Notes under the pieces: model-generated
What the model saw: the letters and a program-made list of their open reading frames with translations, nothing else
Databases searched by the model: none
Told to the model about the DNA's origin: nothing
Origin: Streptomyces sp. NBC_00390
Lineage (GTDB): Bacteria > Actinomycetota > Actinomycetes > Streptomycetales > Streptomycetaceae
Assembly (NCBI RefSeq): GCF_036057275.1
Contig: NZ_CP107945.1
Span: forward strand, 5,084,001-5,148,000
Direction: 5' to 3'
Length of the DNA stretch: 64,000 nt
In this document: piece by piece, positions 1 through 64,000 of the stretch
Numbering within the stretch: position 1 is the first letter of the stretch
How the letters are laid out: each line of letters starts with the position of its first letter
Made by a program: the position numbers and the translations under genes

Positions 1-816
1 AAGTACTACAGCAACGTCAAGCGCGAGGACATGCGGTTCATCCTCGTCGACGCCGCCGACAAGATCCTTCCCGAGGTGGGCCCGAAGCTGGGCAAGTACG
101 GCAAGGAACACCTGGAAGCCCGTGGGGTCGAGATCTACCTCTCCACCTCCATGGACTCCTGCATCGACGGTCACGTGGTGCTGAAGAACGGCCTCGAGGT
201 CGACTCCAACACCATCGTGTGGACCGCGGGCGTGAAGCCGAACCCGGCACTGGCCCGCTACGGCCTGCCGCTCGGCCCCCGAGGCCATGTGGACTGCAAC
301 GAGAAGCTGCAGGTCCAGGGCACCGACTACATCTGGGCCGCGGGCGACAACGCCCAGGTTCCGGACATGGCGGCCCGCAAGGCCGGTGTCGAGAACGCCT
401 GGTGCCCGCCGAACGCCCAGCACGCGCTGCGCCAGGCCAAGGTCCTCGGCGACAACGTCATCTCGGGTATGCGCGGCTTCCCGCAGACCGACTACGAGCA
501 CGCGAACAAGGGTGCGGTCGCCGGTCTCGGTCTGCACAAGGGCGTCGCGATGATCGTCATGGGCAAGGTGAAGATCAAGCTCAAGGGCCGTCTCGCCTGG
601 TACATGCACCGTGGCTACCACGGCATGGCGATGCCGACCTGGAACCGCAAGATCCGCGTCTTCGCCGACTGGACCCTGGCGATGTTCCTCAAGCGAGAGG
701 TCGTCTCCCTCGGTGCGATGGAGTCGCCGCGCGAGGAGTTCTACGAGGCGGCCAAGCCGGCTCCGGCAGCCGCCGTCGCGGCCAAGCCGGAGGCCGAGAA
801 GGCCAAGGCTTCCTAG
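1..816 (+). CDS. ndh: Type II NADH dehydrogenase, 3' part
   Basis: The reading frame is open from base 1, so the N-terminus lies outside the window. About 271 C-terminal residues remain. They match the single-subunit flavoprotein NADH:quinone oxidoreductase (NDH-2), which passes electrons from NADH to menaquinone at the inner membrane face without pumping protons. Visible marks are the WTAGVKPNP segment of the second dinucleotide fold and the IWAAGDNAQVPD segment that closes the FAD site. An amphipathic, basic C-terminal region (about the last 100 residues, with W and Y pairs) probably sits on the membrane. An Ala/Lys/Pro-rich tail ends the protein. A strong hairpin follows 24 bases after the stop. 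Confidence 0.9.
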   Translation, partial: KYYSNVKREDMRFILVDAADKILPEVGPKLGKYGKEHLEARGVEIYLSTSMDSCIDGHVVLKNGLEVDSNTIVWTAGVKPNPALARYGLPLGPRGHVDCNEKLQVQGTDYIWAAGDNAQVPDMAARKAGVENAWCPPNAQHALRQAKVLGDNVISGMRGFPQTDYEHANKGAVAGLGLHKGVAMIVMGKVKIKLKGRLAWYMHRGYHGMAMPTWNRKIRVFADWTLAMFLKREVVSLGAMESPREEFYEAAKPAPAAAVAAKPEAEKAKAS

Positions 817-840
817 CCGCAGCCGCTGTACAGCCCGTAA

Positions 841-874
841 GGGGCCGCCCGCCATCCGTGGTGCGGGCGGCCCC
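841..874 (+). terminator. Intrinsic-type hairpin after ndh
   Basis: A perfect 12-bp stem (GGGGCCGCCCGC at 841-852 pairs with 863-874) encloses a 10-base loop just after the ndh stop. There is no T-run, which is usual for Streptomyces terminators. Confidence 0.75.
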
Positions 875-1048
875 TTCGGCGTTCGCACGGCCCCCGGGCT
901 CCCGCGGCCCTCGCGGCACATCGGCCGGTCATGTAGATGCGCGACACACTTATATTGCCGGTGCGTTGCGTAGTGCCGGGAAGTACACACAGTGGTCGCA
1001 TTGTTGGTGGAGGTGTACCGAGGGGAACCACCGTCACGGAGGTGTGCC

Positions 1049-2341
1049 ATGGCCGACGCCGCGCTGCGGCTGACCACTCTTGCCGAGGAGCTGCTGGGAG
1101 TCCCGTTCCCGGTCCGCATCCGTGCCTGGGACGGCAGCGAGTCCGGTCCGCCGGGCTCTCCCGTACTCGTCGTACGGCACCGGCGCGCGCTGCGCAGACT
1201 CCTGTGGCGGCCGGGCGAGCTGGGGCTCGCGCGGGCCTGGGTGGCCGGCGACATCGATGTGGACGGCGATCTGTACGCCCTGCTCGATCTGCTCGCCGGG
1301 CTCGTCTGGGACCGCGACCCCGACGCCCCGGCCGCCGGGCATGCGCTGCGCGACCCGCGGCTGTGGTCCGCGGCACGAGGGCTGCTGAGACTCGGCGGGG
1401 CGCTTCCGCCGCCCGCCCCGCCCGTCGAAGAGGTGCGCCGGCGCACCGGTCCGCTGCACACCAGGTGGCGCGACAGGGCGGCCATCAGCCACCACTACGA
1501 CGTCGGCAACGACTTCTACGCACTGGTGCTGGGACCGTCCATGGTCTACTCGTGCGCCTACTGGGACGGGGCGGGCACCCTCGAGGACGCCCAGCGCGAC
1601 AAGCTCGACCTGATCTGCCGCAAGCTCGCCCTCAAGGAGGGCGACCGGCTCCTCGACGTCGGCTGCGGCTGGGGCTCGATGGCGATCCATGCGGCGCGTG
1701 AGTACGGCGTGCATGTCACCGGCGTCACCCTCTCCCGTGAGCAGGCCACGTACGCGCGCAAGCGCATCGCGGAGGAGGGCCTCACCGACCGCATCGAGAT
1801 CCGGGTCCAGGACTACCGGGACGTCAAGGACGGTCCGTACGACGCGATTTCCTCCATCGGTATGGCCGAACACGTCGGTGAGGTCCGCTTCCGCGAGTAC
1901 GCCGACCAGCTGCTGTCCCTGCTGAAGTCCGGCGGCCGGCTGCTCAACCACCAGATCGCGCGCCGCCCGGAGCAGGACGAATCGGCGTACGAGATCGACG
2001 AGTTCATCGACCGCTATGTCTTCCCGGACGGGGAACTCGCGCCGCTCGGCCGTACCGTCACCACCCTGGAGGCGGCAGGCTTCGAGGTCCGCGACGTCGA
2101 GGCGATCCGCGAGCACTACGCCCGCACCCTGCGCGCATGGGTCGCGAACCTCGAGTCCGACTGGTCCCGCGCCGTACGGCTCACCTCACCGGGCCGGGCG
2201 CGGGTGTGGCGGCTGTACATGGCGGCGTGCGCGATCGCCTTCGAACGCAACAGGATCGGTGTCAACCAGATCCTGGCGGTGAAGACGCCCCAGGACGGCG
2301 CCTCGGGGATGCCGCTGCGCGCCCGCGACTGGCACGGCTGA
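1049..2341 (+). CDS. Cyclopropane-fatty-acyl-phospholipid synthase-like methyltransferase
   Basis: A 430-residue SAM-dependent methyltransferase of the CfaS / mycolic-acid cyclopropane synthase family. It would add a methylene or methyl group to unsaturated acyl chains of membrane phospholipids. The N-terminal third is the lipid-binding region. ISHHYDVGNDFY (about 146-157) is the family signature before the Rossmann domain, LDVGCGWGS (about 202-210) is the SAM-binding loop, and the C-terminus has the usual NQILAVK segment. The start at 1049 was preferred to an upstream ATG at 992 because GGAGGT (1038-1043) lies 5 bases before it. The gene converges on the ABC permease at 2612. Family membership is clear, but the exact product (cyclopropane or methyl-branched) cannot be read from sequence. 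Confidence 0.88.
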   Translation: MADAALRLTTLAEELLGVPFPVRIRAWDGSESGPPGSPVLVVRHRRALRRLLWRPGELGLARAWVAGDIDVDGDLYALLDLLAGLVWDRDPDAPAAGHALRDPRLWSAARGLLRLGGALPPPAPPVEEVRRRTGPLHTRWRDRAAISHHYDVGNDFYALVLGPSMVYSCAYWDGAGTLEDAQRDKLDLICRKLALKEGDRLLDVGCGWGSMAIHAAREYGVHVTGVTLSREQATYARKRIAEEGLTDRIEIRVQDYRDVKDGPYDAISSIGMAEHVGEVRFREYADQLLSLLKSGGRLLNHQIARRPEQDESAYEIDEFIDRYVFPDGELAPLGRTVTTLEAAGFEVRDVEAIREHYARTLRAWVANLESDWSRAVRLTSPGRARVWRLYMAACAIAFERNRIGVNQILAVKTPQDGASGMPLRARDWHG

Positions 2342-2415
2342 ACGCTGCCCGTCCCGGGGCGCGTGACGCTGCAGTCGGGGCGCTGACCCGAATCCCGCGC
2401 CTGAATCTCCCCCTT

Positions 2416-2500
2416 GACTCCGTCCGGGGGACCCCCACGAGGCTGGCTCTGCCGACCGGGCAGATCCAGCCTCGCCGGCGATTGCCTGCGGACGTGGGGG
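2416..2500. repeat. Palindromic GC-rich intergenic repeat
   Basis: This lies in the 270-base gap between two convergent genes. GACTCCGTCCGGGGG (2416-2430) is followed by CCCCCAC (2432-2438), a 15-bp hairpin with one mismatch (2439-2453 with 2459-2473, loop GACCG), then GTGGGGG (2494-2500) pairing with CCCCCAC. The block GACTCCGTCCGGGGG plus ACCCCCA recurs at 14053-14076, so it belongs to a dispersed family. It may act as the shared terminator here. Confidence 0.6.
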
Positions 2501-2611
2501 TCCGGGGTCTTGCCCCCAGTCACGGGATGGGGTATCTCCCACGACCGCCAGGGGAGGGGCGGGGTGGGGAGCTGCTCCGCACAGCGGCCCCGCCCCGCCC
2601 GAGCCCCCGGG

Positions 2612-5152
2612 CTACTCCGTCTTGATCGCCGTCAGCATGTTCAGCTTCGCCGCACTGCGCGCCGGCCACAGCGCCGCCATGACGCCGACCACGCCCGCCA
2701 GCAGCAGGAAGACGCCGATCCGGTCCCACGGCATGACCAGCACGTAGCCCGGGATGTCCTTGCGCAGCGTCTCGCCGATCGCCCAGGCGAGGAACGAGCC
2801 GAGTCCGATGCCGATCACCGCGCCGAAGACCGAGATCACCACGGCCTCCAGGCGGATCATCCGCTTGACCCTGCCGCGGTCCAGGCCGATCGCCCGCAGC
2901 ATGCCGATCTCCTGCTGGCGCTCGAACACCGACATGGCCAGCGTGTTGATGACACCGAGCACCGCGATCAGCAGGGCCATCGCCAGCAGCCCGTACATGA
3001 GGTTCAGCGCGGTGTTGATGAAGCCGCCGAACATGTTCCGGATGTCCTGCTGGTCCATGATGCTCATCGCCGGGTTGTCGCCCAGAGCGTCCACCAGCGC
3101 CTGTTCGGTCGCCTCGCCGGCGCCGCCGTCCATCTTCACCCAGATCTCGGGGATGTACGGCTTGGGCTCGTACGGCGCGACGAGGTCGGTGGAGACCAGC
3201 ACGGGCGAGAGGAACTCGTTGCCCTGGTAGACGGCGCCGACCGTCACCTTCTTCGTCTTCGCCTTGTCCTCGCTGCCGAACTTCGCCGACAGGGTGTCAC
3301 CGGTCTCCCACCCGTTCGACTTCGCGGTGTCCTCGTCGACCGCGATCTGGCCTTTGCCGAGCGTCGCGAGCGAGCCGGAGACCGTCTTGAGGTCGAAGAC
3401 CTTCTCCACGTCGCCGGGGGTGACCGCCGACGCCGAGTGCCACGTGTCCTTGACCTGCAGCGAGGTGGACTGCTGCGGGGAGACCGCGGCGACACCCTTG
3501 GCGCCCTGGATCGCGGTGAGCGCCGACATGTCGAGCCCGCCGCCGCCGGCCATCGAGACCATGTAGTCGGCCCGGATGTTGTCCGTGGTCATCCTGTCCA
3601 CGGCCTGGCCCATCGTGGCGCCGAGCACCGAGATCCCGGTGACCAGGGTGAGGCCGATCGCCAGCGCGGACGCGGTGGCGCCGGTACGGCGCGGGTTGCG
3701 GACCGCGTTCTGCCCGGCCAGCTTGCCGGACACCCCGAACACCCGGTGCAGCAGCGGCCGTACCAGCGCGATCATCGGCCGGGAGAGCAGCGGGATCAGC
3801 ACGATGATGCCGATCAGGGCCAGGAACGCGCCGCCGCCGATGAGCATCCGGCCGGTTTCCTTGCCGACGGCCGCACCACCGAGGATGCCGGCAGCGCCGA
3901 CGAGGGTGATCACCGAGCCGATGGTGTTGCGCACCACGAGGGACTTCGTGGTCGCCACCGCGTGCACACTGCCCATGGCCGCCACCGGGGCGATCTTCGC
4001 GGCCCGGCGGGCGGGCAGCCAGGCGGCCAGCACGGTGATCAGCACACCGACGCCGAACGCGGCGGCCACCGCAGTGGGCGAGACGATCAGCGGACCCGCG
4101 GGCACCTTCGCACCGAACGCGCTCATCGCGGACCGCAGCCCGGTCGCCAGACCGAGACCGAGGAAGAAGCCGACCACCGAGGCGATCGCTCCGACGACCA
4201 TCGCCTCGAGGATCACCGAACGCTTGACCTGGCGGCGCGAGGCGCCGACGGCGCGCAGCAGCGCCAGTTCCTTGGTGCGCTGGGCGACCAGCATGGTGAA
4301 GGTGTTGGCGATCAGGAAGACGCCGACGAACAGCGCGATGGCAGCGAACACGAGCAGCAGCGTGTTGAGGTTGGACAGGCCGTTCTCGATGCTGCGGGCC
4401 TGTTCCTCGGCGAGCTCCTTGCCGGTCTGCGCCTCGGAGTCCTCGGGCAGCAGCGGCTCGACCGCGGCCAGGATCTCCTGGTCGGACGCCCCGGGCTTCG
4501 CCGCGATGGTGACGTCCTTGAAGTAGCCCGGCTGGAGGTACAGCCGCTGGGCGACGGCGGTGTCGAACAGCACCAGGCTGCCGCCCGCGTTGACCGCGCC
4601 GTCCTCGGTGGTGAAGACACCGGAGAGGGTGTACTCCTTCACCGGGCCGTTGGTGGCCACCCGTACGGTGTCGCCGACGCCGTACTCGCCCTTGGCGGCC
4701 GAGTCCTTGTCGAGCGCGATCTGGCCGGCCTGCGTCGGCCCGTTGCCCGTGGTGAAGGTGTACGCCGCGTCCTTGCCGTCCTTGCCGGGGGAGAAGTTGG
4801 CGCCGGTGTTGGACCAGCCGTTGCCGATGAGCTTGCCGTCCTGATCGGCGACCCCGGCGAAGCCGGAGACCCGCCCGGTGGCCTCGGCGACTCCGTCCAG
4901 AGCCCGGATCCTGTCCAGGGTCCTGGTGGTGATGCCGGCGTCCTTCTGGCTGCTGCTCGGGTCGGCGAACGTGGTGACCGCGACCGCGACGTCGTCGTAA
5001 CTCTTGGCGGACTGCTTGCGGTAGGCGTTGCCGAGGGTGTCGGTGAAGACCAGGGTGCCGGAGACGAACGCCACGCCGAGCATCACGGCGAGCACGGTCA
5101 TCAGCAGCCTGGCTTTGTGCGCGAGCACATTGCGCAGGGCGGTACGGAACAT
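2612..5152 (-). CDS. ABC transporter permease, FtsX/MacB family (two FtsX domains)
   Basis: An 846-residue integral membrane protein, and the permease partner of the ATPase encoded just upstream on the same strand. Each half has a membrane helix, a large extracytoplasmic (MacB-PCD-like) region and a bundle of three helices (FtsX domain). The N-terminal helix is at about 15-38, the first bundle and linker helices at about 265-510, and the last bundle at about 720-846. Such systems move lipids, peptides or antibiotics across, or out of, the membrane rather than importing solutes. The start at 5152 (MFRTALRNV) was preferred to an ATG 30 bases upstream because the protein then begins directly at the first helix, with AGGA just before it. 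About 214 bases without a gene separate it from the ATPase. Confidence 0.9.
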   Translation of the reverse strand: MFRTALRNVLAHKARLLMTVLAVMLGVAFVSGTLVFTDTLGNAYRKQSAKSYDDVAVAVTTFADPSSSQKDAGITTRTLDRIRALDGVAEATGRVSGFAGVADQDGKLIGNGWSNTGANFSPGKDGKDAAYTFTTGNGPTQAGQIALDKDSAAKGEYGVGDTVRVATNGPVKEYTLSGVFTTEDGAVNAGGSLVLFDTAVAQRLYLQPGYFKDVTIAAKPGASDQEILAAVEPLLPEDSEAQTGKELAEEQARSIENGLSNLNTLLLVFAAIALFVGVFLIANTFTMLVAQRTKELALLRAVGASRRQVKRSVILEAMVVGAIASVVGFFLGLGLATGLRSAMSAFGAKVPAGPLIVSPTAVAAAFGVGVLITVLAAWLPARRAAKIAPVAAMGSVHAVATTKSLVVRNTIGSVITLVGAAGILGGAAVGKETGRMLIGGGAFLALIGIIVLIPLLSRPMIALVRPLLHRVFGVSGKLAGQNAVRNPRRTGATASALAIGLTLVTGISVLGATMGQAVDRMTTDNIRADYMVSMAGGGGLDMSALTAIQGAKGVAAVSPQQSTSLQVKDTWHSASAVTPGDVEKVFDLKTVSGSLATLGKGQIAVDEDTAKSNGWETGDTLSAKFGSEDKAKTKKVTVGAVYQGNEFLSPVLVSTDLVAPYEPKPYIPEIWVKMDGGAGEATEQALVDALGDNPAMSIMDQQDIRNMFGGFINTALNLMYGLLAMALLIAVLGVINTLAMSVFERQQEIGMLRAIGLDRGRVKRMIRLEAVVISVFGAVIGIGLGSFLAWAIGETLRKDIPGYVLVMPWDRIGVFLLLAGVVGVMAALWPARSAAKLNMLTAIKTE

Positions 5153-5366
5153 ATGGGTGTCCTGGGAGTGGGTGCGGCGCATGCCGCGGCGAGCCCCGGC
5201 GGGCTCGGCCGCTGCGGCCGGACGATGGGTGAAGAGGTCTGGGGGAGGGGCCGGGGGCGGCGGTCTCCGGACAGGGAGCGCCGCGCAGGCGGTGGTCAGG
5301 GCAGTACGCCCCGACTCCCGGCGCCCGCCCGGCCCGGGGCGTCCCGAAGGCCGGAGGCCCGGGGCC

Positions 5367-6134
5367 TCAGCTCGTACGGCCCTTGGCGTCGAAGTCCTTC
5401 ATCCGGTCGAGGACGCCGTCGGCGCTGGGGCGCAGCATCTCGTCGACGATCCGCCCGTCCGCCAGGAAGATCACCCGGTCGGCGTAGGACGCGGCCACGG
5501 GGTCGTGCGTCACCATCACCACGGTCTGGCCGAGTTCGCGCACGGAGTTGCGCAGGAAGCCCAGCACCTCGGCGCCGGAGCGGGAGTCCAGATTTCCGGT
5601 CGGCTCGTCACCGAAGATGATCTCGGGACGGGACGCGAGTGCACGGGCCACGGCCACCCGCTGCTGCTGGCCGCCGGAGAGCTGGGCCGGACGGTGGCTC
5701 AGACGGTCCCGCAGGCCCACCATGTCGATGACCTGCCCCAGCCACTGCTGGTCGGGCTTGCGGCCCGCTATGTCCATGGGGAGCGTGATGTTCTCCTGCG
5801 CGGTCAGCGTCGGCAGCAGGTTGAAGGCCTGGAAGATGAAGCCGATCTTGTCCCGGCGCAGCTGGGTGAGCTGCTTGTCCTTGAGGCTGCCGAGTTCGGT
5901 CTCGCCGATGCGTACGGAGCCCGAGCTGAAGCTGTCGAGGCCGGCGACGCAGTGCATCAGAGTCGACTTGCCGGAGCCCGAAGGGCCCATGATCGCTGTG
6001 AACTCGGCCTGGTGGAAGTCGACGCTGACGCCGTCGAGCGCGACCACCCGGGTCTCGCCCTGTCCGTACACCTTGGACAGATCCGTGGCGCGGGCTGCCA
6101 CTGCGGTGGCGCGGTGAGCGGTGATGGTGGTCAC
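5367..6134 (-). CDS. ABC transporter ATP-binding protein, LolD/MacB type
   Basis: A 255-residue ATPase that energises the FtsX-type permease encoded downstream (2612-5152). Walker A is GPSGSGKST at about 50-58, the signature is LSGGQQQRVAVARAL, and Walker B is IIFGDEPTGNLDS followed by the H-loop TH in VTHDP. The GTG at 6134 was chosen as start because AGGAG lies about 8 bases upstream. An in-frame ATG at 6170 would add 12 residues with no RBS. The transported substrate cannot be told from sequence. Confidence 0.92.
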   Translation of the reverse strand: MTTITAHRATAVAARATDLSKVYGQGETRVVALDGVSVDFHQAEFTAIMGPSGSGKSTLMHCVAGLDSFSSGSVRIGETELGSLKDKQLTQLRRDKIGFIFQAFNLLPTLTAQENITLPMDIAGRKPDQQWLGQVIDMVGLRDRLSHRPAQLSGGQQQRVAVARALASRPEIIFGDEPTGNLDSRSGAEVLGFLRNSVRELGQTVVMVTHDPVAASYADRVIFLADGRIVDEMLRPSADGVLDRMKDFDAKGRTS

Positions 6135-6504
6135 GAGGAGGGCTCCTGTCGCGGTCTGTTTCGGTACCACCTCATCGTGTCGGCCCTGTGGCCTCGGATC
6201 GTCAGCCCCGGTGCCCGTTCCGGGGGCCCTCTCCAGTCGGACCGCCGACCGTGCCCGTACTCCTTTGGTATGACGGCGTCCCCGACGCGGGATGGGGGTG
6301 CGGGGGGTCGGCAGGGAGGCGCTTTTCCGTCATTCCCGCAGGGGTGCGGGGGCGGACCGGGGGCGTGCGAGCGGAGTGCGGACGGGCGCCCACCTGGTCT
6401 GACGCACCCTCAACCACCAATAGAATCAGACAACATCGGGCCATCGCCCGGATGGCGGAGCGATCTACCCGGATAGGCTCGGGTGCCAGCGCGGAGCCGC
6501 TTAC
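6135..6504. other. Gene-free divergent region between the ABC ATPase and bldA
   Basis: About 370 bases hold no convincing reading frame. The right half contains a promoter candidate for bldA (6398-6426) and, at 6446-6465, a sequence resembling the first 20 bases of the bldA tRNA (15 of 20 identical). Confidence 0.6.
6398..6426 (+). promoter_or_regulatory. Candidate vegetative promoter for bldA
   Basis: TCTGAC (6398-6403) and TAGAAT (6421-6426) are separated by 17 bases, a fair match to the Streptomyces HrdB consensus. Transcription would start near 6433, about 70 bases before the mature tRNA. This is pattern matching only. Confidence 0.45.
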
Positions 6505-6587
6505 GCCCGGATGGTGGAACGCAGACACGGCGAGCTTAAACCTCGCTGCCCCTCGGGGGCGTGCCGGTTCAAGTCCGGCTCCGGGCA
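6505..6587 (+). tRNA. bldA: tRNA-Leu(UAA), the bldA developmental tRNA
   Basis: The sequence folds as a class II (long variable arm) tRNA. The acceptor GCCCGGA (6505-6511) pairs with TCCGGGC (6580-6586), with discriminator A at 6587. The anticodon stem GCGAG (6530-6534) pairs with CTCGC (6542-6546) around loop CTTAAAC, giving anticodon TAA at 6537-6539. The variable arm GCCCC/GGGGC follows, then T-stem GCCGG (6563-6567) with CCGGC (6575-6579) around TTCAAGT. No CCA is encoded (ACC-T follows). It reads UUA codons. In Streptomyces this is bldA, needed for aerial growth and antibiotic production because UUA is almost confined to regulatory and accessory genes. At least two genes in this window contain in-frame TTA. 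Confidence 0.97.
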
Positions 6588-6607
6588 CCTTTGTGCGAGA
6601 CCTGCAG

Positions 6608-6631
6608 CCCCGCGCGCGCCCTGGCGCGGGG
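6608..6631 (+). terminator. Hairpin downstream of bldA
   Basis: CCCCGCGC (6608-6615) pairs with GCGCGGGG (6624-6631) around an 8-base loop, 20 bases after the tRNA 3' end. This is a likely transcription terminator. Confidence 0.55.
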
Positions 6632-6814
6632 AGGTTGCTCCGGCGACCGCATGCCGCTCCGCCGGACGTGGTCCGGTCCGAGCGTTTTCCGGGCCGGCGG
6701 CCGTCCCCGCCGGTCACGATCCCGGAAAGATCCTCCCTGCGCACTAGGGTGTTCGCTTTGCTTCCGCATTACTCTTGGCTCCAAGGCCGCGCACGGTGGC
6801 CATGGAGGAGTGAG

Positions 6815-7687
6815 ATGAGGAGCAGCAACCCGGTCTTCTCGCGACGGGGGTTCAGCCGCGACAACGGCTACGCGGGCTTCAACGCGCAGCAGCCGCAGGC
6901 CGGGGGCCCCGCCGTAGGAACAAACCCCTACGCACAGGGCGCGGGCAACCCGTACGCCACCAACCCTTACGCCCCGGCGGGCACGCAGCACGGCGCCCCG
7001 GCGCCCGCGCGCACCGACGTGATGACGATGGACGACGTCGTCTCGCGGACCGCCATGACCCTGGGCACCGTGGTCCTCGGCGCCGTCCTGGCCTGGACCC
7101 TGCTTCCGGTGTCCCCCACCAGCTACGGCCTGGCCATCGGCGCTGCCCTGGTGGCCTTCGTGCTGGCGATCGTCCAGTCCTTCAAGCGCACCCCGGTGCC
7201 TGCGCTGATCTTCGGCTACGCGGCCTTCGAGGGCATCTTCCTCGGCGTGATCAGCGAGATGTTCAACGCCCGGTGGGACGGCGCGCCGTTCCAAGCCGTG
7301 CTCGGCACCATGGCGGTCACCGGCGCCACGCTGTTCATGTACAAGCAGCGCTGGATCCGGGTCACGGCCCGGTACGCCCGCATCGGCATGACCATCGCGC
7401 TCGCCTTCATCGTCGTGATGGCCGTGAACCTCCTGCTGGTGGTCTTCGGCGTCGCCGATGACGGCGGTCTGCGCAGCATGGGCCCGCTCGGAGCCATCGT
7501 CGGCATCCTGGCGATCCTGATCGGCTGCTTCTTCCTGACGCTCAACTTCAAGGAGATCGAGGACGGCATCGCCTACGGCGCGCCGCGCCAGGAGGCCTGG
7601 CTCGCGGCCTTCGGTCTGACCGTGACGCTGGTGTGGATCTACCTGGAGATGCTGCGCCTGGTCGCGATCTTCAGCGGTGACGACTAG
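6815..7687 (+). CDS. Bax inhibitor-1/YccA-family membrane protein
   Basis: A 290-residue membrane protein. The first 60 residues or so are soluble and rich in Gly, Asn, Pro and Tyr, with repeated NPYA motifs (TNPYAPAG and similar). About seven hydrophobic helices follow, with the TMBIM/BI-1-like pattern (FxGYAAFEGIFLGVISEMFN, later EIEDGIAYGAPRQEAWLAAFGL). Bacterial members are proposed pH-sensitive calcium leak channels; the role in Streptomyces is unknown. GGAGGAG (6804-6810) lies 4 bases before the ATG at 6815. The gene follows bldA but has its own spacing and is followed by a strong terminator, so it is probably a single-gene unit. Confidence 0.88.
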   Translation: MRSSNPVFSRRGFSRDNGYAGFNAQQPQAGGPAVGTNPYAQGAGNPYATNPYAPAGTQHGAPAPARTDVMTMDDVVSRTAMTLGTVVLGAVLAWTLLPVSPTSYGLAIGAALVAFVLAIVQSFKRTPVPALIFGYAAFEGIFLGVISEMFNARWDGAPFQAVLGTMAVTGATLFMYKQRWIRVTARYARIGMTIALAFIVVMAVNLLLVVFGVADDGGLRSMGPLGAIVGILAILIGCFFLTLNFKEIEDGIAYGAPRQEAWLAAFGLTVTLVWIYLEMLRLVAIFSGDD

Positions 7688-7721
7688 TCGCCGTGGCGCG
7701 CACCGCGCGCCGAGGAACGCC

Positions 7722-7754
7722 GAAGGGCCCGCAGGCTGTGCCTGCGGGCCCTTC
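7722..7754. terminator. Bidirectional terminator
   Basis: A perfect 14-bp stem GAAGGGCCCGCAGG (7722-7735) with 7741-7754 and a 5-base loop sits between two convergent genes, so it can serve both. Confidence 0.85.
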
Positions 7755-7778
7755 CGCCTTGTTTCCGGTAAGGGGGCG

Positions 7779-8009
7779 CTAGAGCAGCTTTCTCGCGGCG
7801 CGCCTCAGGTCGTACTCATGGATGATCGCTTTCGCGTGGCCGTAGGCGAGGTTGTGCTCGCTGCGCAGCCAGCTGACCTTCTCCTCGAAACGGAAGAGCG
7901 CTGGGCCTTCTTCGACGGTCCGCAGCCAGTCGGAGATTTCACGACCGGTGCATTGGGGGATTCGGGAGAGCAGATTTCGATGGGTCTCTTCGGAGAAGAC
8001 TTGGGACAT
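7779..8009 (-). CDS. DUF4287-type small protein
   Basis: A 76-residue soluble protein of the DUF4287 type, recognisable from HRNLLSRIP, TGREISDWL and the C-terminal LAYGHAKAIIHEYDLRRA helix. The family has no assigned biochemical role. The start at 8009 has GGAGG 6 bases upstream; an ATG 18 bases earlier has none. It is monocistronic, ends against the terminator at 7722-7754, and diverges from the hypothetical at 8109. Confidence 0.8.
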   Translation of the reverse strand: MSQVFSEETHRNLLSRIPQCTGREISDWLRTVEEGPALFRFEEKVSWLRSEHNLAYGHAKAIIHEYDLRRAARKLL

Positions 8010-8108
8010 CGGCGCCTCCGGACGCATTGCGCGTGTGCTCCTTCACGCCACCGTGCCTGAGCGTTCGCGTATTGGCAACAGTGTGGTCGGGGCGCGTAGG
8101 GTCGCGGC

Positions 8109-8435
8109 GTGCTTGACACGACCGATCTGACCGCTGCCGTGGACCGTTTCGCCGATCGCCTGCGGGCCGCTCCGCAGAGCCGGCTGCAGCGTGGTGCGGC
8201 GGCCGAGGGACTGGCTCTGGCCAGGGATCTGTCCGTAAGGGCCCAGCGGATCGAGGAGCCCGGGAGCGAGCCGCGGATCATGCCGGACGCCGGTCTCTTC
8301 TCGGTAGCGGACCAGTTGAGCGTCGCCGGACGCGATTTGGCCGAAGCGTTGCGGGCGGCCCCGCCGGGCGCCGTGGCGCGGCTGGACGAGGCCGTGGAGC
8401 TGGTCCGGGCGGCTGAGGAGCGGGCGGCCCTGTGA
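8109..8435 (+). CDS. Small alpha-helical hypothetical protein
   Basis: A 108-residue, Ala/Arg/Leu-rich, probably all-helical soluble protein starting with GTG at 8109. No motif was recognised. Coding status rests on strong third-position G/C bias, an uninterrupted frame with a sensible start, and divergence from the DUF4287 gene. It shows no signal peptide and no membrane segment. Confidence 0.6.
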   Translation: MLDTTDLTAAVDRFADRLRAAPQSRLQRGAAAEGLALARDLSVRAQRIEEPGSEPRIMPDAGLFSVADQLSVAGRDLAEALRAAPPGAVARLDEAVELVRAAEERAAL

Positions 8436-8621
8436 CGGGCCACCGGGGGCCGAGGGCCAGAAGGCGCCCGAGCGGCTCTGAAGAGGCCTGAGGCGCTTTC
8501 GCACGGCCCTGGAGCGCCCAGGGGGCACATGAGGTGCGAGGGGGCGTACAGGGGGCGTACGTACGGCTTTGCGGTGGTGCCGGTCCGGCGGGGGCGCACC
8601 GGTGGTGCAGCTCCGGTGGCG

Positions 8622-9476
8622 TCAGTGGGACGCGATCACGCGGTCCGCGAGGATGTAGACGCTCTCGTCGCCGCAGGCGAAGGTCAGGGAGTACGCGCCG
8701 GAGACGCCCGAGCCGCCCAGCAGCACCGGGGTGCTGCCCGCGCGCAGCGCGTCGGCCAGACGTTCGGCGGTCTCGCGGTGACCGGGGGTCATGCAGAGCG
8801 TGGTGCCGTCGGCGAAGACGTACACGTCCAGGGTGCCGAGCGGGCCGGGCCGGACGTCGGCGAGCTCGGTGCCGGTCTCGGCGAGCTCCTCCAGGCGTGC
8901 GACCGTGCGCTCGTGGTCGGTGACCACCGGCGTCTGGACGGGCACGAAGTCGGGGTGCGAGGGGTGCCGGCGGCGGGCGGCGGCCAGCTCGGGGGAGTCC
9001 TCGGCGAACTCGGTCACCTCGGGCAGGTCGGCCATGTCGTCGAGCGCCTCCACGGCGTCCAGGTCCATGGACTCCAGGCCTGCGAGGTCCGCCTGGCGCG
9101 GGACGAAGAACGGCGGGATCTCGTCGGCGGCACCGGCCAGACCGCCCAGCAGCGACGCGGAGCTGTCGCCGCCGAAGCGTGCGGAGGTGTCCGCGGCGTC
9201 GCGGGCCTCCTGCGCGGCCCAGAAGGCTCGCGCCTCGGCCAGCTCGCGCTCGCGCTCCTCGGCGAGCGCGTCCGCGACGGCAGCGCGTATCTCGGCGGCA
9301 TCACTGGTGCGGGCATGGGGGACGGTGGCGATGCGGCCGGGCCCGTGCGACGCGGCGAGCTCGGTACGCAGGGCCGAGACCTGCTTGCGGAGCCCGCGCG
9401 CGGCGTGCAGGGCAGCGGCGCCCACGGCCGTGGCGGCAGCCGTGGTCACCAGCAGGGCAAGAGACATGGCGCTCAC
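8622..9476 (-). CDS. Membrane-anchored hypothetical protein with coiled-coil stalk
   Basis: 284 residues. An N-terminal hydrophobic helix (about 4-22) is followed by a helical, charged stretch (about 25-100, RKQVSALRTELAA and ALAEERERELAEARAF) that looks like a coiled coil. Next comes an acidic linker with PEVTEFAEDSPEL and then a compact alpha/beta C-terminal domain (from about 190, LDVYVFADGTTLCMTPG to VYILADRVIASH). The GTG at 9476 has GGGAG 7 bases upstream. The family was not recognised. The layout suggests a bitopic membrane protein with its bulk in the cytoplasm. Confidence 0.72.
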   Translation of the reverse strand: MSAMSLALLVTTAAATAVGAAALHAARGLRKQVSALRTELAASHGPGRIATVPHARTSDAAEIRAAVADALAEERERELAEARAFWAAQEARDAADTSARFGGDSSASLLGGLAGAADEIPPFFVPRQADLAGLESMDLDAVEALDDMADLPEVTEFAEDSPELAAARRRHPSHPDFVPVQTPVVTDHERTVARLEELAETGTELADVRPGPLGTLDVYVFADGTTLCMTPGHRETAERLADALRAGSTPVLLGGSGVSGAYSLTFACGDESVYILADRVIASH

Positions 9477-9627
9477 TGACTTACTCCCGAATTCAATCGA
9501 TCCCCCGGACTTCCTACCTCAGCTTGCGGTGCGCCCGCGCCTTCTGTCAGTGCATTACGTCACGAAATGGACAGGAGTTTGTGCCTGGGGTTTAACCGGG
9601 AAACGGCCCTGACCTGCAAAAAGGGCT

Positions 9628-9660
9628 CTCCCCCAGGAGGTAGGTCACATCCTGGGGGAG
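9628..9660 (-). terminator. Hairpin after the thiolase gene
   Basis: CTCCCCCAGGA (9628-9638) pairs perfectly with 9650-9660 around an 11-base loop. It lies about 75 bases downstream of the thiolase stop on the minus strand. Confidence 0.7.
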
Positions 9661-9734
9661 ATTCAGTCACGAACTGAGATCCAGCTGAACGGCAACCCGC
9701 CGGTAGGCGTCCGTCCGGTCTCGGCCGGCCGCGC

Positions 9735-10955
9735 TCAGCTGAGGCGCTCGATGACCATGGCCATGCCCTGGCCGCCGCCGACGCACATCGTCTCGAGGCC
9801 GAACTGCTTGTCGTGGAACTGAAGGCTGTTGATCAGCGTGCCGGTGATCCGGGCGCCGGTCATGCCGAAGGGGTGGCCGACCGCGATGGCGCCGCCGTTG
9901 ACGTTCACCTTGTCGATGTCGAAGCCGAGGTCGCGGTAGGAGGGGATGACCTGCGCGGCGAAGGCCTCGTTGATCTCGACCAGGTCGATGTCGCCGGCGG
10001 TCAGCCCGGCGCGCTTCAGTGCCTGCTTGGAGGCCTCGACCGGGCCGAGGCCCATGATCTCGGGAGACAGACCGGAGACACCGGTGGAGACGATCCGGGC
10101 CAGCGGGGTCAGGCCGAGCTCGCGGGCCTTGGTGTCGGACATGATCACCAGGGCGGCGGCGCCGTCGTTGAGCGGGCAGCAGTTGGCGGCGGTGACCAGG
10201 CCGTCGGGGCGGAAGACGGGCTTGAGGCCCTCGACGCCCTCGAGGGTGACGCCGGCGCGCGGGCCGTCGTCCTTGCTCACCACGGTCCCGTCCGGGGTGG
10301 TGACCGGGGTGATCTCGCGCTCCCAGAAGCCGTTCTTGATGGCTTCCTCGGCGAGGTTCTGCGAGCGGACGCCGAACTCGTCCATGTCCCGGCGGGTGAC
10401 GCCCTTGAGGCGCGCCAGGTTCTCGGCGGTCTGACCCATCGCGATGTAGGCGTCCGGGACCACGCCGTCCTCGCGCGGGTCGTGCCAGGTGGAGCCCTCG
10501 GACTCGGCAACGGCGGCCGTACGGGCCTCGGCCTCGGCGAAGAGCGGGTTGTGCGTGTCGGGCAGGCTGTCGGAGTTGCCCTTCACGAAGCGGGACACCG
10601 TCTCGACACCGGCCGAGATGAAGACGTCGCCCTCGCCCGCCTTGATGGCGTGCAGCGCCATGCGGGAGGTCTGCAGCGACGACGAGCAGTAGCGGGTGAC
10701 GGTGCAGCCGGGGAGGTGGTCCATCCCCATCTGCACGGCGACGATACGGCCGAGGTTGTTGCCCTGCTCGCCGCCGGGGAGGCCGCAGCCGAGCATCAGG
10801 TCTTCGATGTCCCGGGGGTCGAGCTCGGGGACCTTGGCCAGGGCGGCCTGGATGATCGTGGCGGTGAGGTCGTCCGGGCGCAGGTCCTTCAGAGATCCCT
10901 TGAAGGCCCGGCCGATGGGCGAGCGGGCGGCAGAGACGATCACAGCTTCGGGCAT
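9735..10955 (-). CDS. Thiolase (acetyl-CoA C-acyltransferase)
   Basis: A 406-residue thiolase with all catalytic residues. The nucleophile is Cys90 in [11 protein letters not shown], His361 lies in [16 protein letters not shown], and Cys391 in [10 protein letters not shown]. It condenses or cleaves acyl-CoA plus acetyl-CoA. Length and motifs fit the degradative (FadA/AtoB) branch, but chain-length preference cannot be read. The start at 10955 ([13 protein letters not shown]) has GGAG 5 bases upstream; longer in-frame starts would add about 22 non-conserved residues. It stands alone, upstream of the terminator at 9628-9660. Confidence 0.93.
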
Positions 10956-11067
10956 CACGGCTCCAGGAGGGGATTGAGCAAGGCTGTCAGGGAAGTTACC
11001 CGTACGTACCGCGCGGGTCACCGTACGAGCCGTGTGATGCGGGCCTCTTTTCTAAGCGGGCGCTTGC

Positions 11068-12135
11068 TCAGTTGGGTGTGAGGGGTCCCGGGGTTCGCTC
11101 CGGATCCGGCTCCACGATGGTCTGGGCGGCGGATTCGACCGCCGCCTCGGCGGCCGCTTCCGACGCTGCCTCGGCAGCGGGCAGCCGGCGCCGGCGCCGG
11201 TGCTTGAGCAGCGCCCACGGTGCTCGGGCGCCCGTGACCTCGGTGCCCGCCTCGGCCGCGGCCGTGGCCGCGGCACGGGCGACCGGCAGCATGTCCTCGT
11301 CGCGGTCCACGTCCAGGGCGTCGCTCTCCGGCCACAGCCCGAGCACGGCGCACACCGTGGGCAGCATCGCCATCGCCGCCGTCGCGTACCCCTCCGCCGA
11401 CGGGTGGTAGTTGTCCACACCGAACATCTCGCGCGGGTTCGCCGCGAACTCCGGGCCCAGCAGATCGCCGAGCGAGACCGTACGCCCGCCCTGCTCCACC
11501 ACCACGATCGTCTGGGCCGCCGCCAGCTGGCGGCTCACCCGGCGGGCCAGCCAGCGCAGCGGCTGGTACACCGGCTCGATCGTGCCGAGGTCCGGACAGG
11601 TCCCCACGACCACCTCCGCGCCGGCCGTGCGCAGCCGGCGCACCGCCGAAGCCAGATGGCGCACGGACACGGTGGGCGGCATCCGGTGCGTGACATCGTT
11701 CGCACCGATCATGATCACGCAGATGTCGGGAGTGCGTGTACGGTCCGCGAGCAGCAGCGTGACCTGCCGCTCCAGATCGTCGGACTGAGCGCCCGGCAGG
11801 GCGATGTTGCGCACCTGGACCGGCCGCTCGGCGACCGCGGCGAGTCCCGACGCCAGAAGCGCCCCCGGGGTCTGTCCCGCCCGGCGCACACCCTGGCCCG
11901 CCGCCGTCGAATCTCCCAGCACCGCCAGATACAGCGGATTGCTGCGGCCGAAGGCCAGCCCGTACAGGCCGTCGCCCCGCGGGGGGATGGGCGCCGTGCC
12001 CCCGCCCACCGACCGTTTGGCCAGCTGGACCTCCGCCAGCAGCACACCCACGGCCGCCGCACCGAGCAGGCCGATACTGCCTCCGCCGTACGCCGCGCCG
12101 GCCGCGATGCGCCTGGCCACCCTCGCCCTCGACAC
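11068..12135 (-). CDS. Membrane-tethered SGNH/GDSL hydrolase
   Basis: About 355 residues of an SGNH-fold esterase/lipase. An N-terminal hydrophobic segment (about 10-35 from the GTG start) would export or anchor it. Block I is LAVLGDSTAAGQG with the nucleophile Ser, block III is the Asn in MIGANDVT, and block V is DNYHPSAEGY with the catalytic Asp-His pair. The C-terminal 90 residues are Ala/Glu/Arg-rich and look disordered. GTG at 12135 is preceded by GAGGAGG; an in-frame ATG at 12201 is possible but less likely. The substrate is unknown, and cell-wall or lipid ester hydrolysis is typical. It diverges from cystathionine beta-synthase. Confidence 0.85.
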   Translation of the reverse strand: MSRARVARRIAAGAAYGGGSIGLLGAAAVGVLLAEVQLAKRSVGGGTAPIPPRGDGLYGLAFGRSNPLYLAVLGDSTAAGQGVRRAGQTPGALLASGLAAVAERPVQVRNIALPGAQSDDLERQVTLLLADRTRTPDICVIMIGANDVTHRMPPTVSVRHLASAVRRLRTAGAEVVVGTCPDLGTIEPVYQPLRWLARRVSRQLAAAQTIVVVEQGGRTVSLGDLLGPEFAANPREMFGVDNYHPSAEGYATAAMAMLPTVCAVLGLWPESDALDVDRDEDMLPVARAAATAAAEAGTEVTGARAPWALLKHRRRRRLPAAEAASEAAAEAAVESAAQTIVEPDPERTPGPLTPN

Positions 12136-12290
12136 TGTCCGAGCCACCTCCTCACAGCCCCGGGCAGGCCGTAGCCCCGCGCCGGCCTCGTCGCCGTACA
12201 AGAGCTAACTGCCCCGTAGCTGCCGTCGCCCAATCCCGCGCCCATCCGGCATACGCTGGCGACACCATTACGGAGACCCCGGAGAACATT

Positions 12291-13679
12291 GTGCGCATCC
12301 ACAACTCGATGATCAGTCTCGTCGGCAATACCCCGCTGGTGAAGCTGAACAGCGTGACCGCAGGCATTCAGGCGACCGTGCTCGCCAAGGTCGAGTACTT
12401 CAACCCCGGCGGGTCGGTGAAGGACCGGATCGCCGTGCGCATGATCGAGGCCGCCGAACAGAGCGGCGCGCTCCTGCCCGGCGGCACGATCGTCGAGCCG
12501 ACCAGCGGCAACACCGGCGTCGGACTTGCGATCGTGGCCCAGCAGAAGGGTTACAAGTGCATCTTCGTCTGCCCGGACAAGGTGTCCACGGACAAGATCA
12601 ATGTGCTGCGTGCCTACGGTGCCGAGGTCGTCGTCTGCCCGACGGCCGTCGATCCCGAGCACCCGGACTCGTACTACAACGTCTCGGACCGTCTGGTGCG
12701 CGAGACGCCCGGAGCCTGGAAGCCCGACCAGTACTCCAACCCCAACAACCCGCGCTCGCACTACGAGACCACCGGTCCCGAGCTGTGGGAGCAGACGGAC
12801 GGCCGCATCACCCACTTCGTCGCGGGTGTCGGCACCGGCGGCACGATCTCCGGCACCGGCAACTATCTGAAGGAGATCAGCGGTGGCAAGGTCAAGGTCA
12901 TCGGCGCGGACCCGGAAGGCTCCGTGTACTCCGGGGGCTCGGGCCGCCCGTACCTGGTCGAGGGCGTCGGCGAGGACTTCTGGCCCACCGCGTACGACCC
13001 GAACGTGACCGACGAGATCGTCGCCGTGTCCGACAAGGACTCCTTCCAGATGACCCGGCGCCTCGCCAAGGAGGAGGGCCTGCTGGTCGGCGGCTCCTGC
13101 GGGATGGCGGTCGTCGCGGCGCTGCGTGTCGCCGAGGGCCTCGGCCCCGACGACGTCGTGGTCGTGCTGCTCCCCGACAGCGGCCGCGGCTACCTCTCCA
13201 AGATCTTCAACGACGAGTGGATGGCCGACTACGGCTTCCTCGAGGAGACCGGCTCCGCCAGCGTCGCCGACGTCCTGCGCCACAAGGAGGGCGGCAACAT
13301 GCCCAGCCTGGTGCACATGCACCCGGAGGAGACCGTCGGCGAGGCCATCGAGGTGCTGCGCGAGTACGGCGTCTCGCAGATGCCGATCGTCAAGCCGGGC
13401 GCCGGGCACCCGGACGTCATGGCCGCCGAGGTGATCGGCTCCGTGGTCGAACGCGAGCTGCTGGACGCGCTCTTCACGCAGCGCGCCTCGCTCCACGACC
13501 CGCTGGAGAAGCACATGTCGTCGCCGCTGCCGCAGGTCGGCTCGGGCGAGCCGGTCGCCGACCTGATGTCGGTGCTGGGCGACGCGGCGGACGCGGCGAT
13601 CGTGCTGGTCGAGGGCAAGCCGACGGGTGTGGTGAGCCGCCAGGACCTGCTTGCGTTCCTCGCCGGCGACGCCAAGTGA
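12291..13679 (+). CDS. cbs: Cystathionine beta-synthase (PLP domain plus CBS pair)
   Basis: A 462-residue fold-type II PLP enzyme that condenses serine (or O-acetylserine) with homocysteine to give cystathionine. Lys44 in NPGGSVKDR is the PLP-binding lysine, TSGNTGVGLA binds substrate, and GVGTGGTISGTG holds the phosphate. After about residue 335 come two CBS modules (MHPEETVGEAIEVLREYGVSQMPIV and VADLMSVLGDAADAAIVLVEGKPTGVVSRQDLLAFL), which separates it from plain cysteine synthase. GTG start with GGAG 6 bases upstream (12281-12284). Confidence 0.93.
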   Translation: MRIHNSMISLVGNTPLVKLNSVTAGIQATVLAKVEYFNPGGSVKDRIAVRMIEAAEQSGALLPGGTIVEPTSGNTGVGLAIVAQQKGYKCIFVCPDKVSTDKINVLRAYGAEVVVCPTAVDPEHPDSYYNVSDRLVRETPGAWKPDQYSNPNNPRSHYETTGPELWEQTDGRITHFVAGVGTGGTISGTGNYLKEISGGKVKVIGADPEGSVYSGGSGRPYLVEGVGEDFWPTAYDPNVTDEIVAVSDKDSFQMTRRLAKEEGLLVGGSCGMAVVAALRVAEGLGPDDVVVVLLPDSGRGYLSKIFNDEWMADYGFLEETGSASVADVLRHKEGGNMPSLVHMHPEETVGEAIEVLREYGVSQMPIVKPGAGHPDVMAAEVIGSVVERELLDALFTQRASLHDPLEKHMSSPLPQVGSGEPVADLMSVLGDAADAAIVLVEGKPTGVVSRQDLLAFLAGDAK

Positions 13680-14052
13680 CGTGTTCCGGACGCGGTTTCG
13701 CGTAATCGGTACGCGCGCGACACGTTCGCGCAGCACCCGCTTAACACGCGTCCGGCACATTGGTGGATGTCGGCAGGGGGACCGGGCAGGGATCCCGGCC
13801 GGCACACCAACGGCGTCCAGGACTTCCGGAGCGGCTCCCGGACCTCTCGGACGCCCCGGACGCGGAGACCCGGCCCTGACCCGGTCCGTGTCCTTCGCGG
13901 GGACCGCCGTCGTCCCGCCCCCTGGCTCCGGCCGGGGGTGCGGCGGTCCCCGCCACACCTCTTTGCGCTCCGTCCGCCGGGCCCTTGGCGCTGGGCCCGG
14001 TCCGGGCTGATCTTGTCGGGCTCGCGGCGCTCCCCCAGAGCTTCTCCCCCAG

Positions 14053-14076
14053 GACTCCGTCCGGGGGGACCCCCAG
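14053..14076. repeat. Second copy of the palindromic GC-rich repeat core
   Basis: GACTCCGTCCGGGGG followed by G-ACCCCCA matches the core seen at 2416-2437. Flanking CCCCCAGGA and CCCCCAGGAGG give further C-run/G-run pairing. Confidence 0.55.
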
Positions 14077-14187
14077 GAGGTACCCGGCTACGGCACCTCG
14101 CTGTGTCGCCCAAGTGCGCGCAGTACGAGGGCGATCTACCCCGGCCGCCGACCGGGCGGGTGCCTCTACAGGCTTGCGATACGTCCC

Positions 14188-14385
14188 CTCGGCCCTGGCG
14201 GGCCTGGGGAGACCCCATGCCTCGGCCCTGGCGGGCCTGGGGAGACCCCATGCCTCGGCCCTGGCGGGCCTGGGGAGACCCCATGCCTCGGCCCTGGCGG
14301 GCCTGGGGAGACCCCATGCCTCGGCCCTGGCGGGCCTGGGGAGACCCCATGCCTCGGCCCTGGCGGGCCTGGGGAGACCGCATGC
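14188..14385. repeat. Tandem array, six copies of a 33-bp unit
   Basis: Units begin at 14188, 14221, 14254, 14287, 14320 and 14353. The first five are identical and the sixth has one change (GACCCC to GACCGC). Each unit contains two small inverted repeats: GGCCC-tggc-GGGCC and TGGGG-aga-CCCCA. The array therefore could form a string of twelve hairpins, eleven of them perfect. Because 33 is divisible by three, every frame is open, producing spurious Pro/Gly-rich frames. Confidence 0.95.
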
Positions 14386-14429
14386 ATCCGACGCCGCAGG
14401 CTGATCCTCGAAGATCGCCCGGACAGGGC

Positions 14430-15263
14430 CTATTCGCGGCCCACGGGAGCCGCGGTCCAACTGGCCAGCAGCGCAAGGCGCTCCGCCGTCCTGGAACCCG
14501 GCTCCGGGGTGTAGATCACCAGCATTTGGTCCGGGTCGCCCGGCGGGGAAAGGCTTTCGTACGGCAGCGTCAGTTCGCCGACCAGCGGGTGGACCATGCG
14601 CTTGACCCCGTATGTCTTCTCCTTGACCTGGTGGTCCGCCCACAGGCGGCAGAACTCCTCGCTCTTCACCGACAACTCACCCACCAGCGCGGTGAGCCGG
14701 CGGTCGTCCGGGTGCCGGCCGGCGGACAGGCGCAGATAGGCGACCACCTCCGCCGCCACCGCCTCCCACTCCGGGTACAGCTCGCGCGTCGCCGGGTCGA
14801 GGAACACCGCGCGGGGAACGCTGCGGCCTGCGGCGGTCATGCGCGAGTAGGTGATGAGCGCGTCGCCGAGCGCGTTCCAGGCCAGCACGTCGAGACGACG
14901 GCCGAAGACATACGCGGGCGCGGCGGTGATCGTGTCGAGGAGCAGCCGCATCCCCGGGCGTACCCGCTCCTGCGGCACATCGGGGCCCGTCCTCCTGGGG
15001 CGGGCCACATCGCGCAGATGGGCGTGCTCCGTCTCGTCCAGGCGCAGCACCCGGGCGACCGCGTCCAGCACGGCGTCCGACACGGACTGCCCGCGCCCCT
15101 GCTCGAGGCGAATGTAGTAGTCGACGCTGACGCCCGCGAGCTGGGCGACCTCTTCGCGGCGCAGACCCGGCACACGGCGCCGGCCGTACGGGGTGAGACC
15201 GACGTCCTCCGGCCGGATACGGGCACGGCGTGAGCGCAGGAAGTCTCCGATGTCGCCGTCCAT
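14430..15263 (-). CDS. XRE-family regulator with MmyB-type C-terminal domain
   Basis: 277 residues. The N-terminal HTH (about 7-80) has the class signature GLRREEVAQLAGVSVDYYIRLEQGRGQSVSDAVLDAVARVL. The rest is an MmyB-like ligand-sensing domain (YVFGRRLDVLAWNALGDAL, later HPLVGELTLPYESL), which in structurally studied relatives binds small hydrophobic ligands. In Streptomyces such genes very often sit back-to-back with an SDR oxidoreductase, as here (15414), and presumably control it from the shared 150-base promoter region. Confidence 0.9.
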   Translation of the reverse strand: MDGDIGDFLRSRRARIRPEDVGLTPYGRRRVPGLRREEVAQLAGVSVDYYIRLEQGRGQSVSDAVLDAVARVLRLDETEHAHLRDVARPRRTGPDVPQERVRPGMRLLLDTITAAPAYVFGRRLDVLAWNALGDALITYSRMTAAGRSVPRAVFLDPATRELYPEWEAVAAEVVAYLRLSAGRHPDDRRLTALVGELSVKSEEFCRLWADHQVKEKTYGVKRMVHPLVGELTLPYESLSPPGDPDQMLVIYTPEPGSRTAERLALLASWTAAPVGRE

Positions 15264-15413
15264 GGTTCGAGCCTAGCCGGGCGGCCGCCGCCGAGCCTGG
15301 TACTGGCAGACCCAGGAAAAGCGCTGCCCTGGGTAGCGCCCGGCCCCGCGCGGACAGTGGTGCCTGTCCACCACCGGGCGTCCGCACCGGACGCGTACAC
15401 AGGAGCACACGAC

Positions 15414-16175
15414 ATGACCTACGACAGCCTCGCCGGCCGTACCGCCGTCGTCACCGGTGCCGCCAGCGGCATCGGCGCCGCAACCGCCCGGCTGCTCGCC
15501 GCCCATGGGGCGCGGGTGGCGCTGCTCGCCAGGCGCACCGAGCGGCTCGGCGAACTGGCCGAGAAGATCACCGCCGAGGGCGGCACTGCGCTCGCGGTCA
15601 CCGCGGACGTCACGGACGACGCCTCCGTGTCCGCCGCCGTCGCGAGCGTCCACTCCGCGTACGGGCCGGCCGGCCTGCTGGTCAACAACGCCGGAGTGAT
15701 GCTGCCGAACCCGCTCGACGACGGGCGCATCGACGAATGGCAGCAGATGATCGACACCAATGTGACGGGTGCGCTGCGGATCATCAGGGCGTTCACCGGG
15801 GACCTGGTGGCCGCGGCGGCCGACGGCAGGGCGGCCGACCTGGTGAACATCTCCTCGATCGGCGCGCACATCACCTTCCCCAACTACGCGGTGTACGGCG
15901 CGACCAAGGCGGCGCTCACCTATCTTTCCCAGTCGCTGCGCGGTGAGCTCGGCCCGCGCGATGTGCGCGTCACCAACATCGAGCCCGGGTTCACCGGGTC
16001 GGAGCTGCGCGATCACATCGACAACCCGGAGCTGAGCGGGCAACTGGACACCATGGTCCAGGAGGTGGGCCTGCTCAGCTCCGACGACATCGCTGATCTG
16101 ATCGCGTACACCACCAGCCGGGCCCGGCACGTCAATCTGCGCCAGGTCGTCGTGCTGCCGACCCGCCAGGCGTGA
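15414..16175 (+). CDS. SDR-family oxidoreductase
   Basis: A 253-residue classical short-chain dehydrogenase. The nucleotide-binding TGAASGIG is at about 14-21, NNAG at 91-94, and the catalytic Ser147/148, Tyr161 and Lys165 lie in VNISSIG and YGATK. It is an NAD(P)H-dependent reductase or dehydrogenase of unknown substrate. AGGAG (15401-15405) precedes the ATG at 15414 by 8 bases. It diverges from, and is probably regulated by, the XRE/MmyB protein at 14430-15263. Confidence 0.9.
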   Translation: MTYDSLAGRTAVVTGAASGIGAATARLLAAHGARVALLARRTERLGELAEKITAEGGTALAVTADVTDDASVSAAVASVHSAYGPAGLLVNNAGVMLPNPLDDGRIDEWQQMIDTNVTGALRIIRAFTGDLVAAAADGRAADLVNISSIGAHITFPNYAVYGATKAALTYLSQSLRGELGPRDVRVTNIEPGFTGSELRDHIDNPELSGQLDTMVQEVGLLSSDDIADLIAYTTSRARHVNLRQVVVLPTRQA

Positions 16176-16194
16176 GGCGGGGCCGCTGGGGGTA

Positions 16195-16224
16195 CCTCCC
16201 TCGGCCGCCGGGCCGTAGGGGGAG
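16195..16224. terminator. Imperfect hairpin between convergent genes
   Basis: CTCCC-T-CGGCC pairs with GGCCG and GGGAG around GCCG, with a small bulge. The surrounding bases GGGGGTACCTCCC and TAGGGGGAGCTC resemble other Streptomyces intergenic palindromes. Confidence 0.45.
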
Positions 16225-16225
16225 C

Positions 16226-16645
16226 TCAGTCCTCCCAGTCGGACTGGTCGCGCTGCGGCCTGCGCTGCCAGGGCCAGCCGCGTGCCGCGTGCACGGCGTT
16301 GACGCCGACGATGCCGAACCAGGCGACGACCAGGCCCTCCAGGTCGGCGTTGGCCACGGCGATCGCCGACAGCGGGATGGCCAGGACCAGCGAGATGATG
16401 CCGAAGCCGAAGCGCTCGCCGAAGTTCGCCTCCGCGGACTTCGGCCGGGCGCCGCCGCGGGCCTCGGCCATCTGCTGCTCGGCGAGCCGGCGGCGCACGC
16501 GGCGGTCGACCGTGCCGTCGAGACGCTGCTCGACCTTCTCCAGAAACGATTCGACGAGTGCGGAGTCGTACTCCACGCCCAGCTCGCGGCGGGCGTGCAG
16601 GGTGGCGTCGAGCTCCTTCTTGAGCTCAGGGTCGCGGGCTTCCAT
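16226..16645 (-). CDS. Small integral membrane protein with cytoplasmic helical domain
   Basis: 139 residues. A charged helical N-terminal region (about 1-75, ALVESFLEKVEQRLDGTVDRRVRRRLAEQQ) is followed by two hydrophobic helices (about 78-95 and 98-118) and a basic, Trp-rich tail. This looks like the widespread actinobacterial family of short proteins with an amphipathic N-terminus and two membrane helices, of unknown function. The ATG at 16645 was chosen because the protein begins there with EARDPELKKELDATL; no strong RBS is visible. Confidence 0.7.
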   Translation of the reverse strand: MEARDPELKKELDATLHARRELGVEYDSALVESFLEKVEQRLDGTVDRRVRRRLAEQQMAEARGGARPKSAEANFGERFGFGIISLVLAIPLSAIAVANADLEGLVVAWFGIVGVNAVHAARGWPWQRRPQRDQSDWED

Positions 16646-16747
16646 GCCGCCGACGCTACGGGGGGCCGGCCGCCGCGTCAGTGGGGGTAGCACCCCTCTT
16701 TCACCAAGGGGCAGCCAGAGATCCACAACCCGTTGTACAAAGACACC

Positions 16748-17161
16748 ATGACCGCTGAGCGCACCGCCGTGACCAGCCCCGCCGCCGCGTACGCCTTCGG
16801 CGGCCTGCACCATGTACAACTCGCGATCCCGGCCGGTGCCGAGGATCTGTGCCGTCAGTTCTGGGGCGATGTGCTTGGCATGACGGAGCTTCAGAAGCCG
16901 CCGGTGTTGGCGGCGCGTGGCGGCTGCTGGTTCCGCGGCGGCGGCCTGGAGGTCCACCTCGGTGTCGAGGAGGACTTCAGTCCGGCCCGCAAGGCTCATC
17001 CGGGCATCCTCGTCCGCTCGCTGCGGGAGCTGGCGGAGCGCCTGGAGACGTGCGGCCACGAGGTGATCCGGGACGACGCCTTCCCCGGCCACGACCGGTT
17101 CTACGCCTTCGACAAGCTCGGCAACCGGCTGGAGTTCCTGGAGCCCCGGGACGCGTCCTGA
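16748..17161 (+). CDS. VOC (glyoxalase/bleomycin resistance) superfamily protein
   Basis: 137 residues with a single glyoxalase-type fold: GGLHHVQLAIP begins the first beta-alpha-beta-beta-beta unit and HPGILVRSL plus DKLGNRLEFLEP ends the second. Metal-ligand-like residues (His in the first strand, Glu in LEFLEP) are present. Substrate unknown. The ATG at 16748 has no Shine-Dalgarno. A TTG at 16733 is in frame, and the transcript might be leaderless. Confidence 0.8.
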   Translation: MTAERTAVTSPAAAYAFGGLHHVQLAIPAGAEDLCRQFWGDVLGMTELQKPPVLAARGGCWFRGGGLEVHLGVEEDFSPARKAHPGILVRSLRELAERLETCGHEVIRDDAFPGHDRFYAFDKLGNRLEFLEPRDAS

Positions 17162-17236
17162 CGGCCGTCCCGGGCGGGCAGTGGCCTTCCCTTCCCCTTG
17201 CCGTGGCTGTATATGGTCATGCAGAGTCATGGGTGA

Positions 17237-17249
17237 CTGAATAATTCGG
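17237..17249. promoter_or_regulatory. Candidate RpiR-type operator upstream of the regulator gene
   Basis: CTGAATAATTCGG is a near-dyad (CTGAA/TTCGG) about 20 bases before the regulator start at 17270. A related sequence (CTGAAACTATTCAG) lies in front of hutU. The link is inferred. Confidence 0.35.
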
Positions 17250-17269
17250 GATCCGACGAGGGGGACGGC

Positions 17270-18106
17270 ATGAACGACAGCCCCGCTGCGAGACTGCAGC
17301 TGCTGTTCGAGGGGCACCGGCTCACGCCCACCCAGCGCCGCATCGCGCACAGCATGGTCCGCCGGGCCGCCGATGTGCCGTTCCTGTCCAGTGTGGAGCT
17401 GGCCGAGCTCGCCGGGGTCAGCCAGCCGTCCGTGACCCGCTTCGCCGTCGCCCTCGGCTTCGACGGCTATCCGGCGCTGCGCAAGCATCTGCGCGAAGTC
17501 GCCCCGCCGGAGGCGGCCACCGGCAAGGACGCGCTCAACGAGTACCAGCAAGCCGTCCAGGCGGAGATCGAGAACCTGCGGCACCTCTCGGCGCTCCTGG
17601 AGGATCCGGAGCCCGTCGAGCGGGCCGGTCGGCTGCTCGCCGCCTCCCGCCCGCTGCCCGTGCTCGGGCTGCGCGCAGCGTCCTCGCAGGCCCGCGGCTT
17701 CGTCTACTTCGCATCCAAGGTGCACCCCGATGTGCGGCTGCTGGACGAGGGCGGCTCGATGCTCGCCGACCGTATCGACGCGGCCCGGCTCGCGGGCGCG
17801 AGCACGCTGCTGTGCTTCGCGCTGCCGCGCCATCCCAAGGAGGTCGTGGAGACGCTGGCCTACGCCCGCTCGGCCGGGCTGAGCGTGGTGACGGTCGCGG
17901 ACTCGGCGTTCGCCCCGGTCGCGGCCCACAGCGACCTGCTGATCCCGGCCGCCGTCGGCACCGGCCTCGCCTTCGACACGGCGTGCGCGCCGATGCTGCT
18001 GGGGCGGGTGCTCCTGGAGGCCATGTGCGACGACCTGCCGGACGCCCAGGCGCGGCTCGAGGACTTCGACACCCGTGCGGCGGCCCGCGGACTGTTCGTG
18101 GAGTGA
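17270..18106 (+). CDS. MurR/RpiR-family transcriptional regulator
   Basis: 278 residues. The N-terminal HTH_6 domain (about 12-85) includes LTPTQRRIAHSMV and ELAELAGVSQPSVTRFAVALGFDGYPALRKHLRE. The C-terminal SIS (sugar isomerase) domain runs from about 120 and normally binds a phosphosugar or related effector. GAGGGGGA lies 5-8 bases upstream of the ATG at 17270. The neighbours do not define a regulon. A motif in its promoter resembles one before hutU about 7 kb away. Confidence 0.9.
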   Translation: MNDSPAARLQLLFEGHRLTPTQRRIAHSMVRRAADVPFLSSVELAELAGVSQPSVTRFAVALGFDGYPALRKHLREVAPPEAATGKDALNEYQQAVQAEIENLRHLSALLEDPEPVERAGRLLAASRPLPVLGLRAASSQARGFVYFASKVHPDVRLLDEGGSMLADRIDAARLAGASTLLCFALPRHPKEVVETLAYARSAGLSVVTVADSAFAPVAAHSDLLIPAAVGTGLAFDTACAPMLLGRVLLEAMCDDLPDAQARLEDFDTRAAARGLFVE

Positions 18107-18208
18107 CCCGCGCGGCGATGCCCACGGGTCCGGCCGATTCTCAGACGGAGCTCAGAAAGTGGCGCTGATCTCCCGGGCCGAACACGGGTTCTGTGGAGGG
18201 AGCACAGC

Positions 18209-18955
18209 GTGGGTGCAGCCAGGTTCGGGGTCGGTCAGGCCAGGGGGCGTTGGTGGCTGATGCCGGAGGTGGGGTCGGTCGGGGTGGGTGTGGGTGCAGC
18301 CAGGTTCGGGGTCGGTCAGGCCAGGGAGTCCGCCGAGGGCTGGCGTGGCAGGGAGTCCGCCGAGAACCGGCGTGGCAGGGAGTCCGCCGAGGGCCGGCGT
18401 GGGACGCAGGCGCTGGCGCGTGTGGCCGTGATCGTGCGGGCGGGGGCGGCGCCCCTGTGGTGGCTGGGGCCGGCGGCCGCCGCAATCGGCGTGCTGCTGC
18501 CCGGGCTCACCGGGCGGTGGACCGGCGCTGTCGCCGGGACCGCGCTGTTCCTGGTCACGGCCTTCGTCGTCGCTCTCGTGCGACGCGGGCGCTACACCCG
18601 GCTCGCGGGCTGCGCCACGCGCGCCGGGCGGCATGACATCCTCCAGGACCGCCGGGTGACGCTGCGGGTGTGGCGGCGTGCCCATCGCTGGTGGCTGCTG
18701 CTCGCCTTCCTCGCCGCCGTGGGGAGTTCGTTCGCCGTGCCCTTCGCGGGCGGGGCGGTGCTCTCCGGCGCGGGCGCCGGGCTGTGGGCCAAGGCCGTCC
18801 TGCTGGGCCGCCGCGAGCGCACGGACGAGACACTGCTGTGGGTCGGCGCCGACAGGGTGGCGAAGGGCCCGGCCGGCACACGGACCACGGGCTTCCGTAC
18901 CACCGGCGTCGCGGCCGGCGACGCCGCGCCCGGAGGGGCGCGGCGCCGGCACTGA
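18209..18955 (+). CDS. Membrane protein with expanded repeat N-terminus
   Basis: 248 residues. The C-terminal part (about 70-248) has four hydrophobic stretches (AAPLWWLGPAAAAIGVLLPG, AVAGTALFLVTAFVVAL, WWLLLAFLAAVGSSFAV and the AGGAVLSGAGAGLWAKAV segment) separated by basic loops. The first 65 residues are built from in-frame repeats: GAARFGVGQAR twice (27 residues apart) and RESAEGWRG/RESAENRRG/RESAEGRRG. The GTG at 18209 has an excellent RBS (GGAGGGAG, 18195-18202). A second in-frame GTG at 18290 lies in the repeated copy. Only 7 bases separate its stop from that of the convergent roadblock gene. Confidence 0.65.
   Translation: MGAARFGVGQARGRWWLMPEVGSVGVGVGAARFGVGQARESAEGWRGRESAENRRGRESAEGRRGTQALARVAVIVRAGAAPLWWLGPAAAAIGVLLPGLTGRWTGAVAGTALFLVTAFVVALVRRGRYTRLAGCATRAGRHDILQDRRVTLRVWRRAHRWWLLLAFLAAVGSSFAVPFAGGAVLSGAGAGLWAKAVLLGRRERTDETLLWVGADRVAKGPAGTRTTGFRTTGVAAGDAAPGGARRRH
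18210..18326. repeat. Pair of 36-bp direct repeats, 81 bp apart
   Basis: The bases 18210-18245 (starting TGGGTGCAGCC) are repeated exactly at 18291-18326. The offset of 81 keeps the reading frame of the host gene. Confidence 0.9.
18323..18403. repeat. Three 27-bp tandem repeats inside a gene
   Basis: Units at 18323, 18350 and 18377 (starting AGGGAGTCCGCCGAG) differ at a few positions. Each codes for nine residues of the type RESAEGxRG. Confidence 0.9.
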
Positions 18956-18962
18956 GCCGTCG

Positions 18963-19337
18963 TCAGACCTCCAGAGTGTTCTCGATCTGCCGCAGCTGGT
19001 GCCGTGCCATCGCCAGGTTCGCACGCTGCTTGTCCAGGGCCAGGTAGAGGAACAGGCCGTTGGTGCCACGCCCCTTGAGCAGCCGGATCAGGTGGTACTG
19101 GGTGTCGAGGGTGATCAGGATGTCCTCGATGTCGTCCTTGAGTCCGAGGTGCTCCATCGTGCGGACCTTGGCACGGACCACGTCGGTGTTGCCCGCCGCG
19201 GCGACGGTCAGATCGAGGTCCTTGCCGCCGCCCACGGTGCCCAGCGCCATGCCGCTGGTGTAGTCGACGAGCGCGGTGCCGATGGCCCCCTCGATCGAGG
19301 TGAGGATGTCCTTGAGCGCGGCTTCGGTGTTGGCCAT
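18963..19337 (-). CDS. Roadblock/LC7-domain protein A
   Basis: A 124-residue protein of the roadblock/LC7 type (MglB-like), the fold that binds and modulates small Ras-like GTPases. Key segments are ALVDYTSGMALGTVGGG, IEDILITLDTQYHLIRLL and LYLALDKQRANLAMARHQLRQIE. It is clearly a paralogue of the protein encoded at 20610-20996 (shared VDxTSGxALGTVG, YHLxR and NLAxAR). The start at 19337 is the natural domain start; AGGA lies a rather long 12 bases upstream. It is the last gene of the roadblock operon. Confidence 0.85.
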   Translation of the reverse strand: MANTEAALKDILTSIEGAIGTALVDYTSGMALGTVGGGKDLDLTVAAAGNTDVVRAKVRTMEHLGLKDDIEDILITLDTQYHLIRLLKGRGTNGLFLYLALDKQRANLAMARHQLRQIENTLEV

Positions 19338-19426
19338 GAGAGTGGCAGTTCCTTTCCGTCTGGTGGTTGTTCTTGCTGTTGTGCGGGTGGTCTTGCGGGC
19401 CGGTGGGGTCGCGGGGGTGGCTGCCA

Positions 19427-19819
19427 TCAGGCGTTCTCCGGTCGGTCGAGTGCCGCGTCGACCAGCTCACCGATCCGGATGCCGGCGCGACGGGCCTCGA
19501 GGTGGAGCCGGCCCACGTTGATACGGGGCTCGGCCAGCAGGGTCAGCACGGCGGAGGAGCCCGCCGCATAGGTGGCGACATAGCCGTCCTCGCCCCGGAC
19601 GAGCAGTTCCCGGAAGCCGCCCTGCCCGGTCGTCTCGGTCAGCCGCTGGGCGACGCCGAGCGCGGCGGCGGTGAGCGCGGCCACGCTCTCCGCCTCCGTG
19701 TCCGGGGTGTCCCGGGCCAGGACGAGGCCGTCCACACTGGCCGCGAGGGCACCGGTGAGCTGCGGCAACCGGGTCCTCAACCGGCGTAGTTCGTCGAGGA
19801 CTCCGCTACTCGCGGCCAT
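19427..19819 (-). CDS. Roadblock/LC7-domain protein B
   Basis: A 130-residue protein closer to the classical MglB/roadblock pattern (LTGALAASVDGLVLARDTPDTEAESVAALTAA, later LLVRGEDGYVATYAAGSSAVLTLLAEPRINVGRLHLEAR). The ATG at 19819 has AGGAG 7 bases upstream. It lies between two other roadblock operon members. No GTPase gene is present nearby, unlike the conservon (cvn) operons of Streptomyces. Confidence 0.87.
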   Translation of the reverse strand: MAASSGVLDELRRLRTRLPQLTGALAASVDGLVLARDTPDTEAESVAALTAAALGVAQRLTETTGQGGFRELLVRGEDGYVATYAAGSSAVLTLLAEPRINVGRLHLEARRAGIRIGELVDAALDRPENA

Positions 19820-19857
19820 CAGCTGTCTCCTCTCGGCGCGCTGCCGGAGCGCGCGAA

Positions 19858-20613
19858 TCACAGCGTTGCCTCCAGGGCGTCACGGAGCCGGCGGAGCAGA
19901 GCAACATCGGGGTCGGGGAACGTTTCCGCTCGGGCGAAAACGGGCGGCGGTAACGGCGCGGCTGCTCTGCGGGGCGGCTCCACGAGCCCTGCCGCGGCCA
20001 GCCGGTGGACGTCGACCAGGGTGTGGAAGGCCGGCCGGCCCAGGACATGGGCGATGTCGCCCGGGGTGCGGACCCCGTCCGCCAGTTCGAGCACCGCGCG
20101 GTGCCGGGCGGCGAGCCGGGTGCCCGGCACCATCCCGGTACGCACCACGGGTGCCGTGTCCGACCCCGGGTGCGCCCACAGCCGGGCGAGCAGGTCACGG
20201 CGCCGCAGGGTCTCCCGTTCGACGGCCTCCGCCGCCACGGGCCGTACGGGACCGATCCAGTGGGCCACGCCGTAGCGGAACCTGCTCGGCCCGCGGCTGG
20301 GGGAGAGCGCGAAGAACGCCGCGTCGTACAGCGCCCCCAGGTGGCAGATCTCCAGCTCGCCGCCGGAGACCGTGCCGCGCTCGACCAGATACCGGCCGAC
20401 CCTGCCGTACGACCCTGCCTCGCGCAGCGCCTCCTGCCAGCCGTCGGCGTGCAGTCGGCCGCCCGCCGTCAGCAGGACGTCGAGGCCCGGGGCGGCGGGG
20501 CTCTCGGCGTGCACCACCTGGCCGTCGACCAGGTAGAGCGTGCCCCGGTCCCGTAACAGTGCGCCGGTGGCCCGCTCGGAGGCGAGGCGCAGCAGCATGG
20601 GCGACACGCTCAC
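19858..20613 (-). CDS. DUF4388-like protein with two TTA codons
   Basis: 251 residues from the GTG at 20613, which overlaps the upstream stop by four bases (GTGA), implying translational coupling. The N-terminal half (LASERATGALLRDRGTLYLVDGQVVHAESPAAPGLDVLLTAGGRL) resembles DUF4388/PilZ-adjacent domains that accompany roadblock proteins. The C-terminal half (about 170-215, AARHRAVLELADGVRTPGDIAHVLGRPAFHTLVDVHRLAAAGLV) looks like a winged helix. Leu codons at 20556-20554 and 19953-19951 are TTA, so full translation should need bldA tRNA. Whether it acts as regulator or scaffold is open. Confidence 0.78.
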   Translation of the reverse strand: MSVSPMLLRLASERATGALLRDRGTLYLVDGQVVHAESPAAPGLDVLLTAGGRLHADGWQEALREAGSYGRVGRYLVERGTVSGGELEICHLGALYDAAFFALSPSRGPSRFRYGVAHWIGPVRPVAAEAVERETLRRRDLLARLWAHPGSDTAPVVRTGMVPGTRLAARHRAVLELADGVRTPGDIAHVLGRPAFHTLVDVHRLAAAGLVEPPRRAAAPLPPPVFARAETFPDPDVALLRRLRDALEATL

Positions 20614-20996
20614 TCCAGCACCAGCCGATCGGTCAGTTCGCGCATCCGCAGTCGCGCGAGGGCGAGATTGCCCTCGTCGCGGTCCAGCCACAGATGCAGC
20701 AGCACGCTGCTGTCGAACGACGTCTCGACGAAACGCAGCAGGTGGTAGGCGCTGCGGGTGGTGACCACCAGATCCTCGACATCGAGAGCCTTGTCGGCGC
20801 CGGCGGGCGCGAACGTGGGGTGCTCCGCGGCCATCCGGGCCAGCTCGGCGGTCTCGGCGGCGGCCGTCTCGTGGTCGTCACCGGCCGCGTCGCCCACGGT
20901 GCCGAGGGCGAGTCCACTGGTCCAGTCGACGACGGCGGCACCACGTGCCCCCGGCAGCCGCATGGCGTGCAGCAGGCACTCGTCGATTCCGGGCAC
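20610..20996 (-). CDS. Roadblock/LC7-domain protein C
   Basis: A 128-residue roadblock-type protein starting with GTG at 20996 (GGAGGGGAG 6 bases upstream). WTSGLALGTVGDAAG, LDVEDLVVTTRSAYHLLRFVE and LHLWLDRDEGNLALARLRMRELTDRL align with protein A of the same operon. It is the first gene of the operon, with a promoter expected in 21000-21190. Confidence 0.85.
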   Translation of the reverse strand: MPGIDECLLHAMRLPGARGAAVVDWTSGLALGTVGDAAGDDHETAAAETAELARMAAEHPTFAPAGADKALDVEDLVVTTRSAYHLLRFVETSFDSSVLLHLWLDRDEGNLALARLRMRELTDRLVLE

Positions 20997-21198
20997 CTGG
21001 AACTCCCCTCCAGCGCGTGTACGAACGGCTCGGACGCATGTCCGTGACGGCGAGGTTACGCACCGTGCTGCCTACCGGGGGAAGTTCTGGCATTTTCCAT
21101 CGGAACATGCGGGGGGTCCGATAGGGTCCGCAGTGCCCGGTTCGCCACCGGGTGACTTTGCCATACCTGAGGGCAGGGGCGCGGCCGGATCGGCTCAC

Positions 21199-22575
21199 TC
21201 AGGGGCCGGGATCGGACACGGCCTGGTCGTGCACCTTGATCACCAGCTTGTTCACGCCCCACAGCACAATGCCGACGCCGATCAGCACGCCGGACCGGAT
21301 GTACACATCGGCCGGCCGGTCCGCCAGCGGGCTCGCCAGGATGACGGCGCTGATCGCTCCGAGGACCGGCAGGATCGTCGGCGTACGGAAGTGCTTGTGC
21401 GCCACACGGTCCTTGCGCAGCACCAGCACCGCCACGTTGACCACCGCGAACACGCAGAGCAGCAGGAATGCGGTGGTGTCGCCGAGCCCCTCGATCTCGC
21501 CCGTGGAGACCAGCACGACGGCGAGGACGGTGACGAAGAGGATGCCCGCCACGGGTGTACGGCGGCCCGGCAGCACCTTGCCCATCGCGCGCGGCAGGAT
21601 CCGCTCGTTGGCCAGGCCGTAGCAGAGCCGCGAGGCCATCATGATGTTGATCAGCGCGGAGTTGGTGACCGCGAACAGCGCGATCAGCGCGAAGAGTTTG
21701 GGCGGGAAGCTGACCCCACCGGCCTTGACGACCTCCAGCAGCGGGCCGCTGGAGCTCTCCAGGGTCCGGTGGTGCACGAGTAGCGAGGACACCAGCGCGA
21801 CCAGTACATAAATCGTGCCGGTGACGACGACGCCGGTGAAGATCGCGCGTGGGAAGGTGCGGGCCGGATCCTGCGTCTCCTCCGCCATGTTCACCGAGTC
21901 CTCGAAGCCGACGAAGGCGAAGAAGCCCAGCGCCGTGGCGCCGAGCACGCTCGTCACCAGCGCGTATCCGGTACCGGACGCCTGGAACTCGCCCAGCCGC
22001 GACGGCTCCCCCTCACCGGTCAGCACCGCCCAGGCCCCGATCCCGAGGATCACCAGCAGGCCGGAGAGCTCGACGAGGGTCAGTACCACGTTGGTCTTCA
22101 CGGACTCCGAGACACCGCGCAGGGCGAGCGAGGCGAGCGCCAGGATGAAGAGGATCGCGACGAGCGTGGGCGGGAGCGCGTCGGTGAACTCCTGGAGGTA
22201 GTCCCCGCTGAAGGCCCGGGCCGCGGCGCTCGCGGACGACAGCCCGGAGCACATCACCATGAAGGCGATGATGAACGTCAGGAACGGGACGTTGAACGCC
22301 TTCTGGGTGTAGAGCGCGGCCCCGGCCGCCCGGGGGTATTTGCCGACCAGTTCGGCGTACGAGCCGGCGGTCATGATCGCCACGATGGAACCGATCACGA
22401 ACGGCAGCCACAGCGCGCCGCCGACCCTGCCCGCGACCAAGCCGGTGGTGGCGTAGATCCCGGTGCCGAGGATGTCGCCGATCACGAAGAGAGTCATCAG
22501 CTTGAGGCTGATGGCCCGTTTGAGTGATGGCTGCTGAGCCGGTGCGCCCGGGGACGCGGGTGCGGATGTGGCCAT
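21199..22575 (-). CDS. APC-family amino acid permease
   Basis: A 458-residue polytopic membrane transporter with about 12 to 14 helices and the APC signature IGDILGTGIYATTGLVAGRVGGALWLPF in the first helices, then GFFAFVGFEDSVNMAEETQDPARTFPRAIF. It would import amino acids by proton symport or exchange; the specificity is not readable. The ATG at 22575 has GGAGAGG 6 bases upstream. It is the last of three same-strand genes beginning with the decarboxylase at 24516. Confidence 0.9.
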   Translation of the reverse strand: MATSAPASPGAPAQQPSLKRAISLKLMTLFVIGDILGTGIYATTGLVAGRVGGALWLPFVIGSIVAIMTAGSYAELVGKYPRAAGAALYTQKAFNVPFLTFIIAFMVMCSGLSSASAAARAFSGDYLQEFTDALPPTLVAILFILALASLALRGVSESVKTNVVLTLVELSGLLVILGIGAWAVLTGEGEPSRLGEFQASGTGYALVTSVLGATALGFFAFVGFEDSVNMAEETQDPARTFPRAIFTGVVVTGTIYVLVALVSSLLVHHRTLESSSGPLLEVVKAGGVSFPPKLFALIALFAVTNSALINIMMASRLCYGLANERILPRAMGKVLPGRRTPVAGILFVTVLAVVLVSTGEIEGLGDTTAFLLLCVFAVVNVAVLVLRKDRVAHKHFRTPTILPVLGAISAVILASPLADRPADVYIRSGVLIGVGIVLWGVNKLVIKVHDQAVSDPGP

Positions 22576-22663
22576 GGGACACCTCTCCGTCAGCTGTTGG
22601 GAGGTGTCCTGCCCGACGGGGTCCGCCGGGACTCGGGTCAGGCCCGGATGCACCCGTACGCAG

Positions 22664-23125
22664 TCAGGCGCCGCGGCCCTCCACGGCGGTCGCGACATCG
22701 TCGAGGTCCTTGGCGATCGCCTTGCTCACGGCCTTGACGCCGAGCGGGCCGAGCACCTTGGACAGCAGGCCCATGAAGCCACTGGGCGGCACGGCCGAGA
22801 ACGTCATTCGTACCGTCGTCGTCTCCGGTCCCGCGGTCAGCAGCTCGAACTCCGAGACATAGTGGGTGCCGTGGGAGTCGGCCTCCGCCACATAGCGCTC
22901 GAGCGGCTCGCACGCGGTCACGTACATCTCCTCGGTGGCTTCCTTGCCCAGCATCCGCCGGGTCTCGCGCCACCGGGTGCCGACGTCGAAGCCGCCCTCG
23001 GTGAGTACCTCGATCCGCTGCACGCCGCTGAGGACACGCTCCATGCCCTGAAGGTCGGTCAGGGCCTCCCACACGCGCCCCGGCGAGGCCCTGATCACGC
23101 GCTCGACGACAGTCCTGGGTGTCAT
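22664..23125 (-). CDS. SRPBCC (START-like) family protein
   Basis: 153 residues with the helix-grip fold: VVERVIRASPGRVWEALTDLQGMERVLSGVQRIEVL at the N-terminus, a central beta-sheet, and a long C-terminal helix (LSKVLGPLGVKAVSKAIAKDLDDVATAVE). Such proteins bind hydrophobic ligands in a cavity. Its ATG overlaps the decarboxylase stop (ATGA), so the two are translationally coupled and probably functionally linked. Confidence 0.85.
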   Translation of the reverse strand: MTPRTVVERVIRASPGRVWEALTDLQGMERVLSGVQRIEVLTEGGFDVGTRWRETRRMLGKEATEEMYVTACEPLERYVAEADSHGTHYVSEFELLTAGPETTTVRMTFSAVPPSGFMGLLSKVLGPLGVKAVSKAIAKDLDDVATAVEGRGA

Positions 23126-24516
23126 GGCTTCATGGAACCACCGGGGTGCGGCAACCGCCCCTGCGGGAAATTACTGTCGCTGTTGCTGCCGGTCAGCCGC
23201 AGCGCGTCCGCACGCCCGCCGCCGGACTCCGCGACGATCTGGTCGACCGTCTGCGCGGCCCGCACGGTCGTGAAGCGGACCTTGCCGTCCGGCCGGACGG
23301 CGAAGCCGTGCACGCCGGGGCGCGGCAGGCTGTTGTAGCTGTAGTGGGCGGTGAAGTAGTACGCGCCGGTGTCCAGGGCCGCGATCACATCTCCCTGCTC
23401 CAGCACTGGCAGCGCCCGCCCCACGGCGAGCAGGTCACCCGCGAAGCAGGCGGGCCCGGCGATGTCCTGGGCGACGACGGGACCGGCCTTCGGCAGCCCC
23501 TGGGAGTCGTACGAGGCGATGCGCAGCGGCCAGGACGCGGGGTCGTAGACGCTACGGGTGGCGACCTGCACGCCGGCGTGGGTGACGGCGATCGGCCGGG
23601 CCCCCGCGGACTTGGCGTACTCCACCCGGGCGAGGACGGTGCCGTGCTTGGCGAGCAGCGAGCGGCCGAACTCGGTGACCAGGCCGTAGCGGCCGTCGAA
23701 CAGCCCCGGCACCCGCTGGGCCAGCAGCTGTGCGTAGGCGGCGAAGGTCGGGGTCTGCTCGTCGGAGGCGAAGTTGACCGGGAGGCCGCCGCCGATGTCG
23801 ACGGTGTCGATCTGCTGCCGGCCGGCCGCGGTGTTGATCTCCTCGGCCAGCTCGTACACCGTCCGGATGCCCTCGGCCATCAGGTCGAGCGGCATGCCCT
23901 GGGAGCCGGAATGGGCGTGCAGCCGGGTCAGCCAGGGCCGGCCGAGGAAGGCCCGTACGACCCAGGCCCGGGCTCCCTCGTCGCGCAGGGCGACGCCGAA
24001 CTTGGACGTGGCGGTGGCCGTCGACAGGGCGTCGATGGAACCGCCGCCGATCTGCGGATTGACCCGCAGGCCGAGCGGCGACGACGGGGGCGCGCCGGAG
24101 ACCAGGGTGTCGAGCCGGGCGAGCTCCTGGGGGTTGTCGGCGTTGACCGCGATGCCCAGCGCCAGGGCTTGGCGCAGCTCGGCGACCGTCTTGGCGGGGG
24201 AGTCCAGGACCGTGCGGTCCGGGGGCAGCCCGGCGGCCCTGGCCAGCGCGAGCTCGCCCGGGCTCGCCACCTCCGCGCCGATGCCCTCGGCGTGCAGCAG
24301 CGCGAGCACCGGGACCAGGGGTGTGGCCTTCACGGCGAAGGCGTGCAGCACGGGCGCACCGGTGACAGCGGCGAACGCCGTCCGCAGGGCCGACGCCGCC
24401 GCCCGGATGCCCGCCACGTCGAGCATGGCCACCACGGGCTCCGCCTCGCTCAGCAGTCCCTGTTCCACGGCCGCGCGCACGGCCTGATCCCTACGGTCCC
24501 CGAGGTCGACAGACAT
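23122..24516 (-). CDS. Fold-III PLP decarboxylase (Orn/DAP/Arg group)
   Basis: 464 residues of the alanine-racemase-fold, PLP-dependent decarboxylase family. The PLP lysine is in HAFAVKATPLVPVL, the His of HSGSQGM stacks on the cofactor, and DIGGGLPV is the phosphate loop. The C-terminal barrel carries ALDTGAYYFTAHYSYNS. It is related to diaminopimelate and ornithine decarboxylases, but the specificity helix does not let me name the substrate. The coupled SRPBCC gene suggests it is not the housekeeping LysA. The start at 24516 has no strong RBS. The upstream region is shared with the divergent hutU. Confidence 0.85.
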   Translation of the reverse strand: MSVDLGDRRDQAVRAAVEQGLLSEAEPVVAMLDVAGIRAAASALRTAFAAVTGAPVLHAFAVKATPLVPVLALLHAEGIGAEVASPGELALARAAGLPPDRTVLDSPAKTVAELRQALALGIAVNADNPQELARLDTLVSGAPPSSPLGLRVNPQIGGGSIDALSTATATSKFGVALRDEGARAWVVRAFLGRPWLTRLHAHSGSQGMPLDLMAEGIRTVYELAEEINTAAGRQQIDTVDIGGGLPVNFASDEQTPTFAAYAQLLAQRVPGLFDGRYGLVTEFGRSLLAKHGTVLARVEYAKSAGARPIAVTHAGVQVATRSVYDPASWPLRIASYDSQGLPKAGPVVAQDIAGPACFAGDLLAVGRALPVLEQGDVIAALDTGAYYFTAHYSYNSLPRPGVHGFAVRPDGKVRFTTVRAAQTVDQIVAESGGGRADALRLTGSNSDSNFPQGRLPHPGGSMKP

Positions 24517-24559
24517 GTGTGCCAGCCAATCATCCGGCGGGGCCGGTCGCAGCTGTTGA

Positions 24560-24573
24560 CTGAAACTATTCAG
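24560..24573. promoter_or_regulatory. Dyad operator candidate in the hutU / decarboxylase promoter region
   Basis: CTGAAACTATTCAG is a dyad with 5-bp arms around ACTA. TTGACT (24556-24561) at its left edge could be a -35 box for hutU. A partial second site (TGAATAGATTTCC, 24586-24598) follows. A regulator bound here could block transcription in either direction. Confidence 0.4.
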
Positions 24574-24663
24574 CAAGCGAAGATGTGAATAGATTTCCCA
24601 ACAGTGAGTGTCGTATCGCTCTCGTGGTCGCACTCGTCGTCGCAGTCGCGAGGAGGCATTGCC

Positions 24664-26325
24664 ATGTCAGGACCCCGCCCCGTTCGGGCACCGCGCGGTA
24701 CGGAACTGAGCGCCCTCGGCTGGCAGCAGGAAGCCGCGCTGCGCATGCTCCAGAACAACCTCGACCCCGAGGTCGCCGAGCACCCGGACAAGCTCGTCGT
24801 CTACGGCGGCACGGGCAAGGCGGCGCGTGACTGGCGCTCCTTCGACGCGATGGTCCGCACGCTGCAGACCCTGAAGCAGGACGAGACGATGCTCGTCCAG
24901 TCCGGCCGGCCGGTCGGCGTCATGCAGACCCACGAGTGGGCCCCGCGTGTGCTGATCGCCAACTCCAACCTGGTCGGCGACTGGGCGAACTGGGAGGAGT
25001 TCCGGCGCCTGGAGGCCCTCGGCCTGACCATGTACGGCCAGATGACGGCCGGCTCGTGGATCTACATCGGCACGCAGGGCATCCTCCAGGGCACGTACGA
25101 GACGTTCGCCGCCGTCGCGGCCAAGAAGTTCAACGGCACGCTCGCCGGGACGATCACCCTGACCGCCGGCCTCGGCGGCATGGGCGGCGCCCAGCCCCTC
25201 GCCGTGACCATGAACGACGGCGTCGCGATCTGCATCGACTGTGACCCCCGCGCGATCGAGCGCCGTATCGAGCACCGCTACCTGGACGTGAAGGCCGGCT
25301 CCCTGGAGCACGCGCTCCAGCTCGCGGTCGAGGCCCGCGACGCCCGCAAGCCGCTCTCCATCGGCCTCCTCGGCAACGCCGCCGAGCTGCTGCCGCGGAT
25401 GCTCGCCGAGGGCGCCCCGATCGACATCGTGACCGACCAGACGTCGGCCCACGACCCGCTCGCCTACCTGCCCCTCGGTGTCGACTTCGACGACATGCAG
25501 TCGTACGCGGCCGAGAAGCCGGCCGACTTCACGCAGCGCGCCCGCGAGTCGATGGCCAGGCACGTCGAGGCGATGGTCGGCTTCATGGACGCAGGCGCCG
25601 AGGTCTTCGACTACGGCAACTCGATCCGCGGTGAGGCCCAGCTGGCCGGATATGACCGGGCGTTCGCCTTCCCCGGCTTCGTACCCGCCTACATCCGGCC
25701 GCTGTTCTGCGAGGGCAAGGGCCCGTTCCGCTGGGCGGCGCTGTCGGGCGAGGCGTCGGACATCGCCAAGACCGACAAGGCGATCCTGGAGCTGTTCCCC
25801 GAGAACGAATCGCTGCACCGCTGGATCAAGATGGCCGGTGAGCGCGTCCACTTCCAGGGCCTCCCGGCGCGCATCTGCTGGCTGGGCTACGGCGAGCGGG
25901 ACCGTGCGGGCGAGCGCTTCAACGACATGGTGGCGAGCGGCGAACTGGCGGCCCCGCTGGCGATCGGCCGCGACCACCTGGACTGCGGCTCGGTGGCCTC
26001 CCCGTACCGCGAGACCGAGGCCATGCTCGACGGCTCCGACGCCATCGCGGACTGGCCGCTGCTGAACGCGATGGTCAACGTCGCGTCGGGTGCCTCGTGG
26101 GTGTCGATCCACCACGGCGGCGGCGTCGGCATGGGCCGCTCGATCCACGCCGGCCAGGTGTCGGTGGCGGACGGTACGAAACTGGCCGGCGAGAAGATCC
26201 GCCGTGTGCTGACGAACGACCCCGGGATGGGCGTCATCCGGCACGTGGACGCCGGGTACGACATCGCGGAGTCGGTGTCCCAGGACCGCGGCGTCCGCAT
26301 CCCCATGCGGGAGGGTGACGCGTAA
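24664..26325 (+). CDS. hutU: Urocanate hydratase
   Basis: 553 residues, the normal length. It converts urocanate to 4-imidazolone-5-propionate in histidine breakdown, using tightly bound NAD+ as electrophile. Visible family blocks are [24 protein letters not shown] (nucleotide site), [28 protein letters not shown] and [24 protein letters not shown] lies 7 bases before the ATG at 24664. Its TAA overlaps the next start (TAATG), so the M20 gene is in the same operon. Confidence 0.96.
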
Positions 26326-27683
26326 TGGCCGTGGGCAATGGTCCCGCAGGGCGAGGGGGGCACCGCCCGGGCAAAACCGGGGGAGCGGGTGGGCACCTCC
26401 CGGCGGAGCCGGATGTTTCGCTGCCGGGCGGGGACCGGGGGGACCCCCGTCGCCCTGCGGAACGCCTGCCCGCAGCGGGTTCGTTCCACGAGATGTGGCG
26501 TGAGCTCGCGCCCATCGGGCACCACGCCGACACCGGCGGCTACCGCCGCTTCGCCTGGACCGGCGCCGACGCCGACTGCAGGAACTGGTTCCAGGAGCAG
26601 GCGGAGGCCCGCGGTCTCACCTATGAGGTCGACCGCAACGGCAACCAGTGGGCCTGGCTCGGCGACCACAGCGCCGGTGATGCCGTCGTCACCGGGTCGC
26701 ACCTCGACTCCGTCCCCGACGGTGGCGCATTCGACGGCCCCCTCGGCGTCGTGTCCTCCTTCGCCGCGCTGGACGAACTCCGCCGCAGGGGTGCGCAGTT
26801 CACCCGTCCCCTCGCCATCACCAACTTCGGTGACGAAGAGGGCGCCAGGTTCGGGCTCGCGTGCGTCGGCTCCCGGCTGGCCTCGGGTCAGTTGAGCAAG
26901 GAGCAGGCGTTCGAGCTGCGCGACGGCGACGGGATCCGCCTGCCGCAGGCCATGGAGGAGGCCGGGTACGACCCGGCCGCCATCGGCCCCGACCCCGAAC
27001 GCCTCGCCCGTATCGGCGCGTTCGTCGAGCTCCACGTCGAGCAGGGCCGGGCGCTGGACCTCTCCGGGGACGCGGTCGGAATCGCGTCCGCCATCTGGCC
27101 GCACGGCCGCTGGCGGTTCGACTTCGCCGGAGAGGCCAACCACGCCGGCACCACCCGGCTCGTCGACCGGCGTGACCCGATGCTGACCTATGCGGAGACA
27201 GTCCTGGCAGCCCGCCGCGAGGCGGAACTCGCCGGTGCCGTCGCGACCTTCGGCAAGATCTCCGTCGAGCCGAACGGGGTCAACGCCATCCCCTCGCTGG
27301 TGCGCGGCTGGCTCGACTCCCGCGCGGCCGACCAGGCCACGCTGGACACCGTCGTGGCCGCCGTCCAGCGGGCCGCGAAGGAGCGCGCGGACCGTGACGG
27401 CGTGGATCTGCGGGTCGTACGGGAGTCCTTCACGCCCGTCGTCGAGTTCGAGCACGCTCTGCGCGACGAGATCAACAAGATTCTGGGCGGGGCCGTTCCC
27501 GTCCTCGGTACGGGCGCCGGACACGACGCGGGAATCCTGTCCGCCACCGTTCCGACCGCCATGCTGTTCGTACGGAACCCCACGGGTGTCTCGCACTCCC
27601 CGGCCGAGTCCGCGGCCGAGGACGACTGCGTCGCCGGGGTCATCGCGCTCGCCGACGTACTGGAGGGACTCGCGTGCAGCTGA
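26325..27683 (+). CDS. M20 amidohydrolase (allantoate amidohydrolase-like), probable N-formylglutamate deformylase
   Basis: 452 residues. The M20/allantoate amidohydrolase core starts near residue 54 (SFHEMWRELAPIG). Metal-binding and catalytic segments are all present: TGSHLDSVPDGGAFDGPLGV, NFGDEEGARFG, FVELHVEQG and GTGAGHDAGILS. Such enzymes split amide or carbamoyl bonds of amino-acid derivatives with a bimetal centre. Its place between hutU and hutF suggests it removes the formyl group of N-formylglutamate, but sequence alone would say allantoate or N-carbamoyl amino acid. The first 50 residues are unusual (Gly/Pro/Arg-rich) and are encoded largely by an inserted palindromic element (26345-26459). 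No good alternative start lies downstream in frame. Confidence 0.82.
   Translation: MAVGNGPAGRGGHRPGKTGGAGGHLPAEPDVSLPGGDRGDPRRPAERLPAAGSFHEMWRELAPIGHHADTGGYRRFAWTGADADCRNWFQEQAEARGLTYEVDRNGNQWAWLGDHSAGDAVVTGSHLDSVPDGGAFDGPLGVVSSFAALDELRRRGAQFTRPLAITNFGDEEGARFGLACVGSRLASGQLSKEQAFELRDGDGIRLPQAMEEAGYDPAAIGPDPERLARIGAFVELHVEQGRALDLSGDAVGIASAIWPHGRWRFDFAGEANHAGTTRLVDRRDPMLTYAETVLAARREAELAGAVATFGKISVEPNGVNAIPSLVRGWLDSRAADQATLDTVVAAVQRAAKERADRDGVDLRVVRESFTPVVEFEHALRDEINKILGGAVPVLGTGAGHDAGILSATVPTAMLFVRNPTGVSHSPAESAAEDDCVAGVIALADVLEGLACS
26345..26459. repeat. 115-bp element with terminal inverted repeats inside a gene
   Basis: CGCAGGGCGAGGGGGG (26345-26360) pairs with 26444-26459 with one mismatch. 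The inside is low-complexity G/C (GGGGGAGCGGGTGGG, GGGGACCGGGGGGACC). It interrupts the conserved start of the M20 gene without breaking the frame. This is the size and form of a MITE-like or REP-like element, not a known IS. Confidence 0.6.
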
Positions 27684-29038
27684 CGACGTACTGGGCGGAG
27701 CACGCCTGGCTGGACACCCGCCCCCAGCTACCGCTGGGAGGTGCCCCCGTCGAGCCGGGCGTGGCCCTCGATGTGCGCGACGGCAGGATCGCGGCGGTAC
27801 GGATCGGGGTCGAGGCCCCGGAGCCGGGCGCGACGGTGCTGCGCGGGCTGACGCTGCCGGGGCTCGCGAACGCCCACTCGCACGCTTTCCACCGGGCGCT
27901 GCGCGGCACGGTGCAGGTCGGCGCGGGGACGTTCTGGACCTGGCGCGAGGTGATGTACCAGGTCGCGTCCCGGCTCACCCCGGAGTCGTACCACGCGCTG
28001 GCACGCGCGGTGTACGCGGAGATGGCGCTGGCCGGGATCACCTCGGTCGGCGAGTTCCACTATCTGCACCACGCGCCGGGCGGCACACCGTACGCGGAAC
28101 CCAACGCGATGGGCGAGGCGCTGATCGCCGCCGCCGCGGACGCGGGCATCCGCATCACCCTGCTGGACACGGCCTATCTGTCGTCCGGCTTCGGAGAGAA
28201 GCCGGACAACCACCAGCTCCGCTTCTCCGACGGCACGGCGGACGCCTGGGCGGAGCGTGCGGCGCAGCTGAAGGACGGCGAGCACGTACGGATCGGCGCC
28301 GCCATCCACTCCGTACGGGCCGTCCCGGCCGCGCAGCTGTCGACGGTCGCCGAGTGGGCAGCGTCGAGGGGCGCGCCGCTGCATGTGCACCTGTCCGAAC
28401 AGACGGCGGAGAACGACGCCTGCCTCGCCGCGCACGGCTGCACTCCCACCCGGCTCCTGGCCGACCACGGAGTGCTCGGCCCGCGCACGACCGGCGTCCA
28501 CAACACGCACCTCACGCCCGAGGACATCGCACTGCTGGGCGGCACGACCACCGGCACCTGCATGTGCCCCACCACCGAGCGCGACCTCGCGGACGGCATC
28601 GGGCCCGCGCCCGCGCTCCAGGGCGCGGGGTCCCCGCTGTCGCTCGGCAGCGACAGCCACGCGGTGATCGACCTGTTCGAGGAGGCGCGCGCGATGGAGC
28701 TGAACGAGCGCCTGCGCTCGCGCACGCGCGGCCACTGGACGGCGGCGGCCCTGCTGCGTGCCGCCTCGGCGGACGGCCATGCGGCACTGGGATGGGACGA
28801 GGCGGGCCGCCTCGAGGCGGGTGCGCTCGCGGACTTCACCACGGTGGCGCTGGACTCGGTCCGCACCGCGGGGCCGGTGCCGAGACTGGGCGCGGAGACG
28901 GCGGTCTTCGCGGCGACGGCCGCGGACGTCCGCCACACCGTGATCGCGGGCCGCCACGTCGTCCGCGACGGCACCCACACCCTGATCCCGGACGTCCCGT
29001 CCGCATTGACGGAGGCAATCGCTGCACTGCGGTCCTGA
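27674..29038 (+). CDS. hutF: Formimidoylglutamate deiminase
   Basis: A 454-residue amidohydrolase-superfamily enzyme that hydrolyses N-formimino-L-glutamate to N-formyl-L-glutamate and ammonia. Metal ligands are in ANAHSHAFHRALRG (HxH), the His of HVHLSEQ, and the Asp of LGSDSHAVIDLFEEARAME. The last is typical of HutF, and the length agrees. The GTG at 27674 overlaps the M20 stop by 10 bases and has GGAGGG 6 bases upstream. Its presence, with no HutG-type formiminoglutamase, defines the five-step route. Confidence 0.93.
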   Translation: MQLTTYWAEHAWLDTRPQLPLGGAPVEPGVALDVRDGRIAAVRIGVEAPEPGATVLRGLTLPGLANAHSHAFHRALRGTVQVGAGTFWTWREVMYQVASRLTPESYHALARAVYAEMALAGITSVGEFHYLHHAPGGTPYAEPNAMGEALIAAAADAGIRITLLDTAYLSSGFGEKPDNHQLRFSDGTADAWAERAAQLKDGEHVRIGAAIHSVRAVPAAQLSTVAEWAASRGAPLHVHLSEQTAENDACLAAHGCTPTRLLADHGVLGPRTTGVHNTHLTPEDIALLGGTTTGTCMCPTTERDLADGIGPAPALQGAGSPLSLGSDSHAVIDLFEEARAMELNERLRSRTRGHWTAAALLRAASADGHAALGWDEAGRLEAGALADFTTVALDSVRTAGPVPRLGAETAVFAATAADVRHTVIAGRHVVRDGTHTLIPDVPSALTEAIAALRS

Positions 29039-29048
29039 GCGGGTGTGC

Positions 29049-29081
29049 GACGTGGCGTGTTCCGGCTGTGTGCGCCACGTC
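29049..29081. terminator. Hairpin between convergent hutF and the unknown membrane protein
   Basis: GACGTGGCG (29049-29057) pairs with CGCCACGTC (29073-29081) around a 15-base loop, just after hutF. Confidence 0.5.
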
Positions 29082-29137
29082 ACCACGGGACCGTGACGGG
29101 TTCACCCGGGCGGTACGGGGTCGGTCTCCGACGGCCC

Positions 29138-30463
29138 TCAGCCCGCCTTCGGCTCCGCCGCCTGGACCGGCTTCCTGCCGTACGCCTCCGCGGCGCGCCG
29201 CACCCGGTAGCGACGTACCAGGTTCGGCAGCCACGGCGCCGCCCCGAGAACGACCAGCACCGACAGCAGCGGCAGCCGCCACCACCACGAGATGCTCGCC
29301 GGTGGCGGGGCCGGCGGGTCCGCCACCCAGGGGCGCGCGGTCTTCGACCACGCCACGAACGCGTCGCCGATCGGGAGCAGCCCGAAGGCGTACCGCTTGG
29401 TCCACGGGGTGTCGACCGGCGCGCCCAGCAACTCGCCGTAGTTCGTCAGGCCCTCGGCGAGGGCGGAGTCGCCGTGCACCTGGGCCGCGCCCGCGGTCAC
29501 CACGGACGCCGACAGGCTGACGCCGAGCGGGAGCGGGCCGGAGTCGACGTCGGCCGGGCCGTCCATGCCGTCCGGGTACTCCCGTACGGCGGGGCCGAGG
29601 CCGAGGGGCGAGGTGACGTATCGGTCGCGGAAGCCCAGGTACTGCTCGCGGGCGAAGGCGGGGTCGATGTCGACGAGGAAACGGTGGATCACGCTCTGTG
29701 AGGTGGCCCGGGCAACCTCGGCCGGTGCGCCGCTGTCCGGGTCGACGCGGTGCGGGAGCAGTCCCGTACGCGGGTCGAGCCGGTCGCGTACGCCCCGGAG
29801 CCAGCGGTCGGCCGTCCCTGCGAACCGGGGTGGAAGCAGCTTGTCGTGCAGCCGCAGCGACGCCATCGCCACGGTGGAGTCGACCGGCCAGGCCTGACCG
29901 GGGTACGCGGCCAGGTACGGCGTCTTCGAGGCGTCGAACGCCGCACCGAGCGCCGCCGAGTCGCCGGCGAACCGGCGCAGCTCGGCCGGGTCGCGGTGCG
30001 CGGCCGGCTGCAGGCTCAGCACACCGCCGCGCAGCCAGTTGGACCAGCCGCGGTAGAAGACTCCGTACGAGGGGACGAGGTCCGCGCTGAACGGGGCGCG
30101 GCCCGACGGCGAGTCCAGCCGCTCCAGCGCCCACCGCGCCTCCCGGAGCGCTTCGGCCCGTTCACCGGCCGGTTCGCGCATGCCGAGTTCGACCCAGGTC
30201 AGGCCGTACAGCGCGTACAGGAAGAAGTACCCCTCCGGGAACTGGCGCTGCGCCTCGTCCGCGGCGCCGTCGTCCAGGGCCGCGCGCAGGAATGTCAACT
30301 GCCGGTGGACACCGGAGGGTTCGCCGTCCGTGCCGGCGGCGGTGGCGGGAGCGGTCAGGCGCGCCACACCCACCAGCGCACAGAGGCTCACGAAGGCTGC
30401 GATCAGCCGGCGTGACCATCGCAGGACCTGACGCGCACGCACTGCTGATCGCGGTCCTGGCAT
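29138..30463 (-). CDS. Membrane-anchored hypothetical protein with large extracytoplasmic domain
   Basis: 441 residues. An N-terminal hydrophobic helix (about 15-35, LIAAFVSLCALVGVARL) works as signal or anchor. A long, mostly helical domain follows (about 50-400), with HRQLTFLRAALDDGAADEAQRQFPEGYFFLYALYGLTW and YGVFYRGWSNWLRGG. Near the end come a second membrane helix (WRLPLLSVLVVLGAAPWL) and a basic cytoplasmic tail. Repeated aromatic-helix pairs suggest an alpha/alpha toroid, but no catalytic motif was recognised. The start at 30463 was chosen because the hydrophobic segment follows directly. It sits on the opposite strand between hutF and hutI and is probably not a hut enzyme. Confidence 0.72.
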   Translation of the reverse strand: MPGPRSAVRARQVLRWSRRLIAAFVSLCALVGVARLTAPATAAGTDGEPSGVHRQLTFLRAALDDGAADEAQRQFPEGYFFLYALYGLTWVELGMREPAGERAEALREARWALERLDSPSGRAPFSADLVPSYGVFYRGWSNWLRGGVLSLQPAAHRDPAELRRFAGDSAALGAAFDASKTPYLAAYPGQAWPVDSTVAMASLRLHDKLLPPRFAGTADRWLRGVRDRLDPRTGLLPHRVDPDSGAPAEVARATSQSVIHRFLVDIDPAFAREQYLGFRDRYVTSPLGLGPAVREYPDGMDGPADVDSGPLPLGVSLSASVVTAGAAQVHGDSALAEGLTNYGELLGAPVDTPWTKRYAFGLLPIGDAFVAWSKTARPWVADPPAPPPASISWWWRLPLLSVLVVLGAAPWLPNLVRRYRVRRAAEAYGRKPVQAAEPKAG

Positions 30464-30588
30464 GCGCACGACCCTACCTCGGGGTGCGCCGGGGGCGGCC
30501 GGGCAGCCGTGGAACACCCCTGTGACAGCATGGGGCATCGAGGTCTGCTCCCTGGCCGTAGGGGGTCGGAACCCCACGGAGAGGAACC

Positions 30589-31755
30589 ATGACCAGCACC
30601 ATCATCACCAACATCGGCTCCCTCGTCACCAACGACCCCGCCGCCGGCGAAGGGTCCCTCGGACTGATCGAGGACGCCGCCCTCGTCATCGACGGCGACA
30701 CCGTCGCCTGGACCGGCCGTGCGGCCGAGGCGCCGGACGCCGACGAGGTGTACGACGCAGGCGGCCGGGCCGTGATCCCCGGATTCGTCGACTCCCACTC
30801 GCACCTGGTCTTCGCCGGTGACCGCACCGCCGAGTTCAACGCTCGGATGTCCGGCCGGGCCTACTCCGCCGGCGGTATCCGGACCACCGTCGCCGCGACC
30901 CGCGCGGCCACCGACGACGAGCTCGAAGCCAACCTCACTCGCTACCTGGACGAGGCCCTCCGCCAGGGCACCACGACCTTCGAGACCAAGTCCGGGTACG
31001 GGCTGACCACTCACGACGAGGAGCGGGCCCTCCGTATCGCCGCGCGGCACACCGAGGAAGTCACCTACCTCGGCGCGCATGTCGTGTCCCCGGACCACGC
31101 CGACGACCCGGCCGCCTACGTCGCCCTCGTCACCGGCGAGATGCTCGATGCCTGCGCTCCGCACGCCCGCTGGGTCGACGTGTTCTGCGAGAAGGGGGCC
31201 TTCGACGGGGACCAGGCCCGCGCGGTCCTCACCGCCGGCATGGCCAAGGGCCTCGTTCCGCGTGTGCACGCCAACCAGCTCGGCCACGGCCCCGGCGTCC
31301 AGCTGGCCGTCGAACTGGATGCGGCGTCCGCCGACCACTGCACACACCTCACCGACGCGGACGTCGACGCCCTGGCGAACAGCGCCACCGTCGCGACGCT
31401 GCTGCCGGGGGCCGAGTTCTCCACGCGCGCCCAGTGGCCCGACGCCCGCCGCCTCCTCGACGCGGGCGTCACCGTCGCGCTGTCGACGGACTGCAACCCC
31501 GGCTCGTCGTTCACCTCGTCCGTGCCGTTCTGCATCGCGCTGGCGGTACGGGACATGGGCATGACCCCCGACGAGGCCGTCTGGTCGGCGACCGCCGGCG
31601 GTGCGGCGGCGCTGCGCCGCACCGACATCGGCCGCATCGCCGCCGGTGCCCGCGCCGACCTGGCCCTGCTCGACGCCCCGAGCCATGTCCACCTCGCCTA
31701 CCGGCCCGGTGTGCCACTGGTGAGCGCGGTGTGGCAGGCAGGCCGCCGGGCCTAA
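30589..31755 (+). CDS. hutI: Imidazolonepropionase
   Basis: A 388-residue amidohydrolase that opens 4-imidazolone-5-propionate to N-formimino-L-glutamate. Metal and substrate residues are in [12 protein letters not shown], the His of [10 protein letters not shown], and the Asp of [11 protein letters not shown]. The ATG at 30589 has GAGAGGA close upstream. It is separated from the hutU operon by the minus-strand gene at 29138-30463, so it needs its own promoter in 30464-30588. Confidence 0.95.
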
Positions 31756-32639
31756 GCGCCCTGGCCGTCCGGCAGCAGGTGCGCGTAGCTGCGCGGATGG
31801 GCCGTCAGATACGCGTGGAGGGACTGTGCGGGGTGGCCCGTCAGGCGTGGTACCGCGTCGGACACCGCGGCCATCTCGCCGGTGGCCATCGCCTCGTACG
31901 AGGTGACCCAGCCGGTCACCTCCCACTCCTCGGCGCCGTACCCGGCCCGTGAGGCGTACGCCTCCTCGCGGGACTCCGGGACGTAGCGCACCTCCCGTCC
32001 CGTGACCCGGCTCAGCTCGTCGGCGGCCTCGGCGAGCGAGAACGCCGAAGGCCCGGTGAGGTCGTACACCCGCCCGTGGTGCGCGCCGGTCCCGTCGAGG
32101 AGTACGGCCGCGGCGGCGTCCGCGATGTCGTCGTGGGCGACGGCCGCGACCCGGCCGCGGCCGGCCGGGCCGCGCAGCACCCCGTCCTTCCCGGTCATCG
32201 CGGGGAACGCGGCGAGGTAGAAGTTGTCCCGCAGGAACGTGTGGCGCGGCAGGCTCGCCCGGATGTACTCCTCGGTGTGCCAGTGGTCACGGGCGTATGT
32301 GAACGTCGCGGCGGGCGCGGCGCCGACGAAGGACGTGTACACGATCCGCCGCACACCGGCGGCGACCGCCGCGTCCACGGCCGTGCGGTGCTCGCGCACC
32401 CGGTCCGGCGCCTCGTGCGCCGAGACCAGGAACAGCGTGTCCGCCCCGTCCAGCGCACGCCGCATCGCCTCGCCGTCGCCGTACGAGCAGGGCGGCGCTG
32501 CCACCGCGCCGGGGAGCTCGGGCAGTCGGGCCGGGTCGCGGCCCAGCAGCCGGATCGCGGCGCCCGTGGCGGACAGCCGGCGCGCGACCCGGCCGCCGAT
32601 GCTGCCGCTCGCTCCGGTGACGGCGATGACGGGGCTCAT
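31752..32639 (-). CDS. NmrA-like NAD(P)-binding protein
   Basis: A 295-residue atypical SDR (NmrA/HSCARG, NAD(P)H azoreductase or quinone reductase-like). [15 protein letters not shown] at residues 7-21 is the dinucleotide loop, and [27 protein letters not shown] covers the region of the classical active site, which lacks the Tyr-x3-Lys pair. It probably acts as a redox sensor or quinone reductase. The ATG at 32639 has AAGGAG 7 bases upstream. Its stop overlaps that of convergent hutI, with no terminator between. Confidence 0.85.
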
Positions 32640-32734
32640 GGGCGGACTCCTTCGGACGGCGGAGGCTGTGGGGGCGGGCTCAAGTGTCATGGGCGGAACG
32701 GAGCCTGCCGCCGGCGACATGCGACAGTGGGCCG

Positions 32735-33442
32735 ATGCGAACCATAGGGCTGATCGGCGGCATGAGCTGGGAGTCCAGTGCCGAGTACTACCGGCTGCTC
32801 AACGAGCTGGTACGGGAGCGGCTCGGCGGTCTCCACTCGGCGCGGTGCGTGCTGCATTCCGTCGACTTCGCGGAGATCGAGGAGCTGCAGCGCGCGGGGG
32901 AGTGGGAGCGGGCGGGCGAGATCCTGGCCCGGGCCGCGGCCGGGCTCCAGTCGGCGGGCGCGGATCTGCTGCTGATCTGCACCAACACCATGCACAAGGT
33001 GGCCGATCAGGTGGCGGCGGCCGTCACCGTGCCGCTGCTGCACCTCGGCGACGCCACGGCTGCCGCCGTCCGCGCGGCGGGGCTGACCACCGTCGGGCTG
33101 CTGGGCACCGCGTTCACGATGGAACAGGACTTCTACCGGGACCGGCTGGCCGCGCACGGGCTGACGGTGCTCACCCCGGACGAGGCGGGCCGCGGACTGG
33201 TGCACCGGGTGATCTACGAGGAACTGTGCCTCGGCGTCGTGCGGGAGGAGTCCCGCGCCGCCTACCAGGGCGTCATCGGTGAGCTGGTTGCGGCTGGGGC
33301 CCAGGGTGTCGTCCTGGGCTGCACGGAGATCGAGCTGCTGATCGCCCCGGAGGACAGCCCGGTCCCGGTGTTCCCGACGACGAGACTGCATGCGCAGGCA
33401 GCGGTGACGGCGGCGCTCGCGGGCGTCGAGGGCCGCGCCTGA
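32735..33442 (+). CDS. Aspartate/glutamate racemase family protein
   Basis: 235 residues of the cofactor-independent Asp/Glu racemase superfamily. The two catalytic cysteines are visible, Cys82 in LLICTNTMHK and Cys196 in VVLGCTEIELL. The start MRTIGLIGGMSWESS is typical of aspartate racemase (RacD/YgeA). It would interconvert L- and D-acidic amino acids. RBS weak. It stands divergent from the NmrA-like gene. Confidence 0.9.
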   Translation: MRTIGLIGGMSWESSAEYYRLLNELVRERLGGLHSARCVLHSVDFAEIEELQRAGEWERAGEILARAAAGLQSAGADLLLICTNTMHKVADQVAAAVTVPLLHLGDATAAAVRAAGLTTVGLLGTAFTMEQDFYRDRLAAHGLTVLTPDEAGRGLVHRVIYEELCLGVVREESRAAYQGVIGELVAAGAQGVVLGCTEIELLIAPEDSPVPVFPTTRLHAQAAVTAALAGVEGRA

Positions 33443-33742
33443 CCGCCTCGTACACGCCGGGACGGGCGTGATGTGTCCGGGGCGGCCGCGTGGACGGGAC
33501 CCGATGCGAAGAGTGCTCCCGGCGCTGCGCGTGCCGGTACGGAGTCCGGCCGCCCCGACGCATCCTGCTCGCCGTCGGCTCGCTGCAGCGGGCTCGCCCC
33601 GCCGGAAGCACGCCAAGCACGCCCGCGATTCCCGTCGGCGCCCCTGCGCAGTGCGCCCGTGCCGGGCCGAATCGGCCGCACTGCTGCGATCCCGCAGTGC
33701 GCCCGCTCGCACGGCGCCCGGCGCGCCCCGCCGACGCGCCCG
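33443..33742. other. 300-base gene-free gap between convergent genes
   Basis: There is no coding frame. CACGCC (33453-33458) with GGCGTG (33465-33470) could be a short terminator for the racemase gene. The phrase GCAGTGCGCCCG occurs twice within about 50 bases. Nothing else was recognised. Confidence 0.5.
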
Positions 33743-34978
33743 TCAGCTCGCGAGCCGTACCGGGAGCTCCCGCACGCTGTTGCCCACGAAACTCGCGTGC
33801 CGCGGCAGTTCGTCGTCCGACGTCGCCAGATCCAGGTCCGGGAAGCGGGCGAAAAGGCGCTCCAGCGCGATCGTCGCCTCCATCCGGGCCAGTGGCGCGC
33901 CCAAGCAGTAGTGCGGGCCGTGGCCCAGCGACAGGTGCCGCGCACCACCGCCCCGGGTGATGTCGAAACGGTCCGCGTCCGCGCCGTGCGCCGCCGGGTC
34001 CCGGCCCGCCGCCGAGTAACCCGCCAGAACCGGCGTGCCCTTGGGGATCACCGTCCCGTCCAGCGTCAGATCCCGGGTCGGATAGCGGAACGGGAAGAAG
34101 CTGACCGGGCTGTCCCAGCGCAGCGTCTCCTCGACCACGTCCGCCCATGCCGCCTTGCAGGACTGCACCAGGACCAGCTGGTCCCGGTGGGCGCACAGGG
34201 CGCGGACCGCGTTGGTGATCAGGTTCAGCGTCGTCTCGTGACCGGCGATGATCATCAGCATGAGGGTGCCGATCAGCTCGTGCGGCCCGAGCCGGTCGCC
34301 GCCCTCCTCCCGTGCGGCGATCAGCGCGCTCGTCAGATCGTCCCCGGGACTCCCCGCCCGGGACGCGGCTACCGCGCTCAGCACCTCCACCATCTCCCGG
34401 TTGGCCGCCATGGCCTGCGCGGGTCCGATGTCGGTGGCGACGATCTGGTTCGACAGGTGGTGCAACCGGTCCTCCAGCCCCGCCTCCACGCCCAGCAGTT
34501 CGCAGATCACACCCATCGGCAGCGGCAGCGCGAAGTGGGCGCGCAGATCGACGACGCCGCCACCCGCCGCCGCCGTCTCGCCCAGACGGTCCAGCAGCTG
34601 CGCCGTCACCGCCTCGATCCGCGGCCGCAGCCCGGCTACCCGGCGAGCCGTGAACGCCTTGCTCACCAGCGCCCGCAGCCGCCGGTGGTCCGCGTCGTCG
34701 GCCGTGGTCATGCCCTGCACGGTGGCGAACGTCTTCAGCGGCCAGCCGTCCGGGATCTCCCCGGCCTGCAGTGCGGCGAAGTGCCGGGCACCCTTGGCGA
34801 CATCGGGGTGGGCGAGAAACTCCTTGAGCGCCTCATGACCCAGCACCGCCATCCCCTCGACTTCGCCGGGGAGCACGACGGGTGCGACAGCGCCCTGGGC
34901 GAGCAGCCGGGCGTTGGCGGCGTGGGGGCAGCCGCCGGCCGGATCCATCCGGTGCGGGGTGGCGGGTGATGTGGTCAA
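33743..34978 (-). CDS. Cytochrome P450
   Basis: 411 residues of a soluble bacterial P450 monooxygenase. The I-helix oxygen-binding motif is IIAGHETTLN, the K-helix EETLR has the ExxR pair, and the heme loop is LSLGHGPHYCLG with Cys358 as thiolate ligand. The usual Phe at the start of the heme loop is Leu. The TTG at 34978 was chosen because AGGAG lies 7 bases upstream; ATG at 34948 is the alternative. No ferredoxin or reductase gene is adjacent. It diverges from the polysaccharide operon at 35156 and could tailor a product made nearby, but no substrate can be inferred. Confidence 0.92.
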   Translation of the reverse strand: MTTSPATPHRMDPAGGCPHAANARLLAQGAVAPVVLPGEVEGMAVLGHEALKEFLAHPDVAKGARHFAALQAGEIPDGWPLKTFATVQGMTTADDADHRRLRALVSKAFTARRVAGLRPRIEAVTAQLLDRLGETAAAGGGVVDLRAHFALPLPMGVICELLGVEAGLEDRLHHLSNQIVATDIGPAQAMAANREMVEVLSAVAASRAGSPGDDLTSALIAAREEGGDRLGPHELIGTLMLMIIAGHETTLNLITNAVRALCAHRDQLVLVQSCKAAWADVVEETLRWDSPVSFFPFRYPTRDLTLDGTVIPKGTPVLAGYSAAGRDPAAHGADADRFDITRGGGARHLSLGHGPHYCLGAPLARMEATIALERLFARFPDLDLATSDDELPRHASFVGNSVRELPVRLAS

Positions 34979-35155
34979 CAAGGCTCTCCTGACTGCGACT
35001 TGGGACCTCAGATCATCGGTCCTTGCGCACCTGTGCCACAAGACATCACAGATAAGGTCAAGAAGGGTGATGCTCCCTGTCCTGTCGCATTTTCTACCGG
35101 TACCTTCCTCACCGGGGATACAAGTTGAAGGCTCAAGGGAGACCGGGGGGTCGAG

Positions 35156-36250
35156 TTGAGCGATGTCCGCATTCATGTGGTGACACCGTCCGAACTGGGT
35201 GCGCGGGAGACCGATGCCTGGCGTGAGCTGCGCGCCAAGAGCGGTGCACCGGCGAATCCGTTCATGGAACCGGAGTTCACGCTCGCCGTCGGGCGGGTGC
35301 GCGCCGCCGCCCGCGTCGCGGTGCTGTGGGAGGACGGGCAGCCGGCCGGCTTCTTCCCGTACGAGACGGGCCGTCTGGGGCATGCGCAGGCGATCGGCTT
35401 CGGGGTCTCGGACTGCCAGGGGGCCGTACTGCGCCCCGGCCTGCGGATCGCCCCGCGCGACCTGCTGCGCGCCTGCGGCCTGACCGCCTGGGAGTTCGAC
35501 AACCTCGAGGCGGGCCAGGAGATCTTCGTGCCGGGCGCGGCCGAGGAGTTCGGCTCGCCGGTCGTCGATGTCGGGACCGGGTACGCCGCCTACCAGGACG
35601 TGCTGCGCAGCCAGTCGCCCAAGTTCCTGAAGACCACGCTCGCCAAGGAGCGCAGGCTCGGACGTCAGACGGGCGACCTGCGGTTCGTCCTCGACGAACG
35701 TGATCCGGCGGCCCTGCGCACGCTGATGGGCTGGAAGTCCGCCCAGTACCGCAGGACCGGCCGTCGCGACCGGTTCGCCCAGGACTGGATCAGCACCCTG
35801 GTGCGGCGGCTGCACGAGACCCGCGCGCCCGGCTGCAGCGGCGTGCTGTCCGTGCTGTACGCGGCGGGCAGGCCCGTCGCCGCGCATTTCGGCCTGCGCT
35901 CGCGCACCGTGCTGTCCTGCTGGTTCCCGGCCTACGACCCCGAGTTCGCCAAGTACTCGCCCGGTCTGATCCTGCATCTGCGGATGGCCGAGGGCGCGGC
36001 GGCGGCCGGCATCGGGATGCTGGACCTGGGGCGCGGGGCCGCCGAGTACAAGGACGCGCTGAAGACCGGCGAACTGCGGGTCCACGAGGGGGCGTCGACA
36101 CGGCCAGGGGCGGGGGCGGCCGCGTACTGGCTGCGCCGCGAGCCGGTGCGCCGCGCCCACAGTTTCGTACGCAGCAGGCCACGACTGGCCGGATACGCGC
36201 AGCGCACGCTGAACCGGCTGGGCAGTCTGCGCCGCCGCGACACACCGTGA
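35156..36250 (+). CDS. GNAT/FemAB-like acyltransferase (CelD/BcsL type)
   Basis: 364 residues of the Acetyltransf_6 (BioF2-like) group found in polysaccharide operons. Paired GNAT-like modules are visible: an N-terminal half with NPFMEPEFTLAVG and GQPAGFFPYETGRLG, and a C-terminal half with AAGRPVAAHFGLRSRTVLSCWFPAYDPEFAKYSPGLILHLRMAE. Likely role: transfer of an acyl or aminoacyl group to a sugar precursor. It starts with TTG at 35156 behind a G-run. The next gene follows after 15 bases, forming a three-gene operon. Confidence 0.82.
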   Translation: MSDVRIHVVTPSELGARETDAWRELRAKSGAPANPFMEPEFTLAVGRVRAAARVAVLWEDGQPAGFFPYETGRLGHAQAIGFGVSDCQGAVLRPGLRIAPRDLLRACGLTAWEFDNLEAGQEIFVPGAAEEFGSPVVDVGTGYAAYQDVLRSQSPKFLKTTLAKERRLGRQTGDLRFVLDERDPAALRTLMGWKSAQYRRTGRRDRFAQDWISTLVRRLHETRAPGCSGVLSVLYAAGRPVAAHFGLRSRTVLSCWFPAYDPEFAKYSPGLILHLRMAEGAAAAGIGMLDLGRGAAEYKDALKTGELRVHEGASTRPGAGAAAYWLRREPVRRAHSFVRSRPRLAGYAQRTLNRLGSLRRRDTP

Positions 36251-36265
36251 CAGTGGGGGGACACG

Positions 36266-37612
36266 ATGCCGAGCACACTGTATCGACCAGCCGCATCGCC
36301 GGGCCGAGAGCGGCCGGGCGGGATCCGGGTCGCCGAGCTGGACCTGTACGGCCCGGACGGCCCGGTCCTGTCCTTCCGGCCTGCTCCGGGAACTGCCGCG
36401 GACGGGACGCCTGTCCGTGGCGGCGACGAGGTCTACGTCCTGGTCCGGCTGCGCGGCCGACCCGTCGCCACCGTCGTCTGCCGGGTCCCGCCGGGCCGCG
36501 ACCCCGCCGACGCCGTCGCCGCGACCGCCCGGGACAAGCTCGCCGGCCGTGCACCGTCCGCGCCGTCAGCCCACGGTGACCTGCCGAGGACCAGCGTCGT
36601 CGTCGCCACCCGCGAGGGCGCCGACCGTCTCGCCCGCACCCTCGACTCGCTGCTCGCCCAGGACCACCCGGACTTCGAGATCGTCGTCGTCGACAACGCG
36701 CCGGTGACCAGCGCCACCGAGGACCTGGTGCGGCTCAAGTACGGCGACCGCGTCCGCCTGGTGCGTGAGCCGGTGCCCGGCCTCGCCGTCGCCCACAACC
36801 GGGGCGTCGCCGTCGCCGGCGGCACGGTGATCGCGTTCACGGACGACGACGTCGTCGCCGACCCGCACTGGCTCACCGCACTGACCGCCCCCTTCGCCGA
36901 CGACCCGCGGCTGGGCTGCACGACCGGGCTGATCCTGCCGGCCCGTCTCACCACACCCGCCCAGATCCTCCTGGAGAGCCACGGCGGCTTCGTCAAGGGC
37001 TTCGCCCCGCGCGTCTACGACCCCCGGCACCCGCCCGCCGACCAACCGCTGTTCCCTTTCACGGCGGGCAGCTTCGGCTCCGGTGCCAACATGGCCTTCT
37101 CCGCCGCCGCCCTGCGCTGCATCGGCGGCTTCGATCCGGCCACCGGCACCGGCACGCCCGCCAGGGGCGGCGACGACCTGTACGCGTTCGTCAGCGTGCT
37201 CGCCGCCGGACACCGGCTGCGCTACACGCCCGAGGCCCTGGTGTGGCACCACCACCGCGAGAGGTGGCAGGACCTGATGAACCAGGCGTACGGCTACGGC
37301 GCGGGCCTGACCGCGTATCTCACTGCCCTGCTCACGCGCCGCCCCGGCCTGCTCCCCGCGCTGCTGCGGAAACTGCCCCGCGGTCTCGCCCACGCCCGCG
37401 CCATCACCGCCCACCGCGACACGGGTGCGGGCTGCGCACCCGGGGAGCACGGGACGCAGAACCATCCCTGGCCGCGCCATCTGTCCCACCTGGAGCGCCG
37501 CGGGATGCTCGCCGGGCCGTTCGGCTATGTACGGGCCCGGCTGCGGCTGCGCGGCGTACCGCTGCCGGGGGTCGCAGACGTCGGGGTCACCGACGCCGAA
37601 GGGAGACACTGA
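36266..37612 (+). CDS. Family 2 glycosyltransferase
   Basis: A 448-residue GT-A-fold transferase. The catalytic domain starts near residue 110 (TSVVVATREGADRLARTLDSLLAQDHPDFEIVVVDN), with the metal-binding DDD motif in IAFTDDDVVADPHWL and the acceptor region FGSGANMAFSAAAL, GGDDLYAFV. About 105 N-terminal residues form an extra domain. The last 100 residues are basic, and no clear membrane helix is seen, so it probably acts at the cytoplasmic membrane face. Substrate sugar unknown. One base separates it from the deacetylase gene. Confidence 0.9.
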   Translation: MPSTLYRPAASPGRERPGGIRVAELDLYGPDGPVLSFRPAPGTAADGTPVRGGDEVYVLVRLRGRPVATVVCRVPPGRDPADAVAATARDKLAGRAPSAPSAHGDLPRTSVVVATREGADRLARTLDSLLAQDHPDFEIVVVDNAPVTSATEDLVRLKYGDRVRLVREPVPGLAVAHNRGVAVAGGTVIAFTDDDVVADPHWLTALTAPFADDPRLGCTTGLILPARLTTPAQILLESHGGFVKGFAPRVYDPRHPPADQPLFPFTAGSFGSGANMAFSAAALRCIGGFDPATGTGTPARGGDDLYAFVSVLAAGHRLRYTPEALVWHHHRERWQDLMNQAYGYGAGLTAYLTALLTRRPGLLPALLRKLPRGLAHARAITAHRDTGAGCAPGEHGTQNHPWPRHLSHLERRGMLAGPFGYVRARLRLRGVPLPGVADVGVTDAEGRH

Positions 37613-37613
37613 C

Positions 37614-38423
37614 ATGCTGGACGACGAGTCCGGGGCCCGTATCCCCGTCCTGCTCTACCACGCCGTCATGGACGATCCGCCCGACTGGATCGCCGGGTTC
37701 ACCGTCACACCACGGCAGTTCGGCAGCCACCTCGACGCCATCGAGGTGAGCGGCCGCACCCCGGTCACCGTCGGCACGCTCGTCGACTGCCTCGCGGGCA
37801 GCGGTCCGCTGCCGCCCCGGCCCGTCGTCCTCACCTTCGACGACGGCTTCGCCGATCTGCCGGGGCCCACCGCCGAGGCGCTCGCCGGGCGCGGGATGCC
37901 CGCCACCGCGTATCTGACCACCGGTGCCATCACCCCGGGCCGGGACAGCCTGCTGCCGCCGGCGCCCATGATGACGCTGTCCCGGACGCCGCTGCTGGAG
38001 CAGTACGGCATGGAGGTCGGCGCGCACACCGCCACCCATCCGCAGCTGGACACACTGCCGCCTGCGGCACTGCACCGCGAGCTGCGGGAGCCGAAGGCGG
38101 CCCTGGAGGACGTGCTCGGCCACGAGGTGCGGCATCTGGCCTATCCGCACGGCTACAACAGCCGGGCGGTGCGCCGGGCCGCCGGCGCCGCGGGCTATGC
38201 CTCGGCGGCGGCCGTGCGGCACGCGCTCAGTTCGCGGGAGGACGAGACGTACCGCATCGCCCGGCTCATCGTGCGCCGCGGCCATACGGCCGCCGACGTC
38301 GAGGCGTGGATGGAGGGGCGCGGGGCGCCGGTCGCGCCGTTCCCCGACTCGCTGCCGACGGTCGGCTGGCGGCTCTGCCGGCGCACCCGCGCCCTGGTCA
38401 GGGGGCCGGTCTTCGCGGGCTGA
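37614..38423 (+). CDS. Polysaccharide deacetylase (NodB/CE4 family)
   Basis: 269 residues. NodB motif 1 is TFDDGFADL (catalytic and metal Asp), motif 2 is HTATHPQLD (metal His pair), and motif 3 corresponds to LAYPHGYNSRAVR. It removes acetyl groups from N-acetylated sugars in a polymer or precursor. There is no signal peptide, so it may act inside the cell on a lipid-linked or nucleotide-linked intermediate. AGGGAGA lies 8 bases before the ATG. It is the last gene of the operon and converges on the hydrolase gene. Confidence 0.9.
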   Translation: MLDDESGARIPVLLYHAVMDDPPDWIAGFTVTPRQFGSHLDAIEVSGRTPVTVGTLVDCLAGSGPLPPRPVVLTFDDGFADLPGPTAEALAGRGMPATAYLTTGAITPGRDSLLPPAPMMTLSRTPLLEQYGMEVGAHTATHPQLDTLPPAALHRELREPKAALEDVLGHEVRHLAYPHGYNSRAVRRAAGAAGYASAAAVRHALSSREDETYRIARLIVRRGHTAADVEAWMEGRGAPVAPFPDSLPTVGWRLCRRTRALVRGPVFAG

Positions 38424-38469
38424 GGCGAAGCCGGGCGTCAGGGGGCCGGGCGTCACGGAGGCAGGGGTG

Positions 38470-39567
38470 TCAGGGCAGGGACTGGTGGAAATACGGGTCG
38501 GACACCGCCTTGCGCAGGCTCCGCCAGGACGAGTCGCGGGCCAGCGACAGATCGCAGCCGGGGCCCGGGTCGCGGTGGTTCCACTGCAGCGCGGCCCGCA
38601 CACCGTCCAGCTCCTTGACCACGCGCGGCACCTGCGCGTACCACTCGGCCTGTGCATCGGGCCGTTGCGGATCGTCCGCGGTGCCGAACTCGGACAGCAT
38701 CAGCGGCTTGTCCCCGGAGAGATTCGCCCGGATCCAGTCGTGCGACGCCCGCTGCGTCTGCTCGAAGGTGCGCCATGACGTCTTGTGGCAGCGGAAGTAG
38801 TTGTACTGGTTGTAGCCGATCCAGTCGACGTAGGAGTCCCCCGGGTACAGGCTCGGGAACAGGTCGCTGTGCCCGGTGTAGCCGGTGATGATCCAGGTCC
38901 AGACGACGTTCGTCACGCCCAGCGCGCGGAACCGGTCGTGGATGTGCCGGTACGCGGCGACGTACTCGGCCGGTGTGCCGTTCGCCGGGGTGCGGGTGTC
39001 CATCTCCAGGTCGAAGGAGAGGAAGACCTTCCGGCCGCTGGTGCGGCCGTACTCCTTGATCCGCTTCGCCTGTACGTCGATGACGTCGCGGTCGAGCTCA
39101 CCCGCAGCGATCCGCCGCCAGCTCGGCTGCTGCGCCGCGGTGCCGTTCCACCACTTGCTCTCCCAGGACAGCAGCAGCATCCGGTCCCGCCCGACGCGCT
39201 GTTCCTGCTCGGTGAGCAGCTGTCCCTCAAGGCCGTCCGTCGACATGTCGTGGTACGTGTACACGATGTCGAGCCTGCGGCCGATCCGCTTCTCGTAGTC
39301 GAGGACCTTCTCCTCCAGTTCGGGTTTGTCGTGCCGTACGTAGGCCCCGAACCACGCGCCGCAGGGCGGCACCAGCAGCTCGGTGGGACGGCACAGCGCG
39401 CTCGTGCGCGAGGGCGGGCCGTCCGGGGCCGTGAAGGTGAGGGCGAGCACGCCGCCCAGCAGTGCCACCACCAGGGCGGTGGTCACGGCCCACGGCGGGC
39501 GCCCGCGAGACCTGCCATGCCGATGACTGCCGGGCGCCCCGGGTAAGGGGCGTCGGGGTGACGTCAC
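38470..39567 (-). CDS. GH26-like endo-beta-mannanase/glycoside hydrolase, TTA-containing
   Basis: 365 residues. The basic N-terminus is followed by one membrane helix (about 25-47, VTTALVVALLGGVLALTF), leaving the catalytic domain outside. The domain begins GAWFGAYVRHDKPELEEKVLDYEKRIGR as in GH26 proteins. Candidate catalytic Glu residues are in FLSFDLEMDT and LMLSEFGTADD. GTG at 39567 overlaps the upstream stop (GTGA), fixing the start. Codon 8 is TTA (39546-39544), so translation should depend on bldA. It is the last gene of the polysaccharide export operon and may trim or release the polymer. Confidence 0.83.
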   Translation of the reverse strand: MTSPRRPLPGAPGSHRHGRSRGRPPWAVTTALVVALLGGVLALTFTAPDGPPSRTSALCRPTELLVPPCGAWFGAYVRHDKPELEEKVLDYEKRIGRRLDIVYTYHDMSTDGLEGQLLTEQEQRVGRDRMLLLSWESKWWNGTAAQQPSWRRIAAGELDRDVIDVQAKRIKEYGRTSGRKVFLSFDLEMDTRTPANGTPAEYVAAYRHIHDRFRALGVTNVVWTWIITGYTGHSDLFPSLYPGDSYVDWIGYNQYNYFRCHKTSWRTFEQTQRASHDWIRANLSGDKPLMLSEFGTADDPQRPDAQAEWYAQVPRVVKELDGVRAALQWNHRDPGPGCDLSLARDSSWRSLRKAVSDPYFHQSLP

Positions 39568-40034
39568 GTGGCTGAGCCCTTCTGTGGTGGTGAGGAGGCC
39601 CGCGCGGCCGGGGCGCGGCCGCCGCCTGCGGCCGGCCTCGGGACGCAGGCGGCGACCGCGCTGAGCGCGGTGAGGACGACCAGGACCCGCAGACCGCTGA
39701 AGACGTCGGCGGCCAGCAGGGCGGTGGCGCATATGACCGCGGCGCTCACGCTGAGGAAGACGGCGAGGACGAGCAGTTCCAGACGGCCGGAGTCGCGTTC
39801 GAAGCCGGTGTCCCAGCTCTCCGCCGGGGCTGCCGGCCGCTGTCGGCGCAGCGCCGGGGCACAGACGTGGACCACGGCCGCACCGGGGCCGGCGAGCAGG
39901 AAGACGGCGACCAGGGCCCGCAGGGGCGAGCCGTCCGGGAGCAGCAAGGTGGCGGCGATCGCGCAGCAGCCCGCGAAGGGCGGCAGCAGCCGGGCGGCGA
40001 GGGATCTGCCGGTCATGGGGGATCCGCTGTTCAT
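39564..40034 (-). CDS. Small four-helix membrane protein
   Basis: 156 residues with hydrophobic segments at about 15-32, 36-55, 85-105 and 108-125. The N-terminus is short and the C-terminal tail is Ala/Pro-rich and basic. No family was recognised. It overlaps both neighbours by four bases (ATGA upstream, GTGA downstream), so it is translated within the polysaccharide operon and probably assists the adjacent membrane proteins. Confidence 0.75.
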   Translation of the reverse strand: MNSGSPMTGRSLAARLLPPFAGCCAIAATLLLPDGSPLRALVAVFLLAGPGAAVVHVCAPALRRQRPAAPAESWDTGFERDSGRLELLVLAVFLSVSAAVICATALLAADVFSGLRVLVVLTALSAVAACVPRPAAGGGRAPAARASSPPQKGSAT

Positions 40035-41872
40035 GGGGTGGCCTCCGTGCGCCTGAGTTCGTGGACGGTGCCCGCGCTGTTGCCGCCCACCCGCTCGAAC
40101 AGCGGCGATGTGGCCACCGACTGCTCGATGGTGCGCAACTGCTCGGCGGTGAGCATGCCGTTCATCTCGGAGTTGGCGATCTGGCCCTGGGTGAGCAGGA
40201 AGTAGGCGCGGCCCGGCGGCTCCACGCCGGCCATGTCCCGGGCGAGGGTGCCCGCCGGGTCCTTGAGGATCCTCGCGACGTGCTCCTTGGTGTCGTCGAG
40301 GAACCAGTAGTGGCCGATGTCCCAGTAACGGCCGTAGGCGAGCGGGTAGTTGCGGTGGGCCGCGACCACGAGCGAACCGCGGGGAGCGTGCTCGACCACG
40401 TCCCGTACCAGCGCGACCTCGTGGGGCGGGAAATGGCTGAGCCGGTCCTTGCCCGCATAGCTGGGCACGAACGCCGCCGTGAGCGCGAGAAGCACCACCC
40501 CCGGCAGCACGGCGAAGCGCAGCCCGCGAGCGGGCCGCGGCGCCCCGGTGCCCTCCGGCGCCGCCCCGAGGGGCCGGACATCCGGCAGAAGTGCGGCGGC
40601 AGCGAAGAAGCAGGCCCCCGGCAGCATGAACATCAGCACCCGGAAGATCATTTCGCTGCCGTAGTCGTTGGCGGCCAGCATCAGCAGCGGGACGGCGGCG
40701 AGCAGCAGCAGCGGCCGGGCGCGGTGACGCAGCACGGGCCTGCGCCACACGCCGAGCGCGGCCAGCAGGAGGACGGCCGCCGACAGCAGCCGGGAGATCC
40801 AGGAGACGATCACCGGGCCCGTGCCGGTGGGTGTGGAGCCGTAGCCGGTCTCCAGATTGCCCCGCAGATCCCCGAAGGAGCGCACCATCTCGGGCACCGC
40901 CTCGCGCAGGAACGGCAGTGAGGCGGTCAGATTCCAGGCCAGGAAGACCACCAGGAGCACGGCGGGCAGCAGCCAGTCGCGACAGCGCCGCAGCACGCAC
41001 AGACCTGCGAGCGCCACCACCAGCATCACCGGGGTGAGCTGGTGCGAGATCACGATCGCGGCGATCAGCGGGACCAGCAGCACGGTCCACAGGAGATGCC
41101 GGGACCGGCCGCCGTGCGCCGGACGCCCGCCGCGGCGCAGCACGATCGCGATCACGGCCAGATAGAGGGCGAGCGCGAGGGACTGGGGCGAGAAGTAGTC
41201 CTGGCCGACCCAGTTGGCCACACAGAACAGCCAGACGGCCGTCCACAGCAGCCGGCGGTCCTGGGTGAAGGTGCGGTAGAGCAGCAGGAGCGGGGCGAGC
41301 AGCAGGACGCTGGACAGCAGGGGCCACCAGGCCATGTACGTCAGGGAGTTCTCCACCCCCGTCAGCCGCACCAGGGCGGCCTGCGCGGCGAAGAATCCGG
41401 GCCACTGGTCGTACACGGCCATGTCGCCGAGCCCGCCGCCGGTCGTCTGCAGGCGCTCCGCGGTCAGCAGATGTCCGATGACCGCGTCGTGCTTCCACGC
41501 CCAGGCGTAGAGCGGCGTCCGGTAGACCAGTGCCTGGGTGCCGCGCTCCATCACCAGCAGGGCCAGTGTGTACGCGAGAGGCCACCGGTCGGCGCGCCGG
41601 GGATCGCGTACACAGATCCAGAACCCGGCGGCCAGCAGCGCGAGCCCCGCCCAGAACGCCACCGGCAGGGCTCCGGCCAGTCCGAAGTCGCCCAGCGCGG
41701 TGGTGTCGGTACGTGCCACGGCGTACGCCCACAGGCAGAGGGCGCCGGCCAGCGGCCCACCGAGGAGCAGTGGCCCGCTCCATGGGGCACGGTCGGGGCG
41801 CGGCAGATCGGCGAGATCCATGGCGGAGGACTCGGCCACGGGTCTGTCGGCCGGAGTGACTGGCTGACGCAC
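40031..41872 (-). CDS. Polytopic membrane protein, GT-C/polymerase-like
   Basis: 613 residues with roughly 12 to 13 hydrophobic helices and a soluble C-terminal part (about 480-613). GGLGDMAVYDQWPGFFAAQAAL and VANWVGQDYFSPQSLALALYL sit in extracytoplasmic loops as in lipid-linked glycosyltransferases (GT-C) or O-antigen polymerase-like proteins. The late region has AHRNYPLAYGRYWDIGHYWFLDD. Likely role: transfer or polymerisation of lipid-linked sugar units outside the membrane. The GTG at 41872 has GGGAG 6 bases upstream; a later ATG at 41821 is possible. It lies 14 bases after the flippase gene. Confidence 0.75.
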   Translation of the reverse strand: MRQPVTPADRPVAESSAMDLADLPRPDRAPWSGPLLLGGPLAGALCLWAYAVARTDTTALGDFGLAGALPVAFWAGLALLAAGFWICVRDPRRADRWPLAYTLALLVMERGTQALVYRTPLYAWAWKHDAVIGHLLTAERLQTTGGGLGDMAVYDQWPGFFAAQAALVRLTGVENSLTYMAWWPLLSSVLLLAPLLLLYRTFTQDRRLLWTAVWLFCVANWVGQDYFSPQSLALALYLAVIAIVLRRGGRPAHGGRSRHLLWTVLLVPLIAAIVISHQLTPVMLVVALAGLCVLRRCRDWLLPAVLLVVFLAWNLTASLPFLREAVPEMVRSFGDLRGNLETGYGSTPTGTGPVIVSWISRLLSAAVLLLAALGVWRRPVLRHRARPLLLLAAVPLLMLAANDYGSEMIFRVLMFMLPGACFFAAAALLPDVRPLGAAPEGTGAPRPARGLRFAVLPGVVLLALTAAFVPSYAGKDRLSHFPPHEVALVRDVVEHAPRGSLVVAAHRNYPLAYGRYWDIGHYWFLDDTKEHVARILKDPAGTLARDMAGVEPPGRAYFLLTQGQIANSEMNGMLTAEQLRTIEQSVATSPLFERVGGNSAGTVHELRRTEATP

Positions 41873-41886
41873 GCTTTTCTCCCTGG

Positions 41887-44196
41887 TCAATCGGTGGGCC
41901 GGCGACGGCGCAGCAGGGCGAGGACCGACGCCGCGCAGAGGAGGAGCACAAGGAGCGGCAGAGCGACGGGGGCGACCTGCTGCTGCAGCGCCCAGCCGCA
42001 CAGGGTGAGCAGCCACACCACGCTCCAGCGGGCCCGGACCCGAAGTCCGGCGATGTGCAGGATCACCGACAGGGCGGTCAGGCACAGGAACTGGTAGGCG
42101 ACGGGCAGCCACCCCGGCTCGGGCGGGCGCCCGAGCAGCGGCGGTGCGCTGTGCAGCGCGGCGAACGTCACCACGACGGTGGCGGCGAGCAGTCCGCCCC
42201 GCGGACGCAGCAGGGCGAGGGCCGCACTCTGCACGACGAGCAGCAGCAGGCCGGCCCCGAGCGTGAGCGAGGGCAACGCCCTCACCAGCTCGTACCCGGA
42301 CACCCGGTCGGCGGCGGCGAGATCCGCCGACTGCACCAGGGGCGCCCAGAACAGCCCGCAGACCACCCCGAGCAGCAGCCACATCGTGGTGACGGCGCGC
42401 TCCTCGGCGGCCGAACTCCCGTCCCCCGCCCCTGGAGCGTCCTCGCGGGGCCGGACCTCCGCCGCCACGGCGCGCCCCGGCGCAGCCACGCGGACGGGGA
42501 TACCGGACGCCGGGGCCGCGGCGCCGTCGTGCGCGCCGCGCGGACGCGCGGTCTCGCGGGCCCGGTCCGTGCCGTGGTGCTCGGCGGCCCGGCGCGCCCA
42601 GGCCGTGCCGTACGCCACCGGCTGCGGCGCCGCACGGCCGGTGAGGGCGGTGCGAAGGCTGGGCGCGCACAGCAGGGCCGTGACGGTCATGGACAGCAGC
42701 ACGGCCCAGCCGGCCCCGTCGATGCCGGTGGGGCCGAGCAGCAGTGCCGCACTGCCCAGGACCAGTGCGCACATCACGCCCTGGAGCGCGGCCAGCATTC
42801 CCGTACGCCCCTGTACGCGCAGAACGCCGATGCACAGCTCGACCACCACGCGCGGCAGGGCGGCGGCGGCCAGCAGGCGCAGGACGGTCGTGCCGTGCTC
42901 GGCGTACTCCTCGCCGAACGGCGCGAGGATCTGGGGGGCGAGGACGACCAGGAACAGCACGACCGGCACCAGCAGCAATGCCATCCGGCGCAGCGCACCG
43001 CGCACTCCGGCCGCCAGGGTCCCGGGGCTGTGCGAGGCGTGCGCGGTCAGCGAGGAGGCCATGTTGATGGCCATGAACTCCATCGTTCCGCCGACGGTGT
43101 ACGCGATGTAGAAGAAGCCGTTGTGCGCGGCGTCGAAGCGGACGGCGACCATCACCGGCAGCAGATTGATCATCGCCAGCGAGAACAGCGCGCCCACCGA
43201 GTCGCCCGCCAGGAAGCGCCCGATGTCGCGCGACCTCGGCGGCTCGCGGTCGTGGTCGGCGGCAGCCTGGCGGGGGATGAGCCGGCGGAAGACGAGCCAG
43301 CCGAGGGGCAGGACGGACAGGGCGATCGCCGCGGCCCAGGACACGAAGATGCCGAGAACGGGCAGGACGCCCGCGAGCACGGCGAGCAGCAGCAGCTTGC
43401 CGAGCGAGAACACGGCGTTGCCGACGGGCACCCAGACGGCCCGGCGCAGCCCGGTCAGCACTCCGTCCTGAAGAGTCAGCAGCGCCCAGCCGACACAGGC
43501 CGCGGTGAAGACCAGCCCGGCGGTGATGCCGCGCAGCGGTACGAACGACGGTCCCCAGAGGTCGAGAGTGAACAGGAAGACCATGCAGGCCAGGCACACC
43601 ACGACCGAGCTGCCCGCATAGGCCCGCCACACCAACGCCCCCGTCGCCCGCCCGGCCCGGGGCACATAGCGCACCACGGCGCCGATCATGGTGGTCGCGG
43701 TGAGGGAGGCGAGCAGGCGCATCGCGGCGATGGCGGCGGAGCCCTCACCGACGGCCTCCTGGGAGTAGTACCGGGCGGCGACGAGCCAGAATCCGAGCCC
43801 GAGCGCGGCGGAGACGCCGGTGGAGAGCATGAGCGCATAGGCGTTCCGGAACAGGGAGTCCCCGCTCCCGCCCGGCGTGGGGCCGACGGCCGCCTCCGCT
43901 CCCGTCGGCCCTGCCGGATCGACCACGCCGGCGCCGGCCGACGTGGGCACCCACGCCGGGCTGCTCGGCACGGCCTGGCCGGCCGCACAGGCCTGTGGGG
44001 TCCCATCGGCCGTGCCTGCCGAAGTTCCGGCCGTTCCGGGCGTGTTCGCCCCCGTCGGCCCGGCCCGTTGGGCCTGGGGGCGGGCGGCCGCCCGGACATG
44101 CGGGTCGCTCCCGCCCGGCGCGGCCGGACCGGCCCGGTCCCCCGCCGGCGCTCCCCGCGGCGGTGGGTCGTGGCGCAGCCTCGCGGTGTCAGACAC
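41887..44196 (-). CDS. MOP-family polysaccharide flippase with extra N- and C-terminal regions
   Basis: 769 residues, far longer than a normal Wzx flippase (about 420-500). Residues 1-110 are Pro/Ala/Gly/Thr-rich and look disordered. About 112-540 form the oligosaccharide flippase body (FRNAYALMLSTGVSAALGLGFWLVAARYYSQEAVGEGSA and further helices). A charged linker (about 545-615) follows, then six or seven more helices (about 620-769, MWLLLGVVCGLFWAPLVQSAD to the end) that resemble a separate membrane module. It probably moves lipid-linked repeat units to the outer face. GTG at 44196 has GGGAGGA 5 bases upstream and overlaps the aminotransferase stop by 8 bases. Confidence 0.83.
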   Translation of the reverse strand: MSDTARLRHDPPPRGAPAGDRAGPAAPGGSDPHVRAAARPQAQRAGPTGANTPGTAGTSAGTADGTPQACAAGQAVPSSPAWVPTSAGAGVVDPAGPTGAEAAVGPTPGGSGDSLFRNAYALMLSTGVSAALGLGFWLVAARYYSQEAVGEGSAAIAAMRLLASLTATTMIGAVVRYVPRAGRATGALVWRAYAGSSVVVCLACMVFLFTLDLWGPSFVPLRGITAGLVFTAACVGWALLTLQDGVLTGLRRAVWVPVGNAVFSLGKLLLLAVLAGVLPVLGIFVSWAAAIALSVLPLGWLVFRRLIPRQAAADHDREPPRSRDIGRFLAGDSVGALFSLAMINLLPVMVAVRFDAAHNGFFYIAYTVGGTMEFMAINMASSLTAHASHSPGTLAAGVRGALRRMALLLVPVVLFLVVLAPQILAPFGEEYAEHGTTVLRLLAAAALPRVVVELCIGVLRVQGRTGMLAALQGVMCALVLGSAALLLGPTGIDGAGWAVLLSMTVTALLCAPSLRTALTGRAAPQPVAYGTAWARRAAEHHGTDRARETARPRGAHDGAAAPASGIPVRVAAPGRAVAAEVRPREDAPGAGDGSSAAEERAVTTMWLLLGVVCGLFWAPLVQSADLAAADRVSGYELVRALPSLTLGAGLLLLVVQSAALALLRPRGGLLAATVVVTFAALHSAPPLLGRPPEPGWLPVAYQFLCLTALSVILHIAGLRVRARWSVVWLLTLCGWALQQQVAPVALPLLVLLLCAASVLALLRRRRPTD

Positions 44197-45457
44197 CGCG
44201 TTCCTCCCGCGCCGGCAGCTTGGGCGGTGCGTACTTCACCATCCGCGGCACCCGCGCGGAGATGTGCGGTGCCAGTGGTGGCCGGGCCGGCCGCGTGCCG
44301 CTCTCCGTCAGGACCGAGATCACCTGCCGTGCCCGCAGCGGATCGACGGGCAGCGCATGCCGGGCGAACCATGCCGCGGTGTCCGGCCGCGGCGACGGAT
44401 CGGTGAAGCGCTCCCCGGCGTACGCGTCGAGCGGCGGGTCGTACAGATAGCCGACCGTGATCCGGCGGCGGGCGAGCGCCGCGATGGCCGCGTCCCGGTC
44501 GGCGACCAGCAGCGGAACCCGGAACAGCGGCTGAGCGGGCCCCGGGCGGGGCAGTGCCCACCTCGTGTCCAGCAGCCGCTGGGTGCCCTCCAGACAGGCG
44601 GCGAGCCGCGTGTCGAGCCCGGTCAGCAGCCGCTCGGTGCGCCGCAGCCGCAGCGCGCCCGGTGTCAGGCGGTACTGGTTCAGGTCCACCCGTATCCAGG
44701 AGTGGAAGGGGTCGAGCGCGGGCGTCACCCTCAACGCCCGGGCCAGCTCGTCGGGGCGCAGTTCCATCCGGATGCCGGTGCGCTCCTCGCGGCCCAGCAG
44801 CCGCACCGCGGCGCGCGCCGCCCCGGTCAGCCGCAGGCCCCGCACCCCCGCCTCGGCGTACGGGCGCAGGGCGTAGCCCAGCTCCGAAGCCCGTCGCGAC
44901 GGCTCCAGGAGCAGATCCCTCGCCCGCGCCAGCGGCTCCCGCAGCGCCGGGTCGGCGACGGTCAGGAAGCCGCCGGTCTTCGCGCCGGTGTGCTTGGAGA
45001 GGCTGAAGACCGACGCGTCACCGAAGCCGCCCACCGCCCGGCCGTCCACCACGCTGCCGATGGCGTGCGCCGCGTCCTCGATCAGGGGGATCCCCAACCG
45101 GTCGCAGCGCGCCCGCAGTTCGGACGCCGGATCGGGGTTCCCGTAGAGATTCGTCGTGATCACGGCCGACAGGCCGCGCCAGGTCGATTCCGGCACGGCC
45201 GCGGTGTCGATGGAGCCGTCGTCGGCGCGCAGCGGCGCCTGCACCGGCCGCAGTCCGGCCGCGAGCACCACGAAGAAGATCACGTCGTCGTTGACCGGCG
45301 ACATCAGTACGCGTCCGCCGGGCGGGCACCAGTGGCGCAGCGCCACGTAGAGCCCGAGACGGCAGGACGGCATGTACAGGCATTCCCTGCCCAGGCGGCG
45401 GCGCATGAGCTCTTCGAGTGGTGCGTACGCCGCCGGGCAGCCCTCCCCAAGAGCCAT
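44189..45457 (-). CDS. DegT/DnrJ/EryC1/StrS-type sugar aminotransferase
   Basis: 422 residues of the fold-I PLP aminotransferase family that makes amino sugars from nucleotide-linked keto sugars. IEDAAHAIGSVVDGRAVGGFGDASVFSLSKHTGAKTGG holds the cofactor Asp and the PLP lysine (probably Lys155). The sequence is somewhat divergent around this site compared with classic members. The start at 45457 has a G-run RBS 6 bases upstream. It is the first gene of the five-gene minus-strand operon that continues with flippase, GT-C-like protein, small membrane protein and hydrolase. Confidence 0.85.
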   Translation of the reverse strand: MALGEGCPAAYAPLEELMRRRLGRECLYMPSCRLGLYVALRHWCPPGGRVLMSPVNDDVIFFVVLAAGLRPVQAPLRADDGSIDTAAVPESTWRGLSAVITTNLYGNPDPASELRARCDRLGIPLIEDAAHAIGSVVDGRAVGGFGDASVFSLSKHTGAKTGGFLTVADPALREPLARARDLLLEPSRRASELGYALRPYAEAGVRGLRLTGAARAAVRLLGREERTGIRMELRPDELARALRVTPALDPFHSWIRVDLNQYRLTPGALRLRRTERLLTGLDTRLAACLEGTQRLLDTRWALPRPGPAQPLFRVPLLVADRDAAIAALARRRITVGYLYDPPLDAYAGERFTDPSPRPDTAAWFARHALPVDPLRARQVISVLTESGTRPARPPLAPHISARVPRMVKYAPPKLPAREERGV

Positions 45458-45518
45458 TGGTTTCCCCCCATTTACCCCTGGCTCAATGTGGACCAAACCG
45501 GACTGCCCCGTCAATAAC

Positions 45519-45557
45519 GCTGAAGGGCCCCTTCCTTGACGGAAGGGGCCCTTCAGC
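45519..45557 (-). terminator. Strong hairpin after the sigma factor gene
   Basis: A perfect 17-bp stem, 45519-45535 with 45541-45557 (core GAAGGGCCCCTTCC), and loop TTGAC lie just downstream of the sigma gene stop. This is also just upstream of the polysaccharide operon, insulating the two. Confidence 0.85.
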
Positions 45558-45578
45558 GGCCTGGACGGCGCGTGCTCG

Positions 45579-46496
45579 TCACTCCTCGACGGTCAGCGCC
45601 TTACGCAGCTTGACCAGGGTGCGCGTCAGCAGCCGGGACACGTGCATCTGCGAGATCCCGAGCTCCTCGCCGATCTCCGACTGGGTCATGTTGGCCACGA
45701 AACGGAGGGAGAGGATTTTACGGTCCCGTGGCGGAAGGCCGGCGATCAGCGGCTTCAGCGACTCGACGTACTCGATGCCTTCGAGCCCGTGGTCCTCGTA
45801 GCCGATACGGTCCGCGAGCGCACTCTCGGAGTCGTCCTCCTCGGGCTGGGCGTCCAGCGAGCTCGCCGTGTACGCGTTGCTGGCCGCCATGCCCTCGGCG
45901 ACTTCGTGCCTGCTGATGCCGAGGCGCTCGGCGAGTTCGCCGGCCGTGGGCGCGCGGTCGAGCTGCTGGGAGAGCTCGTCGCCCGCCTTCGCCAGCTCGA
46001 TGCGCAGCTCCTGCAGGCGGCGCGGCACCCGCACCGACCAACTGGTGTCCCGGAAGAAGCGCTTGATCTCGCCGATGATGGTCGGCATCGCGAAGGTCGG
46101 GAACTCGACGCCGCGGCTGAGCTCGAACCGGTCGATCGCCTTGATCAGACCGATCGTGCCGACCTGGACGATGTCGTCCATCGGCTCGCTGCGGGTGCGG
46201 AAGCGGGAGGCGGCGAACTTGACCAGCGCCAGATTGAGTTCGACCAGGGTGTTGCGGACGTATGCGTGCTCGTGCGTGCCCTCTTCGAGGGAGCCGAGGC
46301 GGGCGAAGAGCGTCTTGGACAGCTCGCGCGCATCCAGCGGGCGCAGCTCGCCCAGCGGGGGCATCCCGGAGATCTCCGGAACGAGGTCCGGTGCCGGAGC
46401 GGCTGCCGGAGCGGTGGCCGGGGCCTGTTCGCCCCTGGGGGTGGGCAGTGTCGACGGCGCGTTGAGGGTGCGCGAATCGTCGAGCCGGGGTGACAT
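45579..46496 (-). CDS. sigI: SigB/SigF/SigG-family RNA polymerase sigma factor
   Basis: About 305 residues. A disordered Pro/Ala-rich lead (about 1-45) precedes region 2 (DDIVQVGTIGLIKAIDRFELSRGVEFPTFAMPTIIGEIKRFFRD), region 3 (LSQQLDRAPTAGELAERLGISRHEVAEGM) and region 4 (LPPRDRKILSLRFVANMTQSEIGEELGISQMHVSRLL). It belongs to the stress/sporulation sigma group controlled by partner switching. GGAGG lies 5 bases before the ATG at 46496; an in-frame ATG at 46622 could add 42 residues. Divergent antagonist and kinase genes at 46820 and 47357 match the S. coelicolor sigI locus (SigI, ArsI, PrsI), hence the symbol, which should be confirmed. Confidence 0.85.
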   Translation of the reverse strand: MSPRLDDSRTLNAPSTLPTPRGEQAPATAPAAAPAPDLVPEISGMPPLGELRPLDARELSKTLFARLGSLEEGTHEHAYVRNTLVELNLALVKFAASRFRTRSEPMDDIVQVGTIGLIKAIDRFELSRGVEFPTFAMPTIIGEIKRFFRDTSWSVRVPRRLQELRIELAKAGDELSQQLDRAPTAGELAERLGISRHEVAEGMAASNAYTASSLDAQPEEDDSESALADRIGYEDHGLEGIEYVESLKPLIAGLPPRDRKILSLRFVANMTQSEIGEELGISQMHVSRLLTRTLVKLRKALTVEE

Positions 46497-46819
46497 GGTC
46501 TCCTCCATCGTTCTCGGCATATGGCTGCCGATGCCATCCATGCTGCTGCGGTGAGCGGCGCCTCCAAAGCCGGCCGTGTCGGTTTGTGTCTCTTCTAGCC
46601 CTACCCGTTCGGTACCGGCCATCGCAAGTGGCGTATATGTGATATGTCCGTTTTGGGGGGGAGTTCAGCTACCGAGGCGCGTACGGAAGGCGTAGGGTTC
46701 GAGCGGCATCCGCGCCCTCCGGCCTGTTGGGCGTGTGACGTGCCGCACGATGAAGCGACACGGTGGACGGCGGCCGCAGGCGGTCGGCGACAGTGAACGA
46801 CACGGCGAAGAGGGACGGC
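46497..46819. other. Divergent control region between sigma and antagonist genes
   Basis: 323 bases with no gene, apart from a possible 42-codon extension of the sigma gene (to 46622). The minus strand contains GGGTAG near 46604 as a possible SigB-type -10, but the matching -35 is unconvincing. Nothing else was recognised. Confidence 0.4.
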
Positions 46820-47188
46820 ATGGACCGCGGGACGGTCGGCAGCACGAATCGGGGCCGGCTTCAGGTCGAGGTTCGGACCGAGGGCCGCAGCGAGGTGGTG
46901 TGCCCGGCGGGTGAGCTGGATCACCACACGGCCGAATTGCTCAGCACACCTCTGGACGATGCGATCGAACGGGGCCGGGTGCGCCTGGTCATCGACTGCT
47001 CACAGCTCGAGTTCTGCGACTCCACCGGACTCAATGTCCTGCTCGGGGCCCGGCTGAAGGCCGAGGCGGGCGGGGGAGGGGTGCACTTGGCGGGGATGCT
47101 GCCCGTGGTGGCCAGGGTGTTCGAGATCACCGGAGCGGACGCGGTCTTCACCGTGCACGACTCCCTCGAGGCGGCGCTGGCCGACTGA
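46820..47188 (+). CDS. Anti-sigma factor antagonist (STAS domain)
   Basis: A 122-residue single STAS domain. CPAGELDHHTAELLSTPLDDAI begins the fold, and LVIDCSQLEFCDSTGLNVLLGARLKAEAGGG carries the phosphorylated Ser68. In its unphosphorylated form such a protein binds the anti-sigma kinase and frees the sigma factor. The ATG at 46820 has AGAGGG 5 bases upstream; a GTG-type start at 46763 is weaker. It is followed after 168 bases by the kinase gene. Confidence 0.9.
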   Translation: MDRGTVGSTNRGRLQVEVRTEGRSEVVCPAGELDHHTAELLSTPLDDAIERGRVRLVIDCSQLEFCDSTGLNVLLGARLKAEAGGGGVHLAGMLPVVARVFEITGADAVFTVHDSLEAALAD

Positions 47189-47356
47189 CCGCGCCCGGCG
47201 GTCCGGAATGTGTTGTCCGCGTCACGCGTTTCGCGTGGGCGTCGAGGGTGTTGTCACGATTCAGCCGGGCAGGAGAACCCCGCAGAACGTCCACAGCCCT
47301 GCACTCTGTGTACAGAAGTCAATGGTGAACCGGTGAATCGGTGAGGTGAAGCGCTG

Positions 47357-47908
47357 ATGAGCACCACCCGGCAGCAACCGCCGGGCGACCTCGGCCCCGA
47401 GCCGGGCGGCGCCGGGCCCGTGCCTGAAGCACCCGGCCGGCCCGGTACGCCCGCGATGCCCGCCGTGCCGCCGATGCCCCCCGCGCCACCGCTCGCGCCG
47501 GTCGGTACGCGCCGCCTCGCGCTGGGCAGCGCCAGCGGGATCGTTCCGATGGCCCGCGACTTCACCCGGCAGGCACTGTACGAGTGGGGGTGGCTGCCCG
47601 CCGCGACCGCGGACCGCAGGGCTGCCGCCGAGGACGTGCTGCTCGTCGTCTCCGAACTCGTCACCAATGCCTGCCTGCACGCCGAGGGGCCCGAGGAGCT
47701 CCGTGTCACGTGCGACGGCAAGGTGCTGCGCCTGGAGGTCGCCGACCGCGGCACGGGGCAGCCCGCACCCCGCACCCCGCACCGGGCCGGTCGGCCCGGC
47801 GGGCACGGCATGTTCATCGTCCAACGGCTCTGTCTGGACTGGGGAATTGTCCGGATCCCTGGCGCCCCCGGCAAGACGGTCTGGGCGGAGCTCGCCGCGC
47901 CCGCATAA
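47357..47908 (+). CDS. Anti-sigma factor / serine kinase (HATPase_c_2, RsbW-like)
   Basis: 183 residues. A Pro/Ala-rich lead (about 1-50) precedes a GHKL ATPase domain with the N-box ELVTNACLHAEGPEELRV, the G1 box VADRGTG and the G2-like GGHGMFIVQRL. Such proteins bind and silence a sigma factor and phosphorylate the STAS antagonist. GAGGTGA lies 7 bases before the ATG. In context its partners are the sigma factor at 45579 and the antagonist at 46820. Confidence 0.88.
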   Translation: MSTTRQQPPGDLGPEPGGAGPVPEAPGRPGTPAMPAVPPMPPAPPLAPVGTRRLALGSASGIVPMARDFTRQALYEWGWLPAATADRRAAAEDVLLVVSELVTNACLHAEGPEELRVTCDGKVLRLEVADRGTGQPAPRTPHRAGRPGGHGMFIVQRLCLDWGIVRIPGAPGKTVWAELAAPA

Positions 47909-47929
47909 GACGTTTTTGAAACTCTTGTG

Positions 47930-47952
47930 GAGCACGTCAATACGGCGTGCTC
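47930..47952 (+). terminator. Hairpin with T-rich tail after the anti-sigma gene
   Basis: GAGCACG (47930-47936) pairs with CGTGCTC (47946-47952) around a 9-base loop, followed by TTTGTCTT. This is a good intrinsic terminator. Confidence 0.65.
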
Positions 47953-48042
47953 TTTGTCTTCCCTCCCCAAGGCCTCAGGCGTACCTTGAGCGCCCGATCT
48001 GATGTGTCGTCAGTCAGTAACGTGCGCACGAGGGGAAGTCGA

Positions 48043-48708
48043 GTGTCGTACCAGAAGCGGACAGCTCTCGCGCTGGCAGCAGCGGTGGCGGGCTCGGTGG
48101 TTCTGATGACCGCCCCCGCCGCGCATGCCACCGTCGTGGACGTCGATTACAAGTGCCGGACGCCCATCGGCCCGAAGGCCGCGGTCTCACCGATCGACAT
48201 CAAGGCCGTCAAGAGCGGCAGCTCCTACAAGCTCACCATGTCCTTCCAGAAGGGCGTCTCCTCCAGCCCGGTCGAACTGGGCAAGGGGGCCATGAACCCG
48301 AGCGCGCTGATCGAACTTGGCGGTGCCGAGGGGGGCAAGGTGCCGGTCTCGGGGCCGGCCAACGCCGCGGCCATCCCGGCCAACACCCCCATCAAGATCA
48401 ATGACTTGTCGGGTACGTACACCCCGAAGAAGAGCGGGAAGGTCACCTTCACGGCCGGAGTGCTGACCATCAAGGCGCTCGGTACGACCACGACCTGCAC
48501 CCCCGGCAACAGCCCCGGGCCCTCGCTGGAACTGGACGTCACGGCTGCCGGCGGCAGCTCGCAGGCGTCGGCGTCCGGGGAACTCCCCAAGACCGGCCCG
48601 CTCGACTCGGCGACCGCACTCGCCACGCTGGGCGGAACGATCCTGCTGTCCGGGGCCGCGGGTGTTCTGTGGCTGACCCGGCGCAGCGGCGGCCGGATCG
48701 CGAGCTGA
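48043..48708 (+). CDS. Secreted protein with LPKTG cell-wall sorting signal
   Basis: 221 residues. The signal peptide covers about 1-29 (hydrophobic ALALAAAVAGSVVLM, cleavage after AHA). The mature domain (about 30-165) has VDYKCRTPIGPKAAVSPIDI and a second Cys in KALGTTTTCTPG, so one disulphide is likely. The C-terminus has LPKTG at 181-185, a hydrophobic stretch and RR, a textbook sortase signal. The domain is a paralogue of the C-terminal domain of the protein at 50738-52093. GTG at 48043 has GAGGGGA 6 bases upstream. It is the first gene of a four-gene operon. Function unknown. Confidence 0.88.
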   Translation: MSYQKRTALALAAAVAGSVVLMTAPAAHATVVDVDYKCRTPIGPKAAVSPIDIKAVKSGSSYKLTMSFQKGVSSSPVELGKGAMNPSALIELGGAEGGKVPVSGPANAAAIPANTPIKINDLSGTYTPKKSGKVTFTAGVLTIKALGTTTTCTPGNSPGPSLELDVTAAGGSSQASASGELPKTGPLDSATALATLGGTILLSGAAGVLWLTRRSGGRIAS

Positions 48709-48711
48709 GCC

Positions 48712-49521
48712 GTGCGGGCCGCCGCCGTTGTCGTCCTGGCCGCGCTCCTGTGCGCGCTGGGCACTCCCGCGACGGCGTCCACCGGCTGGAGCGTCGACAG
48801 GGAGTACGTCTACCTGGAAGGCGCGCCCGGCACCGTGTTCGAGGACCGGTTCTCGGTGACCAACCCGGAGGCGAAACCGCTCACCCTGCGGCTGCGCCTG
48901 CCGCACCGCGCCCTGTCCACGAGCCCCTGGATCGCCCTGGCCGCCGACACCGTGACGGTCCCGGCCCGCACCCGGGCCGAGATCCCCTTCACGGTCACGG
49001 TTCCCGCGGACGCGCCGCCGGGTGACCACCCGGTCGCGATCACCGCACAGGGCGCGGGCCGGGAGGCTCCCGTACGCGTCAGCCTGCGGATCAGCGGCCC
49101 CCGCCTCGCGGCGCTCACCGTGGAGGACGTGACGTACTCGGACGGACAGATCCGCTACTCCCTGGTCAACCGCGGCAACACGACACTGGTCCCACGTCTT
49201 TCGGTCCGCGCGGACGGCGTCTTCGGCACCCTCCTGGACCGCCCTGCGCGCACGCTCCCGGTGAGTCTGCCCCCGTCGGGCCGCGTCAGCCTCACCGAGA
49301 AATGGCCCGACCCGCCGGCCCTGGACACGGTCGACATCCGTCTGGGCGTCACGGCTGCGGGCTCCGCCCATGCCGAGTCGGTGCTCTCGGCGACGTTCGT
49401 CCCGTGGCGCCTGCTGTCACCCCTGCTGCTGCTCCTGCCGGCCTGCGCCCTGTGGCTGTACACCCGCCGCGCCCGCACCCCCGCCCACCACCACCGCCGC
49501 CCGGCGAGATCAGGAGCCTGA
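48712..49521 (+). CDS. Membrane-anchored surface protein, WxL-interacting (DUF916)-like
   Basis: 269 residues. A signal peptide (1-23) is followed by immunoglobulin-like beta domains: VYLEGAPGTVFEDRFSVTNPEAKPLTLRLRL, then PARTRAEIPFTVTVPADAPPGDHPVAITAQ, then a second domain from about 120. A C-terminal membrane helix (about 228-245, LLSPLLLLLPACALWLY) and a His/Arg-rich tail end it. This layout matches the DUF916/WxL-interacting proteins of Firmicutes, though similarity is by pattern only. It begins with GTG only 3 bases after the LPKTG gene, without its own RBS, so it is translationally coupled. Confidence 0.78.
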   Translation: MRAAAVVVLAALLCALGTPATASTGWSVDREYVYLEGAPGTVFEDRFSVTNPEAKPLTLRLRLPHRALSTSPWIALAADTVTVPARTRAEIPFTVTVPADAPPGDHPVAITAQGAGREAPVRVSLRISGPRLAALTVEDVTYSDGQIRYSLVNRGNTTLVPRLSVRADGVFGTLLDRPARTLPVSLPPSGRVSLTEKWPDPPALDTVDIRLGVTAAGSAHAESVLSATFVPWRLLSPLLLLLPACALWLYTRRARTPAHHHRRPARSGA

Positions 49522-49523
49522 CG

Positions 49524-50741
49524 ATGCGAGGCATCCCGCCCGTGCCCCGCGCCCATCCGTGCCGGGCCGCCGGGCCTGCCGGTCCGGCGGGTTCCGCCCG
49601 GCGTTCGCTGCCTCGTGCCGCCGATCCGGCGGACACCGGTGTCCCCGCGCCTGCCCCACCGTCCGCACGGCGCGAAGCTGTCGCGCTCGAGGTGTCGGGG
49701 CGCAGGCTCCCGCGTACCCCGGCCTCCGGGCGGATGCGGGGGCTTGCCGCCGTCGTCCTGCTCGCGCTCCTGTTCCTGCTCCTGCCGGCCGCCCAGGCTG
49801 CCGCCGCCCCCGCCGAGCCCCGACCCGACGTCAAGCTCTCCGCTCCCCAGGCCGGCAAGGGCAACACCCTCAGCGTCAGCGGCACGGGCTGGCGCTCCAA
49901 GGCTTTGCTGATGCTCCTCATCTGCGGCCGGTCCACCCCGGCCAAGGGCGTCATCGGCGGCACCAACTCCTGCGCCAACGCCGACGGCCGCGCCGTCACC
50001 ACCGACGCCGACGGCGCCTTCAGCAAGAAGCTGCCGGTCGCCGAGCCGCCGGTGCCCTGCCCCTGTGTCGTGCACGTCGCCACCGTCACCGGTGAACAGG
50101 CCGCCGTGGACGCCGAGTTCGTGGTCGCGGGTCACCCCACCGCCCCTCTGCCGCAGCAGACCGGAGGCGGCCGGCTCGCCGTGCTCACCGCCACCCGCCT
50201 CCAGGGCGACTCCGGCATCCTCGTCTTCTTCGGCGCCCCGCCCTCCCGGCGGCTCGAGTTCACCGTGGGCAATCTCGGCTCCGACCCGATCGTCGACCCT
50301 GTCTTCCGGATAGGCACCGCCCACGGTGTGTTCGCCCCGCAGTGGGAGGAGCAGCAGTGGCGCGGCACGATCGCGCCCGGCCAGAAGGCACAGATCACGC
50401 TGCCCGTACAGCTCGCCTCCGGCGCCCATGGCGACTACTCGATCTCGGTGAAGTACGGCACGAAGGTGCTCGCCGAGCAGCCGTGGGGCGTGGGCCGGCC
50501 GTGGGGCGTGACGATCTTCTGGATCCTGCTCGCCGTTGTCGTACCCGCCGCCCTCTTCCGTATCGGCATGGCGATCGTCGACAAGGTCCGCCCGCCGAGC
50601 GCCCGGCACGCCCGCAGCGGACCGCGGGCCGCGGCCGGCACCGCCCGGAGGCCCGCACCCACCACCACGGCCGCGCTGCCGTGGTTCACCCCCGACTCCG
50701 CACCGTCAGAGAACCGGCCCACGACGAAGGGACATTCGTGA
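49524..50741 (+). CDS. Secreted neocarzinostatin-like-domain protein with C-terminal membrane anchor
   Basis: 405 residues. After a long polar lead (about 1-70) comes a strong signal segment (about 71-92, RGLAAVVLLALLFLLLPAAQA). The first mature domain (DVKLSAPQAGKGNTLSVSGTGWRSKALLMLLICG, later CPCVVHVATVTGEQAAVDAEFVV) resembles the neocarzinostatin-type Ig fold. A second beta domain (about 210-325) and a membrane helix (about 335-355, VTIFWILLAVVVPAALFRIGMAI) follow. The ATG at 49524 has AGGAG 7 bases upstream, but the signal peptide would fit better with ATG at 49734. The gene starts 2 bases after the previous stop. Confidence 0.75.
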   Translation: MRGIPPVPRAHPCRAAGPAGPAGSARRSLPRAADPADTGVPAPAPPSARREAVALEVSGRRLPRTPASGRMRGLAAVVLLALLFLLLPAAQAAAAPAEPRPDVKLSAPQAGKGNTLSVSGTGWRSKALLMLLICGRSTPAKGVIGGTNSCANADGRAVTTDADGAFSKKLPVAEPPVPCPCVVHVATVTGEQAAVDAEFVVAGHPTAPLPQQTGGGRLAVLTATRLQGDSGILVFFGAPPSRRLEFTVGNLGSDPIVDPVFRIGTAHGVFAPQWEEQQWRGTIAPGQKAQITLPVQLASGAHGDYSISVKYGTKVLAEQPWGVGRPWGVTIFWILLAVVVPAALFRIGMAIVDKVRPPSARHARSGPRAAAGTARRPAPTTTAALPWFTPDSAPSENRPTTKGHS

Positions 50742-52093
50742 GTACGCAACGGAGGATGAGCGCGGCCGGGGTCGCGCTGATGCTCGGCGGCGCGGGAATC
50801 CTGCTGGCCGCAAGCCCCGCCCAGGCCGCCGAGGTCTCGTACAGGACGGAGTGCATTCCCCCGCCCATCTCCGGTCTGCCGCCCGTGCAGGGCACCACCA
50901 AGGTGCAGATCACCGCCCCCGCGGAGGCGAAGGTCGGCGACGAGATCGAGGTGGGCTGGAAGACCGTGGAAGCCGCGTCGAAGAACCCTGATGTCCTCGA
51001 CCTGCAGAAGGACACGGTCAAACCGACCGGCACGGTGAAGGTGGCCGGCGCACAGACGGCCGACCTGGCGATGGACGGCCCGCGCCAGAACCCGCCGATC
51101 CCCAAGAACAGCCCGATGGTGCTGCCCGACATGAAGGGCAAGCTGAAGCTGACGGCGGCCGGAGAGATCACGCTGACCCCGGACGCGTACAACATCAACG
51201 TCTCGAAGCCGATCTCGACGGACACCAAGTGCGCGCCGAAGGAGACGGTCCCGGTCGGCGCGACGGTCAAGGTCACGGAGGGCGGGGGCGGTACGACGAG
51301 CGGCGGCACGACGAGCGGCGGTACGAGCTCCGGTGGCACTACCTCGGGCGGATCCTCCTCGGGCGGTTCGACCTCAGGGGGCACGTCCTCGGGCGGATCC
51401 ACCTCGGGCGGTTCGTCCTCCGGCGGCAGCACCACCGGAGGCGGCGGAGGAGGAGGCCAGCCCGACTTCGAGGGCAAGGAGGTCGAGGTCGCCTACGCCT
51501 GCAAGACCCCCATCGGCGACAAGAACGCCGTCTCCCCGGTGAAGATCAACGCCAAGAAGAACGGCGGCAGCTACGACCTGACCGTGAAGTTCTCCAAGTC
51601 CGTCATGGACAGTCCGGCCGACATCCCGGCGGACTCCGTCAAGCCGTCCATGGAGGTCAAGCTCGGCGGCGCCGACAAGGGCTTCGTCCATGTCGAGGGC
51701 CCCACGAACAAGGAGCCCATCAAATCCGGCGATCCGATCGAGATCCCCGATCTGACGGGCACGTACAAGCCCGGCGCCACCGGAAAGGCGACGCTCAGCC
51801 CGGGCGTCCTGACGGTCAAGGCACTCGGCACGACGACGACCTGTACCCCGCCCGCCGATGTCGCGGTCTCGCTGGAGCTCGACACCGCGGCCCAGCCGGG
51901 CGGCGCGTCCGGCGGCGGTTCCACCGCAGGCGGATCGACCGGCTCGGGCGGTACGGCCACCAGCGGCGGCCTCGCCCAGACCGGCGCCGAGGACACCGGC
52001 GCCCTGCGCGCCCTCGCCCTGGTCGCCGGCACGGTGATCCTGCTCGGCGGCGCGGTGTTCACCTTCACGCCGTGGCAGCGGCTGCGGCGCTGA
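50738..52093 (+). CDS. Secreted two-domain protein with Gly/Ser/Thr linker and LAQTG sorting signal
   Basis: 451 residues. The signal peptide is about 1-30 (AGVALMLGGAGILLAASPAQA). Domain 1 (about 31-180) has two cysteines. A linker of SGGTTSGG/SSGGSTSGG repeats (about 185-235) follows. Domain 2 (about 240-385, VAYACKTPIGDKNAVSPVKINAKKNGGSYDL to KALGTTTTCTPP) aligns with the LPKTG protein of the same operon. LAQTG at 412-416, a hydrophobic helix and a basic tail form a class E-type sortase signal. GTG at 50738 overlaps the previous stop (GTGA). It is the last gene of the operon; the palindrome at 52115-52150 follows. Confidence 0.87.
   Translation: MSTQRRMSAAGVALMLGGAGILLAASPAQAAEVSYRTECIPPPISGLPPVQGTTKVQITAPAEAKVGDEIEVGWKTVEAASKNPDVLDLQKDTVKPTGTVKVAGAQTADLAMDGPRQNPPIPKNSPMVLPDMKGKLKLTAAGEITLTPDAYNINVSKPISTDTKCAPKETVPVGATVKVTEGGGGTTSGGTTSGGTSSGGTTSGGSSSGGSTSGGTSSGGSTSGGSSSGGSTTGGGGGGGQPDFEGKEVEVAYACKTPIGDKNAVSPVKINAKKNGGSYDLTVKFSKSVMDSPADIPADSVKPSMEVKLGGADKGFVHVEGPTNKEPIKSGDPIEIPDLTGTYKPGATGKATLSPGVLTVKALGTTTTCTPPADVAVSLELDTAAQPGGASGGGSTAGGSTGSGGTATSGGLAQTGAEDTGALRALALVAGTVILLGGAVFTFTPWQRLRR
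51288..51460. repeat. Imperfect GGC-GGT-rich minisatellite coding a Gly/Ser/Thr linker
   Basis: Degenerate copies of 12- to 15-base units (GGCGGTACGAGCTCC, GGCGGATCCTCCTCG and similar) encode the flexible linker between the two surface domains. Confidence 0.75.
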
Positions 52094-52114
52094 CGCGGGC
52101 CGCAGGAAACGGCG

Positions 52115-52150
52115 GAGGGCCGCCGCACCGGATCCGGTGCGGCGGCCCTC
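52115..52150. terminator. Bidirectional terminator
   Basis: A perfect 16-bp stem (GAGGGCCGCCGCACCG, 52115-52130) pairs with 52135-52150 around GATC, between two convergent genes. Confidence 0.88.
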
Positions 52151-52168
52151 ACGACCGTACGGACGTGC

Positions 52169-53668
52169 TCAGTGCACGCCGCCCATGAGCGGCTGGACCT
52201 TCTTGCGGTACATGAAGATCGCGATACCGGCGACGGCGGCGAGCGCACCCAGGCTGGCGAACCAGCCCTGTGTGTCGGTCGGGGCGCCGAGCAGCTGCAG
52301 CAGGGCGACGACCGAGTTGCCGGCGGTCACGGCGAGGAACCAGACACCCATCATCTGGGAGGCGTACTTCTGCGGCGCCAGCTTGGTGGTCAGCGACAGG
52401 CCGACCGGGGAGAGCGTCAGCTCACCGATGGTCTGCATGAAGTACACCGTGACCAGCCACATCGGGGTCACCTTGGCGTCGCCCGCGGCCACCCCCTGCG
52501 CCAGCATCATCACGCCGAAGGAGGCGCCGATGAGCACCAGGCCGAAGGCGAACTTGCTGAGCGTGCTGGGCTCCTTGGAGCGCTTCGCCAGTGCCACCCA
52601 CGCCCAGGCGAAGACCGGGGCGAGAGCCATCACGAACAGCGGGTTCAGCGACTGGTACCAGCTCTCGGGGAAGGAGAAGCCGAACAGCGTGGACTGGGTG
52701 TCGTTCTTGGCGAACAGCGACAGGGTCGAGCCGGACTGGTCGTAGATCGCCCAGAACGCGGCGGCGGCCACGAAGAACCACACGTATGCGGACATGCGGC
52801 TGCGCTCGACGTCCTCGAGGTCCTTGTCCCGCTTCACGCGGATCAGGTACCAGGCCGGCAGCGCCAGGCCCAGGATGGTCAGCGGCCACAGCACCCAGTC
52901 GATGGTGAAGACACCGGCCATGCCGATGACGCCGTACGCGCCCGCGGCGACGGCCAGCCAGATCAGGGCCTTCTTGATCATGGCCGCACGCCCGGCGGCG
53001 TCCAGCGGGGCCGGGACGCGGTTCGACTCGGGGGACAGGTTGCGGAACCCGAGGAAGTAGAAGAGCAGACCGATGGCCATGCCGACACCGGCCATGGCGA
53101 AGCCGAGGTGCCAGCTCACCCACTGGCCGACCGCGCCGATGGTCAGCGGAGCGACGAAGGCACCGAGGTTGATGCCCATGTAGAAGATCGTGAAGCCACC
53201 GTCACGGCGGGGGTCGTTCCTGTCCGGGTACAGGTGGCCGACCATCGTGGAGATGTTGGCCTTGAGGACACCGGAACCGACCGCGATGAACGCCAGGCCG
53301 ATGAAGAACGAGATCTGCGCCGGGACGGCCAGCAGGAAGTGGCCGGCCATGATGATGACGCCGGCCACCGCGACGGCGTTACGGGCGCCCCAGACGCGGT
53401 CACCGAGCCAGCCGCCGGGAAGGGCGAGCAGGTAGACCATCGCGTTGTAGACGGAGTAGATCGCGACCGCGGTCGCGTCGTTCATGCCGAGCCCACCGTC
53501 GGCCACCTCGGCGGACAGGTAGAGCACGAGCAGGGCGCGCATGCCGTAGAAGCTGTACCGCTCCCACATCTCGGTCATGAAGAGGTTGGCCAGGCCGCGG
53601 GGGTGGCCGAGGAACGTCTTCTCGTAGCCGGGGGTACCGGCCGAGACGCTCGTCAGGCTGGACGCCAT
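52169..53668 (-). CDS. POT-family di-/tripeptide proton symporter
   Basis: 499 residues and about 14 membrane helices. The family signature is present: MWERYSFYGMRALLVLYL in the first helix (the ExxERFxYYG region, here with ERYSFYG), and GINLGAFVAPLTIGAVGQ (the PTR2-type motif) further on. It imports small peptides driven by protons. The ATG at 53668 has AAGGA 5 bases upstream; a longer in-frame start would add 48 non-hydrophobic residues. It is preceded by a 475-base gene-free region with inverted repeats. Confidence 0.92.
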   Translation of the reverse strand: MASSLTSVSAGTPGYEKTFLGHPRGLANLFMTEMWERYSFYGMRALLVLYLSAEVADGGLGMNDATAVAIYSVYNAMVYLLALPGGWLGDRVWGARNAVAVAGVIIMAGHFLLAVPAQISFFIGLAFIAVGSGVLKANISTMVGHLYPDRNDPRRDGGFTIFYMGINLGAFVAPLTIGAVGQWVSWHLGFAMAGVGMAIGLLFYFLGFRNLSPESNRVPAPLDAAGRAAMIKKALIWLAVAAGAYGVIGMAGVFTIDWVLWPLTILGLALPAWYLIRVKRDKDLEDVERSRMSAYVWFFVAAAAFWAIYDQSGSTLSLFAKNDTQSTLFGFSFPESWYQSLNPLFVMALAPVFAWAWVALAKRSKEPSTLSKFAFGLVLIGASFGVMMLAQGVAAGDAKVTPMWLVTVYFMQTIGELTLSPVGLSLTTKLAPQKYASQMMGVWFLAVTAGNSVVALLQLLGAPTDTQGWFASLGALAAVAGIAIFMYRKKVQPLMGGVH

Positions 53669-54143
53669 GTCGATCCTTGCTTGCTCGGGACGCGGCGCTT
53701 CGTGAGCGGTACGCGCCCGGTGGGGGGAGGCCGGCACCGGCGTCGGACCGGCCCCGACCTCACGCCCAGAGGGTTTGCTCCGCTCGTGGCAGAGACACGG
53801 GACAGTCCGCACCGGGATCCACGCCCCGTCCGCACCTTCGCGTTCGGGGCCCGGCCCACAGGTCGTTCACTTCTCGCCGGCGACAGGGTTGGTGGCCCAA
53901 CCTTGCGCAGGAATAGGGACCTTTGATGCGCAGGGCGCGCCAAAGGTCCCGGAAAACTACATCAGGCGTCTCGCCACCATACGACACGACACAGTGGCAT
54001 ATGGAAGGGTTTGAGATGTGAATCACAGGTGATCATGGAACCAGGGTCGCTGGTTCGAAGGTCTCCACCAGGATCGCATCACATACCCGCAGGGCTTGTC
54101 GATCACGCTCCGACCGCTGCGTCATGCGGACTACCATCACCCC
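53669..54143. other. Gene-free divergent region with inverted repeats
   Basis: There is no coding frame. It contains GGGTTGG-tgg-CCCAACC (53886-53902), GGGACCTTTG with CAAAGGTCCC (53916-53950), the dyad TGTGAATCACA (54017-54027) and GAACCA with TGGTTC (54038-54056). These could be operators or leader structures for the peptide transporter (left) and the two-component system (right). Confidence 0.5.
53916..53950. promoter_or_regulatory. Perfect 10-bp inverted repeat upstream of the peptide transporter
   Basis: GGGACCTTTG (53916-53925) and CAAAGGTCCC (53941-53950) flank 15 bases. This could be a regulator site or an RNA hairpin in the transporter leader. Confidence 0.4.
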
Positions 54144-54821
54144 ATGACCCGTGTACTGCTCGCCGAGGACGACGCTTCCATCTCGGAGCCGCTGGCCCGC
54201 GCACTGCGTCGGGAGGGTTACGAGGTCGAGGTGCGCGAGGACGGTCCGACCGCGCTGGACGCCGGACTCGCGGGCGGCGTCGATCTCGTCGTACTCGACC
54301 TCGGGCTGCCCGGTATGGACGGTCTCGAGGTCGCCCGGCGGCTGCGTGCCGAAGGCCACACGATCCCGATCCTGGTGCTGACCGCACGCGCCGACGAGGT
54401 GGACACGGTGGTCGGCCTGGACGCCGGCGCCGACGACTACGTCACCAAGCCGTTCCGGCTCGCCGAACTGCTCGCCCGGGTCCGGGCGCTGCTGCGCCGC
54501 GGCGCCACCGAGCCGGCGCCCGCGCCCGCCACGCACGGCGTGCGCATCGACGTCGAGTCGCACCGCGCCTGGATGGGCGACGAGGAGCTGCAACTGACGG
54601 CGAAGGAGTTCGATCTGCTGCGCGTCCTGGTCCGGGACGCGGGCCGGGTCGTCACCCGCGACCAGCTGATGCGCGAGGTCTGGGACACCACCTGGTGGTC
54701 GTCCACGAAGACCCTCGACATGCACATCTCCTGGCTGCGCAAGAAGCTCGGCGACGACGCCGCGAACCCCCGCTTCATCGCGACGGTGCGCGGCGTCGGC
54801 TTCCGCTTCGAGAAGAGCTGA
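54144..54821 (+). CDS. OmpR/PhoB-family response regulator
   Basis: 225 residues. The receiver domain (1-115) has acidic residues Asp9/Asp10, phosphoacceptor Asp52 in VVLDLGLPGMDG and Lys102 in YVTKPF. A winged-helix output domain (about 130-225) ends RFIATVRGVGFRFEKS. There is no obvious RBS at the ATG (54144), so the transcript may be leaderless. It is paired with the kinase gene 49 bases downstream. Confidence 0.95.
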   Translation: MTRVLLAEDDASISEPLARALRREGYEVEVREDGPTALDAGLAGGVDLVVLDLGLPGMDGLEVARRLRAEGHTIPILVLTARADEVDTVVGLDAGADDYVTKPFRLAELLARVRALLRRGATEPAPAPATHGVRIDVESHRAWMGDEELQLTAKEFDLLRVLVRDAGRVVTRDQLMREVWDTTWWSSTKTLDMHISWLRKKLGDDAANPRFIATVRGVGFRFEKS

Positions 54822-54870
54822 GGGGACACGGGGAGTCCCCGTCCCCTGCTGAACCCGCCCGGAGGGCACC

Positions 54871-56139
54871 GTGCGCCGCCGCCTGATCAATTCCACGCTG
54901 GCCGTGGTGCTCGTCGTCATCGCCGTGTTCGGGGTCTCCCTCGTGCTCGTCGAGACCCGCACCATCAGCAACAGCGCCCAAGAGAGCGTCGACTCCGAGG
55001 CCCTGCGCCTGGTCAGCATCGTCGACGGCAGGCTGATCGGCCGTGAGCCGGTCAACCCGGGCATCCTCGCCGAGCAGAGCGGCGCCAAGCGCTACGCCCT
55101 GGTCCGCATTCCCGGACGCGGTCCCATCGAGATCGGCGAACGGCCCACCGGCAGCGTCATCCGCGGCCACGCCGAGAGCCGGCGCGGCACGGCGGTCACG
55201 GTCGAGGAGTCCCGTTCCGCGGTGACCAGCGAGGTCGGCCGGAGCCTGCTGATCATCGGCGCGGTCGCGCTGCTCGCGGTGATCGCCGCGGTGCTGCTCG
55301 CCGTACGCCAGGCCAACCGGCTCGCCTCCCCGCTCACCGACCTCGCCGAGACCGCCGAACGTCTCGGCTCGGGCGACCCCCGTCCGCGCCACCGCCGCTA
55401 CGGCGTCCCCGAGCTGGACCGGGTGGCGGACGTGCTGGACGCCAGCGCCGAGCGGATCGCCCGGATGCTCACCGCCGAGCGCAGGCTCGCCGCGGACGCC
55501 TCCCATCAGCTGCGTACGCCGCTGACCGCACTGTCCATGCGGCTGGAGGAGATCACCGTCGCCGGTGAACTGTCGACGGTGAAGGAGGAGGCGAGCATCG
55601 CACTGACCCAGGTGGAGAGGCTCACGGACGTGGTGCAGCGCCTGCTCACCAATGCGCGCGACCCGCGCACCGGCTCGGCCGTCGTCTTCGACCTCGACGA
55701 GGTGGTCAAGCAGCAGCTGGAGGAGTGGCGCCCCGCCTACCGCAGCGCGGGCCGGGCCATCGTCCACTCGGGCCGCCGGGGCATGCAGGCGGTCGGCACC
55801 CCCGGCGCGGTCGCCCAGGTGCTGGCGGCCCTGATCGAGAACTCGCTGATGCACGGTGGCGGCACCGTCGCCGTACGGACCCGGGTCACCGGGAACCAGG
55901 CCGTCGTCGAGGTGACCGACGAAGGGCCCGGCGTACCGGCGGACCTGGGGGCGCGGATCTTCGAGCGGGCCATCAGCGGGCGCAACTCCACAGGCATCGG
56001 GCTCGCCGTGGCGCGTGATCTCGCGGAGGCGGACGGCGGCCGGCTGGAACTGCTCCAGCAGCACCCGCCGGTCTTCGCGCTCTTCCTCAGCAGGGTGGCA
56101 CGCAAGCCCAAGGACCCCCCGCGGCCAACGGTCAGATGA
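54871..56139 (+). CDS. Sensor histidine kinase
   Basis: 422 residues. Helix 1 is at about 8-28, with an extracytoplasmic loop of about 95 residues, and helix 2 at about 125-145. HAMP follows (NRLASPLTDLAETAERLGSGD), then the H-box ASHQLRTPLTALSMRLEEI with His212. The ATPase domain has the N-box ALIENSLMHGGG and G-boxes DEGPGVP and NSTGIGLAVARDLAEADGG. GTG at 54871 has GGAGG 5 bases upstream. It is the partner of the response regulator at 54144. The loop has no cysteine pair or known sensor fold. Confidence 0.94.
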   Translation: MRRRLINSTLAVVLVVIAVFGVSLVLVETRTISNSAQESVDSEALRLVSIVDGRLIGREPVNPGILAEQSGAKRYALVRIPGRGPIEIGERPTGSVIRGHAESRRGTAVTVEESRSAVTSEVGRSLLIIGAVALLAVIAAVLLAVRQANRLASPLTDLAETAERLGSGDPRPRHRRYGVPELDRVADVLDASAERIARMLTAERRLAADASHQLRTPLTALSMRLEEITVAGELSTVKEEASIALTQVERLTDVVQRLLTNARDPRTGSAVVFDLDEVVKQQLEEWRPAYRSAGRAIVHSGRRGMQAVGTPGAVAQVLAALIENSLMHGGGTVAVRTRVTGNQAVVEVTDEGPGVPADLGARIFERAISGRNSTGIGLAVARDLAEADGGRLELLQQHPPVFALFLSRVARKPKDPPRPTVR

Positions 56140-56161
56140 CCGGAGCGGCCGGGGCCCCAGG

Positions 56162-56698
56162 TCAGCGGCCGACCCGGTCGCGCCGTGCCTGAGGGCGTAT
56201 CTCCGGCGCCTCGGACTCCGCGTTCTCGAGGAAGGATTCGGCGGTCTGCACCGCCTCCCGGGCGGGCAGCGCCCGGAACACCCAGGTGCGGTAGGACCAG
56301 AACCGGAACAGTGTGGCGATCCCGATGCCGAGGAACTTGAAGACGTTGCTCTGCAGCCGGCTGTCCCAGCCGAAGCCGTAGGTCGCCGCGTACAGGATGC
56401 CGTTCTCGATCACCAGACCGACCACGCTGAACAGCAGGAAGAGCGTCAGCTCCCGGGTGCGCCCGGACTTGTCGCGGTCACGGTAGGTGAAGTACCGGAA
56501 CCCCACGTAGTTGAAAGCGATCGCGACGACGGTGGCCAGGACGGACGCCCGGACGACCGGGATCTCGGTGGTGTGCCGTACGAGGTTGAAGACCCCGAGG
56601 TTCACCAGCAGTCCCGCGCCGCCGACCGCCCCGAACTTGGCGACCTCGCGCATGAGCTGCCGCAGCTGCTGCCGCAGGCCTCCGCCTCGTCCACTCAT
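56162..56698 (-). CDS. GtrA-family membrane protein
   Basis: 178 residues with four membrane helices typical of GtrA/DPMS-associated proteins (EVAKFGAVGGAGLLVNLGVFNLV, then ATVVAIAFNYVGFRYFTYRD, ELTLFLLFSVVGLVIENGILYAA and KFLGIGIATLFRFWSYRTWVF). These are thought to help move polyprenyl-linked sugars or to act with cell-wall glycosyltransferases. Starts at 56698 and 56716 are both possible. It converges on the kinase gene, with 22 bases between stops. Confidence 0.9.
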   Translation of the reverse strand: MSGRGGGLRQQLRQLMREVAKFGAVGGAGLLVNLGVFNLVRHTTEIPVVRASVLATVVAIAFNYVGFRYFTYRDRDKSGRTRELTLFLLFSVVGLVIENGILYAATYGFGWDSRLQSNVFKFLGIGIATLFRFWSYRTWVFRALPAREAVQTAESFLENAESEAPEIRPQARRDRVGR

Positions 56699-56946
56699 CG
56701 TGAGAGTCCAGCCCATTCAGTTCGGCATCGCCGACGCGGGCGCGTCAACGCGGATGGTTTCGACGCAGTCATGCTAACCAGCAGCCTCTGGCGCTGCCTG
56801 TGGGTCTTGGGAACGCTGTGGCGAGAGTGACACGACTGTGAAGGCCCGGCGACGCAGCGGCGTCGGACGCCGGAGGAGGCGGGTGGTCGTCACGCTCCGG
56901 AAGCAGGGGCGGCGGGGCCCCGCACGGCGGCGGATACCCTAGGACC

Positions 56947-58086
56947 GTGACGTTCCCGGTAGTCGGCATGGTCGGCGGCGGTCAGCTTGCCCGCATGACC
57001 CACGAGGCGGGCATCCCCCTCGGCCTGAAATTCAAGCTCCTCAGTGACACCCCCCAGGACTCGGCGGCCCAGGTGGTGAGCGATGTCGTCATCGGCGACT
57101 ACCGCGACCTGGACACGCTGCGTGAGTTCGCGCGCGGCTGTGACGTGATCACTTTCGATCATGAGCATGTCCCCTACGAGCACCTGCGGGCCCTCGAGGC
57201 GGACGGCATCGCAGTCCGGCCGGGGCCGGACGCCCTGGTGCACGCCCAGAACAAGGGCGTGATGCGCGCCAAGCTCATGGAGATCGGGGTGCCCTGTCCG
57301 CGCCACCGCATCGTGGCCGACCCGGCCGACGTCTCGGCGTTCGCCGAGGAGATGGGGGGCTTCCCCGTCATCCTCAAGACGGTGCAGGGAGGCTACGACG
57401 GCAAGGGCGTCTGGTTCGTGCGCACCGAAGCCGATGCCGAGGCCCCCTTCAAGGCCGGGGTGCCCGTGCTCGCCGAGGAGAAGGTCGACTTCACCCGCGA
57501 GCTGGCGGCCAACATCGTCCGCTCCCCGCACGGCCAGGCTGTCGCCTACCCGGTCGTCGAGTCGCAGCAGGTCGACGGTGTCTGCGACACCGTGATCGCG
57601 CCCGCGCCCGGCCTGGACGGGGAGCTGGCAGGCCGGGCCCAGGAGCTCGCCCTGCGGATCGCCAAGGAGCTCGGCGTCGTCGGCCATCTCGCGGTCGAGC
57701 TCTTCGAGACGGCCGACGGCCGCATCCTGGTCAACGAACTCGCCATGCGCCCGCACAACTCCGGGCACTGGACCCAGGACGGCGCGGTCACTTCGCAGTT
57801 CGCCAACCATGTCCGTGCCGTGCTCGACCTGCCGCTGGGCGATCCGCGCCCGCGTGCCAGGTGGACCGTCATGTGCAATGTGCTGGGCGGCGACTACCCC
57901 GACATGTACGGGGCCTACTTGCACTGCATGGCCCGCGACCCGCAGCTCAAGATCCATATGTATGGCAAGGACGTGAAGCCCGGCCGCAAGGTGGGCCATG
58001 TCAACACTTACGGCGACGACCTGGACGACGTGCTCGAGCGCGCCCGCCACGCCGCCGGCTATCTGCGAGGAACGATCACAGAATGA
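56947..58086 (+). CDS. purK: N5-carboxyaminoimidazole ribonucleotide synthase
   Basis: A 379-residue ATP-grasp enzyme that carboxylates AIR with ATP and bicarbonate to N5-CAIR in purine synthesis. Motifs: [13 protein letters not shown] at the start, [16 protein letters not shown] (ATP-binding), and [25 protein letters not shown] (metal and ATP site). It starts with GTG at 56947 behind a poorly spaced AGGA. Its stop overlaps the purE start (ATGA). Confidence 0.95.
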
Positions 58087-58604
58087 GCCCTGTCGTTGGC
58101 ATTGTCATGGGGTCCGACTCCGACTGGCCGGTCATGGAGGCCGCGGCCCAGGCACTCGACGAGTTCGAGATCGCCTACGAGGTCGACGTCGTCTCCGCGC
58201 ACCGCATGCCGCGCGAGATGGTCGCGTACGGCGAGGAGGCGGCCGGCCGCGGGCTCAAGGCGATCATTGCCGGCGCCGGGGGAGCGGCCCATCTCCCGGG
58301 CATGCTCGCCTCCGTCACCCCGCTCCCGGTCATCGGCGTCCCGGTGCCGCTGAAGTACCTGGACGGCATGGACTCGCTGCTGTCCATCGTGCAGATGCCG
58401 GCGGGTGTGCCCGTCGCCACGGTCTCGGTCGGCGGCGCCCGCAACGCCGGCCTGCTCGCCGCCCGCATCCTCGCCACGCAGGATGCGGAACTCCTCGGCC
58501 GGATGCGGGAGTTCCAGCAGGAGCTGAACGACCAGGCGACCGAGAAGGGCAAGCGGCTGCGGGCCAAGGTCGCCGGTGCGGAGTCCTTCGGCTTCGCGAA
58601 GTGA
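58083..58604 (+). CDS. purE: N5-CAIR mutase
   Basis: 173 residues of class I PurE, converting N5-CAIR to CAIR. Motifs: [32 protein letters not shown] (catalytic His), [15 protein letters not shown] and [40 protein letters not shown]. The four-base overlap with purK means coupled translation of consecutive enzymes. Confidence 0.96.
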
Positions 58605-58636
58605 CTTCCGGAAAGTTTTTCGGGAAGAACCTGCCA

Positions 58637-59842
58637 ATGGAATCCCCCACGGACCACCTCAGCCGTGCGCGCGAGCTCCTCGCCGCGTACCCCGTCGTCG
58701 ACGGCCACAACGACCTGCCCTGGGCCCTGCGCGAGCGTGTCCGCTACGACCTGGACCGGATGGACATCGCGGGTGACCAGACCGGCCGTCTGCACACCGA
58801 CATCCCGCGGCTGCGCGCCGGCGGAGTCGGCGCCCAGTTCTGGTCGGTGTACGTCCGCAGCGACATGGCGGGCGACGAAGCGGTCAGCGCGACCCTCGAG
58901 CAGATCGACGTCGTCCGGCAGCTGATCACCCGCCACCCCGGGGACCTCGCCGGTGCGCTGACCGCCGACGACATGGAAAAGGCCCGTTCCGAGGGCCGGA
59001 TCGCCTCGCTGATGGGCGCCGAGGGCGGCCACTCCATCAACAACTCGCTGGGCACCCTGCGCGCCCTGTACGCCCTGGGCGTGCGCTATATGACGCTCAC
59101 GCACAACGACAACATCGCCTGGGCCGATTCGGCGACCGACGAGCCGGGCGTCGGTGGTCTGTCGGCGTTCGGCCACGAGGTCGTACGCGAGATGAACCGC
59201 ACCGGCATGCTCGTCGATCTCTCGCACGTCGCCACGACGACGATGCGCGACGCGCTCGCGACCTCGGTCGCACCGGTCGTCTTCTCGCACTCCTCGTCCC
59301 GGGCGATCTGCGACCACCCGCGCAACGTCCCCGACGACGTGCTGGCGCAGCTCCCGGCCAACGGCGGCGTCGCGATGGCCACATTCGTACCGAAGTTCAT
59401 CCTGCCCGCGGCGGTCGAGTGGACGCGGGCGGCGGACGAGAACATGCGCGCGCACGGGCTGCACCACCTGGACACCACACCGCAGGCGATGAGGATCCAC
59501 GAGGCGTTCGAGGCGGCGCATCCGCGTCCGGTCGCGACGGCGGCGACGGTCGCCGACCACCTGGACCACATGCGCGAGGTCGCCGGCATCGACCACGTCG
59601 GCATCGGCGGCGACTTCGACGGCACGGCGTTCACCCCGTCGGGCCTCGACGACGTCGCGGGTTACCCGAACCTGATCGCTGAACTCCTCGCCCGTGGCTG
59701 GTCGAACGCCGACCTCGCGAAGCTGACGTGGCACAACGCGGTCCGGGTGCTGGGCGCCGCGGAGGACGTCGCGGCGGACCTGCGCACCCGCCGGGGCCCG
59801 TCGAACGCGACGATCGACCAGCTGGACGGCGTGGGCGCCTGA
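58637..59842 (+). CDS. Membrane dipeptidase (peptidase M19, renal dipeptidase-like)
   Basis: A 401-residue binuclear-zinc dipeptidase. Metal residues are in [11 protein letters not shown] (HxD), the bridging Glu of [12 protein letters not shown], and the His residues of VDLSHVAT and [18 protein letters not shown] is the C-terminal signature. No signal peptide is seen, so it is probably cytoplasmic and may cleave dipeptides with D-residues or related amides. It follows purE after 32 bases and may be cotranscribed. RBS weak. Confidence 0.92.
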
Positions 59843-59893
59843 CAGGCGGCGGCGCGCGACGCCGCCGTGCCGGGACCGTGTACGCCACACGCG

Positions 59894-59936
59894 CCACGCC
59901 CCCTCGGCCCGCCGGTCGCGGGCCGAGGGGGCGTGG
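59894..59936. terminator. Bidirectional terminator
   Basis: A perfect 18-bp stem, 59894-59911 with 59919-59936 (core CCCCCTCGGCCCG), and a 7-base loop lie between the convergent dipeptidase and VOC genes. Confidence 0.88.
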
Positions 59937-59994
59937 TGCGAAGCTGCCGCTCCGGCGATGCTCGGGCGGCAGTCCCCCGAGGGCGCCCGAGGGA

Positions 59995-60357
59995 TCAGTC
60001 CGCGCAGAGGCAGAAGGGATGCCCCGCGGGGTCCGCGTACACCCGCCAGCTGCGGGACGTGTCGGCCGCGTCCAGCACCGTCGCGCCGAGCGCCAGCACC
60101 TGCACCTCAGCGGCGTCCAGGTCCTCCACCGTCAGATCCAGATGGAACTGCTGCGAGTCCTGTGCGGACGGCCACTTCGGCGGTACGTGACCGGGCGAGA
60201 CCTGGAAGGCGAGCGGGGTGCCCGGGACGCCGGTCAGGCCGACCCAGCCGTCGCCGTCGTCCACGATCTGCCCGCCCAGCACCTCGGCGTAGAAGCGCCC
60301 GAGCGCGACGGGGTCGGGACAGTCCAGTACGACGCTGCCCAACGTGGCGATGCCCAT
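59995..60357 (-). CDS. VOC (glyoxalase-like) family protein
   Basis: 120 residues, a short glyoxalase/bleomycin-resistance fold: IATLGSVVLDCPDPVALGRFYAEVLGGQI at the start and WRVYADPAGHPFCLC at the end. The ATG at 60357 has GGAGG 5 bases upstream. It is divergent from the CGNR regulator gene and shares a palindromic operator with it, so it is probably the regulator's target, perhaps in detoxification. Confidence 0.88.
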   Translation of the reverse strand: MGIATLGSVVLDCPDPVALGRFYAEVLGGQIVDDGDGWVGLTGVPGTPLAFQVSPGHVPPKWPSAQDSQQFHLDLTVEDLDAAEVQVLALGATVLDAADTSRSWRVYADPAGHPFCLCAD

Positions 60358-60377
60358 GATGTCCTCCTCGGATGTGC

Positions 60378-60437
60378 GTTACCCATAGCTGCTGTCATCA
60401 GGTAACGGTTACCTCATACTCCCCCTTAGGAGGTAAC
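60378..60437. promoter_or_regulatory. Symmetric four-half-site operator between VOC and CGNR genes
   Basis: Half sites GTTACC (60378-60383), GGTAAC (60401-60406), GTTACC (60408-60413) and GGTAAC (60432-60437) are arranged symmetrically around base 60407. The central pair makes the perfect dyad GGTAAC-G-GTTACC. It lies in the 89 bases between divergent starts and is very likely the binding site of the CGNR protein. Confidence 0.75.
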
Positions 60438-60446
60438 GTCGCAAGC

Positions 60447-60950
60447 ATGAATGACAGGCCGCCCGCACCCGGCGGCCTCGCACTGGTCGAGGCCCTGGTG
60501 AACACGCTGGACATCGAGACGGGCGCGGACCGGCTCGACACGGCGGACGGCCGTGCCCCGTTCGGCCTCACGGAGGACGATGTGCCCGCCGCCCGCGAAC
60601 TCCGCGAGGCGCTGCGCGGCGCATGCCTGGCCCACGCGGGGCACGGCTCGGCCGCCTCGCTGGACGGGCTCCTCGCCGGCGCGCCCCTGCGCGTCGCGAT
60701 CACGGCGGACGGCGGGGCCGCGTTGCGCCCCCTGGGTCCGCCCACCCTTGTCTCCCGCGTCGCCGAGGCCATCGCGGTGGCGACGGCCGACGGCACCTGG
60801 ACCCGCCTGAAGGCGTGCGAGGAACAGACCTGCCGGTGGGCGTACTACGACCGCAGCCCGGCCGCGCGGAGCCGCTGGTGCTCGATGTCGGTCTGCGGCG
60901 CCCGCGCCAAGATGCGCACCTATCGCGCGCGCCGGTCGCGGACCGCCTGA
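60447..60950 (+). CDS. CGNR zinc-finger DNA-binding protein (ABATE domain)
   Basis: 167 residues. An N-terminal ABATE-type stress-sensing domain (about 10-110, LALVEALVNTLDIETGADRLDTADG) precedes a C-terminal CGNR zinc finger with paired cysteines in CEEQTCRWAYYDRSPAARSRWCSMSVCGARAK. These are small transcription regulators, usually autoregulated. AGGAGGT is present at 60430-60434 but about 12 bases from the ATG. It is divergent from the VOC gene it probably controls. Confidence 0.9.
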   Translation: MNDRPPAPGGLALVEALVNTLDIETGADRLDTADGRAPFGLTEDDVPAARELREALRGACLAHAGHGSAASLDGLLAGAPLRVAITADGGAALRPLGPPTLVSRVAEAIAVATADGTWTRLKACEEQTCRWAYYDRSPAARSRWCSMSVCGARAKMRTYRARRSRTA

Positions 60951-60960
60951 CCGGACGCAG

Positions 60961-60995
60961 CCGTGCCCCCGGCGCAGGTGCGGCCGGGGGCACGG
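60961..60995. terminator. Bidirectional terminator
   Basis: CCGTGCCCCCGGC (60961-60973) pairs perfectly with 60983-60995 around a 9-base loop between the convergent CGNR and secreted-protein genes. Confidence 0.85.
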
Positions 60996-61019
60996 AGAAA
61001 CGGCGGGATCGCGGTGGGA

Positions 61020-61562
61020 TCAGACCGTCGGAGAAGCGGTGAACAGGTACGTCTTGTAGCCGGCCCCGTCGTTCGCCCACTCGAGCTTCAGCTCGGCGTC
61101 GCCCAGTCCCCTGGCCGACCCGACGCGGTAGCTGATCGTCCCGGTCGTGTACGAGCCGTTGTAGTTGGCGTTGCCGTCGCTGTTCTCCAGCTTGCTCTCG
61201 ATGCCGTAGAAGTCGGTCTTCTTGAGCACGGGGTCCGTGCCGGAGACCGACTTCTTCACCTGCTGCCGCAGGTAGGCGGCGTTGAATATCGAGGTGTCGT
61301 CGACCTGGCCGTACAGCGGTCCGTCCCAGGAGACCTTGGAGTAGCTGTAGACGGTGGACCCCGAACGGGCCGCGCAGACCGTCACCTTGACGTCCCAGTT
61401 GTCGGCCCACGGGCCGTCGTACGCCGGGTCGTCGATGCTCTTCGAGCTGGTGTTGCACTTGTAGCTGAGCGCCGACGCGGGGCCGGCGGTCGCCAGTACG
61501 GTGCCCGCGAGAGCGGTCGCGGTGAGCAGTGCGGTGACGGCCGTACGGTTGAGCTTGGTCAC
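61020..61562 (-). CDS. Secreted hypothetical protein
   Basis: 180 residues. A clear signal peptide (about 1-31, AVTALLTATALAGTVLATAGPASA) precedes a mature domain rich in Ser, Tyr, Asn and Gly with two cysteines (YKCNTSS and VTVCAARSG), probably one disulphide. It has a beta-rich pattern (STVYSYSKVSWDGPLYGQV, GSYTTGTISYRVGSARG). No family was recognised. GTG at 61562 has GGAGG 7 bases upstream. It is a single gene ending at the terminator 60961-60995. Confidence 0.8.
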   Translation of the reverse strand: MTKLNRTAVTALLTATALAGTVLATAGPASALSYKCNTSSKSIDDPAYDGPWADNWDVKVTVCAARSGSTVYSYSKVSWDGPLYGQVDDTSIFNAAYLRQQVKKSVSGTDPVLKKTDFYGIESKLENSDGNANYNGSYTTGTISYRVGSARGLGDAELKLEWANDGAGYKTYLFTASPTV

Positions 61563-61711
61563 GCAGGAACCTCCGTTTAGTGGTGCGTGATCTTCCTGTC
61601 CTGCTTAGGACAGCCGCTCGACCCGTTCCGGTTGCGGGAACTGACGTCCCATCAGTGTGATCACTGCCACGTCGGCTCGGCGGCCGGGGGAGCCGCGCCG
61701 ACCGCCCTGCG

Positions 61712-63049
61712 TCAGGCCCGCGGGCGCCCCATCGCCCGGTAGGTCCAGCCCGCCTCGCGCCACGCCTCCGCGTCCAGCGCATTGCGGCCGTCCAGGATGA
61801 TCCGCGACGACGTCTCCGCGCCCAGTTCCGCCGGGTCCAGCTCGCGGAACTCGCGCCACTCCGTCAGATGCAGCACCACGTCCGCGCCGCGCACCGCCTC
61901 CAGTGCCGAGTCCGCATAGCCCAGCGTCGGGAAGAGCCGGCGCGCGTTGGCCATGCCCTTGGGGTCGTACACGGTCACCTGGCCGCCCTGGAGATGGATC
62001 TGCCCGGCCACGTTCAGCGCCGGCGAGTCCCGCACATCGTCCGAATCCGGCTTGAAGGTCGCACCCAGCACGGCCACCCGCTTGCCCAGGAAGGAATCGC
62101 CGCCGACCGCGTCACGCGCCAGCTCCACCATGTGCCCGCGGCGGCGCATGTTGATCGAGTCGACCTCACGCAGGAAGGTCAGCGCCTGATCCGCGCCGAG
62201 CTCGCCCGCCCGCGCCATGAAGGCCCGGATGTCCTTCGGCAGACAGCCGCCGCCGAAGCCGATCCCGGCGCGCAGGAACTTCTTCCCGATGCGCTCGTCG
62301 TAGCCGATCGCCTCCGCCAGCTTCACGACGTCGCCGCCGGCCGCCTCGCACACCTCCGCCATCGCATTGATGAAGGAAATCTTGGTCGCGAGGAAAGAAT
62401 TCGCGGAGGTCTTCACCAGTTCCGCCGTCGGGAAGTCCGTCACCACGAAGGGCGACCCTTCGGCGACCGGCGTCGCGTAGACCTCGCGCATCAGTTTCTC
62501 GGCGCGCTCGCTCTCCAGGCCCACGACGATCCGGTCCGGGTGCAGGGTGTCCTGCACGGCGAAGCCCTCGCGCAGGAATTCCGGGTTCCAGGCCAGCTCG
62601 ACCCCGACGGGCGCCTGCTCGGCCAGCAGCCGGGCCAGCCGGTCCGCCGATCCCACCGGCACCGTCGACTTGCCGACCACCAGCGCGCCGTCCTTGAGCT
62701 GCGGTGCGAGCGAGGCGAACGCGGCGTCGACGTACGACATGTCGCACGCGTACTCGCCGTGCTTCTGCGGAGTGTTCACACACACGAAGTGGACGTCGCC
62801 GAATTCCCCGACCTCCTCCCAGGAGGTCGTGAACCGCAGCCGCCCGCTGGACCCCTCGATGCCGGCGACATGCTTCGCGAGCAGTTCCTCGAGCCCGGGC
62901 TCGTACATCGGCACCCGCCCCGCCGCGAGCATCTCGATCTTCTCGGGCACGACATCGAGGCCGAGCACCTCGAACCCGAGCTCCGCCATGGCCGCGGCAT
63001 GTGTGGCGCCGAGATAGCCGGTGCCGATCACGGTGATCTTGAGGGCCAT
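61712..63049 (-). CDS. UDP-glucose/GDP-mannose 6-dehydrogenase family enzyme
   Basis: 445 residues. The N-terminal NAD domain (ITVIGTGYLGATHAAAMAELG), the central dimer helix (LVKTSANSFLATKISFINAMAEVCEAAGGD), catalytic Cys269 in GIGFGGGCLPKDIRAF, and a C-terminal UDP-binding domain are all present. It oxidises UDP-glucose to UDP-glucuronate with 2 NAD+. The ATG at 63049 has AGGAG 7 bases upstream. UDP-glucuronate could feed the polysaccharide system around 35-45 kb, or wall teichuronic acid, but nothing links them directly. Confidence 0.92.
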   Translation of the reverse strand: MALKITVIGTGYLGATHAAAMAELGFEVLGLDVVPEKIEMLAAGRVPMYEPGLEELLAKHVAGIEGSSGRLRFTTSWEEVGEFGDVHFVCVNTPQKHGEYACDMSYVDAAFASLAPQLKDGALVVGKSTVPVGSADRLARLLAEQAPVGVELAWNPEFLREGFAVQDTLHPDRIVVGLESERAEKLMREVYATPVAEGSPFVVTDFPTAELVKTSANSFLATKISFINAMAEVCEAAGGDVVKLAEAIGYDERIGKKFLRAGIGFGGGCLPKDIRAFMARAGELGADQALTFLREVDSINMRRRGHMVELARDAVGGDSFLGKRVAVLGATFKPDSDDVRDSPALNVAGQIHLQGGQVTVYDPKGMANARRLFPTLGYADSALEAVRGADVVLHLTEWREFRELDPAELGAETSSRIILDGRNALDAEAWREAGWTYRAMGRPRA

Positions 63050-63218
63050 GGAAATGCTCCTGGGGGTACGGATGGGGACAGCGGGCCTGAGCATAGTCGG
63101 ACCGGGGCGCGGGCAATTTTCCGCTGTCAGCAAGCTCACGTATGCCTTGTTGCGGCGAGCGGACTAAAATTTGAGTTACTTAACGGTAGTTAGCAGCAGC
63201 TCAGGGGAGTGAGAGATC

Positions 63219-64000
63219 TTGGCGGGAACGCCTGACTTCGACCTGTACCGCCCGTCCGAGGAGCACGACATGCTCCGAGAGACCGTTCGCTCTCTCGCCG
63301 AGGCGAAGATCGCACCCTTTGCCACGCAGGTGGACGAGGAGGCCCGCTTCCCGCAGGAGGCCCTGGACGCCCTGGTCGCCGCCGACCTGCAGGCCGTCCA
63401 CGTCCCGGAGGAGTACGGCGGCGCCGGCGCCGACGCACTCGCCACGGTCATCGTGATCGAGGAAGTGGCCCGCGTCTGCGCGTCCTCGTCCCTGATCCCG
63501 GCCGTGAACAAGCTGGGCTCGCTGCCGGTGATCCTGTCCGGCTCCGAGGAGCTGAAGAAGAAGTACCTGAGCCCGCTGGCCAAGGGCGACGCGATGTTCT
63601 CGTACTGCCTCTCCGAGCCGGACGCCGGTTCGGACGCGGCGGGCATGAAGACCAAGGCCGTCCGCGACGGCGACTTCTGGGTGCTCAACGGCGTGAAGCG
63701 CTGGATCACCAACGCCGGCGTCTCCGAGTTCTACACGGTGATGGCCGTGACCGACCCTTCGAAGCGCTCCAAGGGCATCTCGGCCTTCGTCGTCGAGAAG
63801 GACGACGAGGGTGTCTCCTTCGGCGCCCCGGAGAAGAAGCTCGGCATCAAGGGCTCCCCGACCCGCGAGGTCTACCTCGACAACGTCCGCATCCCCGCCG
63901 ACCGCATGATCGGCGAGGAGGGCACCGGCTTCGCCACGGCGATGAAGACCCTGGACCACACCCGCATCACGATCGCGGCCCAGGCCCTCGGCATCGCCCA
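63219..64000 (+). CDS. Acyl-CoA dehydrogenase, 5' part
   Basis: The frame opens at TTG 63219 (GGGGAG about 9 bases upstream) and runs to the window end, giving about 260 residues. The helical N-terminal domain (EEHDMLRETVRSLAEAKIAPFATQVD), the FAD region SYCLSEPDAGSDAAGMKTKA and KRWITNAGVSEFY, and EKKLGIKGSPTREVYLDNVRIPADRMIGEEGTGF are typical. It dehydrogenates acyl-CoA thioesters at alpha-beta in fatty-acid or amino-acid breakdown. The catalytic Glu lies beyond the window. Confidence 0.92.
   Translation, partial: MAGTPDFDLYRPSEEHDMLRETVRSLAEAKIAPFATQVDEEARFPQEALDALVAADLQAVHVPEEYGGAGADALATVIVIEEVARVCASSSLIPAVNKLGSLPVILSGSEELKKKYLSPLAKGDAMFSYCLSEPDAGSDAAGMKTKAVRDGDFWVLNGVKRWITNAGVSEFYTVMAVTDPSKRSKGISAFVVEKDDEGVSFGAPEKKLGIKGSPTREVYLDNVRIPADRMIGEEGTGFATAMKTLDHTRITIAAQALGIA

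Follow-up and report, generated by a model that had tools for sequence, protein, structure and literature searches.

Most descriptions of WxL clusters concern Lactobacillales and Bacillales, in which they are presented as WxL-based host-binding or plant-sugar systems. In the portions of the published accounts available for comparison, the Firmicute (csc) clusters encode WxL proteins, a WxLIP with the arrangement DUF916-DUF3324-TM, and often a small LPxTG protein (PMC1534035, PMC9772566, PMC10599100). By the same partial accounts, at least two WxL-domain proteins define such a cluster (PMC10599100), and CscD is 90 to 140 residues in length (PMC1534035). A four-gene operon in a 64,000-nucleotide stretch of Streptomyces sp. 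NBC_00390 DNA (the window) is like csc clusters in having a WxLIP-type membrane protein (recognized by homology), co-directional genes for secreted surface proteins and an LPxTG member. Unlike these clusters, as far as they are covered there, the operon has no WxL protein, the loops of its WxLIP are shortened, a neocarzinostatin-fold protein is present as a partner, and its two sorted proteins are larger than CscD and carry an unnamed domain. No published account of this operon was found in the open-licence literature, and it appears that its parts are ordinary and their combination is new.

All four genes lie on the forward strand, at positions 48043..48708 (gene 1), 48712..49521 (gene 2), 49524..50741 (gene 3) and 50738..52093 (gene 4). 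A sequence-only reading had named their products as an LPKTG protein, a DUF916/WxLIP-like protein, a neocarzinostatin-like protein and an LAQTG protein, which is borne out by the translations, by Pfam and by a paralogue. The gaps of 3, 2 and -4 bases given in that reading agree with the coordinates, but the second is doubtful because it is not certain where gene 3 begins. Gene 3 has 70 codons upstream of a signal-peptide-like start at 49734, and its alignments with same-genus matches begin at residue 88 or later in 17 of 19 cases (the other two begin at residues 69 and 87); the gap of 2 bases after gene 2 may therefore not exist. Among 37 loci examined, 30 carry the complete set of four genes, in the same order in every case, which is more than chance would produce and upholds the proposal that the four genes are conserved together. 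Gene 4 was not found at two of the 37 loci (L083 and L086) and gene 1 was not found at another (L085), indicating that not all parts are always needed.

The product of gene 2 consists of two Ig-like domains (assigned by homology), a C-terminal hydrophobic segment and a basic tail, with LLSPLLLLLPACALWLYTRRAR as the transmembrane segment read from the translation. When used alone, gene 2 scores only 13.7 bits against DUF916 (PF06030, cut-off 27.3) and yields no match among solved structures. However, it is 35% identical (E 6.6e-33) to a paralogue from the same genome, P0005. This WxLIP scores 41.1 bits, above the PF06030 cut-off, and adjoins a WxL-like protein also carrying the unnamed domain of genes 1 and 4, for which we use the label CTD. 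P0005 alone retrieves only enolases among solved structures, at E 0.066 or worse, and a WxLIP profile of 18 rows matches the solved Enterococcus faecium WxLIP 9i25 (E 2.5e-8). There is no Pfam match to DUF3324 in gene 2, and a set of 18 relatives that takes in WxL-adjacent members yields none either; the alignment of gene 2 with P0005 extends over this second-domain region. In a midpoint-rooted tree, the 36 rows of WxL-free WxLIPs form a single clade (support 100/100) whose nearest kin are WxL-adjacent WxLIPs. The proposed relationship to DUF916 is thus upheld by the paralogue chain, the tree and the profile match to 9i25, and the sequence places gene 2 in a WxLIP lineage with WxL-adjacent proteins as its closest relatives. 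What had been taken for a mere parallel to the Firmicute clusters is, judging from the paralogue chain and the tree, a relation of descent.

The WxL-free and WxL-adjacent classes, which were defined with profiles of ours that drew in part on the loci being counted, are separated by the loop after the GDH motif, as this loop spans 12 to 20 residues in 36 WxL-free rows and 25 to 30 residues in 37 WxL-adjacent rows, with no overlap. One locus whose WxLIP lies in two fragments and two frames (L087) was excluded from the loop and tree counts. Loop 1 is 12 to 18 residues long in 25 of the 36 WxL-free rows, 28 to 43 in the other 11, and 34 to 38 in WxL-adjacent rows, and the classes overlap at loop 3 (6 to 17 versus 11 to 19 residues). 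Since loop shortening and WxL loss fall on one branch, they represent one event rather than 36. Models of WxLIPs in the available portion of PMC10599100 feature a hairpin as well as a distinct buttressing loop, and the loop after GDH could correspond to one or the other.

Genes 1 and 4 both encode predicted secreted proteins. Gene 1 carries one CTD domain (48130-48555) and an LPKTG sorting signal (48583-48597), and gene 4 carries two CTD domains (50828-51283 and 51470-51892) joined by a Gly/Ser/Thr linker (51284-51469), as well as an LAQTG motif (51971-51985). In each translation the motif is followed by a hydrophobic stretch and then a basic tail, so both proteins exhibit the features of sortase substrates. 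Curated sorting-signal models (Pfam, NCBIfam) accept gene 1, with Gram_pos_anchor at 22.3 bits versus a Pfam cut-off of 20, and do not accept gene 4, for which there is no Pfam match. The LPxTG form is present in the first gene at 36 of 36 loci and LAxTG in the last gene at all 30 with a readable end; the genome contains 11 sortase-family matches. A paralogous domain had been claimed for the two sorted proteins on the basis of the segments CxTPIG and KALGTTTTC. Gene 1 and the second gene 4 domain each contain both segments, but the domain occurs in three copies rather than two, the third being a divergent copy at the N-terminus of gene 4 (CIPPPISG ... STDTKC).

CTD has no credible match in Pfam, and the operon adds a wall domain of this kind to those on record. 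An AlphaFold2 model of the gene 1 copy (mean pLDDT 92.9) gave no Foldseek match under E 1e-3 among solved structures, and a CTD profile revealed no credible relative there (best E 0.38). A second structural look paired the model with 3lso from Corynebacterium diphtheriae (Z 9.2, 136 of 142 residues, 4.0 A), which we treat as a lead only. The idea that CTD might be the WxL domain itself was rejected, as the CTD and WxL profiles match separate parts of the same proteins; a Pfam search of the CTD rows that admitted E values up to 1 gave no WxL match. In a sample of 396 genomes, CTD was found at 29 places, with WxLIP loci in 29 of 29. This search, like that for WxL, was independent of the choice of loci by gene 2 or gene 3 relatives; it scored 10 candidates per genome and may therefore miss weaker relatives.

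Gene 3 is predicted to encode a neocarzinostatin-fold domain, a second Ig-like domain and a transmembrane segment. It scores 25.0 bits against Neocarzinostatin (PF00960), exactly at the cut-off of 25, and the trimmed protein scores 26.2. A model of the protein, of modest confidence (mean pLDDT 69.9), aligns with neocarzinostatin at a VIA-align Z of 11.9 (2.1 A over 95 residues), which suggests that its first domain has the fold of neocarzinostatin-type apoproteins. Unlike those proteins, it appears to be membrane-anchored, has an extra Ig-like domain, and falls far under the cut-off of the NCBIfam enediyne chromoprotein model (29.6 versus 86), a score that speaks against enediyne chromophore binding. 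Gene 3 alone has no match among solved structures, and its second domain bears a weak likeness to the second domain of WxLIPs (hhalign probability 52%). A resemblance of the gene 3 model to the WxLIP 9i25 (Z 8.1) was discounted, as it extends over 179 residues at 13.6 A and appears among many unrelated two-domain rows. Neocarzinostatin-like (NCS-like) relatives were found in 10 genomes of a sample of this kind, with WxLIP loci in 10 of 10, by a search that scored 4 candidates per genome and may miss weaker relatives. From these comparisons, gene 3 is assigned to a type of membrane protein with a neocarzinostatin fold that is found elsewhere alongside WxL and WxLIP genes.

No WxL domain was found in the operon or in flanks of ~5 kb on each side. 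Actinobacterial WxL domains fall below their own Pfam cut-off wherever scored (15.8 to 21.4 versus 25), and their profile has no credible relative among solved structures (best E 0.05). Clusters of WxL and WxLIP genes do occur in actinobacteria, one of them in the same genome as the operon. This pair (L052) resembles the operon in its CTD, its WxLIP and an upstream palindrome, but its CTD is fused to WxL, no sorting signal was found, and it has no NCS-like gene. The gene after the pair is era GTPase-like as judged by eye. A sister family (f3; L057 and L099-L106) likewise clusters LPxTG-CTD, WxLIP and NCS-like genes, its four genes being LPxTG, WxL, WxLIP and NCS-like, and WxL, NCS-like and LPHTG-CTD genes stand alongside WxLIP in 9 of 9 loci. 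Most of the loci in this analysis were chosen for a gene 2 or gene 3 relative, which makes WxLIP presence in them partly a matter of construction. Compared with this family, in which no two-domain LAxTG protein was found, the Streptomyces operon is missing the WxL gene and has the LAxTG gene instead. The earlier description of an actinobacterial version of WxL clusters is partly supported, for the phylum has WxL-WxLIP clusters of its own and the operon is a WxL-free offshoot. By profile match, genes 1 and 4 carry a domain that other loci of the genus have as a fusion with WxL, and the operon itself has no WxL gene.

A palindrome, ATCTGATGTGTCGTCAG (47997..48013, forward strand), lies 29 bases before the gene 1 start codon and is a probable operator. 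The form CTGA-N7-TCAG is present upstream of gene 1 at 36 of 36 loci with this gene, and CTGAYR-N3-YRTCAG, a pattern settled on once the window had been inspected, occurs there 2 times versus 0.05 expected by chance. As judged by whole-context scan, the palindrome occurs at 11 of 13 loci with CTD-WxL pairs and is absent at 15 of 15 WxL loci without CTD; three further loci (L174-L176), the only out-of-sample test, all carry it. A literature listing contained no counterpart that we recognized. It is probably a binding site for a regulator common to the operon and the CTD-WxL locus. Further upstream, between an HATPase-type gene and the operon, a consensus scan located a terminator-like hairpin on the forward strand (47929..47953; 10 pairs, TTGTCTT tail), which suggests that the operon is transcribed separately from that gene, although 2 such hairpins in the region versus 1.2 expected by chance make it weak evidence alone.

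On balance, we favor with some reservation the view of the operon as a Streptomyces offshoot of an actinobacterial WxL/WxLIP surface cluster, with covalent anchoring by sortase having taken the place of the WxL domain. Sortase would attach both sorted proteins (genes 1 and 4) to peptidoglycan by covalent bonds and thereby do the job that WxL does non-covalently, each protein through a different sortase (LPxTG versus LAxTG). Their CTD domains would be the partners held by the membrane proteins at the inner face of the wall, the flexible linker of gene 4 could display one CTD further out, and a regulator that also acts at the CTD-WxL locus would probably bind the palindrome before gene 1. We infer that the four products form one complex. 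It is rather improbable that genes 1 and 2 and genes 3 and 4 instead encode separate membrane/wall pairs under one promoter. Such pairs would explain why membrane and sorted proteins number two each, the latter with differing sorting signals, and why some loci seem to lack gene 4 or gene 1, but they fit poorly with the fixed order at every complete locus and with the sister family, where WxLIP and NCS-like genes are combined with one LPHTG-CTD and one WxL protein.

The operon might also still use WxL, if gene 2 were bound in trans by the WxL protein of the second locus, with the sorted proteins as extras, the role that CscD has in lactobacilli. This arrangement would explain why palindrome and CTD are common to both loci, and a WxL domain that could take part is encoded elsewhere in 15 of the 26 genomes with the operon. 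However, the remaining 11 have none at E 1e-3, and the loop after GDH is shorter in all 36 gene 2 homologues measured, so that we judge binding in trans to be unlikely. Far less probable, and close to refuted, is a convergent origin, in which Ig-like membrane proteins and sorted proteins were assembled independently. Ig folds are common and gene 2 alone is below the DUF916 cut-off, but convergence was rejected on the paralogue chain from gene 2 through P0005 to PF06030 and on the placement of WxL-adjacent WxLIPs as nearest kin in the tree; the presence of CTD in WxL proteins also argues against it.

This soil lineage, which lost WxL and kept its partner WxLIP, constitutes a natural experiment on the role of WxLIP. 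The WxL-free WxLIPs suggest which loops serve WxL, and the operon would allow the complex to be studied in a non-pathogen. The palindrome is also found near lipid-type catabolic genes (thiolase, acyl-CoA ligase, luciferase-type, PorA-family and related genes). The same palindrome precedes the operon and its CTD-bearing WxL relatives. The operon could conceivably encode a WxL-free WxLIP complex within a lipid- or sterol-acid catabolic regulon, one that spans the wall and receives or carries hydrophobic substrates, though we regard this as a doubtful proposition. The palindrome common to these loci provides a first testable handle on physiology.

The four genes lie on one strand at 48043-52093 and encode, in order, an LPKTG protein (gene 1, 48043-48708), a small membrane protein (gene 2, 48712-49521), a neocarzinostatin-like (NCS-like) membrane protein (gene 3, 49524-50741) and an LAQTG protein (gene 4, 50738-52093). 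The gaps of 3, 2 and -4 bases put forward by the sequence-only reading were reproduced. The true start of gene 3 is probably further downstream, at 49734, since in most orthologues the alignment does not extend to the residues ahead of this position. A terminator-like hairpin with a weak consensus match (47929-47953) separates the operon from the preceding gene. Among 74 compared contexts, 37 (counting the window) are of this operon type, here called WxL-free. All four genes are present in order in 30 of these, with gene 2 broken in L087 and gene 4 cut by a contig end in L067. The seven incomplete loci comprise L005, L009, L069 and L073, which are cut by contig ends, L083 and L086, where gene 4 was not found, and L085, where gene 1 was not found. 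Judged from names assigned by reading the sequences, sigma factor, STAS-domain and HATPase-type genes lie upstream in 35 of the 37 loci (exceptions L085 and L117) and a POT-type transporter gene lies downstream in 31, five of the six misses being contig ends.

By sequence comparison, gene 2 is a protein of the DUF916 (PF06030) WxL-interacting type (WxLIP). By itself it reaches 13.7 bits, under the DUF916 cut-off of 27.3. Its paralogue P0005, from a WxL-WxLIP pair locus in the same genome, is 35% identical to it (E 6.6e-33) and passes DUF916 with 41.1 bits, and 17 of 18 aligned relatives hit PF06030 with E values of 0.1 or lower. A profile of those 18 relatives, made up mostly of WxL-adjacent proteins rather than of gene 2's own type, recovers the E. 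faecium WxLIP of known structure (9i25, 9i1y) at E 2.5e-8. In a midpoint-rooted tree of 73 WxLIPs, the 36 WxL-free ones form a single clade (support 100/100). The neighbouring group is made up mainly of the same genus's pair type, in which WxL is fused to CTD, the unnamed domain of genes 1 and 4, and lies beside a WxLIP gene. The post-GDH loop spans 12-20 residues in the 36 WxL-free proteins (15 in gene 2) versus 25-30 in the 37 WxL-adjacent ones, with no overlap; most WxL-free proteins also have two further loops reduced in length, with overlapping classes. PMC10599100 reports, on the basis of models, that the WxL sandwich is completed by a hairpin from DUF916, with another loop acting as a buttress for the two domains. 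Losing either element would be consistent with WxL loss, and the shortened loop is a candidate for either, with shortening and WxL loss counting as one evolutionary event rather than 36 independent ones.

The gene upstream of P0005 encodes a secreted protein with an N-terminal CTD and a C-terminal WxL-like domain, the latter scoring 21.3 bits with Pfam WxL against a cut-off of 25. The printed scores of actinobacterial WxL-like domains all fall below this cut-off, and PF13731 is hit by 13 of 14 (E up to 1, best 5.7e-6). All 14 domains keep the first-motif tryptophan, and they end in LTLTL or similar at the position where Firmicute WxL domains read WTL. The operon type is present in 26 of 37 genomes of the genus, including that of Streptomyces sp. 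NBC_00390 (matches at E 1.2e-30 or better). A WxL profile at E up to 1e-3 finds the domain in 15 of these 26 and has no match in the other 11, 10 of which are at least 90% complete. Therefore, no recognisable WxL protein is needed by the operon. Because WxL clusters are defined by WxL-domain proteins and the operon encodes none, we class it with such clusters as a variant lacking WxL and not as a strict member.

Gene 1 carries one CTD copy and gene 4 carries two, the first of which is divergent. Across 14 aligned copies, the cysteine of the terminal region (TxTxC) is invariant, and each copy has a start-region cysteine, which in the divergent type is offset by two positions; these residues likely form a disulphide. 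None of the 14 copies yielded a credible Pfam match, the only returns being two single matches (E 0.17 and 0.21). An AlphaFold2 model (mean pLDDT 92.9) predicts an all-strand domain, in our reading a beta-sandwich. Its top structural neighbour is 3lso, a membrane-anchored C. diphtheriae protein (Z 9.2, 136 residues, 4.0 A), a likeness we treat as a lead because best Z values of 7-8 are, by the tool's own note, typical of models without a clear match. A survey of 396 genomes from across the phylum found CTD in 8, all of this genus, at 29 places (E up to 1e-6, a threshold that copies from the sister family f3 may fall under), and all 29 lie inside WxLIP loci.

Gene 3 sits at the Pfam neocarzinostatin cut-off, and its model, of modest confidence (mean pLDDT 69.9), resembles neocarzinostatin with Z 11.9 (2.1 A, 95 residues). 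Its second domain is Ig-like, and its similarity to the second domain of WxLIP (hhalign probability 52%, with at most 6% for the four other pairings run) is no more than suggestive. NCS-like relatives occur in 10 of the 396 genomes, in each case inside WxLIP loci. Mainly because every occurrence of either in these genomes falls in such loci, we infer that both CTD and NCS-like proteins act together with WxLIP. PMC13251363 reports an Actinoplanes sortase-substrate candidate with a neocarzinostatin-like domain.

LPxTG is present in the first gene in 36 of 36 loci, and LAxTG in the last gene in all 30 with a readable end. As stated in part of PMC5148588, an S. coelicolor class E sortase favours LAxTG; therefore, the LPxTG protein may need another enzyme. 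The genome holds 11 sortase-family matches. Beyond the parts and their conservation, the descent, the lack of WxL, the shortened loop, the sorting signals and the palindrome, all of which the analysis shows, the CTD domains would bind the ectodomains of the gene 2 and gene 3 products, sortase anchoring would replace the hold of WxL on peptidoglycan, and a flexible linker would let the gene 4 protein present its second CTD. The likely outcome is a membrane-to-wall surface complex.

In f3 (same order), genes for LPHTG-CTD, WxL, WxLIP and NCS-like proteins are consecutive in 9 of 9 loci (L057, L099-L106), and in six of them the WxL protein matches the CTD profile over its N-terminal portion. More distant actinobacteria likewise have NCS-like genes in the vicinity of WxL and WxLIP genes (L011, L053, L054, L055). 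Because of this association, LPxTG, WxL, WxLIP and NCS likely formed the ancestral set, and the distribution suggests loss of the WxL gene and acquisition of the LAxTG gene in Streptomyces. WxL is reported almost exclusively from Firmicutes in PMC10599100 and PMC9772566 (in the latter, more than 91% of 938 sequences), and a term search of PMC9772566, PMC10599100 and PMC1534035 found no Streptomyces or actinobacteria-type words in their main texts. DUF916 is not new to this phylum, since an excerpt of PMC12537917 reports such genes near actinobacterial Ang-2 genes. No account of this operon was found in the open-licence literature searched.

A palindrome, ATCTGATGTGTCGTCAG (47997-48013), lies 29 bases upstream of gene 1. 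The form CTGA-N7-TCAG precedes gene 1 in every one of the 36 loci having this gene; of the 13 pair loci, 11 have it ahead of the CTD-WxL gene (absent from L061 and L098). The stricter CTGAYR-N3-YRTCAG has 58 sites in 858 kb of contexts, 55 of them no more than 320 bases upstream of a gene for CTD or WxL; the remaining three, read from coordinates, are f3 sites shortly before a WxL gene. By class, the strict site is present in 34/37 WxL-free, 11/13 pair and 9/9 f3 loci, as well as in 3/3 CTD-WxL loci added afterwards, versus 0/15 WxL loci without a detected CTD. Because of this distribution, the palindrome follows CTD rather than WxL.

Genome-wide, ATCTGAYRNNNCRTCAG has 14 matches at 13 distinct sites in Streptomyces sp. 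NBC_00390, with none for a reversed control, and 13, 16 and 17 in three other genomes versus 0 for the control. Nearby genes (Pfam families for nine of ten proteins scanned) encode thiolases, an AMP-binding protein of the acyl-CoA ligase type, luciferase-type monooxygenases, a flavin reductase, a nitronate monooxygenase and a PorA-family protein. These family names suggest a catabolic regulon of lipid or steroid type; the sites of the three other genomes were classified by eye only, and some have no catabolic-type neighbour. Palindromes that resemble each other can be bound by distinct regulators, and the operon and the catabolic sites may have one regulator or two. Multiple palindromes at 4.72-4.79 Mb (L120-L126), with thiolase, acyl-CoA ligase, flavin reductase and luciferase-type genes around them, mark out a candidate regulon. 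Another copy in the window (61641-61655), outside the operon, lies ~80 bases upstream of a minus-strand gene (61020-61562) for a small secreted protein. One site has a sortase gene close by (L129, ~5.770 Mb, and L168). At L129 the palindrome precedes an apparent secreted Asp/Lys-rich protein gene (start placed by eye) adjoining the sortase gene, so this sortase may be under common control with the palindrome genes.

At L010:4025-9641 and L062:2600-8191, WxL and WxLIP genes lie, as read by eye, beside genes for a sortase-like membrane protein and a PstB-like phosphate ABC ATPase. The usual sortase catalytic segment is TLxTC; here it apparently reads LVTGSGA or TLVTASGA, without cysteine, and the protein is possibly a pseudosortase in another WxL cluster. 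The WxL-WxLIP-small WxL order of these two loci recurs at L107, L108 and L111. Directly upstream of the WxL gene, a gene for a PstS-like (phosphate-binding) secreted protein was seen by eye at L053:9318-10811 and L062:8250-9248. At L054:3634-5142, a WxL-like protein contains an HtaA domain (Pfam, E 5e-42), of a family involved in haem uptake.
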